DNA of 64,000 nt from Spartobacteria bacterium (lineage in GTDB: Bacteria; Verrucomicrobiota; Verrucomicrobiia; Chthoniobacterales; UBA6821), in NCBI GenBank assembly GCA_947487385.1, contig CANKWU010000010.1, positions 1 to 64,000 on the forward strand, in the 5' to 3' direction. Shown here in pieces: positions 1 through 64,000 of this stretch (positions within the stretch are counted from its first letter, which is position 1; each line of letters begins with the position of its first letter). The notes under the pieces are model-generated. The model did not search any database. It was not told the DNA's origin and saw only the letters and a list, made by a program, of their open reading frames with translations. The position numbers and the translations under genes are program-made.

Positions 1-17
1 GAGGCCAGGCAAGCAAC

Positions 18-92
18 CGCAGAGGCGCCTTAGAACTCGGTCATTTTCAACTCACCTCTTCACTTTCTCAGAGCCTCTGCGCCTCTACGGGA
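18..92. repeat. Imperfect palindromic intergenic repeat (left arm near window edge)
   Basis: ccgcagaggcgcc pairs with gcctctgcgcctctacgg; same architecture as the repeats at 930, 32968 and 43264. Confidence 0.45.
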
Positions 93-103
93 AATATTTC
101 GAG

Positions 104-907
104 GTGCTGGTCAGACGCATGAAGCCGAGTTTTTTGTCATTCATCATCGAGCCAGCAGGTAGAAAAGCCCCTGTTTGGATGCGCGTGATGTGGATACTTT
201 TGCTGGCAACCCTCCTCTGCGTTGGCGTGATGAGTTGGGCTGCCGGTTTCTCCCGGGGCTCCTGGGAATCGGTCTGGAAATACCGGGATGTCTTCTGGAA
301 GGGGTGGTTCCTGACGATCGTCATTTCCCTACTCTCGCTCTGCTTGAGCACGCTGATAGGTATTGTTGCAGCACTTGCCCGACGCTCACGCATTTTGCCC
401 CTGCGGTCCGCAGCGCTCATTTATATCGATGTGGTGCGGGGCACGCCTCTCCTTGTCCTGATCCTTTTTCTCTACTACGTGGTCGCCAACAGCATGGGAC
501 TTCAGGACCGGTTAGTCGCCGGGATCCTGATCCTCTCCCTGTTCGGCGGGGCCTATCTGGCCGAGATGATCCGTGCCGGGATCGAGTCCATTCCCGCTTC
601 TCAGCTGGAGTCGGCGCGGGCCATCGGATTCACCCCGTGGCAGACCTACCGGATCGTGATTGTTCCACAGGCTCTCCGGCAGATCCTCCCCCCGCTGACT
701 GGGCAGTTCGCCTCGCTGATCAAGGACTCTTCTCTCCTCTCAATTATCGCGATCGGTGAGTTCACGCTCGCCGCCCAGCAGGTAAACTCGGCCACCTACC
801 GGACCCTTGAGAGCTATCTCCCGTTAGCGCTCGGTTATCTGGCCCTGACACTTCCGATCTCCCTCCTCTCCAAGTTTCTGGAACAGCGTCTGAGCTATGA
901 ATCCTAA
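104..907 (+). CDS. Amino-acid ABC transporter permease (HisM/GlnP-like)
   Basis: Multi-TM; EAA-type motif GIESIPASQLESARAIGFTPWQTYRIVIVPQALRQILPPLTGQF; start may be 119. Confidence 0.9.
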   Translation: MLVRRMKPSFLSFIIEPAGRKAPVWMRVMWILLLATLLCVGVMSWAAGFSRGSWESVWKYRDVFWKGWFLTIVISLLSLCLSTLIGIVAALARRSRILPLRSAALIYIDVVRGTPLLVLILFLYYVVANSMGLQDRLVAGILILSLFGGAYLAEMIRAGIESIPASQLESARAIGFTPWQTYRIVIVPQALRQILPPLTGQFASLIKDSSLLSIIAIGEFTLAAQQVNSATYRTLESYLPLALGYLALTLPISLLSKFLEQRLSYES

Positions 908-929
908 ACTATCGCAGATGAATTTGAGT

Positions 930-1053
930 CATGGCCACAAGATGCACAGAATGCACAGGGAATGGAGAAATCCGAAGAGGCGCTCCCAGCAGAGATGCAT
1001 GGTTTCGATGGAGATTTCCCCTCTTGTGCCCTTTGTGCTCTTTGTGGCTACAC
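930..1053. repeat. Imperfect palindromic repeat inside the ABC transporter operon
   Basis: Left arm atggccacaagatgcacagaatgcacaggg; right arm ccctcttgtgccctttgtgctctttgtggctacacc. Confidence 0.7.
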
Positions 1054-1076
1054 CTTTACTAAAAGTGCTCTAAGCA

Positions 1077-1826
1077 ATGAATCTAACCGTTCACGGTCTT
1101 TCCAAATCATTTGGCTCTGGAGTTGAACAGCGTACCGTGCTCAACGACCTCTGCCTGAGCGTGGAGTTTCCCCATGTGCTCACTCTGCTGGGGCCTAGCG
1201 GGAGCGGAAAGTCGACCCTTCTCCGCATCATCGCCGGCTTGGAACGGCCCGATGCGGGATCGTTAATTCTGAATGGAGAAGCGGCACCCCTTTGCGAAAA
1301 AGAGCCTGTGCTTCGGGACTACCGCCGCAAGCTCGGCGTCGTCTTCCAGGCCTTCAATCTCTTTCCCCACATGACGGCATTCCAGAACGTGATGGTTCCC
1401 TTGACACAAGTCCACGGTCTTGATGAGCAGGAGGCCACTCATCGAACCCTGGAAGTGATGGAGCGTCTTGGCATGGCGGAACATGGGAAGAAATTTCCAG
1501 CTCAGCTTTCCGGGGGTCAGCGGCAGAGGATCGCGATCGCCCGTGCGCTGGCATCCAAGGCCCGATTCCTTCTCTTTGACGAGCCGACATCCTCCCTTGA
1601 TCCTGAGATGACCGCCGAGGTCTTGATGCTCATCGCCGAGTTGAAGGATGACGGGACTCCCATGCTGCTGGTCACCCACGAGATGGGATTTGCACGCAAG
1701 ATCGCCGATCAGGTGGCTTTCCTCGCCGAGGGCCGCGTTATGGAGCAGGGACCGGCGGGAGAGTTCTTTAACAATCCTCAGTCCCTTGCGGCTCAACGCT
1801 TCCTGGCCAAGGTGCTGGCGTATTAG
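1077..1826 (+). CDS. Amino-acid ABC transporter ATP-binding protein (GlnQ-like)
   Basis: Walker A GPSGSGKST, signature LSGGQRQRIAIARAL, Walker B LLFDEPTSSLDPE. Confidence 0.93.
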   Translation: MNLTVHGLSKSFGSGVEQRTVLNDLCLSVEFPHVLTLLGPSGSGKSTLLRIIAGLERPDAGSLILNGEAAPLCEKEPVLRDYRRKLGVVFQAFNLFPHMTAFQNVMVPLTQVHGLDEQEATHRTLEVMERLGMAEHGKKFPAQLSGGQRQRIAIARALASKARFLLFDEPTSSLDPEMTAEVLMLIAELKDDGTPMLLVTHEMGFARKIADQVAFLAEGRVMEQGPAGEFFNNPQSLAAQRFLAKVLAY

Positions 1827-1864
1827 ACCGCAATTATCCCCCGGAGAAATATTGATCACTCCAT

Positions 1865-2263
1865 TCAGCGAGTCTCACGTTGGTGTCGCGGGAGATGATC
1901 AGCAGTTTCAAACCATGGAAGCTTGTCGCAAATCCAATTGTGATCCACCGGTGCCAGTTGTGCTGCTTGATCTAAGCCACAGGTCGTGATCTCGAACTGA
2001 TTCGGAATGGAGGGATCGTAAAAGGTGATCGGGGACCCGCATTGTGGACAGAACGTCCGTTGACGTCCGGCGAATTCGAGAAGACGAGGCTCGCTCCCCT
2101 CAAATGTTAACGAGGTGTGACCGGCACCGGGAAAAAACGTCCATGCCATGACCGGGGAACCGCTGGCTTTCCGGCAATCCTCGCAATGGCAGAGTGTCGT
2201 TCCTGTTGGTTCCGAATCGATACTATAACGGATCGCACCGCAAAGGCATCCTCCAGTCATCAT
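1865..2263 (-). CDS. GFA-family (glutathione-dependent formaldehyde-activating-like) zinc protein
   Basis: MMTGGCLCGAIRYSI...LCHCEDCRKASGSP...FCPQCGSPI; start overlaps the preceding gene's stop. Confidence 0.85.
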   Translation of the reverse strand: MMTGGCLCGAIRYSIDSEPTGTTLCHCEDCRKASGSPVMAWTFFPGAGHTSLTFEGSEPRLLEFAGRQRTFCPQCGSPITFYDPSIPNQFEITTCGLDQAAQLAPVDHNWICDKLPWFETADHLPRHQRETR

Positions 2264-3117
2264 AAGTCTGTCGAAGCAAATCCCCCTCCGTGAAACTCTT
2301 GTTTCATCAACCTTCCTGTCCAGACATTGAGTTCCCAAAGATCTGCAATCGGGGCCTGCGTGTAGGGGTCGACCTGAAGATAGCCATCGGGTCCGAACTC
2401 GGGGGTCATCGTCACCAGGTCAAAACCCCTCCTTCTCTGTCCTTCCCAGAGCACTTTCCACCAGCGCAGATGTGCTTCGACGACACTGGAGTACATGGGC
2501 GCTCGCGGGTCAGGAACTTGAGCCCCCTGATCGTATCCAATGCGTGGTTGAATGTGAAGGACCCGCTCCGCACAGAGGTTCAGGACCTCGGGTAACTCGT
2601 TTAGTACAAGGCGCTCACAGACATTGCACCAATGACTGAAGTCAATGGTCAGCTCGATCGGGGGAACCTCGGCTAGGAGGTTCTTGGTGATCATCGGATG
2701 AAAGAGGCTGCGGCTGCGATGGGTTTCAAAGCCGACTCTGACACCGTAGCTTTGGGAAATCTCCCAAGCCTTTGTCAAAAATTCCACGCTTTGGCTAAAT
2801 TCCCAAAGGTCACTCCCCGCCATGCTACTAAAGAAAAGAGGCTTTGCCTTGAGGCTGTCGGCCAGGATCCGCTCGAAGGCCTCCAAGTGCTGGACCACAG
2901 TGCTTCCCGGATCAGGAACAGCAAACCCCGTTGTCGAGATCTCAGCGATATAGAGGAGCTTTCGGGAGTCAATTGCCTCCAGAAAGTTAATTCGTTTTTC
3001 AGGATCAGTGGGAAAGGGCCCTTCGAAGCCATGGAAGCCAGCTTCCACGGTTAGGTCTGCGGCTGGGGCATAGGAGCCGGAGTGCCCCCAGAGTGTTTTG
3101 AAGAGTTTTAGTTTCAT
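2260..3117 (-). CDS. Sugar phosphate isomerase/epimerase-like TIM-barrel protein
   Basis: Protein pattern (GFETHRSRSLFHP, ELTIDFSHWCNVCERL) typical of AP-endonuclease-2/xylose isomerase-like TIM barrels. Confidence 0.75.
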   Translation of the reverse strand: MKLKLFKTLWGHSGSYAPAADLTVEAGFHGFEGPFPTDPEKRINFLEAIDSRKLLYIAEISTTGFAVPDPGSTVVQHLEAFERILADSLKAKPLFFSSMAGSDLWEFSQSVEFLTKAWEISQSYGVRVGFETHRSRSLFHPMITKNLLAEVPPIELTIDFSHWCNVCERLVLNELPEVLNLCAERVLHIQPRIGYDQGAQVPDPRAPMYSSVVEAHLRWWKVLWEGQRRRGFDLVTMTPEFGPDGYLQVDPYTQAPIADLWELNVWTGRLMKQEFHGGGFASTDL

Positions 3118-3123
3118 AAAGAT

Positions 3124-3831
3124 TTAGTCACTGGAAGCAAGCCTGAAGCCGACATTGTCCCGACGAGCAGGCTCAGGCATCCGGTCACGCCACGAGCAGC
3201 GGAGGAGTCGCGGGAGATAGTCCCAAGCCCCTCCCCTGAGAACCCTGGGCAACGTCTCATTCCTATTCCCTGACAATTCCCAAGCTGAACCATCGTCAGC
3301 AGCGCAGGAATAGTCGGGCTGCCATGCATCCTGCACCCACTCACAGACATTCCCTATCATATCGCAAAGACCGAGGGCGTTCGGCGGATAGGAACTGACA
3401 GCAGAACGTTGCCCCGGACCCACTTTGTCACCCTGCTCTGTGTAGAAATAATTCGCCTGCTCCGGGGTGAGAGTTGTGCCCCAGGGATAAGGAGTCTGGG
3501 AACCAGCCCGCGCAGCAAACTCCCACTCAGCTTCAGTTGGAAGTCGGAATTCACGTCCACTGTGTTCACTCAGCCAGCCACAGTAAGCAGAGGCCTCGTT
3601 CCAGCTCACCATGGTGGCAGGCCATTCCTCAGGAAGTCCCGTCTCATGTTCGGGGCAAAAAAGACGAAACTCTCCGATCGTCACAGGAGTCTTGCCCATT
3701 AGAAAAGGGGCAACACTCACCAGATGCCGCGGACGTTCCGTATCATCAGCAAACTTGTCCTCTTCGTTTTCACCCATCAAGAAGCTGCCTCCCGGAACAG
3801 ATATTAATTCCGGAACAGGTGCCACGCTCAT
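3124..3831 (-). CDS. SUMF1/formylglycine-generating-enzyme-family protein (copy A)
   Basis: ISVPGGSFLMGENEED...EFRLPTEAEWEFAARAG...GLCDMIGNVCEWVQD...VLRGGAWDYLPRLLRCSWRDR...NVGFRLA; internal start overlaps Rieske stop. Confidence 0.85.
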   Translation of the reverse strand: MSVAPVPELISVPGGSFLMGENEEDKFADDTERPRHLVSVAPFLMGKTPVTIGEFRLFCPEHETGLPEEWPATMVSWNEASAYCGWLSEHSGREFRLPTEAEWEFAARAGSQTPYPWGTTLTPEQANYFYTEQGDKVGPGQRSAVSSYPPNALGLCDMIGNVCEWVQDAWQPDYSCAADDGSAWELSGNRNETLPRVLRGGAWDYLPRLLRCSWRDRMPEPARRDNVGFRLASSD

Positions 3832-5168
3832 TTTTGTGAAGGAGCAACTGGTCTGTCCATGCAGGGATAAGTGCCGCGCGCACGAGCTGCCAGATAGCGC
3901 TGGATCAGCCAGATAGGCATCTCGAGATGGCTTAGGCGTCCCCGCTGGTAGCCGGTCGCGTAGAATCCCCGCTGTACCGCGGTGCAAACCTCCATGTCTT
4001 CGAGATGAAAATCGATGAGCATCTTTTCCGCAACGGCGAGTTTCTCGGGATACTTGGGATCGGCTAGCGCCGTGTCATTGAGCAGGAGGCTTGTGACCAG
4101 GCGGCTTTTAGAAGGAGAAATAGGCTCTATTCTGTACCAAAAGAGACGATCGGGGCCTGTGAAGGTTAGGAAACTCGGATAGCCAAGGTAGACAGCCATC
4201 TGGTGGTAATGCTCCTGATCAAGTGTTGGGATCGGGGGAAAATCGTTTTCTGAAGATGTCGGAATCGATTCCTTGTAGGGAAGATTTACCCTCATGGAGT
4301 GACTGCGTTCCTGCTCCGTCCAAGTTCCCTTAGCCGGCATGGTCAGCTGTAGCGTTTTGCAATGAGCTCCCAGATGGTGGTACGACTCCATAAAGTTCTC
4401 CACAAGCACCTTCCAATTGAAGTCACATTCCCAGGTCTTTTCGACGACAACTTTCATGTTAGCGGCCTCCCATCCGGCAAGGTCATGCCCCAACTCTCCA
4501 TACTGAGCAGCAACCGATGCTGCATCACCTGAGAGATTCAAGAATACAAAGCCATTCCATACCTCGCATCGGAATGATTTAAGGGCCGTTTCTTCCCTGC
4601 AAAACCCCTCTGCCTTGTGCATCTCGGGACATCCTTTGAGCGTTCCATCTAATTCAAAACTCCAGTGATGATAGGGACAAAGAAAGAGTCGCGTGTGGCC
4701 GCACTCCCTTCCCATCCTTCGGTCGGCTGGGCCATGTCCGTCATAGCCGAAACCGGGTGGCATGATGTCCATGGCACGATGGGGGCAAACGCGAGAAAGA
4801 ATTCTTATTTCACCATCCTTTCCATGCACGATGATCAGTGGCTCGCCGAGGGTATCCAGATTGATGAAGTCTCCCGGATTCGGAATCTGTGATCGATGCG
4901 CTAAGCAGATCCAGCCGGCTCCAAGCACATTCTCTACCTCCCAATCGAGCATCTCCTTGCTCGTGTAAGCCTCAGAAGGAAGAGTCCGTGCCTCCGCGAG
5001 GGGAAAGTCGGCTGTCTTCTGAATTTCGCTCAGGAGCGCCGCGAGAGAAACATCCTTATTGTCGCGACGATACTCATCCTTCGGTGCGCCAACCCCGTTT
5101 CTACCGGTAAATGGCGATTCCCCATCCTTTACCGTGGCCTCGTCAAAATGTGTTGCGGATGTGTCCAT
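3828..5168 (-). CDS. Rieske non-heme iron oxygenase, alpha subunit
   Basis: Rieske motifs CPHRAMD and CPYHHW (unusually long spacer); catalytic-domain motif NWKVLVENFMESYHHLGAH. Confidence 0.9.
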   Translation of the reverse strand: MDTSATHFDEATVKDGESPFTGRNGVGAPKDEYRRDNKDVSLAALLSEIQKTADFPLAEARTLPSEAYTSKEMLDWEVENVLGAGWICLAHRSQIPNPGDFINLDTLGEPLIIVHGKDGEIRILSRVCPHRAMDIMPPGFGYDGHGPADRRMGRECGHTRLFLCPYHHWSFELDGTLKGCPEMHKAEGFCREETALKSFRCEVWNGFVFLNLSGDAASVAAQYGELGHDLAGWEAANMKVVVEKTWECDFNWKVLVENFMESYHHLGAHCKTLQLTMPAKGTWTEQERSHSMRVNLPYKESIPTSSENDFPPIPTLDQEHYHQMAVYLGYPSFLTFTGPDRLFWYRIEPISPSKSRLVTSLLLNDTALADPKYPEKLAVAEKMLIDFHLEDMEVCTAVQRGFYATGYQRGRLSHLEMPIWLIQRYLAARARGTYPCMDRPVAPSQK

Positions 5169-5256
5169 GAGTATTTTTTTTGGGTTGGTGTTGGATTCTG
5201 AATTTCTAATTTAGAGATTCGTGCAAATCCCAGGATTGCGCCATAGGAAGAACTTC

Positions 5257-5991
5257 CTAAAGTGAGGAAAGAACGGCCTCGCAACGGTTATTAACTCCCA
5301 GTTTCTGGTAAATCCGCTCGAGGTGGTTCTTTACGGTATGGTGGCTGATTCCTAGAATAATCCCGATCTCCTCATTCGTTTTGCCTTGTCCGAGCCAATG
5401 AAAGACCCCTCGCTCTCTAGGGCTTAGATTCTCCAGGGGTTCATGTCCGATGGGCATTGTGCGGGAATGACTGAGGCTATCGCGACCCGGGCGAATGGTG
5501 ATTGGAGGACGGGATGTCTCCCTGAAATCGATGCCGACGGCGCCGTAAAAAAGTCCTTCAATGAGGATTGGAGAAATATCTGTTGTGATCCATTCAATGA
5601 CTGAACCGAAAGGGTAATAAGCAGGCTCAAGACGGCATGTGACACGACGCAGTTTCGGAATCAAATACCAGTGTCCCTCCTCCGGAGTCTCGTAACAAAT
5701 TGCTGGAATAAGCATGGGAGAACCCTCGGCCCGGTGCCAGCTGTGAATAAAGCGTCCAGTTGAATCATGTCCAATTGTATTGGCATATTCAACATCTCGC
5801 CCATCAAGCGCATCCGGCTCCCAAACCGTCCAAGCACAGAGAATCCTGGGATGAGCTTCCAAAAAACCAAGAAGCATCTCCGAGTAAACTCGCCGGTCCC
5901 GGATCCCCGCGCTATGGAGGCCTAGGATAACGTCGGCAAGTTTCTTGACAAGAAGCTGTTTCCCGAGAATTTCCCTAGAAGAAACGGGCAT
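5257..5991 (-). CDS. Cache-like sensor domain - LuxR-type HTH regulator (copy A)
   Basis: N-terminal Cache-like region ([11 protein letters not shown]...GAVGIDF); C-terminal [53 protein letters not shown]. Confidence 0.8.
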
Positions 5992-7339
5992 ATCGATCGA
6001 CCTCCCACTGACTCACCGTCTGGTGGTATTCGCGCCATTCCTCCGACTTGTAGTGGACAAACTCGTCACGGAGCCCCTTGCCCAAGGTTTTCTCAACAAA
6101 GGGATCGGCAGCGAATGCCTTCACGGCTTCGTCTAGGGTGCGTGGTAGTTCACTAATGCCTCGGGCCTTGAGCTCGGCAGCAGAAAGTTCGTAGAGATTT
6201 TCCTCCTGGGCGATGCCGGGATCTAGGTTTTCACGAATTCCTTCAAGACCAGCAGCAAGAGCCAGAGTGGCGGCGAGATAAGGATTGCAGGCACCATCAG
6301 CATTGCGAGATTCGCAACGTCCCCCCCCCATCGGAACGCGAACCGAATTGGTTCGGTTATTTCGACCATAGGAGTTGAAAACGGGCGCCCAAGAATAATA
6401 GGACATAAGACCTCGGCGCACTAGGCGCTTATAACTATTCACGGTAGGGGCAAATGCGGCGCAAAGCGCGGGACCATGTTTGAGGATGCCGGCAATGAAC
6501 TGGTAGCAGAGCGGAGAGATACCTAGACCCCGAGGATCCTTCTCAATAGGGCACTCGAAGAGATTTTCCCCGGTGGAAAGGTCTCCTAGCGACATATTGA
6601 AATGAGCTCCCGTGCCGGTTTTGTCTGCAAACGGTTTCGGCATGAAGGTTGCAAGCAGTCCCTCCTCGGCGGCATAATGCTTTGCCATAAAACGGAAGAA
6701 AACATAGCGATCACACATCGTCAGCGCATCACTGTATTTGAAATCAAACTCAAACTGGGAGTGCCCATCCTCGTGATCGAGGGAGTAAAGATCCCATCCG
6801 AGCGAATCGATAGCCGTGCTCATCTTGTCGAGCCAGGGATAACGATCAAGGAACCGTTTTACATCATAGGCGGCCTTGGCAAGGTTGTCGTCCTCATTGG
6901 GAACATCCAGCCCTCCTTTTTCGTTGAGCCGCACCACATAGACTTCCCCCTCGATGCCGAGATTAAATCCGAAGCCCATCGCCTTTGCTTCGGCGAGTTG
7001 TTTTTTTAGTGATACGCGGGTACTGAGTTCGTAGGGCTCTCCATGGAAGGTATTGTCTGCGGGAAACCAGCCGACTTCGGGGTTCCACGGAAGTTGAAAC
7101 CCGCGTTCCAGATCGGGCAAGGAGGCAATCTCATCGTCGTTGGGGCCCTGACCCAGACCATCCAAGGCATAGCCGGTGTAGAGTTCCGAGCCGCCTGCAA
7201 ATTTTTCGAAGTGACTGATCGGAACAACCTTTCCCTTCGGGATGCCATGAATATCAGGATAGGCACCGATGCAGTATTTGACGCCTTTGGCAGCGAATGC
7301 CTTGCCGAGTTCGTTGATGGATGGGTCGGATGTTTTCAT
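5975..7339 (-). CDS. Type III glutamine synthetase / GlnT-family ligase (copy 1)
   Basis: [54 protein letters not shown]; 454 aa. Confidence 0.9.
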
Positions 7340-7513
7340 AATATTTGGAGTTGATACATGGCTTTGTAGTGGAAGAAGAGGTGCTGCCTTTGCGCACGTT
7401 CAATGCTATAAATAATAAATTAGTCCTTGATGGGAATTCCGCTATAGGTAGGTCTCCCCATACGCAGAGCACCCAACAGGGTCTCCGATAGGAACCCCCC
7501 CGATCTCCTCAGC

Positions 7514-8212
7514 TCAGCGCTTACCAAGTACTGCGCAGGAGACATGAAATCCGACATTGTCACGTCGTATCGTCTGCCCAAGAAGATCCCGCCAACTGTT
7601 CCGAAGGAGTCTGGGTAGGTAGTCCCAGGCTCCTTCCCTCAGCACGCGAAGAGCACTCTGCCTTCCAGACTCCCAACTCTCCCCCTCCACGGGAGCACGC
7701 TCCAGCGTTGGATGCCAAGAATCGGAAACCCACTCGCAGACATTTCCTGCCATATCATACAACCCGAAGGCATTTGCATGATAGGAACCCACTGCGGTAC
7801 GGCACCCAGGCTCAACTCGATTACCCTGCTCGTCATAGTAATAATTGGCGTCGGACGGCGTGATCGTGTCGCCGCAGGGAAAGGGGTTCCTGCTTCCGGC
7901 CGCACAGGCATACTCCCATTCCGCCTCCAAGGGGAGAAGGTAGTAATGCACGGTGCGATCCGAAATCCAGTTGCAATAATCTACTGCATCTTCCCAACTG
8001 ACTCCAGCGACCGGCAGATTCTCTTCCCCATCTGGAACAGGCGATCCATTAAAGACCGAGAATTCATGGACCGTAACATGATGGCGTCCGAACGAGAGTG
8101 GATGCCTCGGCCTCTCGGTGTCATTAGCGAACTTAGAGGGATAATCCTGCCCATCACTCCAAATTCGCCCCAGTTTCCACGGAAACATTAGCTCCCCTGC
8201 TGTAGGAATCAT
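7514..8212 (-). CDS. SUMF1-family protein (copy B), diverged
   Basis: LLPLEAEWEYACAAGSRNPFPCGD...GLYDMAGNVCEWVSDSWHP...VLREGAWDYLPRLLRNSWRDL...NVGFHV; paralog of 3124..3831 with altered N-terminus. Confidence 0.75.
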   Translation of the reverse strand: MIPTAGELMFPWKLGRIWSDGQDYPSKFANDTERPRHPLSFGRHHVTVHEFSVFNGSPVPDGEENLPVAGVSWEDAVDYCNWISDRTVHYYLLPLEAEWEYACAAGSRNPFPCGDTITPSDANYYYDEQGNRVEPGCRTAVGSYHANAFGLYDMAGNVCEWVSDSWHPTLERAPVEGESWESGRQSALRVLREGAWDYLPRLLRNSWRDLLGQTIRRDNVGFHVSCAVLGKR

Positions 8213-8365
8213 ACAGGAATGGGGCCAATACGTCCCAACTGATCCAGAGCCAAAAGCAAATGATGACCAAGGAAATCATGGCTAGAAGGGGAACGACGAG
8301 CCACCACAGTAGGAAAATAGCTTCCGCAATTAAAGTCTATGGCTCCTGAAGTAAAAATCAAGATC

Positions 8366-8800
8366 ACGGCGGCGGCGGAGCTTTCAGCACTCCATCCAGC
8401 TCGAATGTCCAGGCATGGTAAGGGTACATCAGAATGCGTGTGTGCCCGCAAGACGAAGACCTGTCCCTGAATACTGCAGGACCGTATGCATTGTGACCGA
8501 ACCCGGAGGCATCATGTCCATGGCTCGGTGTGGGTAGATCTGAGCAAGCGTCCGGGCAACGCCATCCTTTCCATGGATCACAATGACGGGCTCGCCGAAA
8601 AGGTCGATATTCACGAAATCGCCTGGCTTTGGGAGTTAAGAGATGTGTCCCACACAGAACCAATCCTTGCGCAGGATGTTTTCGACCTCCCAGTCGATGA
8701 GGGCGTCGTTGGAATAGGCCTCGGCGGGAAACGCGACCGACCTTTCGACAGGCAAGTCATGTATACGACTGATTTCTCTGAGTATTTTCCTCAAGACTTA
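8366..8800 (-). pseudogene. Truncated, frameshifted Rieske oxygenase (copy B)
   Basis: EAYSNDALIDWEVENILRKDWFCVGHISQLPKPGDFVNIDLFGEPVIVIHGKDGVARTLAQIYPHRAMDMMPPG then, after a frameshift, GFGHNAYGPAVFRDRSSSCGHTRILMYPYHAWTFELDG; colinear with 3828..5168. Confidence 0.85.
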
Positions 8801-10006
8801 CTTTTTTGCTACAGTGAGTGGCGGATCGGCAGGCCGCCGCTCACGTTGGGAGATCGGTGTCTTTCTGTTTGTGACATGATTGGTTGGATTGATATCACTA
8901 TTACCGTTATTTTTTGACTTACAATAGATAGGTCTACCTAAGAAACTGGGCAAACTATTCCTGCAGGTCCCAATCCCCCCCCCACCGGTATTCTCACCAG
9001 TTTCCATCCCCTGATGACACCGGTAGGTGAGCGCCGCCGCGTAGCGGTTCTCCACCCCGAGTCTGGCAAGGATGTGCTCCACATGATGCTTCACGGTGTG
9101 GCCGCTTGCTCCGAGGATGATGGCTATCTCATCGTTCGACTTGCCGCGCTCGATCCAGGAAAGGACTTCCATCTGGCGCGCGGTGAGAACCGAATGGAGA
9201 GGGGCTTTCGCCCCCTCATCTTGGCCTGCCTCCATGATCATGACGGCGCAATCAGAGTCCGGATGACGCGAAAATCGCAAACTAATGTTACCCTCCTTGA
9301 TGGTGAGTCTTTCCTCAAGCTTCCCTCTCCGAGCTTTCTTTCTTCCCAACGACCACTTGCTGTAAAGCCCTAGGAGTTTCCTGGGAAGGGGATGGTTCTT
9401 CGTGATTCTCATGCCCCCGAAGCGCGCCATCAGACTCCGTGCATTCCCGCTCCAGGACTGGATCACTCCATCCGGGTCGACAAGCGCATGACCTCGGCGT
9501 AGCGCCATTTCCAACTCGGCCACACCGAGTCCCGACTCTTCCGTGGAATCAGGGCAGAGCGAGTCGAGCAGGACGTCGATACCTGCCACCCCGATGCACT
9601 TCCCGTGTGCGAAAATCGGAGCTGCCTGCGTGGTGATGAATAGCAACCGGCCCGCCATCGGGTAGACATAGGGATCGATCACCATTTCCTCGGCCCGACG
9701 GCTCGGAGCAAGGTACCAGTGACCAGAGCCGGGCTTGTCATAATTCGTGTTGGCTTCGTATCGAATCTCTCCACCGTAGCGGTGCCAGAGTGGAACAAAG
9801 CGCCCCGTCAGGTCATGACCGGGTGCGCCGATGAATTCCGAATCCCTACCGTCGTAAGCATTCGGCTCCCAGACGGTCCAAACACCGACAATCTCTGGGT
9901 GCGCCTGGAGAAATTTACGCAACAGGTCGTTACCCGTGGCGCGGTCAGCCACTCCGAGTTCCTTCAGTGAAGTAAAAATCTGCGCAATGCTTCCAGCGAT
10001 GCTCAT
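8798..10006 (-). CDS. Cache-like - PAS-like - LuxR HTH regulator (copy B)
   Basis: GRDSEFIGAPGHDLTGRFVPLWHR...GHWYLAPSRR...GVAGIDV; HTH LTARQMEVLSWIERGKSNDEIAIILGASGHTVKHHVEHILARLGVENRYAAAL; ORF then runs about 75 aa past the HTH. Confidence 0.8.
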   Translation of the reverse strand: MSIAGSIAQIFTSLKELGVADRATGNDLLRKFLQAHPEIVGVWTVWEPNAYDGRDSEFIGAPGHDLTGRFVPLWHRYGGEIRYEANTNYDKPGSGHWYLAPSRRAEEMVIDPYVYPMAGRLLFITTQAAPIFAHGKCIGVAGIDVLLDSLCPDSTEESGLGVAELEMALRRGHALVDPDGVIQSWSGNARSLMARFGGMRITKNHPLPRKLLGLYSKWSLGRKKARRGKLEERLTIKEGNISLRFSRHPDSDCAVMIMEAGQDEGAKAPLHSVLTARQMEVLSWIERGKSNDEIAIILGASGHTVKHHVEHILARLGVENRYAAALTYRCHQGMETGENTGGGGIGTCRNSLPSFLGRPIYCKSKNNGNSDINPTNHVTNRKTPISQRERRPADPPLTVAKK

Positions 10007-10024
10007 AGGTTTTCTGATAAGAAA

Positions 10025-10804
10025 TTAGGTGTAGAAATTCTCGGGGATTCCGTACCACTCAGAGGGCGGCAATGGCGGTTCTTCCTCAATGGCAAGGAGC
10101 AGTCTTCTTGTAAGTTCCAAGACCATTTTTTCAAAAAGTGCCGCACCCTCCCCAGCGTTTCCCAGTGAAGGTCTTCCAGTCGTGCCGTTCAGGCTGGTTT
10201 GGGAGACCGGATAACAGAAGATCTTGCCGGATGTCCGGTCAGGGTCGTCGGCATAGGCGAAGGCAGAGCAATCCACCGACTCAGGGAGGAGGTGAAGCAG
10301 GAGGTCGCATTCGGCCTGATTGGCATGCAGATCCGCAGCATCCCTAAAATAAAGTTCCCCGATCTCGGGAGTCATGGTGAAGGTATCAACGAAGCCGACC
10401 TGAATTTTCCCCAGCAATTCTAGGCGGATCTGATCCACGGCCACGCGGAGCGGGGAGTTGTTTCCTGCATGGGCGTTGATGAAGAGGAGTTTTTTCCACC
10501 CTGTGCCCTCGGCCCATCGGGCCCACTGGACGAGGGTGTCGATGAAGGTCTTCGGTGTCAGCGAGAACGTCCCGGGCCATTTCGTTGTGTGTCCACCCGA
10601 GGAGGTGTAGGCGAGTGCGGGAGCCCATGGAACGTCAGCGAGACGGCATGCCTCTCGGCAAAGAGCCTCCGCGATGATAGTGTCGGTGCCAATGGGGAGT
10701 GCCGGTCCATGCTGCTCAGTCGCCCCGAGAGGGAGAACAAGAAGCGGACACTTCTCCTGGACGGCCCTGACCTGGGGCCATGTCATATGATTGAGTGAAT
10801 TCAT
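10025..10804 (-). CDS. Creatininase-family amidohydrolase
   Basis: LLVLPLGATEQHGPALPIGTDTIIAEAL...TSSGGHTTKWPGTFSL...LLFINAHAGNNSPLRVAVDQIR. Confidence 0.9.
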   Translation of the reverse strand: MNSLNHMTWPQVRAVQEKCPLLVLPLGATEQHGPALPIGTDTIIAEALCREACRLADVPWAPALAYTSSGGHTTKWPGTFSLTPKTFIDTLVQWARWAEGTGWKKLLFINAHAGNNSPLRVAVDQIRLELLGKIQVGFVDTFTMTPEIGELYFRDAADLHANQAECDLLLHLLPESVDCSAFAYADDPDRTSGKIFCYPVSQTSLNGTTGRPSLGNAGEGAALFEKMVLELTRRLLLAIEEEPPLPPSEWYGIPENFYT

Positions 10805-11703
10805 AATTTAAGCTCTACCGCGGCAGGCACCTCGTCTAGGTCAGTTTCCCGTCGGGCCTGTGGATTTTTGTCAAACCACTCGGCAACCTCCGAGGCACGT
10901 GCAAACCAGACATCACCCTTTTCCTGCATGGCTCTCACAAGCCTCTCGAGAAGGCGCACCCGTGAGGGCCTGCCTGAGAGCCAAGGATGAAGTGTGAGCA
11001 CAAAGCAACAGCCGAACGCGTGCATCGCATCGAATTCCTCCCACCAGAGATCGAAGACCTTGGCGCAGTTTTCAGGCGGGGCACCCCAGGCTGGGTCGGC
11101 GTTAAAAGCGAACTGCTCCCAGTCCTCCAACATCCATTGTCCGGGAATTTCAATCAGGCCACACGGGTGCCGGTAGGGCACATCGTCTCCCATCGCACTG
11201 GCGCAGTAATGGAGCCCGTGATCCTGAAGAAGGCGGGGCGTCCAGGGATTGAGTTCGAACCAGGGGGCCCGGTAACCTTTGGGACGACTCACCCCCAGTT
11301 CAGTCAGAATCTTCAGGCTCTTCAAGAGAATTTCCTCCTCCTGTGCCTCATCGAGGGTCACTAGCTTCTCGTGCAGGTAGCCGTGTAGTCCGATCTCATG
11401 CCCAGCAGCAGCAATGGCCCTGGTCATGTTGGGGTGGTTTTCTGCAATGTAACCGGGAATGAAAAAAGAAGCCGGCACCCCGAGATGTTGGAGTAACTCG
11501 AGGATTCTTGGCACACCGACTTGCGGCCCGTAAGTGCACTGTGACCAAGTCGTGATCCTGTTCCGTAGACTGGGATCATGCTCCAATGCAGTGGTCTCGC
11601 CATCCACATCGAAGCAGAGGACAATTGCACATTTGGCCCCAAAGGGCCATTGGAACCTTGGCTTGGGTGTAAAGGGGGCTTGATTCACAGGTCGTCCCTC
11701 CAT
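10801..11703 (-). CDS. Polysaccharide deacetylase-family protein (PuuE/allantoinase-like NodB fold)
   Basis: VLCFDVDGET...GVPRILELLQHLGVPASFFIPGYIAENHPNMTRAIAAAGHEIGLHGYLHEKL...GYRAPWFELNPWT. Confidence 0.88.
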   Translation of the reverse strand: MEGRPVNQAPFTPKPRFQWPFGAKCAIVLCFDVDGETTALEHDPSLRNRITTWSQCTYGPQVGVPRILELLQHLGVPASFFIPGYIAENHPNMTRAIAAAGHEIGLHGYLHEKLVTLDEAQEEEILLKSLKILTELGVSRPKGYRAPWFELNPWTPRLLQDHGLHYCASAMGDDVPYRHPCGLIEIPGQWMLEDWEQFAFNADPAWGAPPENCAKVFDLWWEEFDAMHAFGCCFVLTLHPWLSGRPSRVRLLERLVRAMQEKGDVWFARASEVAEWFDKNPQARRETDLDEVPAAVELKL

Positions 11704-12470
11704 TCTCCAGTGACTGCGTTGGGAGGCGTCACTAGGTCATAGCGCTCCCATCCCGCAGCAATGCCTCCGTCCACCGGAAGGATCGCCCCAGTGATGTAGG
11801 CGGCTTCTTCCGAAGCCAAAAAATGGAAGGCGGAAGCAACCTCCTCGGCAGTGCCAAGGCGCCCCAAGGGGGTGCGCCTCTCTGCGAAAGCAATTTCCGG
11901 ATTGTCCGGTATCCCGAGAACCGCCGGGGTCAGGATAGTACCTGGGCAGACGCAATTCACCGTGATTCCGCGAGGCGCAAATTCCACGGCCGCGCTACGG
12001 GTGAGATGGATGACGGCCGCCTTGGATGCCGCATAAATGGATCCCCCCGGAACCCCCAGAAGGCCGACAAAGGATCCAGTGTTGAGGATACGGCCGCCGC
12101 GCACCAAGTGCCGGGCTGCATGAGCGTGCCCTAGGGCCACGGCACTCACGTTGATTTCCAGCGTCTTGCGTACCAGTTGAGGAGTGAGATTAACAAAGTC
12201 GACACCGAGAGGCTGGATCCCAGCATTGTTGACCACAATGTGGAGGTTGCCAGCCTCGAGGGCTACCTCATCAAAGGCATGTCCTAACGCCGTATCATCA
12301 GAGACGTCGACAGTCAGCATGCGAAAGCCCTCCTCCCCCGACGGACTCCGGTCGATACCGAACACCAGTGCACCTGCGGCTGCAAAGCGTCTGGCCGTGG
12401 CAAGCCCGATTCCAGAGGAGGCCCCCGTGATTAGCGCAACCTTCCCATGAAGTGAAAACATGGGTTGCAT
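11685..12470 (-). CDS. Short-chain dehydrogenase/reductase
   Basis: VALITGASSGIGLATARRF, NNAGIQPLG, YAASKAAV, PVDGGIAAGW. Confidence 0.93.
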   Translation of the reverse strand: MQPMFSLHGKVALITGASSGIGLATARRFAAAGALVFGIDRSPSGEEGFRMLTVDVSDDTALGHAFDEVALEAGNLHIVVNNAGIQPLGVDFVNLTPQLVRKTLEINVSAVALGHAHAARHLVRGGRILNTGSFVGLLGVPGGSIYAASKAAVIHLTRSAAVEFAPRGITVNCVCPGTILTPAVLGIPDNPEIAFAERRTPLGRLGTAEEVASAFHFLASEEAAYITGAILPVDGGIAAGWERYDLVTPPNAVTGEWRDDL

Positions 12471-12498
12471 GAATAGTCGTTATAATCTCAGAGAGATG

Positions 12499-13410
12499 CT
12501 ATTCCACGTCATCCCCTACCTCAGTCATTCTGATCATTGGAATGTTGTCATGAGCCTCTTCCGAAGGGGGGTGAATGTGCTCCTCCAGACGCTTTTTGAG
12601 AGCAAGGAACTCGCGGGAGAGGAAATGGGGGGTCTCGCGGGGACGGGGGACGGGGTTCTCGATGAATTCGATGATTCGACCGGGATTGGCCCCCATCACA
12701 AGGATCCGATCGGCCAGGAAAGCCGCCTCGTCCAGGTCGTGGGTGATGAAGAGGACGGTCACATCGACCTTCTTCCAGATTTGGAGAAGGTAATTCTGCA
12801 TCTGGCTCCTGGTCTGGGCATCGAGTGCGGCAAAAGGCTCGTCCATCAGCAGGATCCGGGGCTTGTTGGCCAGTGCTCGGGCGATGGCAACCCGCTGTTT
12901 CATTCCACCAGAGAGTTCATGCGGGTAGGCATCCTCATATTTTGCAAGCCCTACCATCTCAAGCCACTGGCGCGCCTCGGCATCTGCAATACCCTCGTTC
13001 TCTCCACCAATTGAGAGGCCAAACATGACATTCTTCTTGACGGTGAGCCAGGGAAAGAGCGTATAACCCTGAAAAACCATGCCGCGATCAGGCCCGGGTT
13101 GTTCTACTGCTTTTCCATCAAGTAAAATCTGCCCACCTGTTGATTCATCAAGTCCCGCCACAATACGGGCGAGTGTAGATTTTCCACATCCTGAAGCCCC
13201 AACCACACAGATGAATTCACGCCGATGAATTTGAAGTGAGACATGGTCGAAGATCGTTGTCGCATTTTCACCTTCTCCATAGGACTTACGAAGATTCTGA
13301 ACATCCAGAATGATCGGACGTTCATAAATTCTTGAAAATCTCTGCGCTACTTCTGGCGATTGCTCCTTGTAATCGGGAAGTGCATGTTCATGGGTGCTCA
13401 TGATGGACAT
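12499..13410 (-). CDS. NitT/TauT-family ABC transporter ATP-binding protein
   Basis: GASGCGKSTLARIVAGLDESTGG, LSGGMKQRVAIARALANKPRILLMDEPFAALDAQTR. Confidence 0.93.
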   Translation of the reverse strand: MSIMSTHEHALPDYKEQSPEVAQRFSRIYERPIILDVQNLRKSYGEGENATTIFDHVSLQIHRREFICVVGASGCGKSTLARIVAGLDESTGGQILLDGKAVEQPGPDRGMVFQGYTLFPWLTVKKNVMFGLSIGGENEGIADAEARQWLEMVGLAKYEDAYPHELSGGMKQRVAIARALANKPRILLMDEPFAALDAQTRSQMQNYLLQIWKKVDVTVLFITHDLDEAAFLADRILVMGANPGRIIEFIENPVPRPRETPHFLSREFLALKKRLEEHIHPPSEEAHDNIPMIRMTEVGDDVE

Positions 13411-13413
13411 TCC

Positions 13414-14442
13414 CTAGGTTGATGCCGGCATTTCGCCCATCTTGGCTCCTTCCAACAAGGAAAGAGGCTTTTTCTTCGTAAGGGCATTACGGCTTCTTTT
13501 CCAAGGGAAGAGCATGGCGCTGAGCCAAGCCAGAAACATATCTGAAGTTACGCCGATGATGCCGATCATCGCGATGGCTGCGTAGACGTTGTCGAAATTG
13601 CGGTATCGTGCCTGCTGGTTGATGAAGAGCGTGATACCGGACATAGTGCCGATTACCTCCGCGACAATGAGATAGGTCCACGCCCACCCCAGCAGAATGC
13701 GCATGTCCGTGTAGATATCGGTGATGGAGGCAGGAATGATCACGCGACTAACCAACTTCCACTTGGAGGCACCTAGCGTCTGCGCCGCCTCAATCAACGC
13801 CGGATCTGTCTTTCGCACACTGTTGGCGATAATAAGCACCTGCTGAAAGAAGGTTCCGAGAACGATGATGGCGATTTTTGGAGCATCCTCGATACCGAGC
13901 ACGGCTACGCAAAGGGCGCCGAACGCTGGCGCTGGCAGGTAACGAAAAAACTCGATGAATGGTTCCTCAAGCCGCGCAAAGAAACGGTAGGTCCCGCAGA
14001 GGATACCCAAAGGCACCCCTAACATTGAGGAGATTAAGAAACCAAGAACGATGGTGCGGATGCTGTGCGCTAGACTCTCGTGAAGCCAAGGCTCGTTCGG
14101 CAGCAGCGGCGCTGTCTTGAATGCCGTGTAGAAGGCGGCGAGGACCCTGTGAGGTGCAGGCAGAAAGACCGGATTGACAAGGAATCCCTCCGGGAGTTGC
14201 TGACCAGCGGCTTTTGCCTTTCCCAACTCCTTGTTAAAGTCCGCCTTGGGGATGTCTAAACCCTCGCTGAAATAATCGACTTCCCCAGGATTGGTCACGT
14301 GAACCAAGGGATGCCATACCCACGGAACATAGCTCACCAAGCACCAGAGGAGTATGGGGACGACGAACGAGAGGATCGTCAGTTGGAGCTGCCGCTTGTG
14401 CGGCAGCTCCTTCTTCAGACCAAGCCAGTCCTGATGCGCCAT
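13414..14442 (-). CDS. NitT/TauT-family ABC transporter permease
   Basis: Multi-TM; EAAQTLGASKWKLVSRVIIPASITDIYTDMRILLGWAWTYLIVAEVIG. Confidence 0.92.
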   Translation of the reverse strand: MAHQDWLGLKKELPHKRQLQLTILSFVVPILLWCLVSYVPWVWHPLVHVTNPGEVDYFSEGLDIPKADFNKELGKAKAAGQQLPEGFLVNPVFLPAPHRVLAAFYTAFKTAPLLPNEPWLHESLAHSIRTIVLGFLISSMLGVPLGILCGTYRFFARLEEPFIEFFRYLPAPAFGALCVAVLGIEDAPKIAIIVLGTFFQQVLIIANSVRKTDPALIEAAQTLGASKWKLVSRVIIPASITDIYTDMRILLGWAWTYLIVAEVIGTMSGITLFINQQARYRNFDNVYAAIAMIGIIGVTSDMFLAWLSAMLFPWKRSRNALTKKKPLSLLEGAKMGEMPAST

Positions 14443-14469
14443 GGTATTATTTTACCGACCGTGTTTAGT

Positions 14470-15447
14470 TTACTTCAGCGCCTCGATGATCCCTGGTGCC
14501 ACGTAGTTGGCAGGCTTCTGAGACTGCTTATAGACGCCGTTCTCGATGTTGAATTTGTCGCCGACAGCGAGTGATCCGTAAATGGAGTCCAGTCCGTCGC
14601 CTTTCTTGATAGTTTGTTTCGCCTCTGCGAGGGTCAGGAAGTGAGTGCCGGGAAGGTTCTTTCCGTAGGCCGTTGGATCGACTCCGACCTTGGCTGCCAT
14701 GATCTTAACAGCATCGTCATGGGTCTTGGGATCTTTAAGGTAGTCGACGCACTTATAGTAGATCGCGGCTATCTTGGCCCAATCCTCCTTGTGGGCGGCA
14801 TAGCTGCTCGGATTGACCGTAAGCACATCATAGATCAGGCCCGGGGCCTGTGCGCTCGTAAAGAGCTTGGTGGAACCGGGCACCTGATCGAGCACTTGAC
14901 CAGAGATCGGGTACCACGCCGCAACAGCCGAAACTTGTCCCGAGGCTAGCGCTTGCGGTGTCTTGTCCGTTGCTGTACCCACTAGGGTCACGTCCTTCTG
15001 TGTCATTCCGTTCTGTTTGAGGGCCTCGAGGAGGAGGAGATGTTCCACCAACGTGATTTCCACGCCGACTTTCTTTCCCTTGAGGTCCTTCATGGAGGTT
15101 ATCCCGGGAGCGCCAATGACCATATCATTGCCGTCCGTGTAATCCAAAAGCGTGGTGATCTTGCTCTTGGCACCCGTAGCCCCGATAACCAGCACGTCAC
15201 CCGCGACCATCATGTTTCCATCGATCTTGCCGGCAGAGAGAGCGTCGAGCGACGGAGCGTATTCGAACCAGACCATATCGACATCAAGGCCGGCGTCTTT
15301 AAACCAACCTTTCTGTTTTGCGATCTCCATGATCGTGTAGCCAGGCCAGTCGCTATAACCGACTTTCAATGGTGCTGCATGGCTGGCCGATGACAAGGTC
15401 ATAGCTGCCACTAGTGTAAGTACTGTATTGCGTAGTTGTGTTTTCAT
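14470..15447 (-). CDS. NitT/TauT-family ABC transporter substrate-binding protein
   Basis: Signal peptide then LKVGYSDWPGYTIMEIAKQKGWFKDAGLDVDMVWFEYAPSLDALSAGKIDGNMMV. Confidence 0.9.
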   Translation of the reverse strand: MKTQLRNTVLTLVAAMTLSSASHAAPLKVGYSDWPGYTIMEIAKQKGWFKDAGLDVDMVWFEYAPSLDALSAGKIDGNMMVAGDVLVIGATGAKSKITTLLDYTDGNDMVIGAPGITSMKDLKGKKVGVEITLVEHLLLLEALKQNGMTQKDVTLVGTATDKTPQALASGQVSAVAAWYPISGQVLDQVPGSTKLFTSAQAPGLIYDVLTVNPSSYAAHKEDWAKIAAIYYKCVDYLKDPKTHDDAVKIMAAKVGVDPTAYGKNLPGTHFLTLAEAKQTIKKGDGLDSIYGSLAVGDKFNIENGVYKQSQKPANYVAPGIIEALK

Positions 15448-15458
15448 GGTGGTGTTGA

Positions 15459-15486
15459 GTATTAAGAGTTTAATTTGTCGTAATAC
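15459..15486. promoter_or_regulatory. Predicted NikR-like regulator operator (site 1)
   Basis: gtattaagagtttaatttgtcgtaatac = GTATTA-N16-TAATAC, 12 nt upstream of the substrate-binding protein ATG; 21/28 identical to site 2. Confidence 0.65.
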
Positions 15487-15843
15487 GGTTCAAATTGATA
15501 AAGCATATTTCATGCCATCTTACCGGAACGGTCTAATCCAGAGATCCTGATGCGACGAGATACCATACTGAACATCCTTTCTCCTCGAACTGAGTCAAAT
15601 CAATATATTGAAAAGTAGCCTTTCTATTCCTTCTGTTAGAATTTAAGCAGAAGGATGAGCAGTATTATCCACCAGACGGACGGGCAGTAAATTAGACAGC
15701 TAAATCACTCAGTGTCCAATTCAGTGGCTCAGACTCTTCACTCATCATGACTGGGCGGGCCCTGGGTTGGGTGTTTTTTCCTTCAATGATCCCGAGAGGA
15801 CTGTTGAGAAAGCCCCCTGCTCCAAGAGGGGGGGCCAATACAG

Positions 15844-15996
15844 TTACTTGACCCCTCGCGCTTTCAAGTCTTGCTTGATAAGCCATTCGATATAGTTGGC
15901 AAAAGAACGTTGTTTTTTTTCAGCAACTTTTGTTGCCAGTCTCATCATCGATTGATCAAGGTGGAAAGAGGTGAGTATTTTTGAGGAGGTGCTCAC
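15844..15996 (-). CDS. Small ribbon-helix-helix-like protein (50 aa, GTG start)
   Basis: VSTSSKILTSFHLDQSMMRLATKVAEKKQRSFANYIEWLIKQDLKARGVK*; below the ORF-track size cutoff. Confidence 0.45.
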   Translation of the reverse strand: MSTSSKILTSFHLDQSMMRLATKVAEKKQRSFANYIEWLIKQDLKARGVK

Positions 15997-16047
15997 AATT
16001 TGTGAAATTATCGCTTTATGACATTGCCTGACAATAGATAGATCTTC

Positions 16048-16754
16048 TTAGTCAGCGAAGCAAGTGGCAAGCGACCTCACAAAAGTTCCATCAATTTTTT
16101 TCCCACCACGCAAGAGTATGAAAAGATGAATGGCAAGAAGCGCACCGAGGATCGGTGCAGTCATGTAAATCCATAGGCGCTCGGGATGGCCGGAAACCAG
16201 AGCGGGTCCCAAAGAGCGCGCGGGATTCATGGAACTCCCGCAGACGGGTCCCGAAAAAATGTTCCCCAAAGCGACCGTAGCACCGACAGCAATGCCGGCC
16301 GTAATCCCCTTTTCCTTGGCACCGTCAGAAACATTAGGGCCACCACCATGAGTAAAGTACTAATAATTAACTCCATCACGAAGGCCTGAAGGGCACTTCC
16401 CGACGGGAGAGTCATCCCCAGATCAAGAGCCTTTGGAAAAAGCAGGCGGAGAGTTCCGGCGGCCGCCAGTGAAGCCACTAGCTGGGCCCCAATGTAGGAA
16501 AGGAGTTCCCTGAAGGGAAAACGCCCCGCAGCAGTGAATCCTATGGTGACAGCCGCGTTCATGTGAGCTCCTGAAGTATCGCCGAAAGTGTAGATCAGCA
16601 CCATGACAGCGAGTCCGGAGGTTAGTGCCATCCCCAGGCATGTGATAGTTCCTCCTGAGACCCCGTCGACCACGATCGCTCCAGCACAAACAAAGACCAT
16701 GGCATAGGTGCCCAGAAACTCTGAAAAGAGCCTGCGTAGCAGAGATTCGTTCAT
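16048..16754 (-). pseudogene. MIP/aquaporin-family channel, split by a frameshift
   Basis: Frame 1 FLGTYAMVFVCAGAIVVDG...GDTSGAHMNAAVTIGF; frame 2 KEKGITAGIAVGATVALGNIFSGPVCGSSMNPARSLGPALVSG; junction near 16325-16345. Confidence 0.8.
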
Positions 16755-17230
16755 TGGCCAGCAAGGGGAGAGTTATCCCTCATCGGGCTGAGTTCCTGAT
16801 CTCTGAGTCCTTGCTAACGGATCCAAGGATCTGCAGGAACCTAGAGCCGACACCTCCTTGTCCTGGAAGGAATTGGGCCGCAAACCATTCTAGGACCTCA
16901 TCCATTAAGAGGAATCGATAGACCGTGAGGATCCTACGTTGACGAGGTGCATCATCATCCTGATCAAGTTCCGCCGTCTTCCAGATTCCATCTTTCCAGA
17001 CCTGCTGGATCTTTCTCTGGAGATAGAAGGAGGGGTGGGATGAATAGAACAGTGTCTCTTGGAGATTTCATACACGAGCGCAGCTGTCCATATGGGAACC
17101 CACAGAGATTAATTCCATGTCGTTTCCCGGGTCGATTAAAGGGTGGGTTCTATTGGGCACGCATAATAACAGCACTTCGCTTGCCGAAAAATCGTGGAAT
17201 TTAAGTCTGAGAGTAGGCTGAACGAGTCAC

Positions 17231-18916
17231 TCAGCGATCTCGCAGGTAATTTCGCCAGCCTCCATGGACCGTTATCTCCGGAGCATCTGCAAGCGCCTCA
17301 GGTTCGCAGATAAAGCCCTTCACCCACGAACCGTCCATCAGCTCGATAGTGCCTATTCCAAGGGGATGAGGGATCAGACTGAGAAAGGAGCCCAAAGCCT
17401 TGACCGGTATATTCCAGACCTCGACCTCGATCGTTGCTCCATGATGGCTATCACGTACTAATCCCGGTTTCGGAGGCACTGTAGGGAGAGCATATAACCT
17501 GTAATGGGCCGCAGTCGTCGTGATCTGTAATAGAACGGCTCCTCGCTCGGTTAACTGGCAGTTCAGGGGTTGGCCGGAAAGGTGGGCTCCCACGACAGCC
17601 AAGGGAATCATTCCTCGGCATGCATCCGCTCCGCTAGCGATGGCGGCCAGCAGACGATCTTCAAAGGCAGGCCCGACCAGCGTGACTCCGAACGGAAGAC
17701 CGTTCTTCCGGAAGCCGGAGGGAATAGCCAGTGCGGAAAGGTCGAGGAGATTGACGAAGTTGGTGTAGGTACCGAGACGACTATTGAGTCCCACTGGATC
17801 GGCCAACACTTCTTGAACTCGGTAGATTGTGGGAGTTGTCGGAAGCAGAAGAGCATCGATATTGTCCCAGACCGGGGCCGTCGCGGCTTTCAGTCGTTGG
17901 AGTTCATACAGGCCTGTGAAGGCGTCCATGGCTGACTTGCGCGGCCCCTCCGTGATGATACTCCGGACCGTGGAATCGACCTGGTCGGGATTGTTGCGGA
18001 TGAACTCTCCCACGGCATGGTCGCGTTCTGCCACCCAGGCTCCTCCGTAAAGAAGGCGGGCAGTTTGGAGAAACGGGTCGAGATTGATAGGTACAATCTC
18101 GTATCCACGTACCCGCATGCGTTCGATCTCTTCCTGGAATAACCTTTCCGACTCACTATCGCCAAAAAACTCCGCACACTCCGGCACACCGAGACAAATT
18201 CTCTTTCCCCTAGCGTGAAGAGGCGGCATCGGACGTGACCAAGGATCCTGATCATCAAATCGGGAGGTAATCTCAAAAATATCCAGTGCTTCTTTCACGC
18301 TGTGAGCAAAAATACTCACGCAATCCAAGGAAGCACATGCGGGGACAACCCCGCGGACACTCAAGAGTCCGCGCGACGGCTTAAGGCCCACGAGATTATT
18401 GAATGCAGCTGGAACGCGTCCCGATCCGGCAGTGTCCGTTCCTAGGGAAAAAGCCACCAGACCGGCAGCGACGGCAACGGCTGATCCGGAACTCGATCCG
18501 CCAGAGATATACGCCGGGTCATAGACATTCCGGCAGATACCATACGGGGTGCGGGTACCGACAAGTCCCGTGGCGAACTGATCCATGTTGGTCTTGCCGA
18601 TGAGGAGTGCGCCGGCCTTTCTGAGGAGATCGACGACGAAAGCAGATTGCTCCGGGACATAGGAAAATGCGGGACAGGCGGCCGTGGTCGGGAGGCCCGC
18701 CACATCGATATTGTCCTTCACCGCGAAGGGAACGCCATAGAAGGGAAGGGAGGGATCAGAGAGCGCCGCTTCCCGCAGCACCTCTTCCTGATCCCTCAGG
18801 AAGATCCAGACCCCATCCGTACCACGTTCGGCGATCTTGGCGTATACCCCGTTGATAACCTCCTCGGCCGTTGTGGAGCCATCTCCTAGGGCCTGACGCA
18901 GTGAAGTAATTGTCAT
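17231..18916 (-). CDS. Allophanate hydrolase
   Basis: Amidase signature YGVPFAVKDNIDVAGLPTTAACPAF...SGGSSSGSAVAVAAGLVAFSLGTDTAGSGRVPAAFNNLVGLKPSRG plus C-terminal allophanate hydrolase-like domain. Confidence 0.93.
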   Translation of the reverse strand: MTITSLRQALGDGSTTAEEVINGVYAKIAERGTDGVWIFLRDQEEVLREAALSDPSLPFYGVPFAVKDNIDVAGLPTTAACPAFSYVPEQSAFVVDLLRKAGALLIGKTNMDQFATGLVGTRTPYGICRNVYDPAYISGGSSSGSAVAVAAGLVAFSLGTDTAGSGRVPAAFNNLVGLKPSRGLLSVRGVVPACASLDCVSIFAHSVKEALDIFEITSRFDDQDPWSRPMPPLHARGKRICLGVPECAEFFGDSESERLFQEEIERMRVRGYEIVPINLDPFLQTARLLYGGAWVAERDHAVGEFIRNNPDQVDSTVRSIITEGPRKSAMDAFTGLYELQRLKAATAPVWDNIDALLLPTTPTIYRVQEVLADPVGLNSRLGTYTNFVNLLDLSALAIPSGFRKNGLPFGVTLVGPAFEDRLLAAIASGADACRGMIPLAVVGAHLSGQPLNCQLTERGAVLLQITTTAAHYRLYALPTVPPKPGLVRDSHHGATIEVEVWNIPVKALGSFLSLIPHPLGIGTIELMDGSWVKGFICEPEALADAPEITVHGGWRNYLRDR

Positions 18917-21900
18917 GACTCGATGAGGGCCGCAAGGTGTTGGCCTGCCGCGACCGGCTTCCCCTCGGTAATGGCAAGTGAATGAACGGTTCCCGCAGAG
19001 ACGGCCGTCACGCCGATCTCGGTCTTCATTGATTCCACGATGAACAGCAGGTCTCCTTCGGAGACGGTGTCACCCGGTTTCACAAGAACCTTCCACATGT
19101 TTCCAGTAACTGGGGAGTCGACAAAGATTCCGCCGTCGGGAAGCGCGATTTCCTCCACGGATGGCATGGCAACCACTTCATCGGTGGCCTCGAATCCTGC
19201 TGCTGCCCAGCGTTCACGCTCCTCTTCGAAAGCCTTCTGCTGCAGTTTTTTGAATGCGGTGCACTCGTCCGAAACTGACTCAAGAAAAGCGTGGTAATCC
19301 TTCAAGCGGAACTCTCCTTCCTCGATTTTCGGTGAGAAGCGCCCGTAGGGGAAATCGGCGCGCATCTGCATCAGTTCGTCATGAGTGGCGGGATAAAAAC
19401 GGATCTGGTCAAAAAAGCGCAGAAGCCATGGCTTGGTGAACTCCTTGGTAGTGCGGAATCGGTTCCACATCTGGATCGTGCGTCCGACGAACTGATAGCC
19501 ACCTGGCCCCTCCATCCCATAGACACAGAGGTAGGCCCCCCCGATGCCAACGGCATTTTCAGGGGTCCAGGTGCGTGCCGGATTATACTTGGTCGTGACC
19601 AACCTGTGCCGCGGATCAAGCGGCGTCGCGACCGGTGCGCCGAGGTAGACATCGCCTAGGCCCAGCACGAGGTAACTGGCATCGAAGACGATTTTCTTAA
19701 CCTCCTCGATGGACTCGAGTCCGTTGATGCGGCGGATGAACTCAATGTTGCTCGGACACCAGGGAGCGTCCGGTCGTACCGACTGCATGTAGCGGCGGAT
19801 CGCCTCCAGGGTCGACTCATCCTCCCAGGAGAGCGGGAGATGAACAATGCGGGTGGGAACAACCATTTCATCGATGGAAGGAAGGTCTTTCTCCAAGGTA
19901 ATCATCCGCACGAGAAGATCCCCGAGGGGGATAATCCGGCTGTCGAAGTGAACCTGGAGGGAACGGATTCCCGGAGTGATGTCGATGATACCTGGAATCC
20001 CAGCCTTCTCCAATGTCGAGAAGAGGGCCTGGACGCGGAAGCGCAGATTCAGATCCAGTTCGAGAGGGCCATATTCCACGAGCAGGTAGTCGTCTCCCGC
20101 TCCACGGTAGACCACGCGGGGCGTTTCCCCGGTCTCTGGGATGGTGTGGAGAACCGCCTCGTCGAGCGAGACGCTGATCCCCGCGCCGCTCGTGTTTTTA
20201 TTAACCGTGAGACGCTTGAGACGAACGCGGTCACCCGCCTTGAGTTGTCCCATTTTCCAGAGTTCGGAAGACGTGATCACTACGGGGCAGACAAACCCTC
20301 CAAGGCTGGGCCCATCGGGTCCCAGCAGAATTGGCATGTCGCCCGTGAAATCCATGGCACCGATCGCATAGGCATTGTCATGAATATTGGAGGGGTGAAG
20401 TCCTGCCTCTCCACCATCCTTGCGGGCCCATTGAGGTTTCGGCCCAATCAACCGCACTCCGGTGCGGCTTGAGTTGTAATGAACCTCCCAGACCGTCGAA
20501 AACACCATCTCGATATCCTCTTCGGTGAAGAAATCGGGTGCTCCGTGCGGCCCGTAGAGAACGCCGATCTCCCAATCATTGGAGAACTCTGGCCGATTGG
20601 CCACCGGATGCATTGGGGAAAGCGGGGTATTCTCCGCGATCCTCAACACATCGCCGGATCGCAGGGCTCGACCGCCATGTCCTCCGAATCCGCCGAGCGT
20701 GAACGTGGCACGGCTTCCAAGATACTCGGGCACATCGAATCCTCCCCTGATGGCCAGATAGCTGCGTGCTCCCGTCCCAGTTGCTCGGCCGATCTTCAAG
20801 GTCTGTCCGACAGCAGCTTGAACAGGTTCCCAAAAAGGAACTTCCCGTCCGTCGAGCGTTGCCTTCATCTCCGCCCCGGTGAGACAGAAAGTCGCGGAAC
20901 TCCGGAATCGGAGTGTGGGTCCCGACATCGTGATCTCGAGGCCCGCCGCCAAAGCGGGGTTGCCCACCGCCTCATTCGCGAGACGGAACGAAAGCGAGTC
21001 CATGGGACCCGAGGGGGGAATCCCCACGGCCCAATGCCCGACACGCCCTGGAAAATCCTGAACCGTTGTCTGGGTTCCCCCGTCCAAGACATCGATCGAG
21101 GTGGAAGAAACTTCCAGCGTCCTGAGAAAACCGGTGCTGACATTTCCCGAGCGGAAACGTTCGTCGTCCAGAATACCCCGCAGGTAGGAAACATTGGTTT
21201 CGATCCCGTGCAGTGACGTTTCGCCGAGGGCCGACCGGAGTTGGGCGATGGCGGCATTTCGATCCGTTGCCGTGGCGATTACCTTGGCGATGAGAGGGTC
21301 ATAGTTCGAGGTGACCTCCGTTCCGGTCTCCACCCAGGTGTCGACCCGAACATCCTCGGGAAAACGCACCTGCGTGAGCAGACCCGCGCAGGGCTGGAAA
21401 TTCTTAGCCGGATCCTCCGCGTAAACTCGCGCCTGGATCGAGTGACCCTGCGGTTTGCGAACTTGGGTCACCCATTCCTCTGGGAGGTTTCCCGCCGCAA
21501 GGCGAAGCATCCATTCGACAAGATCAACACCAAAGACCTTCTCTGTGACGCCATGCTCGACCTGGAGACGGGTATTGACCTCAAGGAAATAGAACTGCTT
21601 CTCCGCATCGTCGTAGAGAAATTCCACGGTGCCAGCGGATGCATAGTGTACCGACGCAGCAAGAAGCCGTGCCGCCTCGTGGAGACGAGAACGGGTCCCT
21701 TCGTCCAGTCCTGGGGCCGGAGTCTCCTCGATAACCTTCTGGTTGCGGCGCTGCGCCGAGCAATCGCGTTCGCCGAAAACCACCACGCGACCATCGCCTA
21801 GACCGAAGACCTGGACCTCGATATGACGAGCCACCTCGACGAACTTTTCCACATAAACGCCACCCTGCTTGAAATTCGCTTCCCCGAGACGCTGAACCAT

Positions 21901-22440
21901 GGCGAACCGCTCGGTCAGTTCCTCTTTATTGCTGCACAGCTGAAGGCCAATACCCCCTCCTCCCGCCGTGCTTTTGAGCATGACTGGATAGCCGATCCGG
22001 CCGGCTTCCAGAGCCGCCTCGGCGGCATCTGCCACCAGATTGCTTCCAGGAAGCATCGGTACTCCCGCGCGGCGGGCAAGATCCCTGGCAATGTGCTTGA
22101 GTCCGAAATCCGCGAGATGCTCAGGTCGTGGACCCACAAAGCGTATTCCGGCATCCTCGCAGGCAGCAGCAAAGGATGAGTTCTCGCTCAGAAAGCCATA
22201 GCCCGGATGGATGCCGTCGACTCCTAGGCGGCGGGCGGCCTCAAGAATGGCCTCTGTCTTGAGGTAGCTCTCCGACGCAGCGGCAGGGCCGAGACAGACT
22301 GATTCACCGGCCATGCGCACATGCAGTGCCTGGGAGTCAGCTTCAGAGCAGACTGCCACCGAAGCGATGCCCATCTGGTCAAGAGTGCGGATGATGCGGC
22401 AAGCGATCTCCCCCCGGTTGGCAATGAGGACCTTCTTCAT
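18913..22440 (-). CDS. Biotin-dependent urea carboxylase family (urea or guanidine carboxylase)
   Basis: 1175 aa: biotin carboxylase ([20 protein letters not shown]), KipI/KipA-like carboxyltransferase region, biotinyl motif ESMKTE. Confidence 0.95.
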
Positions 22441-23093
22441 GGACGGACCTCCCAGATGCTAACCCGGATCGGTGTCGGATTGTAGGCGTTGCATGGGTTA
22501 TTGAGCTGTGGGCAGTTTGAGATGAGGCAATGGACATCCTGTCCTGCCACCATCTCCACGTACTTGCCGGGCTCAGAGACGCCGTCATCGAACTTCAAGC
22601 CTCCCTCCGGGGTTACCGGCACGTTCATGAAGAAGTTGATGTTGTGGGCCAGATCCCGCTTGGTAAGATTGAGCCCCGACTTGGCCATCTGCAGTAGGAA
22701 TGTGTCGCGGCAGTTGTGCATGAAGCGTTTGGAGAGGTCGTAGCGGACCATGTTGCTTTCTGCCGCGCAGGCACCACCCACGGTGTCGTGCCGCCCGCAG
22801 GTATCGGCCGTGATGGTCAGCATCGTGCGGTCAAGATTGGAGAGAAGCCTTGTCCCGGTGGTGAGGTAGATGCCTTCCTGGGCGCGGATGGTCGCCTGAG
22901 CGCTGTAACGCTCGGAGGGATCGTGGGCGTTAAAAAAGAAGGTGTCGGCGGCCTGGTTTCCCTCCAGATCGGTGATGCGGAGTGTCTGGCCGGCCTTGAC
23001 CAAATGAATCCAGCCATTCCCGGCGGGGATGATTTCGGCATGGATAGCATCGGCCTCGCGCAGGCTGCTCTCAACATAGTTCAGGGTGCTCAT
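22437..23093 (-). CDS. DUF1989 urea amidolyase-associated protein (UAAP2-like)
   Basis: [56 protein letters not shown]; operon context. Confidence 0.9.
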
Positions 23094-23130
23094 GGAATGA
23101 TGAGGTTGATGAGGTGTGGTTACGGATAGG

Positions 23131-23832
23131 TTAGATATAGAGCCGCTCCGTCAGTTCCATGGCCCTTGTGCATTCAGGACGGAAGTTCCGGCAGAAGTCA
23201 TCGCTCGCCGCAGGAATCCCGGGGGCAACGGTTATCTCCACCGGCACGCGGGGGTAATCTCCCGGCGGGTGCATTGGATGAGGGCAATTGGAAAAGACCG
23301 CGAGTAGGTTCACCTCGGCGCGAAAGGTGATGCTCTCCCCTCCTTTGCAGTGGGAAGGATCGAAGTGAAGTCCCCCGTCGTCATCCGCTGTGACCTTGCT
23401 GAAGAAGTTTACGGTGGCGACAAGATCCCTAATTCCTAGGTCGTGTTTGGCGAGTTCCACCAGGAAGTTGTCGTGGGAGTTGCGCAGAAAGTTGTTCCGG
23501 CAATCCTGATAGGTCCCTTCCCCGAAAGAGGTCCTGACGATTTCCGGGGTGATGAAACCAGCCAGAGGATCGTGCCATCCGAGCGTGTCTTCCGTGATGG
23601 AGACAAGAGCGTGTCCCATGTCGCTCATCAGCACATGCCCGGCAGTAAGTTTGGCAGTATGCAGGGCCTTGAGCGTGTCGGGTAGGTTGAGGCGGTCAAT
23701 CGGATTGTCTGCATGGAAAAACAGGGCGGAGACATTGGCTCCGGGTGCAAGGGCCTTAAGGCGGATCGTGCGGTGGCGCGGCACACGCATCGACCACATG
23801 GCGCCTCCTGGAAGTGTTTCTGTCAGGATCAT
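23131..23832 (-). CDS. DUF1989 urea amidolyase-associated protein (UAAP1-like)
   Basis: [69 protein letters not shown]; operon context. Confidence 0.9.
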
Positions 23833-24296
23833 AGCTTGGAATTCAATGGGTGAAGTTGGGGAATGATGGTGCTCGTGAGGGTGAGTTTGCTTCCCTTGAC
23901 CCCCTTGCAGGTCAGGAACATGTCGGAGATCGTTCGCAGTGTTTCCGAAGGTCCCTGGATGATGATGACTTCCATGATGTGATCGTTTTCGAGCAACACT
24001 TGCAGGGAGCCGATGACCTCGGCGACGTGTTGGCGCTTCAGGAGGGCCAACCGGGAGAGCAAGTTGTTTTTCTTCTGGTTGTAGAAAAGAGTGACCGTAC
24101 CGGCCATCACGTCCGCTTCTCCATCCTTGGAGTGCTCGATCAGGTGTTCGGTGATGATGGAGGCGAGCGCCTGCGAGCGACTCTCGAAGCCCCGCTTGAG
24201 AACCAGACCATCAAGGCCCGAACAGATATCCGGTGGGAGCGAGACACTGATACGGGTGACTCCAGACTGTGTTTTTGAAGTGAGGCTCTTTGTCAT
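23829..24296 (-). CDS. NikR-family (RHH + ACT-like) regulator lacking nickel ligands
   Basis: RHH VTRISVSLPPDICSGLDGLVLKRGFESRSQALASIITEHL; C-terminal VMAGTVTLFYNQKKNNLLSRLALLKRQHVAEVIGSLQVLLENDHIMEVIIIQG aligns gap-free to the NikR metal domain. Confidence 0.85.
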   Translation of the reverse strand: MTKSLTSKTQSGVTRISVSLPPDICSGLDGLVLKRGFESRSQALASIITEHLIEHSKDGEADVMAGTVTLFYNQKKNNLLSRLALLKRQHVAEVIGSLQVLLENDHIMEVIIIQGPSETLRTISDMFLTCKGVKGSKLTLTSTIIPQLHPLNSKL

Positions 24297-24298
24297 TA

Positions 24299-24326
24299 GT
24301 ATTAAGAAGCTAAATATTTGTAATAC
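24299..24326. promoter_or_regulatory. Predicted NikR-like regulator operator (site 2, autoregulatory)
   Basis: gtattaagaagctaaatatttgtaatac = GTATTA-N16-TAATAC, ending 2 nt from the regulator ATG. Confidence 0.65.
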
Positions 24327-24964
24327 TTTTAGAATTTAGAAAAAGCAAAAACTGCACGTACTTTCCTCTTTTCGCGAGGCCATTATAGCTTGCATACAGA
24401 GCGAGAAACCCTGCTCCCGCAGTAAGAAATTCGGGCTCGAGATTCCCGTGATTGTTAGGGAATGCATTACCTGCAACATGTAGCACATTCTTGCTAACCA
24501 AGAGCCTCTGCCGACCTCACTTTACGCTCCGATTTTCTACAATAAAGTTTTATCAATCATAGACTAAAGCAGATGGATTTGAATGGCGACCACAAGAGGC
24601 AGGCATTTAATCGGTAAAGTTTTTTTGTTTGACTGCTTTTATCCCCCCCATCAAACCGATTTGCTTTTGTTCTCGATCATGAGTCCTTTCACAAGAGGCC
24701 AGCATGCGTCTTGAGAGTTAGAAGGAATACTCCCGAAGGCTCCCGAGCAGACCCATCTCTTCCACATGCTTTTTCCAAGGATCACGATGAGTTTCTAGAG
24801 TTGGATAGCGATTCTCTTCTTCGCCTCGAGCATCGTGAGAGCATTGCCGGAGAGTAAATGCCGAACCTGCATCACCAGCTTGAGGGCCACGACAAGAATA
24901 GAATTATTACGATTCCCTTTGCTGGTAAAAGAGTTTCTCGGCCAAAGTCCTGTCCTATTTAGCA

Positions 24965-26524
24965 TTAGTGTCCCGAACCCGACGTCGGTTCGGTTAGAGA
25001 AATGCCTTCTACGATGACCCGTAGATCCCTCGACTGGGAGTCCATGACGAAATCGGAGAGCGTCTCCAGAATATCCTGATCGATAAACGTTGCCCGTTTG
25101 CCATCGATGGTGACTTCGGATCCAGGGACAATGGAATCCAGAAGTTTACGGAGGTAGGCCTTGTTCAGGAAGGAGACATCCTTGTTCAGTCGCAGGAGAT
25201 AGCTTCCCTCGTGGAGGGTGAGCGAGAGGGAATGGTGGAAGTTGGCTCGCAGGACGAAGAGGAGTCCGATCGCCATGCCTATGGCAATTCCAAAAAGGAG
25301 ATCCTCCACAAGGATTGCCACAATGGTGATAATAAAGGGGAGAAACTGGTTCCAACCCTTGGCGAACTGCTCGCGGAACAGCGACGGCTTCGCGAGTTTG
25401 TACCCAGTCTGAAGCAGGATCGCAGCAAGGCAGGCAAGCGGGATGGTGTTGAGTTGGGCGCCGAAAAAGAGCACGGCAAGCAGAAGTAGCACACCATGGA
25501 GGAAACTGGAGATCTTGGTCTGACCCCCGAAGTTGATATTGGCGGAACTGCGGACGATAACCGCCGTGAGCGGCAGACCTCCGATCAGGCCGCTGAGCAT
25601 GTTCCCTAGCCCCTGTGCCTTGAGTTCTCGGTTGGTGGGGGCGACTCGCTTGTGAGGGTCGAGTTTGTCGACCGCCTCGATGCTCAGGAGGGTCTCCAGG
25701 CTTGCGACCACGGCCAAGATTACCGCTGTCTTGTAGACGAGTGGATTGCCGAGTGACTTGAAATCAGGTAAGTGGAACTGACTGAGGAACTCAAGGGGAG
25801 AAGAGAGCGGTGGGAGTGAGACCAAGTGATTGGGCTCGATTACGAGCGCAGGGAAATAACGCGCTGCGGCAGCGTTAAAAAGGACACCCCAGATGACCGC
25901 GAGGAGAGGAGCCGGCACCATGCGTAGGATCGCATGACGGCGGACGAGTGGCGCCTCCCATGCGAAAAGCAGACAGAGAGAGATGAGGGTGACCAAGGTT
26001 GCGCCCCAGGAGATTCCACGGATGGCATTTGTCAGGATCTGAAAGGTCACGCCGGCGGTGTCCCTCATGTAAGACTCGTCTCCATCCATCCTTGTATCAA
26101 AGCCAGTGGCATGGGGGATCTGCTTCATGATCAGAATCAGTCCGATCGCCGAGAGCATTCCCTTGATTACCGCAGAGGGGAAAAACGCACCGATCGTTCC
26201 CGCCCGGGCATAGCCCAGAATCATCTGAATCACCCCCGCCAAGACGACGCTCATTAGGAAGGCGCTAAATCCGCCAAGAGTCTCGATGGCCGAGAAGACA
26301 ATGACCGTCAACCCTGCCGCCGGGCCGGAGACGCTGAGCTGGGATCCACTCGCCCAGGCGACAACGAGACCGCCGACCATGCCTGCGATCATTCCCGAGA
26401 AAAGAGGAGCCCCTGAGGCCAAAGCGATGCCTAGACAGAGGGGAAGCGCGACCAGAAAGACGCCGATGCTGGCGGGAATGTCCTGACGTAGGTTCTCTAG
26501 ATAGTAGCGGGGTCCGGCATTCAT
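24965..26524 (-). CDS. SulP-family anion transporter (bicarbonate/sulfate candidate)
   Basis: YLENLRQDIPASIGVFLVALPLCLGIALASGAPLFSGMIAGMVGG; linked to carbonic anhydrase; internal start chosen. Confidence 0.9.
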   Translation of the reverse strand: MNAGPRYYLENLRQDIPASIGVFLVALPLCLGIALASGAPLFSGMIAGMVGGLVVAWASGSQLSVSGPAAGLTVIVFSAIETLGGFSAFLMSVVLAGVIQMILGYARAGTIGAFFPSAVIKGMLSAIGLILIMKQIPHATGFDTRMDGDESYMRDTAGVTFQILTNAIRGISWGATLVTLISLCLLFAWEAPLVRRHAILRMVPAPLLAVIWGVLFNAAAARYFPALVIEPNHLVSLPPLSSPLEFLSQFHLPDFKSLGNPLVYKTAVILAVVASLETLLSIEAVDKLDPHKRVAPTNRELKAQGLGNMLSGLIGGLPLTAVIVRSSANINFGGQTKISSFLHGVLLLLAVLFFGAQLNTIPLACLAAILLQTGYKLAKPSLFREQFAKGWNQFLPFIITIVAILVEDLLFGIAIGMAIGLLFVLRANFHHSLSLTLHEGSYLLRLNKDVSFLNKAYLRKLLDSIVPGSEVTIDGKRATFIDQDILETLSDFVMDSQSRDLRVIVEGISLTEPTSGSGH

Positions 26525-26585
26525 GGTGCTGTCGATTTTACGCCCCCTTGGGCAGGATAAGGGAAGGGAATCTCCCGGAAAAAAG

Positions 26586-27242
26586 CTAATTGATGAACCG
26601 ATAGATCCGATCCATCGGGGAGTGCTGGTCAATCGTGATGATTTCCTTGAGTAGCCCATTTTCCAGACCATAGACCCATCCATGCAGGGTTGGTCCATTG
26701 CGCTCCCTCCATTCTGTTTGGATCATCGATGTGTGCGCTAGATTGTTAACTTGCTCGATGACATTGAACTCGATCATTCGGTCATTCCTTTGATCCGAAG
26801 GTAGGGACTCGAGCTCTTCCTGATGAAGTCGGTAAATGTCCTTAATATGAAGAAGCCACTTGTTGGCGATCATAAGACCTGAATTCTCGCAACTCAACGC
26901 TGCCTGGATGCCGCCACATCCATAGTGGCCGCAAACAATGATGTGCTCCACCTTCAGTACCGCCACCGCATATTGAAGAACGCTTAGGCAGTTGAAATCC
27001 GTGGTGATGACCTGATTGGCGATATTGCGGTGGACGAAGATCTCGCCCGGTTTGGCGTTGACCACCGTCTCGGCGGGAACACGACTGTCGGAGCACCCGA
27101 TCCAGAGGAACTTGGGGTGCTGCTCCTTGGCAAGATTGTGGAAGAACTCAGGTGATTGGCTAAGAATTCCCTCAGACCACGCCTTGTTCTCGAGAAGAAG
27201 TCGTGCAGTCAGGTCTTCTGGAACGCTGGTGTTTTTTTCCAT
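26586..27242 (-). CDS. Beta-class carbonic anhydrase
   Basis: FLWIGCSDSRVPAETVVNAKPGEIFVHRNIANQV...HIIVCGHYGCGGIQAAL. Confidence 0.95.
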   Translation of the reverse strand: MEKNTSVPEDLTARLLLENKAWSEGILSQSPEFFHNLAKEQHPKFLWIGCSDSRVPAETVVNAKPGEIFVHRNIANQVITTDFNCLSVLQYAVAVLKVEHIIVCGHYGCGGIQAALSCENSGLMIANKWLLHIKDIYRLHQEELESLPSDQRNDRMIEFNVIEQVNNLAHTSMIQTEWRERNGPTLHGWVYGLENGLLKEIITIDQHSPMDRIYRFIN

Positions 27243-27291
27243 GAGTATGCGGAAATTAACTCCCCGACCTTATTTTGCAAACTGCTAAAAG

Positions 27292-27325
27292 AAAAAGGCC
27301 CCGCCGTTAACGACGGGGCCTTTTT
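27292..27325 (-). terminator. Rho-independent terminator (possibly bidirectional)
   Basis: aaaaaggccccgccgttaacgacggggcctttttc. Confidence 0.85.
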
Positions 27326-27345
27326 CACCAGTCAACCACGAAAGC

Positions 27346-28266
27346 CTAGAAAGAATAACCAATGCTGGCGCCGCCGTAGAACCTATTTACTGGCATCGCT
27401 GTCAACGCCACGGTGTTATAGAGGTCTGGCTGGTAGGTGTAGGCCACATAGGCAGTTAAGGAGATCGCGCTAGTGACTTTCCAAGTCACGGGGGCGGTAA
27501 CCTGCCAGTTGTTAAAGCCGTAGAGTTTGGAGGCCCCCTGAGAGCTGGCTGTGTTGTTGTACCCGAAAGAGATGTTGTATTGGGTATTCGGGTTGAAGCT
27601 AACGATGTCCTTGTAGAGGGGAACACCGACGGTGAGCGCGGTGCTCAGGAAGCTCGAGCCGGCGTTAATGCTGGCATAGTTGTTTGGCGCAGCCTGGCCA
27701 AGCTCGTAGAAGTAGGCAATGGATGGCACCCAGGAAACATCACCCGTCTTGACCGTGTAATTGGCATTGATGTTCACCTCTTGCTGGATGCCAGTACCAC
27801 CTGGCTTGTAGCTGCTTATACCACCTTGCTCGGTTGGGAATCCGCAGTTAAAGTAGTTGTATAGGGCATAACCGCAACCCACTGCCAAGTTGCCAAAGGT
27901 GTGAGTGTAGCTTATGGGGACATCCAACTCTGTATAACTGTTACCATTGTAAGGCGAGTTCTGACCCAGAGCAACGCAGGACCAGAATGCTATAGCTAAT
28001 GCGTCATTCGATGTGATGTGCCAGACAGGCGTGAAGGAAAGTGTTGCGATACCCTTGTTTGGTATCCAGTCGACACCACGGAAGTTGTACATGCTGTCAT
28101 AACCAGTGGTAACCGTTCCGGTGAACATGGGAGTAGCCGCGACTTCCGCGACGGGTTGTTTGACGTTTTTGTCGGAAGAAGCCGAGTTTGTCTCGGCTGC
28201 CTGTAGGGCTGAGGTGAGTGCAACTGCGGCAAGTGCGACAGTTGCAACGCGTGTGATGAGTTTCAT
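27346..28266 (-). CDS. Putative outer-membrane beta-barrel protein, paralog 1
   Basis: Signal peptide MKLITRVATVALAAVALTSALQAAE; TGYDSMYNFRGVDW; C-terminal NRFYGGASIGYSF. Confidence 0.75.
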   Translation of the reverse strand: MKLITRVATVALAAVALTSALQAAETNSASSDKNVKQPVAEVAATPMFTGTVTTGYDSMYNFRGVDWIPNKGIATLSFTPVWHITSNDALAIAFWSCVALGQNSPYNGNSYTELDVPISYTHTFGNLAVGCGYALYNYFNCGFPTEQGGISSYKPGGTGIQQEVNINANYTVKTGDVSWVPSIAYFYELGQAAPNNYASINAGSSFLSTALTVGVPLYKDIVSFNPNTQYNISFGYNNTASSQGASKLYGFNNWQVTAPVTWKVTSAISLTAYVAYTYQPDLYNTVALTAMPVNRFYGGASIGYSF

Positions 28267-28875
28267 GATATGTTTATTTGGCAATAGGACTGGTTGAAGT
28301 CCTATCTAAGGATTAAGCACACGGCATGCCAAATGGGTCTTCACTATTTTCAGTAGGAGAGTTTGCTAAGGAGGGAATATTACGGCTGAAAAATTATTTC
28401 TCGAGTTGCTTAGTTTGGTATGAGTTGGAAGGTAAAAATATATTAATCTAATAGAGATGGTGGGTTGGTGTAGCTTGACATTGCATAGTCCAAGCAACTT
28501 AGGGATCGAGTGCGTAGGCCCTAGAAAGGAGCGAAAGTGAGTTGTTAGGATTACAATAAAGAAATGTTTTGGAGACATCTCAACCCGTTTTAACAAAAGT
28601 ACGAGATACGGTGTCGATCCCCGCGCTGCAAGTTTTCTCCGAGTAACTAAAAAGAAAGCAAACAACCGGAGTGACGAGCTTATAGACGAGCTCTTGGAAA
28701 AGTATGGATCGCGCCCCGAGGCGGTGCTTGGAGAGAAAGGCAAGAGGCTTTCGCTCAATCGACAAGCTCCCCACCTTGCTTTACTTCATTAATGCCAAAC
28801 TCCAAATCCCAGCCCAATGATAACAGCGAAGAAACTACCAACTTATCGATAGCTCGGTAAGCTTATGTAAGAAAA

Positions 28876-28911
28876 AAGAAAAGCTCCACCAATACTGGTA
28901 GAGCTTTTCTT
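28876..28911 (-). terminator. Rho-independent terminator
   Basis: aagaaaagctccaccaatactggtagagcttttctt. Confidence 0.8.
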
Positions 28912-28930
28912 GTCAGTCTAACCCCAAGTT

Positions 28931-29851
28931 TTAGAACGAATACCCAACGCTGGCGCCACCGTAGAACCTGTTCTCCGGCATCGCTGTGAGTGCAACCGTG
29001 TTGTAAAGATTGGGCTGGTAGGTGTAGGCCACGTACGCCGTCAAGGAGAGGGCGCTGGTGATCTTCCAAGTCACCGGTGCGGTGACCTGCCAGTTGTTGA
29101 AGCCGTAGAGTTTAGAGGCACCTTGCGAGCTAGCTGTGTTGTTGTACCCGAAGGAGATATTGTACTGGGTGTTCGGGTTGAAGCTGACGATGTCTTTGTA
29201 GAGAGGAACACCGACGGTCAGTGCGGGGCTCAGGAAACTCGAGCCGGCGTTGATGCTGGCGTAGTTGTTAGGCGCTCCTACCCCACACTCGTAGAAGTAG
29301 GCAATGGATGGCACCCAGGAAACGGCACCGGTCTTTACGGTGTAGTTTGCATTGATGTTCACCTCGTGTTGGAGGCCTGTTCCACCTGGCTTGTAGCTGC
29401 TGATGCCACCTTGCTCGGTTGGGAAGCCGTAGTTGAAGTAGTTGTAGAGAGTATAACCGCAGCCCACGGCCAAGTTGCCGAAGGTGTGGACATAGCTCGG
29501 GGAGACATCCAACTCGGTATAGTTGTTACCATTGAAAGGCGAGTTCTGACCCAGAGCAACGCAGAACCAGAGTGGTACTGAGAAGGTGTCGTTGGGAGTG
29601 ATGTGCCAGACCGGCGTGAAGGTGGCTGTCGCGATACCCTTGTTTGGGATCCAGTCAACACCACGGAAGTTGTACATGCTGTCGTATCCGGTGGTCACTG
29701 TGCCAGTGAACATGGGAGTAGCCGCGACTTCCTCAACGGGCTGTTTGAAGTTTTTCCCCGAGGAAACCGAGTTGGTCTCGGCGGCCCGGAGTGCAGAGGT
29801 GACTGCAACTGACGCAAGTGCGACAGTTGCAACGCGTGTGATGAGTTTCAT
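28931..29851 (-). CDS. Putative outer-membrane beta-barrel protein, paralog 2
   Basis: Near-identical to 27346..28266 over most of its length; C-terminal NRFYGGASVGYSF. Confidence 0.75.
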   Translation of the reverse strand: MKLITRVATVALASVAVTSALRAAETNSVSSGKNFKQPVEEVAATPMFTGTVTTGYDSMYNFRGVDWIPNKGIATATFTPVWHITPNDTFSVPLWFCVALGQNSPFNGNNYTELDVSPSYVHTFGNLAVGCGYTLYNYFNYGFPTEQGGISSYKPGGTGLQHEVNINANYTVKTGAVSWVPSIAYFYECGVGAPNNYASINAGSSFLSPALTVGVPLYKDIVSFNPNTQYNISFGYNNTASSQGASKLYGFNNWQVTAPVTWKITSALSLTAYVAYTYQPNLYNTVALTAMPENRFYGGASVGYSF

Positions 29852-30019
29852 GGTAGGTTTGATTTGGTTGGATGGAACCACAGTAGTTCCGCAAGGGGTA
29901 TAAGCACAGAGCGTGCCAAGTTCTTTTTAAAACCCACTAACAGAGTAAATCGTCAGACGATCTCAGCAAATCCCTGAGCCGGTTGATCAAAAAAAACCAC
30001 TGCCGATACCGATAATCAG

Positions 30020-30226
30020 TTAACTCTTTGGCTTCCAGAGTGCGGCGTCGAGGCATGCCCAGAGATGGATGATCCAGCCCAGTAGGAAAACCCAGAGAAT
30101 CCCCGTGAAGACAAAGAAGAGGATGGCGGGCAGCAACCGCCCCTGAAGAAGCTGGCCCAGTCCGGGTATGAAGAAGCTCGCTAAGGAAGCAATTACATTG
30201 CCGGCCGATCCTTGTCCGTTAGTCAT
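30020..30226 (-). CDS. Small membrane protein
   Basis: 68 aa; SLASFFIPGLGQLLQGRLLPAILFFVFTGILWVFLLGWIIHLWACLDAALW. Confidence 0.6.
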   Translation of the reverse strand: MTNGQGSAGNVIASLASFFIPGLGQLLQGRLLPAILFFVFTGILWVFLLGWIIHLWACLDAALWKPKS

Positions 30227-30254
30227 ACCAAGATTTCACAACAACATTTTATTC

Positions 30255-30297
30255 CTGTCGAGCGCAGCCTTGTACGCTACAGCTTCGCTCTTGCTTA
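30255..30297. repeat. Imperfect palindrome related to 35351..35392
   Basis: gtcgagcgcagccttgtacgctacagcttcgctcttgc. Confidence 0.4.
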
Positions 30298-30330
30298 TCT
30301 TATTATCACGTATCAACCTGCCAATAAACC

Positions 30331-30957
30331 ATGGACATCCTCTTCTCTCCGGCCCATCTCCACGTGGCCATCAATCATGTTCCGATCATCGGACTCTCTG
30401 TCGCCTGCCTGCCTATTCTGATTGGGATCCTTTTCCATAGTCGTGGTGCTTTGGCGTCGGGACTGCTAGCTGTGATATTCTGTGCTGGAACGATGCCCTT
30501 TGTCATGGAGACGGGTGAAGCCGCCTATGACGCTTTCATGGATGGTTCAATCCAACCCGGCTTGGATGAGGCTGGAAAAACCGCTCTTCGGCAGCACGCT
30601 CACCGTGCGGACGCAACCGCTCCCCTTGTCTATTCAGCGGGAATTCTGTCTCTCATTTCCCTCCTGGCCCTGATCAAGTTTCCCCGTCAGGCGACCTGGA
30701 TCGGCTGGGCTGTCCTCCTAGGGTGCACGATTTCCATCGGCTTGAGCATCTGGACCGCCGAGGCCGGGGGATGGATCCGACATCCAGAATTCCGTCCCAT
30801 CCCAAAGACAACTCCAACCCCAACTCCAACTCCCGTTGCCATTCCCACGGCATCACCCGCCATGACCCCATTACCCCTGCCGACTGCTTCCGTTGTGCCG
30901 GGAACAGGACTTGCGCCTTCAGAATCAGGATCTATCACGGCGCCGGCGACGAACTGA
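30331..30957 (+). CDS. DUF2231-like membrane protein with Pro/Thr-rich tail
   Basis: HLHVAINHVPIIGLSVACLPILIGILFHSR...; tail TTPTPTPTPVAIPTASPAMTPLPLPT. Confidence 0.6.
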   Translation: MDILFSPAHLHVAINHVPIIGLSVACLPILIGILFHSRGALASGLLAVIFCAGTMPFVMETGEAAYDAFMDGSIQPGLDEAGKTALRQHAHRADATAPLVYSAGILSLISLLALIKFPRQATWIGWAVLLGCTISIGLSIWTAEAGGWIRHPEFRPIPKTTPTPTPTPVAIPTASPAMTPLPLPTASVVPGTGLAPSESGSITAPATN

Positions 30958-31060
30958 TTTTTTTTAGGCTGCAGAAGAAATTTTGGGGGATTTCGCCGTG
31001 GGCGGTGAATTACTTTTGGAACGGGAATGGTTCCCGCTCTGAACAAAACATACCATACCC

Positions 31061-31225
31061 ATGAAAACATTGATCAAAGCTGGCGCCATGCTCGCCCTCA
31101 TCGCGGGACTCGGACTGGCAACCGTCTCCGCTGCGGACAGCTGCAAGGCATGCAATGGTTGCGCAAAAAGCTGCAGCTCCTGCGTGAAGTGCTCGGATGG
31201 CAAGTGCGCTTCTTGCTGCAAGTAA
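31061..31225 (+). CDS. Secreted Cys-rich mini-protein (54 aa, 9 Cys)
   Basis: MKTLIKAGAMLALIAGLGLATVSAADSCKACNGCAKSCSSCVKCSDGKCASCCK; absent from supplied ORF track (too short). Confidence 0.75.
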   Translation: MKTLIKAGAMLALIAGLGLATVSAADSCKACNGCAKSCSSCVKCSDGKCASCCK

Positions 31226-31297
31226 GCTGAGGATTCAACGCGGCGGAGGTGGTACTGAAAAAGCCTGCCTCCGCCCGCTGAGTCACTTACCTTTCAC

Positions 31298-31600
31298 ATG
31301 ATGAATCCCGAGAAGCAACTCTCAGACCTACTGCAAGAGTGGACTACGCCCACGGAGCCTAGATCCGGCTTTAACCGTTCCGTCTGGGCTCGCATCGAAG
31401 CCGCCGAGAGTAACGGGCCCATGGACTTACCCTTCTTCTCTTGGCTCCAGCAGCTAGCCGTGCCTCGGATTGCCGCGACCTGTGTTGCCGTGGCCCTCTT
31501 CGGCGGCATTTTGGTCGGAGGAATGCAGGCCCGTTCTTCTGAGGAGGAGCGCTATCTTCTTTCATTGAAACCCTTCGCCTCCGTCACGCACTCGCGCTGA
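31298..31600 (+). CDS. Putative anti-sigma factor (single TM)
   Basis: One TM PRIAATCVAVALFGGILVGGM; encoded upstream of CnrX-like and ECF sigma genes. Confidence 0.6.
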   Translation: MMNPEKQLSDLLQEWTTPTEPRSGFNRSVWARIEAAESNGPMDLPFFSWLQQLAVPRIAATCVAVALFGGILVGGMQARSSEEERYLLSLKPFASVTHSR

Positions 31601-31610
31601 TTCTTGATCC

Positions 31611-32042
31611 ATGAAACGCGGCTTTCTTATTCTTCTGGCCGTGGTCATCGCAGGAGTCGGAGCGGCATTGGTAACAAGACATCTTTTGCGAGGTCCATCC
31701 TCGGCATGGCTTTGCCATCAGTACGGACTCTCTCCTCAAAAGGTGGGAGCTATCGAGGGGCTGCAACAACAATACGGATCTCGATGCGGCCCCTATTGTG
31801 ACCAGATGTGCGAAGCCAATGCCCGTCTCGAACAACTCTCGCTGGAGGCTGGGCTGGGCCAGCAGAGCATCACTCCGGAACTCCGTGAGGCCGTGGCGGA
31901 GACCGATCGTATCCGTACCGAGATACGGATCGTGATGCTCGAGCATTTCTATGCCGTGGCTGCGGAACTCCCTCCTGAGAAACGCAGGGCTTATTTGCTC
32001 AAGGTGCTCCCCTTGGTGATCGACTCCTGCGGCTCACAATAA
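31611..32042 (+). CDS. Periplasmic metal-sensor-like protein (CnrX/Spy-type)
   Basis: N-terminal TM anchor then helical C/H/M-containing domain (CHQYGL...CGPYCDQMCEANARLEQL). Confidence 0.6.
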   Translation: MKRGFLILLAVVIAGVGAALVTRHLLRGPSSAWLCHQYGLSPQKVGAIEGLQQQYGSRCGPYCDQMCEANARLEQLSLEAGLGQQSITPELREAVAETDRIRTEIRIVMLEHFYAVAAELPPEKRRAYLLKVLPLVIDSCGSQ

Positions 32043-32054
32043 GGGCCCCCTTTC

Positions 32055-32609
32055 ATGTCTGAAACCGAACAGGAGGACCGAGACGCGATGGCTCTTCTGG
32101 CTAGCGGAGAGGATCTCGCTCTCAATGCGATCATGGAGCGCTGGAAGAGTCGCCTCATTGCCTACCTCTACCGCTTCACGGGAAACGAAGCGACGGCCTT
32201 AGAACTGGCCGAGGAGACCTTTGTGAGGGTCTATCAGAGCCGGGCAAAGTTCCGGGCGGGCGGTCAGTTCTCCACCTGGCTCTTTGGCATTGCAGCTAAT
32301 CTGGCAAAGAACCATCTCCGCTGGCAAAGACGCCATCCGACAGTTACCATCGAAGAAGCCGCCACAGTAGCTTCCGAGGGCGATCCTCTCAAGGCTGTCG
32401 AATCACGAGAGCGAGAAATGGCCGTGCGCACGGCGATCGCCTCCTTGCCGCCCGATCTCCGTGAGACCTTGATCCTGAGCGAATACGAGCAACTCTCCCA
32501 ATCCGAGATCGCCACTATTGCAGAATGCTCGGTTAAGGCAGTCGAGCGCCGACTGAGTCATGCCCGGGAACTTCTAAGGAAAGAACTCTCACGCTATCTG
32601 CGTGGCTGA
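32055..32609 (+). CDS. ECF RNA polymerase sigma factor
   Basis: Sigma2 LIAYLYRFTGNEATALELAEETFVRVYQSRAKFRAGGQFSTWLFGIAANLAKNHLR; sigma4 LPPDLRETLILSEYEQLSQSEIATIAECSVKAVERRLSHARELLRKEL. Confidence 0.93.
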   Translation: MSETEQEDRDAMALLASGEDLALNAIMERWKSRLIAYLYRFTGNEATALELAEETFVRVYQSRAKFRAGGQFSTWLFGIAANLAKNHLRWQRRHPTVTIEEAATVASEGDPLKAVESREREMAVRTAIASLPPDLRETLILSEYEQLSQSEIATIAECSVKAVERRLSHARELLRKELSRYLRG

Positions 32610-32907
32610 AGAAATTTTGGCTCCTCGCTATTTTGAGTGGGCAGGAATGATGGCTCTGCTTACCATCCTGCCCTCCCAATCGTTCGCGGCACCTCCCAAG
32701 GATGGAGCCGTGATGTGCGATAAGTGCAAAATGGTCATAGTGAAAGTCCCGAGCCGCTCCCCTGCAAAGAGTCAAACGCTCGTCTACTATGATGTGAAGA
32801 CCATGGAGTGTCCTGACTGCCATTCGGCCATGGAGAACTTCTTCAAGACCGGCAAGCTCAAGCACACCTGCACCCATTGCGGTGGAACAATGACTGTCTG
32901 CCACTGA
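32602..32907 (+). CDS. Secreted Cys/His-rich protein, putative metal binding
   Basis: MCDKCKMVIVKV...MECPDCHSAMENFF...KHTCTHCGGTMTVCH; overlaps sigma gene stop. Confidence 0.65.
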   Translation: MAEEILAPRYFEWAGMMALLTILPSQSFAAPPKDGAVMCDKCKMVIVKVPSRSPAKSQTLVYYDVKTMECPDCHSAMENFFKTGKLKHTCTHCGGTMTVCH

Positions 32908-32967
32908 TTGCTCTGCTCCAACTAGAGCGGTTTCGGTTTTATTTGACGCATGTAAAAGGGAAGAAAT

Positions 32968-33096
32968 CTCGCGCAAAGACGCAAAGACGCAGAGTTTTTA
33001 TGACTCATGGCAACGTATCTTTGGAGAAAAAGGTGACGGTCTTCTCCGGACCCAATCCTTTGTCTTTTCCTCCGCGCCTTTGCGCCTTTGCGCGAG
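32968..33096. repeat. Imperfect palindromic repeat with 9-nt periodic arms
   Basis: ctcgcgcaaagacgcaaagacgcagag ... cctccgcgcctttgcgcctttgcgcgag. Confidence 0.85.
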
Positions 33097-33204
33097 TCCT
33101 GTTATTTATCGACGGTCAAGCTGATCGCCCAAAGAACGACAGATTAATCGCAAGATGCTCTAGAATGCAGTGTCATCAATCTACTAGCGCGAATTTAGGT
33201 CAAG

Positions 33205-35220
33205 TTACGATTCAATATCCTTGGGAAGCTTCAGAGCTAGCAAGCGGAGACTGTTCAGCACCACCAGCAGAGTACTTCCCTCATGGGCGGCAACGCCCAA
33301 GGTAAGGGGGACTGGAAAGAAAAAAGCGGTGCAGACCATGACGACCACGGTTCCTAGGGCGACCACGATGTTCTGGTTGATGATCTTCTTGGCCTGAACG
33401 CTCAAGAGGCGGGCCAGCAGGAAGTTCTCTATTCGATCGTTCATCAGCACAACCTCCGCCTGTTCGAGGGCGGCGTCGGAGCCCCGGGCTCCCATGGCCA
33501 CGCCCACATCGGCGGCCGCAATGCAGGGTGCATCGTTCACACCGTCCCCGATCATGGCCACACGGACCTTCCCCCCTTCCTTAAGGTTCTCGATGGCCTC
33601 GACTTTTCCATCGGGTGAGAGTTCGGAGAGAATCTTTCCGATCCCGACCTTCTCTCCGATCAGTTGGGCCGACTCTCTGTGATCACCGGTGAGCATGACC
33701 GTGCGAACGCCCTTCTCATGAAGCCTGCGCAGGGTGGTGATCGATGCGGCGCGGATCTCGTCTGAGAAAATCATCCGTCCGAGGAGTCCCCTCCCCGCTA
33801 CCCAGACGACCGCACCGGCCGACTTCCCTGCCGGGGGAAGATCGTCTTCGTGGAAGATCTCCAGCCCGAGGGCGAGCTTACGACTACCCATCACAAAGGT
33901 CTCCCCGTCGATATCAGCTCGGACTCCCTTGCCAAGGATGGTTTGAAAGTTAGCCACCTCCATGGCGGGGGTACCCCATGTCATAGCGATCCGTCGGATC
34001 GCACGGGAGAGTGGGTGTTCGGAGAGACGTGCCAAGGAATGGGCCACCGAGCGAAAACGGGTTTCATTTCCCTCAAAGATTTCGACCTCCGCGAGGGTCA
34101 GGTTGCCTGAGGTAAGGGTTCCTGTCTTATCGAGGGCCACAACGCCGACATCCGCTAGCGTCTCGATGGCCGCACCTCCCCTGTAGAGGATGCCACGTCG
34201 CGCCCCACTTGCGATCGCTGAGAGAATAGCCGAGGGGACCGAGAGAACCAGGGCGCAGGGAGAGGCCACCACGAGCAGAGTCATCGTCCGGTAGAAGGCG
34301 CTGGCCGTGCCGTCACATTTCTCAAACGGCGCGAGGCCCAGTAGCAGCCACCAGACAAAGAACATGAAGGTACAGATCAGAAGGATCGTCCATGTGTAGC
34401 CCGTGCCGAATCGGTCCGTGAAGCGCTGGGAGGGGGCCTTCAGGTTCTGGGCGTTCTGGATGAGGCGGATGATTTTCTGCAGGGAACTCTCACTGGCTGG
34501 CCTAAGAACCCTTCCTTCCAGGACGCCCCAAAGATTGATTGTTCCGGAGAGGGCCGTGTCTCCGAGGCGCTTCGATACCGGCATGGCCTCACCAGTCATG
34601 TTCGACTCATCGCAGGCGCTCTCCCCCTTGATCACCTCCATGTCGGCAGGGATCTGTTCCCCGGTGGTGACGAGAATCACCATGCCGGGTGCCAGCTTCT
34701 CCACCGGAACGGACTCCTCGACTCCATTACTGAGGACACGAGCGGTCTTGGGGGCTCCGCGGAAGAGGGCGTCGATGGCCTTCTTGGTACGCCCCATCGC
34801 GAAGTGCTCCATGGCACCGGATGCCGAGAAGAGAAAGAGAAGCAGGGCCCCCTCGCGCCAGGCGCCGATCACTCCAGCTCCGACAGCCACCGCTAGCATC
34901 AGAAAATGGACGTCGAGTTGGCCTTTGCGAAGGCGTTCCCAGGCATCGCCTGCCGCATCCCATCCCCCGCAGAGGTAGGCCAAGAGATAGAAAACCGTGG
35001 CCCAAGCTCGGTTGTGGAAGAGAAGTTCACTGATGAGGCCCGACCCTCCGAAGACAAAACACCCGGCCGCCAGAATCGCCATCAGGCGCCATTCTTCGTG
35101 GTCATCTTTCTCTTCATTCCCCAAGGGGGAGCGCCTCCCCACGACATACTTCACCCAACACGTGGAGCACCCCCCTCTAAGTCGAGAGAGCAGTGAGGGA
35201 ATTGAATCCTCGGTAGGCAT
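33205..35220 (-). CDS. Heavy-metal-translocating P1B-type ATPase, P1B-4-like
   Basis: DKTGTLTSG, TM motif SPCALV, C-terminal HEGSTLLVVLNSLRLL; no N-terminal HMA CxxC domain. Confidence 0.92.
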   Translation of the reverse strand: MPTEDSIPSLLSRLRGGCSTCWVKYVVGRRSPLGNEEKDDHEEWRLMAILAAGCFVFGGSGLISELLFHNRAWATVFYLLAYLCGGWDAAGDAWERLRKGQLDVHFLMLAVAVGAGVIGAWREGALLLFLFSASGAMEHFAMGRTKKAIDALFRGAPKTARVLSNGVEESVPVEKLAPGMVILVTTGEQIPADMEVIKGESACDESNMTGEAMPVSKRLGDTALSGTINLWGVLEGRVLRPASESSLQKIIRLIQNAQNLKAPSQRFTDRFGTGYTWTILLICTFMFFVWWLLLGLAPFEKCDGTASAFYRTMTLLVVASPCALVLSVPSAILSAIASGARRGILYRGGAAIETLADVGVVALDKTGTLTSGNLTLAEVEIFEGNETRFRSVAHSLARLSEHPLSRAIRRIAMTWGTPAMEVANFQTILGKGVRADIDGETFVMGSRKLALGLEIFHEDDLPPAGKSAGAVVWVAGRGLLGRMIFSDEIRAASITTLRRLHEKGVRTVMLTGDHRESAQLIGEKVGIGKILSELSPDGKVEAIENLKEGGKVRVAMIGDGVNDAPCIAAADVGVAMGARGSDAALEQAEVVLMNDRIENFLLARLLSVQAKKIINQNIVVALGTVVVMVCTAFFFPVPLTLGVAAHEGSTLLVVLNSLRLLALKLPKDIES

Positions 35221-35350
35221 TACTAAAACCTAGTGAATAGGCTGGGAATGAAAACAGGAGAATCGGATTACGGTAGAGACGCGGAAGACTGGATGGAGAG
35301 AAGCTCCATCATGGCAAAAGCGCAGAGACGATGGATGCGGGTCGTTGTTC

Positions 35351-35392
35351 CCCTGCGCTTGCAGTAGGTACACTACAGCTGCGCTTGGGCGC
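35351..35392. repeat. Imperfect palindrome related to 30255..30297
   Basis: cctgcgcttgcagtaggtacactacagctgcgcttgggcgcc. Confidence 0.4.
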
Positions 35393-35483
35393 CTAACCCC
35401 GCATCAAAAATCCTGTGCCCTAAACTCAGAATAAGGCTTTCACGCTTTTGGCCTATGCTGAGATCGGAATAACAGAACCCGTA

Positions 35484-36341
35484 CTATCCCCGCGCCCTCC
35501 TGCGTCGGTAAGTCGCAGCCAAGACCATCGCCCCCAGCGATAAAAGCCCATAGGTGGAGGGTTCCGGGATTGCCATCACGGAGAGGGTGGCGTTGAATCC
35601 GCTGTAAGCAGTAGAGGTTCCGCTGTAAGTGGCACCGCCGACCAAGATGGTGTAGTCGCCTGCATCTAAGGCAAATGTTCCCGTGACACTACCGTCGGCA
35701 AGACCGTCCCCCCTGATCACATCGTTGGTTTGAGTGGTTCCATTTGCACGAGGAATGATAGTCGCGCCGGTGCCGTAGTTGGCGGGAGTACCATCCGCAG
35801 CATTGCCCCGATAGGAGAATGCGGAGAGAGCGGCAGGGGTACCCGTATCATCGTCATCATCGTTTCCCATCTTCCAATCACCCAGGGCATTGAAGCATCC
35901 TTCCCAGTTTCCTGAACCATAGGTCGCGTTCATATAGGCACTGCTGATCCCGCTTGTATCATGGTCCTCAAGCGCAAGCGGAGGAAGGTGGGCAATCCCC
36001 TTGAAAATCGAGAAGCCGGGGTTCGCCATTGCTGGAATGGTTCCAATAAAGCCTAATCGGAAACTCGATCCCTGAATCTGCAGGGTGACCAGTCCCGTTG
36101 ACAGGAGTGAGAATCGAAAGGGAAGCAGGTTGTGACTGTCACCGAAATCTGCATCCGTGCCGTCGGCCCATCCGTAGTTAGACGAAATATTGTTTTGGGA
36201 AATCGTCACCGGGCTGGTGGATCCGCCGGGAGTGAAGACCCCGAAGTCCCTGCCTGTATATAGGATATGAGCGGAGAGTGGGGTGGCGGCCGCGCAGAGC
36301 GCGGCCGCCAAGTAAATGATGAAACGAGTTTTGGGGAGCAT
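35484..36341 (-). CDS. PEP-CTERM sorting-domain protein, paralog 1
   Basis: SAHILYTGRDFGVFT...; C-terminal IPEPSTYGLLSLGAMVLAATYRRRRARG. Confidence 0.85.
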   Translation of the reverse strand: MLPKTRFIIYLAAALCAAATPLSAHILYTGRDFGVFTPGGSTSPVTISQNNISSNYGWADGTDADFGDSHNLLPFRFSLLSTGLVTLQIQGSSFRLGFIGTIPAMANPGFSIFKGIAHLPPLALEDHDTSGISSAYMNATYGSGNWEGCFNALGDWKMGNDDDDDTGTPAALSAFSYRGNAADGTPANYGTGATIIPRANGTTQTNDVIRGDGLADGSVTGTFALDAGDYTILVGGATYSGTSTAYSGFNATLSVMAIPEPSTYGLLSLGAMVLAATYRRRRARG

Positions 36342-36346
36342 GAATT

Positions 36347-37225
36347 TTAGAGTTGTACCGACTGCCCTTCTTTTTTCCGCTTGGCAAAAATGACCACTCC
36401 CCCCATCACCAGCGAAACGGCCAGAAGAGCCCACGTGGAGGGTTCCGGAACCGCAGTGAAGGTTCCTTGAATGCCGTAAGGGGTATTGGTATTCACGCCG
36501 TAGTAATTCGCTCCTCCCACAAAGACTGAGTAATCGCCCGCTCCGAGGTAGAAGGAACCTGACACGGGGCCATTGGTGTTTCCGTTTCCGTTGATCGCGG
36601 CATTGGGGACGATGGTGCCGTCCCTAAGCGTGAGGGAAGCGGCCGGGATTCCGTAGTTGGCCGTGGTGCCGCTGGCGGCATTGCCAATGTAGGTGAAGGA
36701 GGAAAGGTCTGCGAAGTTGGTGCCAGTGTCCGATCCGATTTTCCAATCTCCCAGCGCGTTCAAGCTTCCTTCCGTGACGCTGTTTGTTTTGGCCACGCCG
36801 TTGGTGTCATAGTCAATGACGGTGCCATAGTTTGTATCCCTCCAGGCGATGCTGATAAGGCTTCCGTCGTGTGTGCTGGCCGCCGCAACTCCCCGGTAGA
36901 GGGAGAAGGCGGGGAGGGCCAGGGCCGTGTAGGAGTTCGAACCTGCGGTATAGGCTAAACCTTGAAAGCTCAGCGTTACCCAGGCATTGCTCGCGAGGTT
37001 GAATTTGAAGGCGCGTGTCTTGTGGGTGTCGCCGAGGTTGGCATCAGTGGCATCGGCCCAGCCGTAGTCGCTGGACACATTCTGGTTTGTGATCGTTCTA
37101 GTAATGTCGGATCCAGTGTAGGAACCGAAGTCCCTCCCTGTGTAACCGATATGGGCAGAAGCGGTTGAGACGGCGGCTACAAAAAGAGCTGCCTGAAGTG
37201 AAAGGATGAGTTTTGTTGTTTTCAT
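36347..37225 (-). CDS. PEP-CTERM sorting-domain protein, paralog 2
   Basis: SAHIGYTGRDFGSYT...; C-terminal VPEPSTWALLAVSLVMGGVVIFAKRKK. Confidence 0.85.
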   Translation of the reverse strand: MKTTKLILSLQAALFVAAVSTASAHIGYTGRDFGSYTGSDITRTITNQNVSSDYGWADATDANLGDTHKTRAFKFNLASNAWVTLSFQGLAYTAGSNSYTALALPAFSLYRGVAAASTHDGSLISIAWRDTNYGTVIDYDTNGVAKTNSVTEGSLNALGDWKIGSDTGTNFADLSSFTYIGNAASGTTANYGIPAASLTLRDGTIVPNAAINGNGNTNGPVSGSFYLGAGDYSVFVGGANYYGVNTNTPYGIQGTFTAVPEPSTWALLAVSLVMGGVVIFAKRKKEGQSVQL

Positions 37226-37312
37226 AGGATGAGTTTTATTTTGGTTTGAGAGGTTAATTTTTAAGTTTGTTGATTCTTGTTGGATGGATTTGTTGTCGTG
37301 TGCGCTCACTGT

Positions 37313-38011
37313 CTACTCAGTAGGTATTGCCGTGATGAAACGACTGCCGGGATCCGTCATGCGTGCCTGTGCTTCCTTCCAGGTAAGGGACTCGCAATGC
37401 GCGTCGGCAAAGAGGTAGTTGGCCTTTTTGCCAGGGTGCCGTTCCACTCCGACCTGGCTTGCGAAATCAGCAGCCCCAATCTGCCCTGGATAGTATTGCG
37501 CCAGGTGGAGGTGATCGGGTGGGCTTGATTTCCCGTAGCCTTTCGACAGCTCCATGAAAAACACCGTCTGGCTCGGCTTCTCCACGCAGACAAGACGTGA
37601 TTGATTGAGCACCGAGAGGTATGCGGCATTGCAAGGCATGGCTGTGAGATAATCATTGATCACAAAGGTACGCCTTCTGCCCTTCACCTCGTCCGCCGGG
37701 CACTTGAAGGTAATGGTGCCCGAGGCGTAGGGCTGAAGAGCATTGGTCCAAGAGTCGATTCCATGACTGCTATCAGGCAGGCACATCTGGTTGTCTGAAG
37801 CATATAGCAAGGCGGCTTTGCCAAGTTGCTGCATGTTGCCGGCGCACTTCACGGTCAGAGACTGGGCCTGGGCGTTTCTGATGGCCGGCAGACCCAAGGC
37901 CGCCAAGACGGCGACAATGGAGATGACAACCAGCAATTCGATCAGGGTGAATCCGCCTTGACTTGATTGAATGTTTCGGGACATGGGTTCTTGGGTGCAC
38001 TGCTGGCGCAC
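37313..38011 (-). CDS. Type II secretion pseudopilin-like protein (prepilin N-terminal methylation motif)
   Basis: GGFTLIELLVVISIVAVLAALGLPAIRNAQAQ; start likely the internal MSRNIQSS. Confidence 0.88.
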   Translation of the reverse strand: MRQQCTQEPMSRNIQSSQGGFTLIELLVVISIVAVLAALGLPAIRNAQAQSLTVKCAGNMQQLGKAALLYASDNQMCLPDSSHGIDSWTNALQPYASGTITFKCPADEVKGRRRTFVINDYLTAMPCNAAYLSVLNQSRLVCVEKPSQTVFFMELSKGYGKSSPPDHLHLAQYYPGQIGAADFASQVGVERHPGKKANYLFADAHCESLTWKEAQARMTDPGSRFITAIPTE

Positions 38012-38114
38012 AATGGGTTGTTGCGGACTGCAGTTCCCCGCCCGCGATAAGCAGGCGAGAATTTGTGATCAGTGATGGAAGGGGCCGGTCATTACCGGGA
38101 CTCCTTCCGGAGCG

Positions 38115-38513
38115 CTAGGAAATAAGCGCGCTGATCGGCACCGGGACGGGCGGAGCAAAAAAGAGCTCCGGCATTAAAACAAAGGGTGCTGGCCCGTAAA
38201 TCATCGGACGCGCAACAGGTAAAGGAATCTCCAAGTTGGTTCCTGCAATGAAGAATTCCGCCTTCTTGTCGACCTTCATTGTGACGGGAGCTTTCTCTTC
38301 AGCGGCACGGGCCTTGGCGATCTTCTTGCACATCGAGCAGGGGTGCTTGCCATCAAAGGTCTTTGTGACGGCTTCAGCGATGGATCCTGTGTGGGAGAAG
38401 TCCTTCACCATCCCAGCCCACGCCACACTCTGGAGCATGGCCCAGTGACCGCCGGCAATCATAAAGAGAGCCAGCGCCATCACCATGGTCATGATAGGGC
38501 AACGGACATTCAT
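38115..38513 (-). CDS. Putative metal-associated membrane/secreted protein (DUF2946-like)
   Basis: N-terminal hydrophobic segment; FDGKHPCSMCKKIAKARAAEEK. Confidence 0.5.
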   Translation of the reverse strand: MNVRCPIMTMVMALALFMIAGGHWAMLQSVAWAGMVKDFSHTGSIAEAVTKTFDGKHPCSMCKKIAKARAAEEKAPVTMKVDKKAEFFIAGTNLEIPLPVARPMIYGPAPFVLMPELFFAPPVPVPISALIS

Positions 38514-38660
38514 TGGTATCTTTTGTTACACTGGCATAAAAGATCCGCAACAGAAAATCGTCGTTGAATCGCGAGAGAGCCCATTTTTATGGTGACACCC
38601 CCCTATTTTTTCGACTTTTCATCACTAGCCACCACTTGATTCCGTGATAGATTTGCACGG

Positions 38661-38915
38661 ATGAAGTTGCACATTTTGACGGCTTTCGCATGCACTACGT
38701 TGCTCTCGGCACCTATCCATGCTGCCGAACCAATCCCCTATCCTTCGACAAAATGCATCGTGTCGGATGAAAAGCTCGGAGAGATGGGGCCACCTATCAT
38801 GCTTGATTACAAGGGGCAGCAGGTCGGCTTCTGCTGTAAGTCGTGCATCGGTGACTTCGATAAGGATCCCGCAAAGTATCTCGCCAAGCTCAAGGCAACG
38901 ACCGCAAAGCCCTGA
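38661..38915 (+). CDS. Secreted YHS/TRASH-like Cys-rich protein
   Basis: Signal peptide; KCIVSDEKLGEMGPPIMLDYKGQQVGFCCKSCIGDFDKDPAKYLAKL. Confidence 0.7.
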   Translation: MKLHILTAFACTTLLSAPIHAAEPIPYPSTKCIVSDEKLGEMGPPIMLDYKGQQVGFCCKSCIGDFDKDPAKYLAKLKATTAKP

Positions 38916-38948
38916 CCTTATTCACCCTTTCAGTTTTCACCCTCTCCC

Positions 38949-40088
38949 ATGTCCGATTCCCGCTACGATTCTCTAGCCCGAGTTCTCACCGCCCACTCCA
39001 CGAAGTTGAAGGCTGGGGAGCGTGTCCTGATCGACGTCTCCGACACGCCGGAGGAGTTCGTGATCGCCCTGATCCGCGCCGCCCGCGTGGCCAAGGCCGA
39101 GCCCCATCTGGTGATGCACTCAGGACGTATCAGCCGTGAGTTGGCAATGGGGGTCACGGGGCCGCAGGCCGAAACCATGGCGTCGATCGATCTCGCTCGT
39201 CTTAAGAAGATGCAGGCCTATATTGCCGTGCGCGGTTCCCAGAACATCTCGGAGATGGCTGACGTGCCCCAGTCCCAGCTAGCCCTGCTCTCCGCGAAGC
39301 TCCGCCCGGCTCTTGACTACCGGATCAATAAGACCCGCTGGGTGGTCCTTCGCTGGCCGACTCCCTCGATGGCTCAGCAGGCACAGATGAGTACGGAAGC
39401 CTTCGCCGAATTTTTCTTCCGGGTCTGCACACTGGACTACGCTGCGATGATGCCCGGCATGAAGGCGCTCAAAGCACTCATGGACAAGACCGACCGTGTC
39501 GAGATCAAGGGTCCTGGAACCGATCTGCGCTTTAGTATCAAGGGGATCGGCTCGGTCATCTGCGGCGGCGAGCATAATATCCCGGATGGTGAGGTCTTCT
39601 CCTGTCCGGTAAAGAACTCCGTGGAGGGTTATGTCACCTTCAATGCCCCGACGCTCAACCGGGGCATCGCCTTCGATAACGTGCGCCTCGAGTTCTCAAA
39701 GGGGAAGGTCATCAAGGCGACGGCCAACCATACCAAGGCGCTGAACGAAATCCTCGATACGGATGCAGGAGCCCGCTTCATCGGAGAGTTCTCGCTAGGG
39801 TTCAATCCTCATATCCTTCACCCGATGCGCGATATCCTATTCGACGAGAAGATTGCCGGATCGTTCCACTTCACGCCAGGTCAGGCCTACGATGTCGCCG
39901 GTAATGGCAACAAGAGCGCCGTGCACTGGGACATGGTCTGCATTCAGCGCAAGGACTATGGCGGCGGCGAGGTCTGGTTTGACGGGAAACTGATCCGCAA
40001 GGACGGCCTCTTCGTGCCACCTGCACTTCAGGCCTTGAATCCCGAGAGACTCCTTGGCAAGAAGGCCTCTCTCGCCAAGGAGCGGTGA
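38949..40088 (+). CDS. M29-family aminopeptidase (AmpS-like)
   Basis: [12 protein letters not shown]...[27 protein letters not shown]...GEFSLGFNP. Confidence 0.85.
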
Positions 40089-40116
40089 TAGCAGGTCGGG
40101 ACCCGCAAACACATCA

Positions 40117-40638
40117 ATGATACTCTGGCGCTATATCCTTGAGACGGTCCGGAAGTTTCATGAACTTCTCGATGCCAAGGATGCCCCGCATGCGGTGGCG
40201 GGGGGAACGGCGATCGGGATCTTCTTCGGATTCTTGCCCATCTTCGGACTCAAGACCCTCAGTGCCATGGGAGCCTCTTGGATCACCCGCTGCAGCGTGG
40301 TGGCCTCGGTAATCGGGGTTTCCGTGCATGATCTGCTCCTTCCTATCTGGCCGCTGATCCTTCGGTGGCAGTTCCAAATCGGCTTCTGGCTCTTGAGCCA
40401 CCCTCATCATTTCGCGCCAAAGCTCAATCGCGGAGACTTCAAGCTTTCCGAAATTTTTCAATGGGACAATTTTGTGGATATCGGCCTTCCCCTGGTGATT
40501 GGAGGAACAGTGCTTGCCATCCCAATCTCAGTAATCTTCTACCTCGGAGTGTTGGCCATCATGCGTTTCCGTCAGAGTCGAAAAGCGCAAAGGGAGTCTG
40601 CCAACGAAGTAAGTGATAAAGCTTGGGAACAACCCTGA
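40117..40638 (+). CDS. DUF2062 membrane protein
   Basis: DAPHAVAGGTAIGIFFGFLPIFGLKTLSAM; internal start chosen. Confidence 0.8.
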   Translation: MILWRYILETVRKFHELLDAKDAPHAVAGGTAIGIFFGFLPIFGLKTLSAMGASWITRCSVVASVIGVSVHDLLLPIWPLILRWQFQIGFWLLSHPHHFAPKLNRGDFKLSEIFQWDNFVDIGLPLVIGGTVLAIPISVIFYLGVLAIMRFRQSRKAQRESANEVSDKAWEQP

Positions 40639-40747
40639 TGGATTGGGATTGAAACTCTGAGAGCAGAGTTCTTATTCTTTGCTCTGACGCACTCGATTAA
40701 AAAGAGGAAATCTCACGTAAAACAACTGGGGCGTTCATCTGATTGGA

Positions 40748-42085
40748 TTAATCCGACTCTTGCTTAATCCAGTCCGTTGATTCCACGGCCCGGTAGTCGC
40801 AACACCAGATGCACTCTTGGAAGCGGCTGACGGTGACATCTTCTTCGAGATCATCATCGCCTACGTAACTGGCTACCTGCTGGCCACACTGGAGCCAGTA
40901 GAGGATGAGGAGCACGAGCATCCACCTGCGGTGGCGCCAGAGAGCAAGCGTCAGTCCGGGAATCAGAATCATGTACCAGTTCATCACCCATGCCATGCTC
41001 TTGATCATGATCCAGAAGGTCATGCTTGGAAGGGCTTGCGGGAATCTTCGAAGAAAGGAACCCCTCGTAAGAAAGAAGCCGAGAATGATCAGGGGTGCCG
41101 TGGTGACCACCTCATTCCAGACAAGGCGAAGTCTGGAGATATCCTCAAAGTGATCGAGCACTCCCTTTTTCCAGAAAAAAGGCCAGTAGAAGGGGTTGAG
41201 AATGTTCTCCTGATTTTGCAGAGGGAGCAGCCAGAGCTCATGCCTCCAGACATAGAAGGGAATAAAGGGGAGCAACGCCCCAAGGAAGCCTCCGAAGAAG
41301 CTCGTGACGGCTTTGCGAGATTGGAGATGCCGGCGGAGAAAAATCTCGTAGAGGAAATAGGGGGCGATCAGCAGCGCGAGCTGTTTGGTCTGGAGCGCCA
41401 GCATAAAGGAGACTCCTGTCCAAAACCATTTTCCATTACGGGCAGAAAGAACCGCCAGAACGACCAAGAATGTCACCATGCTCTCGTACTGTCCCTCGTG
41501 GGAGGTATACCAGACAGTCACCGGTGCTGAAAAAACCAGCAAACCTGCCCACCAGGAGGTTGCCCTAGCGATAAGAATGGAAGACCCAAGATCAAACAGC
41601 GTGAGGGCCAACTTGACCCAGAAAAGTCCCACGCCTAGGCCTCCGAAAATCGCAAAGAAGAGCAGTGCCAGCGGAGGGTAAATGTATCCCACCCCCGTCC
41701 AGAACTGAGACCAGAACTCGTGAGGGAACTGCCATGGCCTCAGCCAGTAGAAAGCCGCCGGGTTCTCCCAGAAATGCGAGGTGAATCCCAAGTGTCTATA
41801 GAGATCGGAGGAATCGACCGGGGCCTGTGCGCAGTAAGCAAGCCGGATCATTAGCGTCGCAGCGAAGGAGATAACAAAAAAACTGCGTGCTTTCCCCGAG
41901 AGCCGCCTGCGTACCAGAAGGGTCGCAAGGTTCATGAAGAAGGGAGAGCTGTTTGCCACGGGTAAGGAGTGCGATAGGTCGTTGAGGAAGGGGGCAATTG
42001 CGACATCATAAAACGGCTTTCGTCGGATGCCATCCGATTCGGCGCTTCCCAATACCAACAGGAAAAGCCTATATTTCCCCCCCAA
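40748..42085 (-). CDS. Integral membrane protein, GT-C-like glycosyltransferase candidate
   Basis: Many hydrophobic helices, YIYPPLALLFFAIFGGLG, TSHEGQYESMVTFLVVLA. Confidence 0.55.
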   Translation of the reverse strand: MGGKYRLFLLVLGSAESDGIRRKPFYDVAIAPFLNDLSHSLPVANSSPFFMNLATLLVRRRLSGKARSFFVISFAATLMIRLAYCAQAPVDSSDLYRHLGFTSHFWENPAAFYWLRPWQFPHEFWSQFWTGVGYIYPPLALLFFAIFGGLGVGLFWVKLALTLFDLGSSILIARATSWWAGLLVFSAPVTVWYTSHEGQYESMVTFLVVLAVLSARNGKWFWTGVSFMLALQTKQLALLIAPYFLYEIFLRRHLQSRKAVTSFFGGFLGALLPFIPFYVWRHELWLLPLQNQENILNPFYWPFFWKKGVLDHFEDISRLRLVWNEVVTTAPLIILGFFLTRGSFLRRFPQALPSMTFWIMIKSMAWVMNWYMILIPGLTLALWRHRRWMLVLLILYWLQCGQQVASYVGDDDLEEDVTVSRFQECIWCCDYRAVESTDWIKQESD

Positions 42086-42097
42086 ATCTCAATCTTT

Positions 42098-42976
42098 ATG
42101 GCGGATCCTATTCTCACTTTTGGCCTTCCTTCCGGCAGCCTCATGGAAGCGACCCTCTCGCTATTCAAGCGGGCGGGCTTTTCCATTTCCGGAACCAGCC
42201 GCTCTTACCGACCGCTTGTGGATGATCCGGAACTGCGTCTCCGCATGCTGCGCGCTCAGGAGATCAGCCGCTATGTGGAGGGGGGATTCCTGGATTGCGG
42301 CATCACCGGGCGCGATTGGGTCGAGGAGAACGGCTCCGATGTCGAGGTGCTCGCAGAACTTCCCTACAGCAAGGCGACTGCCAATCCCACCCGCTGGGTG
42401 ATCGCCGTTCCCGAGGACTCTTCCTATAAATCGGTCAAGGATCTGGAGGGCAAGCGCATCGCCACTGAGGCAATTGGCCTCACCCGCCGCTACTTCGAGA
42501 ACCATGGTGTGAAGGCGGAGTTCGAATTCTCCTGGGGCGCCACCGAGGTGAAGGTCCCCGATCTGGTCGATGCGATCGTTGACATCACGGAGACTGGATC
42601 CTCGCTTCGTGCGAATAATCTCCGGATCCTCGAGACGATCATCGAGTCCTATCCGGTCTTCGTGTCCGGGAAAGCAGCCTTCAAGGATAAATGGAAGCGG
42701 GAGAAAATGGAGAAGATCGCACTCCTCCTGGTCGGCGCCCTTACGGCACGCGACAAGGTTGGCCTCAAGATGAACCTCCCCAGCATAAAGTTGCAGAATC
42801 TCCTCGACGCACTACCCGCTCTCCGCAATCCTACTGTTTCGCCTCTGGCCCAAAACGACTGGGTGGCTGTGGAGACTGTCATTGACGAAAAAATCGTCCG
42901 GGAGATCATACCGCAACTGAAGTCACTCGGTGCCGAAGGCATCATCGAATACCCTCTGAACAAGGTCGTCTACTAA
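42098..42976 (+). CDS. hisG: ATP phosphoribosyltransferase, long form
   Basis: LTFGLPSGSLMEATLSLFKRAGF...CGITGRDWVEENG...ATEVKVPDLVDAIVDITETGSSLRANNL; C-terminal regulatory domain. Confidence 0.93.
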   Translation: MADPILTFGLPSGSLMEATLSLFKRAGFSISGTSRSYRPLVDDPELRLRMLRAQEISRYVEGGFLDCGITGRDWVEENGSDVEVLAELPYSKATANPTRWVIAVPEDSSYKSVKDLEGKRIATEAIGLTRRYFENHGVKAEFEFSWGATEVKVPDLVDAIVDITETGSSLRANNLRILETIIESYPVFVSGKAAFKDKWKREKMEKIALLLVGALTARDKVGLKMNLPSIKLQNLLDALPALRNPTVSPLAQNDWVAVETVIDEKIVREIIPQLKSLGAEGIIEYPLNKVVY

Positions 42977-43029
42977 AGCGACTCAAACCTAAAATTCTAC
43001 GCAAGTAGTCCTGAACCGAACACAGCCCG

Positions 43030-43134
43030 ATGGGATCAATTAAAAAGAAACGCAAAGCCAAGATCGCAAAGCACAAGCGCCGTAAGCGCATGAAGCTGAA
43101 CCGCCACAAGAAGCGGTTGCGTTACAAGTCCTAG
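43030..43134 (+). CDS. AURKAIP1/COX24-domain, bS22-like ribosome-associated mini-protein (34 aa)
   Basis: MGSIKKKRKAKIAKHKRRKRMKLNRHKKRLRYKS; absent from supplied ORF track. Confidence 0.85.
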   Translation: MGSIKKKRKAKIAKHKRRKRMKLNRHKKRLRYKS

Positions 43135-43197
43135 TAAATCTGGGCCCCTGTTTAGGGCAATGCTTCGCCGGAAAATAGGCGGAGAAAATTTCAAGAG

Positions 43198-43236
43198 AAG
43201 GCTTCCGAAGAATATTTACGGAAGCCTTTTTCGTTT
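43198..43236 (+). terminator. Rho-independent terminator
   Basis: aaggcttccgaagaatatttacggaagcctttttcgttttttt. Confidence 0.85.
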
Positions 43237-43263
43237 TTTTAGGCTGAGGCTTCCGCACTGGAA

Positions 43264-43363
43264 TACTCACAGTGATGAAGGGGATAAAAGGGATGAGGAG
43301 CTGCAGCCGAGGGTATCTGCATTCTAGGGGGTAATTTCATCCCCTTCATCCCTGTGAATTACT
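43264..43363. repeat. Imperfect palindromic repeat
   Basis: actcacagtgatgaaggggataaaagggatga ... taatttcatccccttcatccctgtgaattact. Confidence 0.75.
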
Positions 43364-43369
43364 CGGGTC

Positions 43370-44626
43370 TCAGGCCCCGATGTCGCGGCGGAGTTGCTTT
43401 CCCTCGAAGGCAATCTTGTCGGCCGCCGCGTAGGCTTTCTTTCTGGCCTCCTCCAGCGTGGCCCCAAGTGCCGTGATGCCGAGCACCCGACCTCCACTCG
43501 TAACAACCTGAGCATCTTTCACGGTAGTGCCGGCATGGAAGACAACAACATCCGGATCAGTGGAGGCCTCTTCGATGCCAGTGATCACCTGGCCCTTCTC
43601 GATCGGCCCCGGATAGCCGCCGGAAGCCAGTACAATACAGACTGCAACACGCTCGTCCCAGACGGGTGTAGTTTCGTGTAGCTTCCCATCGATGGTGGCC
43701 TCGATCAGATCGAGAAGATCGCTTTTAAGTCGGCGCATCAGAGACTGCGTTTCCGGATCGCCAAATCGGCAGTTGAACTCCAGGACCTTTGGTCCGCTAG
43801 GTGTCATCATCAGTCCGGGGAAGAGCATCCCCTGGAAGGGAAGGTTATCGGCCGCGAGCCCCTTCACGAAGGGCTCCAGAACTTCTCGTTTGAGACGCTC
43901 CTGCATCGCGGTACCGACGACGCCAGAGGGACTGATCGTCCCCATCCCGCCGGTATTCAGTCCCTGATCTCCCTCGAGGGCTCGCTTGTGATCCTTGGCA
44001 TCGGGAAAGAGGAGATAGTTTTTTCCATCGATCAGCGCATGAAGGGAGCACTCGGGGCCGGTCAGAAACTCCTCGATGACCACAGTGTTTCCAGCCTCCC
44101 CGAAGACCTTTTCAATCATGATCTCACGGATAGCTGCCTCAGCCTCTCCCTGAGTCTGGGCGATCACCACCCCCTTGCCCAGAGCCAGTCCATCGGCCTT
44201 CACGACCAGTGGGTAACTTGCGTTGGCGCAATGAGCTAAAGCGGTATCCGGGTTGGAGAAGGTGGCCGAGGCCGCCGTCGGAATCTCGTGACGGATCATG
44301 AATTCTTTGGCAAACGACTTCGAGGATTCGAGTCGGGCGGCAGCTACCACGGGCCCAAAGACACGAAGGCCCTCTTTTTGAAAAAGATCGACGATCCCTG
44401 CGGCGAGCGGGTCATCGGGACCGACAAGAGTCAGATCGACCTGTTCCGACTTGGCCAGTGCCAGCAGGCCGGGAAGATCGCCCGCCGCGACCGGATGATT
44501 AATAGCGAGTGCCGCCGTCCCTGCATTCCCTGGGGCACAGATAAGCTCTTTCACACGCGGGCTCTGAGCCAGCTTCCAAAGAAGGGCATGCTCACGGCCA
44601 CCCGATCCGATCACGAGAATTTTCAT
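43370..44626 (-). CDS. purD: Phosphoribosylamine-glycine ligase
   Basis: MKILVIGSGGREHALLWKLAQSPRVKELICAPGNAGTA...FNCRFGDPETQ. Confidence 0.95.
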   Translation of the reverse strand: MKILVIGSGGREHALLWKLAQSPRVKELICAPGNAGTAALAINHPVAAGDLPGLLALAKSEQVDLTLVGPDDPLAAGIVDLFQKEGLRVFGPVVAAARLESSKSFAKEFMIRHEIPTAASATFSNPDTALAHCANASYPLVVKADGLALGKGVVIAQTQGEAEAAIREIMIEKVFGEAGNTVVIEEFLTGPECSLHALIDGKNYLLFPDAKDHKRALEGDQGLNTGGMGTISPSGVVGTAMQERLKREVLEPFVKGLAADNLPFQGMLFPGLMMTPSGPKVLEFNCRFGDPETQSLMRRLKSDLLDLIEATIDGKLHETTPVWDERVAVCIVLASGGYPGPIEKGQVITGIEEASTDPDVVVFHAGTTVKDAQVVTSGGRVLGITALGATLEEARKKAYAAADKIAFEGKQLRRDIGA

Positions 44627-44675
44627 CGGGAAAAGATGAACAGCCCAGGCTTGTTCTGTCGAGAACGCGGAACTC

Positions 44676-45236
44676 TTACTTCTGCTCGAGCGGATGTCGG
44701 ACATCAGGGAGGATGGCAGTGGTGGAAACCTCGATCTCCCGTTCCTGACCGAGCATGTTCAGCAGGATAGCCACACGTTCACGCGCTGGCAGGATCCGAG
44801 TGACTAGGGCGCGTACTCCCTGGAATGGGCCCTCGATCACCCTGATTTCCTCTCCCTCCTTGATTTCGCAGGCGATCTCCACGGTCTCATTGTCGGCCAC
44901 ATGACGTCGCAGGTCGGTGATGATCGAGTCGTCCAACGCGGCGGGCCTGTTGCCGAATGAGAGCGTCTTGGCGACACCGCTGGTCGCGGCGATGCGACGG
45001 TAAAGCTCCGGATAGACAAATCGGACGAAGATGTAGCCAGGAAACATCGCCTCGTTGACCCAAGCCACACCAGTAGAACGGGCCCGCTTAAAGCGGATCT
45101 TGGGACAGAAGACTTCAAGCCCCAGCTCTCCTCGGAGCAGTCGCGTGGCCATGCCTTCCTGCTTGGGCCTGGATTTCACGCAGTACCAGAGCAACTCATC
45201 AGAGAATTGGGGAGCAGATGTTTCCGGGGCCAGCAT
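44676..45236 (-). CDS. NusG/RfaH-family transcription factor paralog
   Basis: LLWYCVKSRPKQEGMATRLLRGELGLEVFCPKIRF...AMFPGYIFVRFV...GEEIRVIEGPFQGVRALVTRI. Confidence 0.85.
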   Translation of the reverse strand: MLAPETSAPQFSDELLWYCVKSRPKQEGMATRLLRGELGLEVFCPKIRFKRARSTGVAWVNEAMFPGYIFVRFVYPELYRRIAATSGVAKTLSFGNRPAALDDSIITDLRRHVADNETVEIACEIKEGEEIRVIEGPFQGVRALVTRILPARERVAILLNMLGQEREIEVSTTAILPDVRHPLEQK

Positions 45237-45310
45237 TCCGGTATCCTGCCATGATCGATCACATGCCGCAATGCACTCTCAATTGTGGCGAAATCGTGAC
45301 ATAGTGGATC

Positions 45311-46195
45311 TTGGAGAAAGATAAATTAAGTTTTACACAATCTGTTGTGTCCGATGAAGAACTCTACCACTACAGGAGCGTTTGGATCTCCGATGTCCAT
45401 CTAGGCACTCGCGGATCCCAGGCGACGGCATTGCTGGGGTTTCTCCGGACGTTCGAGTGCGACACCCTGTATATCGTGGGCGACCTGATCGATATCTGGG
45501 CGATGAAGCGCGGTGTCTACTGGACCCAGGAGCACAGCGACGTGATCCAAAAAATCCTCCGAAAAGGTCGCAAGGGTTCCAAGATCATCTATATCCCGGG
45601 CAATCATGATGAGAGGATTGCGGACTTCACCGGCGACTACGCCAATGTCCACATCCAGTCGCGTGCCTTTCATACAACAGTCGATGGGAGGAAGCTTCTC
45701 GTGGCACACGGCCACGAGCTTGATACCGTTGTTCAGAATCTCGGATGGCTCGCTCACGTAGGCGATATAGGCTATACCCTGCTCCTGCAACTCAATGGTC
45801 CGGTGAATTTTTTCAGAAGGCTAGTTGGACAAGGGCACTGGTCACTGAGTGCCTACGTAAAGAGCAGCGTCAAGAATGTGGTGAATTTTATCGGCGGCTT
45901 CGAGGAGTCGATGGTGCATTTTGCCTCGGACGCAGAGGCCGATGGAATCATCTGCGGTCATATCCACACGGCCGCCATGCGTAAGATCAAGGATCTCGAT
46001 TACTACAATACTGGGGACTGGGTGGAGAGTCGTACGGCACTGGTGGAGGAGAGTGATGGCACGCTCAAACTGCTCAAATTCTCGCCGGATGGAGAGATGA
46101 TCCAGATGCTGGCTGTCTGCAGTTCCACAAAGAGAAACGTCACGAATGAGGGATCTTTCCTCCCCGAATTTCCAAGCGAACCTCTCGCGGTCTGA
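45311..46195 (+). CDS. UDP-2,3-diacylglucosamine diphosphatase-like metallophosphoesterase
   Basis: SVWISDVHLGTRGSQATALLGFLRTFECDTLYIVGDLIDIW...IPGNHDERIADF...ICGHIHTAAM. Confidence 0.88.
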   Translation: MEKDKLSFTQSVVSDEELYHYRSVWISDVHLGTRGSQATALLGFLRTFECDTLYIVGDLIDIWAMKRGVYWTQEHSDVIQKILRKGRKGSKIIYIPGNHDERIADFTGDYANVHIQSRAFHTTVDGRKLLVAHGHELDTVVQNLGWLAHVGDIGYTLLLQLNGPVNFFRRLVGQGHWSLSAYVKSSVKNVVNFIGGFEESMVHFASDAEADGIICGHIHTAAMRKIKDLDYYNTGDWVESRTALVEESDGTLKLLKFSPDGEMIQMLAVCSSTKRNVTNEGSFLPEFPSEPLAV

Positions 46196-46244
46196 AATAA
46201 ACTGGCAGGACTGCTTCTCACAGCTTAGTTAGATAGTCTGTTCG

Positions 46245-46598
46245 ATGACTATCTGCTTGCTCAAATCCAAGATCCACCGCGCCGCCGTCACGGGTGCCTC
46301 CGTAGACTACGAAGGAAGCCTTACCATTGCCTCCGATCTCGCGGAACGTGTCGGCCTGTTACCCTATGAGAAAATCCTAGTTGGGAACATGGGGAACGGG
46401 GAGCGCTTCGAGACCTATGTGATCTATGGTCCTCACGGATCTGGAGCAATCGAGCTCAATGGAGCCACCGCCCATCTCGGCAAGATCGGCGACCGGCTCA
46501 CCATCATGTCCTTTACGTGGCTGTCAGAACAGGAGGCTTCTGATCACAAGCCCTCGGTGATCTTGCTCGACGAGAAGAACGTCGTCATCAGGGCCTAG
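46245..46598 (+). CDS. panD: Aspartate 1-decarboxylase
   Basis: LLKSKIHRAAVTGASVDYEGSLTI...YVIYGPHGSGAIELNGATAHLGKIGDRLTIMSF. Confidence 0.94.
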   Translation: MTICLLKSKIHRAAVTGASVDYEGSLTIASDLAERVGLLPYEKILVGNMGNGERFETYVIYGPHGSGAIELNGATAHLGKIGDRLTIMSFTWLSEQEASDHKPSVILLDEKNVVIRA

Positions 46599-46610
46599 GG
46601 CCAATTCTTA

Positions 46611-47867
46611 CTACCCAGGAGACTCGGGAGTCATCTCAACCGGCACCCGTTTTGTCAGGGGAAACCATGGGATAAGAAGGATCCCGCAAGCGCAGAGAAC
46701 CCCGCAGAGGGGAATCGTGAATTCAATGCCCATCCGATCAGCCACCCAGCCGGCAATCCAGCTTCCGATGGCAAGCGATCCCTGGAATGTCATGAGATAG
46801 AAGGAAATCGTTCGGCCCCGCACCCAATCCGGCGAGCAGAGCTGCACGGAGACATTGTGATTCACTGCGACCACGATCCAGCAGAGGCCGCCGCCGAACA
46901 TAGCCATGGCGACAAGTGTCGGGCTTCTTCCCAAACCCACAACAACCACGAAGGCAGAAAAAATACCCAAACAGATGCCCACCATCGTATCGATCGGGAA
47001 GCGCCGCCTCATCACGGGGATAAAGATGGCCCCGAGGACCGAACCGACGCCGAAGGCACTCAGGAGAATTCCATAACCCGTAGCGCCGGTTCCCAAATGG
47101 TCGCGTGCCACGATGGGGAGTAGCGCCAGAACTCCTGATCCCGTCAGCATGAAGAAGCAGGTGCGGAGCAGAATGCCACTAATAAGCGGAGTTTTCACGA
47201 TGAATTTCCAGCCCTCTCTCAGTGAGTGAAGCACGGCCTTGGGGGTTGCCTTTCCTTTTGATTGGGGAACGAGATAAGCGGGAACACGCCACAGTCCAGC
47301 CAGCACGGCCAAGAAAGAAAAGGCATTGATTGCAAAGACCCAGGCTGCGCCTAAGACACCCACGAGGAATCCTCCCAAAGCCGGACCGATGGAGCGGGCG
47401 AGATTGAAGCTGATACTGTTGAGCGAGACGGCGGCAGCGAGCTTGTCACGGGTCACCAGATCTTGCAGGAGAGTTTGCCATCCCGGCAGATGAATCGCCG
47501 AACCCATCCCCAGCAGGAAAAGCAGGAGTAGGAGTTGCACGGGGCGCAAATGACCATTCCCTGCCATTACCGCCATGAGTCCCGCCATGGTCATCATCCA
47601 GAGCTGGGCTACGACAAGCAGTCGGCGCCGGTTGACGAGATCGGTCAACACTCCACCGGCCAAACCTAGCAGAAAGGCAGGCAGGCTGGCAGCCGTCTGG
47701 ACCAGGCCGATCAGGAGCGGGGACGTCGTCAATGTCGTCATGAGCCATGCAGCTGCGGCCGCGTGCATGATCGTCCCCAGATTGGAAAGGAAGTTGGCGA
47801 TCCAAAGATCGCGGAACTCAGGTTGTCGAAGGGGGGCAATGCCAGGGCCGAAAAGCTTTTCGCTCAT
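46611..47867 (-). CDS. MFS transporter (EntS-like)
   Basis: LRQPEFRDLWIANFLSNLGTIMHAAAAAWLMTTLTTSPLLIGLVQTAASLPAFLLGL; internal start chosen. Confidence 0.9.
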   Translation of the reverse strand: MSEKLFGPGIAPLRQPEFRDLWIANFLSNLGTIMHAAAAAWLMTTLTTSPLLIGLVQTAASLPAFLLGLAGGVLTDLVNRRRLLVVAQLWMMTMAGLMAVMAGNGHLRPVQLLLLLFLLGMGSAIHLPGWQTLLQDLVTRDKLAAAVSLNSISFNLARSIGPALGGFLVGVLGAAWVFAINAFSFLAVLAGLWRVPAYLVPQSKGKATPKAVLHSLREGWKFIVKTPLISGILLRTCFFMLTGSGVLALLPIVARDHLGTGATGYGILLSAFGVGSVLGAIFIPVMRRRFPIDTMVGICLGIFSAFVVVVGLGRSPTLVAMAMFGGGLCWIVVAVNHNVSVQLCSPDWVRGRTISFYLMTFQGSLAIGSWIAGWVADRMGIEFTIPLCGVLCACGILLIPWFPLTKRVPVEMTPESPG

Positions 47868-47980
47868 CAGAAAAGACAAAGTCTTGGAGGCGACATTCTT
47901 GACATTATCCCATGGAAGTCTTCCGTCGGGCGAGCGGGATCCACTCGCCCCGGCAGGTGACCGAAGATTACTCTCCACCC

Positions 47981-49444
47981 ATGCAACCATTGCTGAAAGA
48001 CCAATCCCTTCTCAAAACCCAGGCCTATGCCGCTGGACATTGGTGTGACGCTCGGAGCGGCAAAGTGTTGGAGGTTAGGGATCCTGCAGACGGGCAACTT
48101 CTCGGAAGCGTTCCCTCGCTTTGTGCGGAGGAGGTTGAGGAAGCAATTTTAGCAGCACACCGTGCAATGGCACTTTGGAAAAAAGAACCAGCAGGCTTTC
48201 GCTCAAAAATCCTCAGACGATGGTTCGATTTGATTATCGAACACACTGATGATCTCGCTGCGATTCTGACAGCTGAACAGGGAAAACCTCTGGCGGAGGC
48301 ACGCGGGGAGATTTCCTATGCCGGCTCTTTTGTCGAATGGTTTGCGGCCGAGGCAAACCGGATTGACGGCGAAATCATTTCAGCTCCTTCTGCTGATCGA
48401 CGGATCCTGGTGCTCAAGGAGCCGGTTGGTGTCTGTGCCGCGATTACTCCCTGGAATTTCCCTTCCGCCATGGTGACCCGCAAGGTCGCTCCAGCCCTTG
48501 CTGCCGGATGTGCGATTCTCGTGAAACCTGCATCCCGAACGCCTCTTTCTCCATTGGCACTTGCTATCTTGGCACTCCGCGCCGGGCTTCCTGAGGGCCT
48601 CTTTTCCATCATCACAGGGGAAGCATCCGTCATCGGATCAGCCTTCACTAAGAGTCCGGAAGTTCGCAAACTCAGCTTCACTGGGTCCACGGAAATTGGC
48701 AAATCACTGATCCGTGACTGCGCCGGAACAGTGAAGCGCGTCACGATGGAACTTGGAGGGAATGCCCCTTTCATCGTCTTTGCTGACGCGGACCTAGAGG
48801 CTGCGATCGAGGGAGTCATGACCTCTAAATTCCGGGGAAGCGGTCAGACCTGCATCTGTCCCAATCGGATCCTCGTCGATGCACGTGTTGAGGAACGCTT
48901 CACGGAACTTCTTGCAACTGCCATCAGGAAGCTCTCTGTCGGCCCGGGAACGATGCAGGGAGTGATGCAAGGTCCTCTGATTGACCACTCGGCTCTGAAA
49001 CATGTTGAGAACCTCATTGATGATGCCGTGACAAAGGGGGCAAAGGTCCTAGTGGGAGGAAAACGCCACCCCCTCGGCGGAACCTTCTTCGAGCCTACTC
49101 TGCTGACGGGATGTACTCCCTTCATGCAACTGGCCAGGTGCGAGATCTTTGGCCCGATTGCCCCGATCTTTACCTTCAAGAACGAGGAGGAAGCCATAAT
49201 ACTGGCCAATGCCACGGAGTACGGACTCGCAGGCTACTTCTACAGCCGTGATCTCGCGCGGGTCTGGCGTGTTGCGGAAGCATTGGAGTGCGGAATGGTC
49301 GGGGTGAATACTGGGTTCATTTCCAACGCCGCGTCACCCTTTGGCGGCATCAAGGAGTCCGGTTATGGCAGGGAAGGATCACACCATGGCCTTAACGACT
49401 ATCTGGCGTTGAAGTACCTTTGTGTTGCAGGACTTGGTTCCTGA
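47981..49444 (+). CDS. NAD(P)-dependent succinate-semialdehyde dehydrogenase-like aldehyde dehydrogenase
   Basis: EPVGVCAAITPWNFPSAMVTRKVAPALAAGC, FTGSTEIGK, MELGGNAPFIVF, SGQTCICPNRI. Confidence 0.92.
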   Translation: MQPLLKDQSLLKTQAYAAGHWCDARSGKVLEVRDPADGQLLGSVPSLCAEEVEEAILAAHRAMALWKKEPAGFRSKILRRWFDLIIEHTDDLAAILTAEQGKPLAEARGEISYAGSFVEWFAAEANRIDGEIISAPSADRRILVLKEPVGVCAAITPWNFPSAMVTRKVAPALAAGCAILVKPASRTPLSPLALAILALRAGLPEGLFSIITGEASVIGSAFTKSPEVRKLSFTGSTEIGKSLIRDCAGTVKRVTMELGGNAPFIVFADADLEAAIEGVMTSKFRGSGQTCICPNRILVDARVEERFTELLATAIRKLSVGPGTMQGVMQGPLIDHSALKHVENLIDDAVTKGAKVLVGGKRHPLGGTFFEPTLLTGCTPFMQLARCEIFGPIAPIFTFKNEEEAIILANATEYGLAGYFYSRDLARVWRVAEALECGMVGVNTGFISNAASPFGGIKESGYGREGSHHGLNDYLALKYLCVAGLGS

Positions 49445-49491
49445 GAAAGCTGATTGCCTGGGAACCGATGCCCAAAGTCAGAAGACTTGAT

Positions 49492-49710
49492 TCAGAGGCC
49501 TTTGCCGCTGGCATGTTTTGCATCGTAGGCCGCCGTAGATACCCTCACCGTTTCTGCAGCACTTCTCGCACTCATTCCGGTCGCTTCGTTGTGATGTTTG
49601 CTCACGTCATCTCCGGTCAGGTCCCGATCCTCGCGTGATGTATGAACCCGGTGTTTCATGGCTGCCTCGCTCTTAATCCGGGTGTTTGATTTGTGGGATG
49701 TGGTACTCAT
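49492..49710 (-). CDS. Small hydrophilic hypothetical protein
   Basis: 72 aa; MSTTSHKSNTRIKSEAAMKHRVHTSREDRDLTGDDVSKHHNEATGMSARSAAETVRVSTAAYDAKHASGKGL. Confidence 0.4.
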   Translation of the reverse strand: MSTTSHKSNTRIKSEAAMKHRVHTSREDRDLTGDDVSKHHNEATGMSARSAAETVRVSTAAYDAKHASGKGL

Positions 49711-49820
49711 AGGTTATGAGTTCATCATTCTTCCAAAACAGAGCGAATCAACCCCAACTGTCTAATCAATCAGCTTATCCCCCCGCAGCTCATCATTAAA
49801 AAAATGATGACCCGACTTGG

Positions 49821-52142
49821 CTAAGGAACTGCTAAAGTCCAAACGCAGGAGTCCTCAAGGGTCTTCTCTCCGGATTTTGCGGTGACTTGAATGGTGTTTT
49901 TGCCGGGTTGGAGGGTGATGCCTGACCAGTAGGCGATCTTAAGATCGCCAGGCTTAATGGGGTCGAACGACTTTCCGTTCACGCTGAGAATGACCTCGGG
50001 GCAGTTGGAATAGACTTTCACGTCCGTCGTTGGCAGGGTGCGGTTCACAGCCCTGCGCGAAGTGATGTAGACCATCGGATCAGGGTTCCAGTTTGCCTTG
50101 TAGAAGAAGAAGGCATCCTTCCTGAACCTGCGGTCATGGGTCGCTAGACCCTTGTCGTTGAGCGCCGGTGAATTTCCTTCATTCCGCGCCCTGTATGCGA
50201 AATCAAACATGTTCCAGACGAAACTTCCCCAGAGATTCGGGTTATTCGCGATGTCCTTCCAATCCCTCTCATGCACAAAGGCCTGCCACTCCTCGGGATG
50301 GAACGAACCCGCGGGCAGGGGCTGAATCAGCGTCCCCTCGGTGTGGTGGGAGATATTGGCTCCGGCACCGTATTCGCTGACGGCGATTCGTTTGCCAACT
50401 TCCTTGCTGAACGAGGCGACTCTGTCAGCCAACGTAGGCTCGGAGACTTTCTGATACCATCCGGGGTAGAGATTCAGCCCGATCTGTTCTGGAACGTGAT
50501 TGAAGGATTTGTTCGGGTGGCAGGAGGCTGCGACGAGCAGTCGCGAGGTGTCGATTTCCTTGGCTGCCGACTGGAGGCGTTGAAGGCCTTTGTCGCTCGG
50601 CGGCATGGAAGCCTGTCCCAGTTCATTGAAGATCCCCCACCAAGCGATGCTCGGGTGATTGTAGAGTTGGTGGATCATCTCGCGGAGAAATACCTCGCTG
50701 TTGGCCCAGAACTCCCGAGTATCCCTTGTCGTATCCACCAAGGAGACCTCGTCCCAGAGAAGGACTCCCTCGCGGTCGTTGATGCGGTGCCAGTTCTCAC
50801 TCTGAGGGTAATGGGCATTCCTGACGGCGGTCACTCCCATCTCCTTCATAAGGGCCGCATCCCTCTCCTCATCTTGGGGGGAGAGCGCCCATCCCTTGTT
50901 ACGGAAATCCTGATGGCGATTCACTCCATACACCGGATACGGCTCCCCATTGAGAAGAAATCCCTTCTCCTGTGAGATGGCGACGGTACGGAGACCCAGC
51001 GGTTGGATCATCTGATCGATGGTCTTGCCCTCGGAGATCAGGCTTACCGTGACGCTGTAGAGGTAGGGATCCTTGCGACCGATCCAACGATGAGGAGAGG
51101 GGATGGGGAGGTTTTGAACAACGGCCAACGTCTCCTCCGCGGGAACAGATTGATTGGTGGAAGCGCTTGCGACCACATGACCCGAGGCATCCTTGACCTC
51201 GCATTGCACAGTGACCGAGTCTGCCTCCACTGCTTCCTGTTGCGTCTCCGGCTTCGGGGCGCTAGGGAGATGATTTTTTTCTGCGGCACGGGCCTTCTCC
51301 AAGGCAACGTTCATTTGAGCCGTGTGCCCGTCGGAAACCATTGTGCGGATTTCCACGATAGCCTCCTTCTCATTGAGTGACCGCGTGGTGAGGTAGACAC
51401 CGGGAGATGCATCATCCAGAGGGGAAATACAGAACTCATCGGTTACAATGATCTCCGCATCGCGGTAGAGTCCTCCTTGGACATTGAAATCTCCAGAGAG
51501 AGGGGGCAGATCCTCACGATGGGTATTGTCAACCTGAACCCTTAGTTCATTGGTTTGCCCGAACTTGAGATAAGGGGTCAGCTCGTAGCAGAAGGCGGTG
51601 AATCCGCCGCGATGCTCCCCGAGTAGGGTCTTGTTGATGTAGGTTCTTGCCACTGTGCCGGCTGCACCGAAACGGGCAAAGACCCTCTTCTCACCCTTCC
51701 ATTCCGCGGGAACCTGGATCGCATGCTCATACCAGCCGTCGCCTTGGTAATATTTGTTCTTGAGGTGGGGATCCTTGGTCTCCCTTTCCTTTTGGGCGAC
51801 TTTCTCCGTGGCATTCCTCTCCTCGGTGAGCCTCTTCGCATCTGCCTCCGTCTCGGGCTTGTCGCTGACCTCAGCCGGGCCGGATTGGGCATCAAGGGCG
51901 TTCCAGGTGTGGGGGACACTCACCTTCTCCCAGAGTGCGGATGGAGCGAAAATATCCGAGCCACCTTTCAAAAAGAGCCAACCCTGATCCAGAGGCATGA
52001 CCTCCCGCTGGGCAAGTGTCGTGGCTGTCGTGGCTATTGAGAGGAAAACGACGAGAAGATGATTGGGGAGAAGTTGTTTCATGGGGGAGAATGAGACGAG
52101 AAGAGGAAGTCGTTCTCTAACCTCACTACCCCTCCACATCAA
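49821..52142 (-). CDS. Glycoside hydrolase family 2 (beta-galactosidase-like), secreted
   Basis: GVNRHQDFRNKGWALSPQDEERDAALMKEMGVTAVRNAHYPQS...WWGIFNELGQ; internal start near MKQLLPNHLLVVF. Confidence 0.9.
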   Translation of the reverse strand: MMWRGSEVRERLPLLVSFSPMKQLLPNHLLVVFLSIATTATTLAQREVMPLDQGWLFLKGGSDIFAPSALWEKVSVPHTWNALDAQSGPAEVSDKPETEADAKRLTEERNATEKVAQKERETKDPHLKNKYYQGDGWYEHAIQVPAEWKGEKRVFARFGAAGTVARTYINKTLLGEHRGGFTAFCYELTPYLKFGQTNELRVQVDNTHREDLPPLSGDFNVQGGLYRDAEIIVTDEFCISPLDDASPGVYLTTRSLNEKEAIVEIRTMVSDGHTAQMNVALEKARAAEKNHLPSAPKPETQQEAVEADSVTVQCEVKDASGHVVASASTNQSVPAEETLAVVQNLPIPSPHRWIGRKDPYLYSVTVSLISEGKTIDQMIQPLGLRTVAISQEKGFLLNGEPYPVYGVNRHQDFRNKGWALSPQDEERDAALMKEMGVTAVRNAHYPQSENWHRINDREGVLLWDEVSLVDTTRDTREFWANSEVFLREMIHQLYNHPSIAWWGIFNELGQASMPPSDKGLQRLQSAAKEIDTSRLLVAASCHPNKSFNHVPEQIGLNLYPGWYQKVSEPTLADRVASFSKEVGKRIAVSEYGAGANISHHTEGTLIQPLPAGSFHPEEWQAFVHERDWKDIANNPNLWGSFVWNMFDFAYRARNEGNSPALNDKGLATHDRRFRKDAFFFYKANWNPDPMVYITSRRAVNRTLPTTDVKVYSNCPEVILSVNGKSFDPIKPGDLKIAYWSGITLQPGKNTIQVTAKSGEKTLEDSCVWTLAVP

Positions 52143-52495
52143 CTATTAGTTCAGTTCAGTTTATGCAATGGAATCATAGAAACAGAGAAATCTTGTTCGC
52201 CAGGGAGTGAAAGGACTCAGAACAGAAGCAGCGGAAAGGAAAAAGCGATTGGGGATTGGGCTACAAAACGCTTAAAAAATCACAAGATTTAAATGATCAG
52301 TATTTTATAAAATCATAAACCTTGTAAAATTGAATGAGTTGCTGAGCCAGGGGCTGGCTTTACCACCAAGAAAACAGCCAAAGACGTGAAAAGGAACTGA
52401 TTAGGGAAGTCAAGCATCGAGGGATCTGCGATCCTTTTATCACGAAGGCCTTGCGACTCACTCTCGTAAGCCAGCCAACGCAGAGATGACTCTTC

Positions 52496-53845
52496 TCACA
52501 TAGTCGCAATCTCCGCTGTAAATTTCTGAAAAAAAGCTGCTCCCAGATCGAGGTGGGCAAGGGGATAGGATTCGTTAGGAGCGTGTGCCTGACAGTCTGG
52601 AAGGCCGAGTCCTAGCATGATAACCGGAACTTGAAGGATTTTCTGGAGCATCACGGCGGCCGGAATGCTTAACCCCTCTCTTGTGAGAGCCGGAGGCATC
52701 CCAAAAAGATTTTCCGTAACTGCGATTGCCACTTGAATAAAGGCATTGTCAGGAGATGTGTAAAAAGGCTCTCCCCCATGATCATAAATGACCATCCCCG
52801 TCACTCCTTCCTTCTCAAGTTCCTTTTCGATCCAATCCTTCACGAGAGCGGCGATGGCTTCGGAATCCTGCCCGGGTACGAGTCTGCAGCTCAACTTTGC
52901 TGATGCCGAGGAGGGAATAATGGTTTTGCTTCCATTCCCTTGGTAACCCGAGGTGATCCCATTGATTTCGGCCGTGGGGCGTCCCCAGACCCGTTCCAGC
53001 ACGGAGCAATTCCTCTCCCCTCCTCGAGGAGCAATGCCAGTCGCCTTCTCAAACCACGCTTCATCCCATGGAAGACGTTGCCAGGATTCCAATTCCTGAG
53101 CAGGCACCGGAAGGCATCCTTCATAAAATCTTGGGATCGCGACTCCACCATCTTCCGTAATCATGCGTGATAGAACCTTGCTGAGCGCAAGCGCTGGATT
53201 GGATGCCGCTCCACCGAATATTCCTGAATGAAGATCGGCGCGGGGGCCTTGCACAATGACGTCAAAACAGGCTATGCCACGAAACCCTAGAGTGAGCGCT
53301 GGCTTCCCGGGGGCAATCATGCTGGTGTCTGAAATGAGGATGGCATCACAGGAAAGCGCTTCTTGGTGCTCCTCTAAGTATTCCTTCATATTCGGACTGC
53401 CTATTTCCTCCTCACCATCCAGTAGAACAAGGACATTGACGGGGAGTGTCCCATGAACCAGCAATTCCCTTAGTCCAAGCAGATGGGAAAACGTTTGCCC
53501 TTTGTTGTCGGTGGCTCCTCTCGCATAAATCATGCCCTCTCGGATCTCGGGCTCAAACGGGGGACTGAGCCATAGATTCAGCGGTTCGGCAGGCTGAACG
53601 TCATAATGACCATAGAGCAAGAGTGTGGGCTTTCCTTGCTGATGCTCGGATCTTGCGAAGATAATCGGCGCACCCTTGGTCGTGTGAATCTCCACCTGCA
53701 TCCCCCATTTTTGCAGCAGGAGACTCATCCACTCAGCACAAGACTGCATGACAGATGCTTGTGCCGGATCGGCACTGATGGAAGAAAATCTTAGATATTC
53801 ATAAAACAGGGCTATCTCATCACCTCCAGCGACTTTCTTGGTCAT
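52496..53845 (-). CDS. M20-family peptidase/dipeptidase
   Basis: TLLLYGHYDVQPAEPLNLWLSPPFEPEIREGMIYARGATDNKGQTFSHLLGLREL...LLDGEEEIGSPNM. Confidence 0.93.
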   Translation of the reverse strand: MTKKVAGGDEIALFYEYLRFSSISADPAQASVMQSCAEWMSLLLQKWGMQVEIHTTKGAPIIFARSEHQQGKPTLLLYGHYDVQPAEPLNLWLSPPFEPEIREGMIYARGATDNKGQTFSHLLGLRELLVHGTLPVNVLVLLDGEEEIGSPNMKEYLEEHQEALSCDAILISDTSMIAPGKPALTLGFRGIACFDVIVQGPRADLHSGIFGGAASNPALALSKVLSRMITEDGGVAIPRFYEGCLPVPAQELESWQRLPWDEAWFEKATGIAPRGGERNCSVLERVWGRPTAEINGITSGYQGNGSKTIIPSSASAKLSCRLVPGQDSEAIAALVKDWIEKELEKEGVTGMVIYDHGGEPFYTSPDNAFIQVAIAVTENLFGMPPALTREGLSIPAAVMLQKILQVPVIMLGLGLPDCQAHAPNESYPLAHLDLGAAFFQKFTAEIATM

Positions 53846-54990
53846 GACGAGGCCTTGATAACAAAGCGCGACGCCTTGAACGGTGCTAGATTTTGAGTGC
53901 TAGATCCCTTTGTGACTAGATCCTTGGCAATTTCTCCGGTCACCGTTGCGTACTTGAAACCGTGACCACTAAAGCCCCCGAGCACCCAGGCCCCCTCGAC
54001 TCCCGGCACGCCATCGATTATCGGTGAACGATCCGGGGTATTTTCAAAAAAGCAGGAGACCATGGAAAGAATCGGTCCATTGGCAGAGGGAAAATAGCGA
54101 CTCACAAATTGGCGCATATCAGCTTCGTCCTCTTGATTAGGCTCAACACGCGGTTTCCCAGGATCCACAGATGGAGAGGGCGTTTCACGAAGACGTCCCA
54201 GTTTGAACCCCGGGATCCCATGTGTCGGAAATCCATAGAAATGACCGGTCTCCTCGGAATCCACAATCCACACAGGAAGATTCTCCTCGCTGAAATTGGC
54301 AAAATCGCAAAACGGTGCAAACCATCCCAGCACTGTTCTCTCGGCTTCCACTGGAAGGTCAAGCAGCTTTCCGATCCAGGCACCGGTTGTGAAGACAATC
54401 TGACCGGCTTCATAGTCACCCCTATCTGTTCTGAGAGTGAAATGTCCCGTTTTTTTCCTCCATGAGAGGAGCTGTTCCATCCCATGAATTTCAGCTCCCT
54501 GCGCCAATGCAAGATTCGTATGAGTTGTGATACTCGCCTCAGGCAGCACAAATCCTGATCCTGGTTGAAAAACACCGATCATATCCTCATCTGGAGTCAA
54601 TGCTGGGTACCGTTTCGAAAGTTCGGTGGCGCTGAGTACTTCATGCGGAATATCGTAGGCTTGGCAGGCTCTCAATGAGCCGGTAAAAATCGCCCCCTCC
54701 GGAACTGAAACATCCAGACTGCCGATACGATGGAAGAGGCGATCTCCTCCCAACTCCCCAAGTTCATCCCAGAGTTCGACGGCTCTCTGAACCAGCGGCA
54801 CGTACTTTGTGCTCTCATGCAATCCAAGGCGAAGAATCCGCGTCGCACCGTGAGAACTCCCCCGAGTGTTGGGAATACCAAACTGTTCAAGGCCGAGGAC
54901 TTTTAATCCTGCCCTGGCAAGATGAAAACAAGCTGCACTTCCCATTCCTCCGACGCCGATGACCGCGACATCGAAACTCTTCGCTCCCAT
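53842..54990 (-). CDS. FAD-dependent amine oxidase, monomeric sarcosine oxidase/MTOX-like
   Basis: FDVAVIGVGGMGSAACFHLARAGLKVLGLEQ...SCFFENTPDRSPIIDG...GGFSGHGFKYATVTGEIAKDL. Confidence 0.9.
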   Translation of the reverse strand: MGAKSFDVAVIGVGGMGSAACFHLARAGLKVLGLEQFGIPNTRGSSHGATRILRLGLHESTKYVPLVQRAVELWDELGELGGDRLFHRIGSLDVSVPEGAIFTGSLRACQAYDIPHEVLSATELSKRYPALTPDEDMIGVFQPGSGFVLPEASITTHTNLALAQGAEIHGMEQLLSWRKKTGHFTLRTDRGDYEAGQIVFTTGAWIGKLLDLPVEAERTVLGWFAPFCDFANFSEENLPVWIVDSEETGHFYGFPTHGIPGFKLGRLRETPSPSVDPGKPRVEPNQEDEADMRQFVSRYFPSANGPILSMVSCFFENTPDRSPIIDGVPGVEGAWVLGGFSGHGFKYATVTGEIAKDLVTKGSSTQNLAPFKASRFVIKASS

Positions 54991-54992
54991 GA

Positions 54993-56387
54993 TCAGAAGG
55001 CCGTAAGGTATTGATCCGTTTCCCATTGGGAAACTGTCTTGTGGTACTCATTCCACTCCTGCCATTTCAATTTTAGGAGTTCTCCCTTGATCGGGCCAAG
55101 GGAATCCAGAATCACGCGGTCTTGCTCCAATTCAGTCAGCGCCTCGCGGAGCAACTGAGGTAATGTGTTGAGACCCTTGCGGTAGATTTCTTCGCGGGTG
55201 ATGCTATAGAGGTTGCCGAGATTAGGATCAGGACAAGACATTTCCTTATCAATGCCATCGAGACCCGCTGCAAGATAAGCGGCAAAGACGAGATAAGGAT
55301 TGCAGGCGGCGGAGACGGAGCGATCTTCGACATGCCCGGGGCCGCAGATTCGCAGCATTTGCGTGCGGTTGTTATCCCCCATGCTGATGAAGGCTGGAGT
55401 CCAAGTGAATCCTGATCGTGGACTTGTAAGGCTAGGCCCGACAAGAAGTCGCTTGTAGCAATTTACTGTCGGCGAAGTAATCGCGCACAGGGCTGGTGCA
55501 TGGGCAAGGACACCTGCAAGGAAATGATAGGCCAATTTCGATAGTCCAAAGCCCCTTGGATCGGCCTCATCCGTAAAAAGATTCTCACCCGTCTTGAGAT
55601 CGGCAAGATGGTAATGAAGATGGGCACCACTCCCCGTCCTGCCGCTGAACGGTTTTGCCATGTGCGTGGCAATCGCCCCATATTTTGGAGCGATCTGGGA
55701 AGTCATCATTTTGAAAAAAGTATATCTGTCTGCCGTAACCCCCGCCTCGGTATAATGAAAGTTGACCTCATACTGGCCGTTTGCATCCTCATGGTCAGCC
55801 TGATAGACCCCCCATCCCAGAGCATTGCACGCCTGGGTTATTTCCTTGAGATATTCAGCAGCTTGGGACATCGCCTTGAAGTCGTAGCAAGGCTTGGAGA
55901 GTTTATCGATGCCGGCCGGATCCCAAGGCTCGATACCGCCGCTGGGCGTGCGCACAACCAGAAAGTGCTCAGGCTCGATACCAATATTGAACACGAACCC
56001 TTTCGCTGCTGCCTTTGCTAGCATCTGCTTGAGATTTTGCCTTGGGCAGTAGGGATGGATCTGTCCATCGACGAAGAGATCCGCAGCAAAACGAGCAATC
56101 CCAGGGGCCCACGGCAACGGGGTGTAGCTGTCGAGATCAATCCTCGCAAGCATGTCATGGGAATGAGGCCCCTGTCCCATGCCCCAGACCGCGGCTCCGG
56201 CAAATCCCGCACCCTCGTCAACAAGGGTATCCAGCGTTTCAACGGGACACATTTTCACTTTCGCCGCACCATGGATATCGACGAATTGTGCCAGGATAAA
56301 CTGGATTCCATCGGCTGCGAGTTGTTCCCTGATCTGTTCCTTAGTTTTAAACATAATGATTCTTTTGTGATCGTTAACGACCTTCAC
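54993..56387 (-). CDS. Type III glutamine synthetase / GlnT-family ligase (gamma-glutamylamide synthetase candidate)
   Basis: GIEPEHFLVV, DHEDANGQYEVNFHY, KPFSGRTGSGAHLHYHL, NNRTQMLRICGPGHVEDR. Confidence 0.9.
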   Translation of the reverse strand: MKVVNDHKRIIMFKTKEQIREQLAADGIQFILAQFVDIHGAAKVKMCPVETLDTLVDEGAGFAGAAVWGMGQGPHSHDMLARIDLDSYTPLPWAPGIARFAADLFVDGQIHPYCPRQNLKQMLAKAAAKGFVFNIGIEPEHFLVVRTPSGGIEPWDPAGIDKLSKPCYDFKAMSQAAEYLKEITQACNALGWGVYQADHEDANGQYEVNFHYTEAGVTADRYTFFKMMTSQIAPKYGAIATHMAKPFSGRTGSGAHLHYHLADLKTGENLFTDEADPRGFGLSKLAYHFLAGVLAHAPALCAITSPTVNCYKRLLVGPSLTSPRSGFTWTPAFISMGDNNRTQMLRICGPGHVEDRSVSAACNPYLVFAAYLAAGLDGIDKEMSCPDPNLGNLYSITREEIYRKGLNTLPQLLREALTELEQDRVILDSLGPIKGELLKLKWQEWNEYHKTVSQWETDQYLTAF

Positions 56388-56416
56388 ACTGGAAAAGGCA
56401 GTCTGTCAATTTCATT

Positions 56417-56434
56417 ATGCAACAGGAGTTGCAT
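56417..56434. promoter_or_regulatory. Perfect inverted repeat in divergent promoter region (candidate operator)
   Basis: ATGCAAC-AGGA-GTTGCAT between the ligase start and the MgsA-like start. Confidence 0.5.
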
Positions 56435-56467
56435 TAAAAGAAACTTTTACTCATAGTGGAATGCATC

Positions 56468-57403
56468 ATGTGTGGAATTGCATCTTTCTTCGCCAAAACT
56501 CCTGCCATGGAGAATCAACTCGGAAGTCTTTTTGTGCCGATGCTCACCTGCCTCAGTGATCGCGGTCCGGACAGTGCGGGTTTTGCGGTCTATCGAGATC
56601 AGGCGCTGGAGGGAACTGTCAAGATCGTGGCCCAACATCCCGAGGTTGGATTCGAATGGGAAGGTTTCTTTAAACCCTTCGGAGCGGTTTCACTCAACGT
56701 CATTGCAAGTCATTGCGTTGCTGTTGTTCCGGGACAGCCGGAAATCGTTCGTGCGAAACTTGAACTTGCAGGCGTTACCGTGATGTGTGTCGGTTCATCC
56801 ATGGAAATTTTCAAAGAAAAGGGATTCCCATGTGACGTGATGAAGATGTTCCAGCTCGAGCGAGCCGTTGGCAGCCATGCCATCGGCCATACGCGCATGG
56901 CCACCGAAAGCGCCGTGTCAACTGCCGGGTCACATCCCTTCTCGACAGGTAGTGACTTATGTCTGGCACACAACGGATCCTTGAGTAATCACAATAGCCT
57001 GCGACGTAACCTACGGAGAGAGGGGATCACCTTCCGCACGGAAAACGACTCCGAGGTGGCGGCTGGATACCTTTCCTGGCGGTTACAATCGGGCGATTCA
57101 CTGGAGGCGGCGCTGGAGGCGGCACTCCGCGATCTTGACGGATTCTTCACCTTTGCGATTGGCACCAAGGATGGATTCGCCGTGCTTCGTGATCCGATAG
57201 CCTGCAAGCCCGCTGTCTTGGCGGAGACTGATGAGTATGTTGCCATGGCTTCGGAATATCGCTCCCTAGCCCATCTCCCTGGAATCGAGGAGGCTCGTAT
57301 CTGGGAACCGGAACCAGCACGCATCTACACCTGGGAAAAATCGAAAGGAACTCCATCCGCCTCCAGCACTGCCACGTCCATCTCCATCTCCCTCGCAGCA
57401 TGA
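56468..57403 (+). CDS. Class II glutamine amidotransferase, N-methylglutamate synthase subunit A/GlxB-like
   Basis: N-terminal MCGIASFFAKT; GHTRMATESAVSTAGSHPF; LAHNGSLSNH. Confidence 0.85.
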   Translation: MCGIASFFAKTPAMENQLGSLFVPMLTCLSDRGPDSAGFAVYRDQALEGTVKIVAQHPEVGFEWEGFFKPFGAVSLNVIASHCVAVVPGQPEIVRAKLELAGVTVMCVGSSMEIFKEKGFPCDVMKMFQLERAVGSHAIGHTRMATESAVSTAGSHPFSTGSDLCLAHNGSLSNHNSLRRNLRREGITFRTENDSEVAAGYLSWRLQSGDSLEAALEAALRDLDGFFTFAIGTKDGFAVLRDPIACKPAVLAETDEYVAMASEYRSLAHLPGIEEARIWEPEPARIYTWEKSKGTPSASSTATSISISLAA

Positions 57404-58074
57404 GCACTTTTGATCTCTCTAAAATCTCCGTCCGCGAGTTAAATCAGCATTTGCATCAGCTCTCGGAAGTAAACGATATCGACATTCTTGAACCCCGAGG
57501 CGCACATGCCGTGGCCTGTGGATTGACAGCTCCGCTCAATGTGAGCATTCGCGGGCCTGTCGGTTATTATTGTGCAGGCATGAATGAAAGGGCGACCGTC
57601 ACCGTCCATGGGAATGCAGGTACTGGAGTAGCGGAGAACATGATGTCGGGGGAAGTCCGTGTGCTGGGAAATGCGAGCCAGTCGGCTGGTGCCACAGCTC
57701 ACGGGGGACTCTTGGTCATCCAGGGCGATGCCTCGGCGAGATGTGGCATTTCACTCAAAGGAGCAAGTATTGTTGTCGGCGGATCGGTCGGACATATGAG
57801 CGCCTTCATGGCACAGGCGGGAACCTTGGTCATCTGCGGTGATGCGGGTGACGCCCTGGGCGACTCGATTTATGAGGCCAGGATTTACCTTCGAGGCCAA
57901 GTAGCCAGCCTAGGAGCTGATTGCATTGAGAAAGAGATGAGACCCGAACATCTGGCTGAGTTGACACAATTGCTCACCACGGCAGGAATACACGCCGACC
58001 CCACGATCTTCCGCCGCTATGGATCGGGACGCAGCCTCTATCACTTTCACTCCGATCAGGCATCGGCTTACTAA
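57400..58074 (+). CDS. GXGXG (glutamate synthase domain 3-like) protein, MgsB/GlxC-like
   Basis: VTVHGNAGTGVAENMMSGEVRVLGNASQSAGATAHGGLLVIQGDASARCGISLKGASIVVGGSVGHM. Confidence 0.87.
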   Translation: MSTFDLSKISVRELNQHLHQLSEVNDIDILEPRGAHAVACGLTAPLNVSIRGPVGYYCAGMNERATVTVHGNAGTGVAENMMSGEVRVLGNASQSAGATAHGGLLVIQGDASARCGISLKGASIVVGGSVGHMSAFMAQAGTLVICGDAGDALGDSIYEARIYLRGQVASLGADCIEKEMRPEHLAELTQLLTTAGIHADPTIFRRYGSGRSLYHFHSDQASAY

Positions 58075-58103
58075 CCAAAATATCCCAACCCTGATTCTCT
58101 CTT

Positions 58104-59441
58104 ATGGAAAATAGATCCCAACCTCTTTCTTCGGGACTTCGTGAGTCCGCCACATTCAACCGTCATGTCATTCACGAAATTCAACGGGCTGCGCAAACTG
58201 GTATTTATGATATTCGGGGTTGGGGAGCCAAGCGCAGTCTGCCCCATTTTGACGATCTGGTTTTTCTTGGTGCCAGTATGTCACGCTACCCATTGGAGGG
58301 TTATCGTGAAAAATGTGAAACAGGTGTGATCCTCGGAAATCGTTTTGCGAGCAAGCCGCTGCATCTTGATATTCCGGTCACTATTGCGGGAATGAGTTTT
58401 GGGTCCCTCTCAGGATCCGCAAAGGAAGCTCTGGGCAGAGGCGCCTCTGAAGTCGGGACTTCTACGACCACTGGTGATGGAGGCATGACCGATGAGGAAA
58501 GAGCGCACTCCAAAATGCTGGTCTATCAATATCTTCCATCCCGCTATGGGATGAATCCTCACGATCTGCGTCGCGCCGATGCCATCGAGATCGTTCTGGG
58601 GCAAGGAGCTAAGCCTGGTGGTGGAGGAATGCTCCTCGGACAAAAAATCAGCGACCGTGTCGCAGGCATGCGCACGCTCCCGGCAGGAATCGACCAACGG
58701 AGCGCCTGCCGCCACCCCGACTGGACCGGGCCAGACGATCTGGAAATAAAAATTCAGGAGTTGCGTGAGATTACTGACTGGGAAAAACCGATTTATATCA
58801 AAGTGGGAGCCTCGCGCACTTTTTATGATGTCACCTTAGCGGTGAAATCTGGGGCTGATGTTGTCGTTCTGGATGGCATGCAAGGGGGGACGGGAGCTAC
58901 GCAGGATGTCTTCATCGAGCATGTCGGTATCCCGACACTTCCGGCATTAAGACAGGCTGTCGAGGCCCTCTCGGAGCTTGGAATGCATCGCAAGGTACAG
59001 CTCATTGTCAGCGGTGGAATACGCAACGGGGCCGATGTGGCCAAGGCACTGGCAATGGGAGCAGATGCGGTCTCCATCGGCACCGCCGCCCTCATTGCCC
59101 TGGGGTGCAACTCTCCTCAATACGATGCCGAGTATCAAAAACTCGGGAGCGCGGCTGGATTTTACGATGATTATCAGGATGGTAAAGATCCCGCCGGGAT
59201 CACGACTCAGGATCCGGAGCTTGCAGCTCGCCTAGATCCCGTCGAAGGAGGTCACCGGTTGGCAAATTACCTGCGTGTCCTCACCATGGAGGCCCAGACG
59301 ATCGCTAGAGCTTGTGGGAAATCCCATGTCCATAATCTGGAGCCTGAGGATCTAGCGGCACTGACCATCGAGTCCGCCGCGATGGCAGGGGTCCCGATTG
59401 CTGGCACTGACTGGATTCCGGGAAAGCGGGGCGGCTTTTAA
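58104..59441 (+). CDS. FMN-binding glutamate synthase-like domain protein, MgsC/GlxD-like
   Basis: ITIAGMSFGSLSGSAKEALGRGASEVGTSTTTGDGGM...GQGAKPGGGGMLLGQKIS...VVVLDGMQGGTGATQDVF. Confidence 0.9.
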   Translation: MENRSQPLSSGLRESATFNRHVIHEIQRAAQTGIYDIRGWGAKRSLPHFDDLVFLGASMSRYPLEGYREKCETGVILGNRFASKPLHLDIPVTIAGMSFGSLSGSAKEALGRGASEVGTSTTTGDGGMTDEERAHSKMLVYQYLPSRYGMNPHDLRRADAIEIVLGQGAKPGGGGMLLGQKISDRVAGMRTLPAGIDQRSACRHPDWTGPDDLEIKIQELREITDWEKPIYIKVGASRTFYDVTLAVKSGADVVVLDGMQGGTGATQDVFIEHVGIPTLPALRQAVEALSELGMHRKVQLIVSGGIRNGADVAKALAMGADAVSIGTAALIALGCNSPQYDAEYQKLGSAAGFYDDYQDGKDPAGITTQDPELAARLDPVEGGHRLANYLRVLTMEAQTIARACGKSHVHNLEPEDLAALTIESAAMAGVPIAGTDWIPGKRGGF

Positions 59442-59449
59442 GAAATCGC

Positions 59450-60088
59450 TTATTTCCCGTTGCTGATCACACTCAGGAATCTGACGGGTGGCGAAAAAAT
59501 CGCCGCCGGCCCGTGAGGGATTGATCCCTCAAAGAAAAGGCTGTCCCCCGGAGTGAGATGATAGACATCAGCCCCGTGCCGGTAATCCATCTTGCCCTCA
59601 AGCATGAAAAGCAACTCATGGCCAGGGTGGCGAAACGTATTCTGATGAGTATCGATTTTCTTTTCCTGAATGGTCATCAAGTAGGATTCAAAATCCTTCC
59701 CGAAGGGGACATCGAAGGAGAGGGACTCATAGGTGTGTCCCAGTTTGGATCCTCGTCCCACAATGACCCTTCGGTCTGCTTTTTTAACAAGGACCGCATG
59801 AGATTTCGGTTCTTCTTTTGAAAAAAGGACACCGGGCACCACTCCCAAAGCAGAAGCAATTCTCGTAAGAGTGGAGACGGGAGAAGAGGCCTTGCCATTT
59901 TCAATTCTGGAAAGCTGGCCCTTGGTGAGTCCTGTCTGTTGGGAAAGTTGCTCTAAAGTCACGGAGCGCTCCTCTCGGAGTGAGCGGATCCGCAACCCAA
60001 TTTGGATTTCCCAACAGATGGGAACATTCCCCTTGGAGGTTGATTTTTTCGTACCAGCTTTTGACGCTGACATCGTGATCTTTTTCAT
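59450..60088 (-). CDS. XRE-type HTH + cupin regulator (PuuR-like architecture)
   Basis: IRSLREERSVTLEQLSQQTGLTKGQLSRIENGKASSPVSTLTRIASALGV plus cupin FRHPGHELLFMLEGKMDYRHGADVYHLTPGDSLFFEGSIPHGP. Confidence 0.9.
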   Translation of the reverse strand: MKKITMSASKAGTKKSTSKGNVPICWEIQIGLRIRSLREERSVTLEQLSQQTGLTKGQLSRIENGKASSPVSTLTRIASALGVVPGVLFSKEEPKSHAVLVKKADRRVIVGRGSKLGHTYESLSFDVPFGKDFESYLMTIQEKKIDTHQNTFRHPGHELLFMLEGKMDYRHGADVYHLTPGDSLFFEGSIPHGPAAIFSPPVRFLSVISNGK

Positions 60089-60219
60089 TTCTTGAGATTG
60101 CCAAGAGACAGCATTTTTGCACAGAAGTGATGTGAATCTAATAAAGCTTACCCAAGCTGATGCAATGATGGTAAGGCTCTCTTTTAATCAAATCTTATGT
60201 CACTCACGTTCGACGTATC

Positions 60220-60684
60220 ATGCAATTTCCGTCAGATTGTATCTTTGTGAGGTTGGCTGTTGCAGCAGATATCCCTCAACTCTGTGGGTTGCTAACCATC
60301 TTGTTCGTCCAAGAGGCTGATTACACGCCCGATGTAGATCGTCAGGCGCTTGGTCTTCGTCTCATCATCGAACAGCCAAGTGTCGGACACATTTATTGTG
60401 CAACTGATGGTGACACCATGATTGGAATGGTCAGCATCCTCTTCACGGTCAGTACGGCCGAGGAGGGACGGGCGGCATGGCTTGAAGAAATGGTTGTGCA
60501 TCCGGGTCACCGGGTACAGGGCATCGGCGAGCGATTACTGGAGACTGCGATCAACGAAGCACGGACAGCAGGTTGTCGTAGAATCACCTTGCTTACAGAC
60601 GCCACGAACACTTTAGCCATGCGTTTCTAAAGCAGCGCTGGCTTTTCTCTTTTGCAGATGATTCCACTGCGTCTGAATTTATAA
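60220..60684 (+). pseudogene. GNAT acetyltransferase with premature in-frame stop
   Basis: WLEEMVVHPGHRVQGIGERLLETAINEARTAGCRRITLLTDATNTLAMRF*SSAGFSLLQMIPLRLNL*; TAA at 60628. Confidence 0.75.
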
Positions 60685-60841
60685 TCTTTCTATGTGTGCG
60701 GGACAGTCACTCTCTCTCAATGAGCAGATGATGCGAAAACATCCGAACTCCCTTTAAAAGAGAGTCACTCCGGATCCCATCGCCTTATCTCTTGCTGATA
60801 GAATGTTGCAGTAGCCGTGGTGAGCCAGGAAAATCCCAAGC

Positions 60842-63457
60842 CTACTCGACCACTTCGTCTTCTTTCTGTGACACCACAGGCGCAATCCCCTGCAACTTCT
60901 CCCCCTCGGGTAGATTGATCAGACGCACGCCCATGGCATTCCTGCCGGTTTCGCGGATCTTATCGACAGGGGTGCGGACCATCTGACCACCAGAGGTGAT
61001 CAGCATGATCTCGTCTGAATCGGTAACAGAGAGTGCTCCGACCACACAACCCACCTTGTCCCCAGTCTTCATGGTGATGATGCCTTTGCCGCCGCGCGAT
61101 TGCTTGCGGTATTCCTCAAAGGAGGTGCGTTTTCCGATGCCGTTCTCGCCTGCTACAAGCAGCATGCAGTCATTACGGACAAGGCTGACGGAGACGACTT
61201 CGTCGCCTTTATTAGGTCGAATGCCCCAGACTCCAACGGTCTTGCGCCCTTGGTCACGGAGCTCTTCCTCGCTGAACCGGATACTCATGCCCTCCTTGGT
61301 GACTAGGACAACCTCGTCGTGGCCGTCCGTGAGAGACGCGGAGATAAGGACATCCCCTTCCTCAATCTCAATGGCGATAATACCTCCCTTGCGAATATTG
61401 GAGAAGTCACCAAGGTTCGACTTCTTCACGATGCCGCTGCGGGTAGCGAAGAAGATATGCTTCTCGGGATTCCAGGTAGTCTCGACACCTCCTGCACCGC
61501 CGCTGGTGGTCGACTCGATGCGGAGTGTGGCGGCAACCTGTTCACCAGACTGGAAGTTCAGGATATTCGCGATGGAGCGGCCCTTGGCCGTACGGCTCAT
61601 TTCGGGAATCTCGTGCACTCTCTCGACATAGCAGCGGCCAGTCTTGGTGAAGAAGACAAGGTAGTCATGCGTACTGGCCGTGAAGAGATGCTCAACGAAA
61701 TCGCCTTCCTCAGCATCGGTCTGAGCTTCCCGGGTGGTCATACCGATGACCCCCTTGCCACCGCGCTTCTGCGAGCGGTAGGCACTGACGGCTGTGCGTT
61801 TGATAAATCCCTTATGGGTGACAGTGATGATACAGCCTTCATTGGCTATAAGGTCCTCGATGGAGATCTCTCCCTCCTCGGGGACAAGCTCGGTGAGGCG
61901 GGGGCCGGCGTGCTTATCACGGATCGCCTTCAGCTCGGTCTTGATGATCGTAAAGACGCGTTCCTCGCGGGCCAAGATGTCGACCAGGTCGGCGATCGTG
62001 GAAAGAAGCTGCTGATACTCGGCGTTGAGTTTGTCTCGCTCGAGGCCAGTGAGCTGGTAGAGGCGGAGTTCGAGGATGGCATCGGCCTGAGGCTCGCTGA
62101 AGCAGTACTGTCCTTTGTCATTCAGTCTGGATTCCTGACGGAGAAGGATGCCGAATTTCTCGATCTCCTTCTTCGAGAACTCGATTGCTAGTAGGCGAGT
62201 ACGGGCCTCGTCACGGTTCTGGGAATCGCGGATGATCTTGATGAAGTTGTCGAGGTTCGCAAGAGCGATTAGGTAACCCTCGAGCTTCTCAGCGCGAGTT
62301 TCGGCCTCACGAAGGAGGAATCGGGTGCGACGCAGGATAACCTCGCGACGGTGCTCGATGAAGCAGGCGATGGCCTCCTTGAGCGAAAGAAGCTTGGGAC
62401 GACCTCGGTCAATGGCGAGCATCGAGATCGAGAAGGAGGACTCGAGCGCGGTGTGCTTGTAGAGATTGTTGATGACGACCTTCGGAATGGCGTCCCGCTT
62501 GAGCTCGACGACAACTCGCGTGTTCTCGTCGGACTCGTCGCGGATGGCGCTGATGTCGGTGATGATTTTCTCATTCACAAGACCGGCGATGCGCTCGACA
62601 AGGGTGGCACGGTTGACGTTGTAGGGAATCTCGGTGATCACGATCTGCTCACGACCGTTCTTGATCTCCTCCACACCGGCCCGACCGCGGACCTTCACGG
62701 AGCCGCGCCCTGTCTCAAAGTACTGCCTGATACCACCGACTCCGCAGAGCTGGCATCCCGTCGGGAAGTCGGGACCTTTGATATGCTTCATCAATTCGTC
62801 GAGCGTGATATCGGGGTTGTCGACCTGTGCGCAGACGGCGTCGATGGTCTCACCCAGGTTATGCGGAGGGATATTGGTGGCCATGCCGACCGCGATGCCG
62901 GTGCCGCCATTGACCAGAAGGTTCGGGATCGAGGCAGGGAAGACAGTTGGTTCCTCGCGCGTGTCGTCGTAGTTCGGAACGAAATCGACCGTGTCATGAT
63001 CCATATCCTCCATGAGGACGGCACCGAGTGGGCGAAGGCGTGCCTCGGTATAACGCATGGAGGCCGGAGGATCACCTTCGACGGAACCAAAGTTGCCCTG
63101 GCCTTCGATTAGCGTCTCGCGCATCGCCCAAGTCTGGGCCATGTGGACAAGTGTCGGATAAATCGCCTGGTCACCGTGGGGGTGATAGTTACCCATGGTC
63201 TCTCCGACAATCTTGGCGCACTTGAGATGCTTACGGGTCGGCATGACCCCGAGTTCACTCATGGCAAACAGGATGCGGCGCTGGGAGGGCTTCAGGCCAT
63301 CGCGAGCATCCGGAAGCGCCCGGGAAATGATGACCGACATGGAGTAGTCGAGGAAGGATCGGGAAATCTCTTCAGCAACATCGATCGGTTCAACTTTTTC
63401 GTTCTGGTTATACAAGGTATTGGGCCTAAGAGGTGATTTGGAATTGAGTTCGCACAA
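60842..63457 (-). CDS. gyrA: DNA gyrase subunit A
   Basis: ALPDARDGLKPSQRRILFAMSELGV...KCAKIVGETMGNYHPHGDQAIYPTLVHMAQ...MRYTEARL; gyrA box-like QKRGGKG. Confidence 0.97.
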   Translation of the reverse strand: MCELNSKSPLRPNTLYNQNEKVEPIDVAEEISRSFLDYSMSVIISRALPDARDGLKPSQRRILFAMSELGVMPTRKHLKCAKIVGETMGNYHPHGDQAIYPTLVHMAQTWAMRETLIEGQGNFGSVEGDPPASMRYTEARLRPLGAVLMEDMDHDTVDFVPNYDDTREEPTVFPASIPNLLVNGGTGIAVGMATNIPPHNLGETIDAVCAQVDNPDITLDELMKHIKGPDFPTGCQLCGVGGIRQYFETGRGSVKVRGRAGVEEIKNGREQIVITEIPYNVNRATLVERIAGLVNEKIITDISAIRDESDENTRVVVELKRDAIPKVVINNLYKHTALESSFSISMLAIDRGRPKLLSLKEAIACFIEHRREVILRRTRFLLREAETRAEKLEGYLIALANLDNFIKIIRDSQNRDEARTRLLAIEFSKKEIEKFGILLRQESRLNDKGQYCFSEPQADAILELRLYQLTGLERDKLNAEYQQLLSTIADLVDILAREERVFTIIKTELKAIRDKHAGPRLTELVPEEGEISIEDLIANEGCIITVTHKGFIKRTAVSAYRSQKRGGKGVIGMTTREAQTDAEEGDFVEHLFTASTHDYLVFFTKTGRCYVERVHEIPEMSRTAKGRSIANILNFQSGEQVAATLRIESTTSGGAGGVETTWNPEKHIFFATRSGIVKKSNLGDFSNIRKGGIIAIEIEEGDVLISASLTDGHDEVVLVTKEGMSIRFSEEELRDQGRKTVGVWGIRPNKGDEVVSVSLVRNDCMLLVAGENGIGKRTSFEEYRKQSRGGKGIITMKTGDKVGCVVGALSVTDSDEIMLITSGGQMVRTPVDKIRETGRNAMGVRLINLPEGEKLQGIAPVVSQKEDEVVE

Positions 63458-63564
63458 TATAGCGGGGCGAAGCAGTGGGGGGAAAGTACGAAAGTGGAAA
63501 AGTCAAAGGTTCCAACTCATAAAACAATGGGCGAATCGGGGAAACCTTCCCGATTTTTCACCTT

Positions 63565-64000
63565 TTACTTTTGCACCAACTTTTCGAGCTCCTTAACCCT
63601 GTCATACAGCTTGCGGAGCTGGGAAATGTAGAAATTTGTCTGCTTGAACTCCTTCATCGGCTTGGCTGGAGCCCCGATCAGCATCGCCCCGGCGGGTACA
63701 TTCTTGGAAACACCAGCCTTGGCTCCCAGCACAGCCTTGTCACCGATTTCGATATGCCCGGCGAGGCCGACCTGCCCGGCGAGAGTGACATAGGATCCGA
63801 TCCGCGTGCTTCCAGAGATCCCGACTTGCGAGCATATGATGGTGTGAGAACCGATCTGCACATTGTGGGCGATCTGTACCAGATTATCGATTTTGCTACC
63901 CTCGCCGATGATGGTGCGTCCGAATCGGGCGCGGTCGACGGTGGTATTGGCCCCGATCTCGACGTCATCACCGATCTCAACAATGCCGGTCTGGGGAATC
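63565..64000 (-). CDS. lpxD: UDP-3-O-acylglucosamine N-acyltransferase (partial, continues past window)
   Basis: Hexapeptide repeats [66 protein letters not shown]; frame open to window end. Confidence 0.88.

Follow-up and report, generated by a model that had tools for sequence, protein, structure and literature searches.

What does a regulator of the NikR family respond to once its nickel ligands are gone, and which genes does it control? The question is raised by a gene in the 64,000-nucleotide stretch of DNA from a Spartobacteria bacterium that was analysed here (the window), located where an earlier note on this DNA had put it (Table 1). The note had proposed that the NikR scaffold is repurposed to sense something other than nickel, and this proposal is borne out on four counts: ligands have changed across a whole clade, the tree splits at one branch, the operator is conserved and the regulon is dedicated. 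We consider it probable that the protein is a NikR offshoot which has lost nickel sensing and serves as a dedicated local regulator of guanidine assimilation that is released by a substrate-linked small molecule. There is good support for the regulator and its regulon; its ligand is our inference.

Table 1. Position, strand and basis of assignment of the features in the window
Feature	Position	Strand	Basis or remark
NikR-like regulator, 155 aa, RHH + NikR_C, ligands changed to R/Q/L/I	23829..24296	-	profile, alignment, tree, AlphaFold2 model
UAAP1, carboxyguanidine deiminase subunit, CgdA/CgdB family, DUF1989	23131..23832	-	TIGR03425 over cut-off
UAAP2, carboxyguanidine deiminase subunit, DUF1989	22437..23093	-	TIGR03424 over cut-off
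Biotin-dependent guanidine carboxylase (annotated family: urea carboxylase)	18913..22440	-	TIGR02712 over cut-off; Asp signatures
Allophanate hydrolase (AtzF)	17231..18916	-	family profiles, curated cut-off passed
Operator GTATTA-N16-TAATAC, 2 bases before regulator ATG	24299..24326		perfect palindrome
Operator GTATTA-N16-TAATAC, before ABC transporter operon	15459..15486		perfect palindrome
ABC transporter substrate-binding protein, probable guanidine importer	14470..15447	-	profiles; recurs beside regulator in relatives
ABC permease	13414..14442	-	profiles, relatives' loci
ABC ATPase	12499..13410	-	profiles, relatives' loci
SDR	11685..12470	-	profiles
PuuE/polysaccharide-deacetylase-like	10801..11703	-	profiles
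Creatininase-family	10025..10804	-	profiles
LuxR-type regulator with PDC sensor-like domain	8798..10006	-	
Aquaporin-family gene, 175 aa	16227..16754	-	between the two operons; no operator before gene

The regulator and the operon that it heads

Like NikR of E. coli, H. pylori and P. horikoshii, the regulator combines an RHH DNA-binding domain with a following NikR_C/ACT-like regulatory domain. It matches the Pfam NikR_C profile completely (positions 1-77, 59.7 bits, E=3.4e-16) and aligns without gaps over residues 14-143, and thus through both domains, with its closest solved structure, P. horikoshii NikR (E=2.5e-22), which agrees with the family assignment made in the note. It stays under the cut-offs of the NCBIfam NikR models (best 93.5 of 105 bits). 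The AlphaFold2 model of the protein (mean pLDDT 87) adopts the NikR fold, and its regulatory domain superimposes on C-terminal domain structures of NikR with TM-scores that reach 0.96 when normalized to target length and an rmsd of about 1 A. No second homologue of the regulator was found in the window's genome.

In E. coli NikR, one monomer supplies His87, His89 and Cys95 for nickel binding and its neighbour supplies His76 (PMC7055735). Different from NikR, the regulator lacks this high-affinity site: at the positions of His76, His87, His89 and Cys95 it carries R, Q, L and I, the very residues read in the note, and alignment to the NikR_C HMM likewise shows no intact His/His/His/Cys set. In the numbering of the protein itself the Arg opposite His76 is R88. 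In the second shell His62 is replaced by Q and Gln75 by K, two residues that are nearly or fully invariant among canonical NikR proteins, and the potassium site is changed as well (Glu30 to Q, Asp34 to S). Homology to NikR_C does not by itself imply nickel sensing.

The gene heads a tightly packed operon with two DUF1989 genes, a carboxylase and allophanate hydrolase, as had been described; overlaps of 4 bp join the regulator to UAAP1, UAAP2 to the carboxylase and the carboxylase to allophanate hydrolase. The earlier note left the pathway as urea or guanidine, and here only the guanidine part stands. Asp697 of the carboxylase lies opposite Asn1330 of the K. lactis urea carboxylase and a further Asp opposite Asp1584, and Asp at both positions is the signature of guanidine carboxylases (PMC11410670; also PMC12186494). 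UAAP1 and UAAP2 belong to the CgdA/CgdB carboxyguanidine deiminase families (PMC11410670, citing the identifying work). Because of Asp697 and of these two DUF1989 proteins the operon, judged by its sequence signatures, encodes the guanidine carboxylase pathway and not that of urea; Asp697 rules out a urea carboxylase. All related loci with a readable carboxylase motif have Asp at position 1330 and none has Asn.

UAAP1 exceeds the cut-off in 33 genomes of the window's class; in 29 of them the cluster includes the regulator, and the other 4 have cgdAB with no regulator nearby. No UAAP1 was detected in five other genomes sampled from the genus or in five further ones from the family, but remoter relatives have it. 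The distribution of the cluster (17231-24296) is patchy through transfer or loss.

Nickel ligands across the homologues

Homologues of the regulator (n=125) were gathered from the window's phylum and from plasmids, and their ligands and neighbouring genes were read; the sampling was seeded by similarity to the window protein, and the proportions are accordingly not unbiased frequencies. We call a homologue linked when it lies beside cgdA/cgdB (UAAP1/UAAP2) or the gene for the binding protein of the transporter. Not one of the 52 linked homologues has the HHHC set or even Cys95. The HHHC set is found in 72 of the 73 unlinked ones, the sole exception being an HHHY relic with a stop codon. Both kinds are present in one genome, which has a linked RQLV protein and an unlinked HHHC protein. 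The linked ligand sets grade from HHHY and HHHS through HHLT, RHLI and RHLV to RQLI and RQMN, so that the loss of the nickel ligands in this group looks stepwise, with Cys95 always gone and the histidines disappearing by degrees.

A second tree was built from the alignment minus the seven metal-site columns. In this tree a single branch separates all linked proteins from all HHHC proteins, the latter including NikR of E. coli and P. horikoshii, and the branch is strongly supported (bootstrap 100, SH-aLRT 99, present in 200/200 bootstrap trees); the first tree shows the identical split. Obtained as it was with the metal columns removed, this single split rules out that the ligand loss is explained entirely by scattered or convergent events. 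On sequence phylogeny, then, the linked regulators are a monophyletic offshoot of NikR rather than an isolated decayed gene.

While the metal columns drift in this clade, other positions are fixed. No aligned row departs from Gln114, which is Arg or Lys in NikR, or from Pro146 in a C-terminal extension, and Glu103, Arg35 and Pro21 are almost as constant; Gln114, Glu103 and the extension with Pro146 set the clade apart from NikR. These residues bear on the idea that the protein is a ligand-free constitutive autorepressor, whose sensing domain is retained only as a scaffold for the tetramer and which holds expression at a fixed low level. The decay of the metal site fits such a state, but the conservation of Gln114, Glu103 and Pro146 in the regulatory domain suggests a retained function. 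Moreover, catabolic operons with their own importer are inducible as a rule, and we regard a constitutive autorepressor as extremely improbable.

Could the clade instead still sense metal through an altered site, and so couple the nickel-independent guanidine pathway to the metal supply as a nickel-sparing switch? Several members (HHHY, HHHS) have exchanged Cys for Tyr or Ser but keep three histidines and might still bind metal, and the guanidine carboxylase pathway can stand in, without nickel, for nickel guanidinase plus urease (PMC11410670). Yet the loss of Cys95 extends to every linked homologue, the window regulator is devoid of His62 and Gln75 in addition to all four ligands, and neither urease nor NiFe hydrogenase was found in the window's genome. 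We therefore consider a metal signal unlikely for the window regulator and a nickel-sparing switch as the role of the clade very improbable.

Operator sites and predicted regulon

The two palindromes which the earlier note had singled out for binding experiments, one before the regulator and one before the ABC transporter operon, are perfect, and the 2.05 Mb genome has no other GTATTA-N16-TAATAC site even when one mismatch is allowed. Both precede guanidine-pathway operons and none lies at genes for nickel transport or nickel enzymes. Across 51 loci (815 kb; three of them without the regulator), an exact GTATKA-N16-TMATAC was counted 18 times with spacer 16 but not once with spacers 8-15 or 17-24; allowing one mismatch gives 45 sites at spacer 16 as compared to 0-4 at other spacers. 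Thirty of these loci have such a site, with one mismatch or none, immediately ahead of a regulator, UAAP1 or transporter gene, and an operator can accordingly not be recognized in every linked locus. None of the three cgdAB clusters that lack the regulator has an operator. The spacer controls and the whole-genome control rule out chance palindromes.

The operator of E. coli NikR is GTATGA-N16-TCATAC (PMC7055735), which shares with the sites described here the palindromic form, the 6-bp arms and the 16-bp spacer. The E. coli motif itself occurs in several relatives of the window locus, and within the phylum sites of this type also precede some of the canonical NikR genes themselves. Since the geometry matches and canonical NikR genes of the phylum carry such sites, the operator looks inherited from NikR. 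What differs is the predicted regulon, which here comprises guanidine assimilation instead of nickel uptake and nickel enzymes. Because the RHH domain and the NikR half-site and spacing are kept, the regulator would be expected to bind GTATTA-N16-TAATAC, presumably as a tetramer.

A search of 22 related genomes for exact sites returned mostly the regulator, UAAP1 and transporter places again. Additional sites lie before a transporter and, in two genomes, before a gene for type III glutamine synthetase (GlnT, TIGR03105 over cut-off), which directly follows the exact operator (L193:8551-9943 and L102:2788-4181); a few exact sites at unrelated genes may be due to chance. By its GlnT sites the predicted regulon is extended to ammonia assimilation in these two relatives.

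The operators commonly lie within about 50 bases of a start codon, a position more in keeping with repression than with activation; a simple scan for sigma-70 promoters near them gave no clear result. As the operator is found just before the start of each operon, we suggest that the apo-tetramer represses both the operon from the regulator gene through cgdAB and the carboxylase to allophanate hydrolase, its own gene included, and, from the site at 15459, the ABC importer operon, most likely by covering the promoter. A small molecule entering the former metal domain would then release the protein from the operator and lift repression.

The signal

Which small molecule would this be? Guanidine is our first choice as inducer and carboxyguanidine or allophanate the second. 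We regard it as evenly balanced whether the protein is a guanidine-binding transcription factor, its NikR metal domain having been remodelled into a binding site for the guanidinium ion or for carboxyguanidine. The acidic residues Glu103 and Glu93, conserved in the clade, together with Gln114 are candidate contacts for guanidinium or carboxyguanidine.

The main rival effector is nitrogen status: with the same regulator and regulon, the ACT-like domain would bind glutamine or another amino acid rather than guanidine or an intermediate of its breakdown. Amino acids are commonly bound by folds of the ACT type, and the inclusion of GlnT in the regulon of two relatives is in line with such a signal. 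A nitrogen-status regulator would however be expected to have more targets than the two sites in the window's genome, both of them at guanidine genes, and we consider this alternative rather unlikely.

In many bacteria this pathway is controlled by guanidine riboswitches (PMC12186494). Such a riboswitch is frequent before the genes of the pathway but is no requirement of it. Like the riboswitches of classes guanidine-I to -IV, the predicted operators stand before genes of the guanidine carboxylase pathway, and guanidine would be the signal in either case, but here the receptor is predicted to be a DNA-binding protein and not an RNA. An Rfam scan detected no guanidine riboswitch in the window, none was found among 20 related loci, and guanidine-I (RF00442) was found in 0 of 231 genomes of the class, with B. 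subtilis as a positive control. No riboswitch was thus seen alongside the regulator in the window's class. One Acinetobacter plasmid (L034) does have both, an exact operator (1833-1860) being followed after about 35 bp by a guanidine-I riboswitch (1895-1990, 82 bits) that leads into UAAP1. This arrangement ties the predicted operator independently to guanidine.

But why would a transcript that already carries a guanidine riboswitch also be placed behind a protein operator? Two-input control of UAAP1 on this plasmid, by operator and riboswitch in tandem, is possible, and given the riboswitch the regulator in Acinetobacter could read a second signal such as nitrogen status. A different second signal would be sensible there and to that extent favours the nitrogen-status alternative. 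On another Acinetobacter plasmid (L038), atzF follows the regulator, with genes for a 2OG-Fe(II) oxygenase and for an SMR transporter nearby, and this module resembles the methylguanidine module of PMC12508155, a likeness by the kinds of genes near the regulator, whose identities are putative.

The preferred reading, that of a NikR offshoot responding to guanidine or a compound derived from it, would provide a protein counterpart to the guanidine riboswitches of bacteria. According to a 2025 review the known guanidine receptors, besides transporters and enzymes, are riboswitches only, and guanidine-binding transcription factors may yet emerge (PMC12186494). The clade described here offers a concrete candidate for such a factor, one that would be the first known to sense guanidine or a product of guanidine, and since it occurs in at least two phyla and its predicted operators are defined, the question can be tested directly. 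It would also be a clean case of a metalloregulator whose signal has changed while its DNA specificity was kept, with intermediate ligand sets in living relatives. CdbA of Myxococcus xanthus, compared by description only, is an RHH regulator with a small-molecule ligand other than a metal, as is proposed for the present protein, but is a nucleoid protein that binds c-di-GMP (PMC7156744). A paper on urea in A. baumannii deals with a LysR-controlled operon and does not mention a regulator of the present clade (PMC5050338). No description of the clade was found in the open-access literature searched, a body that excludes most subscription papers and preprints.

Several neighbouring genes deserve mention. 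The aquaporin-family gene matches the MIP profile only in part, to position 157 of 222, and is probably truncated. The SDR, PuuE-like deacetylase and creatininase-family genes (10025..12470) probably continue the transporter operon. Such genes recur in guanidine clusters of relatives, the creatininase family in 15 loci, and the set suggests an uncharacterised step that would free guanidine or urea from a larger compound. Homologues of the LuxR-type regulator lie near transporter or GlnT genes in five related loci (L193, L194, L110, L105 and L040), and this protein is a possible second regulator of the guanidine system.
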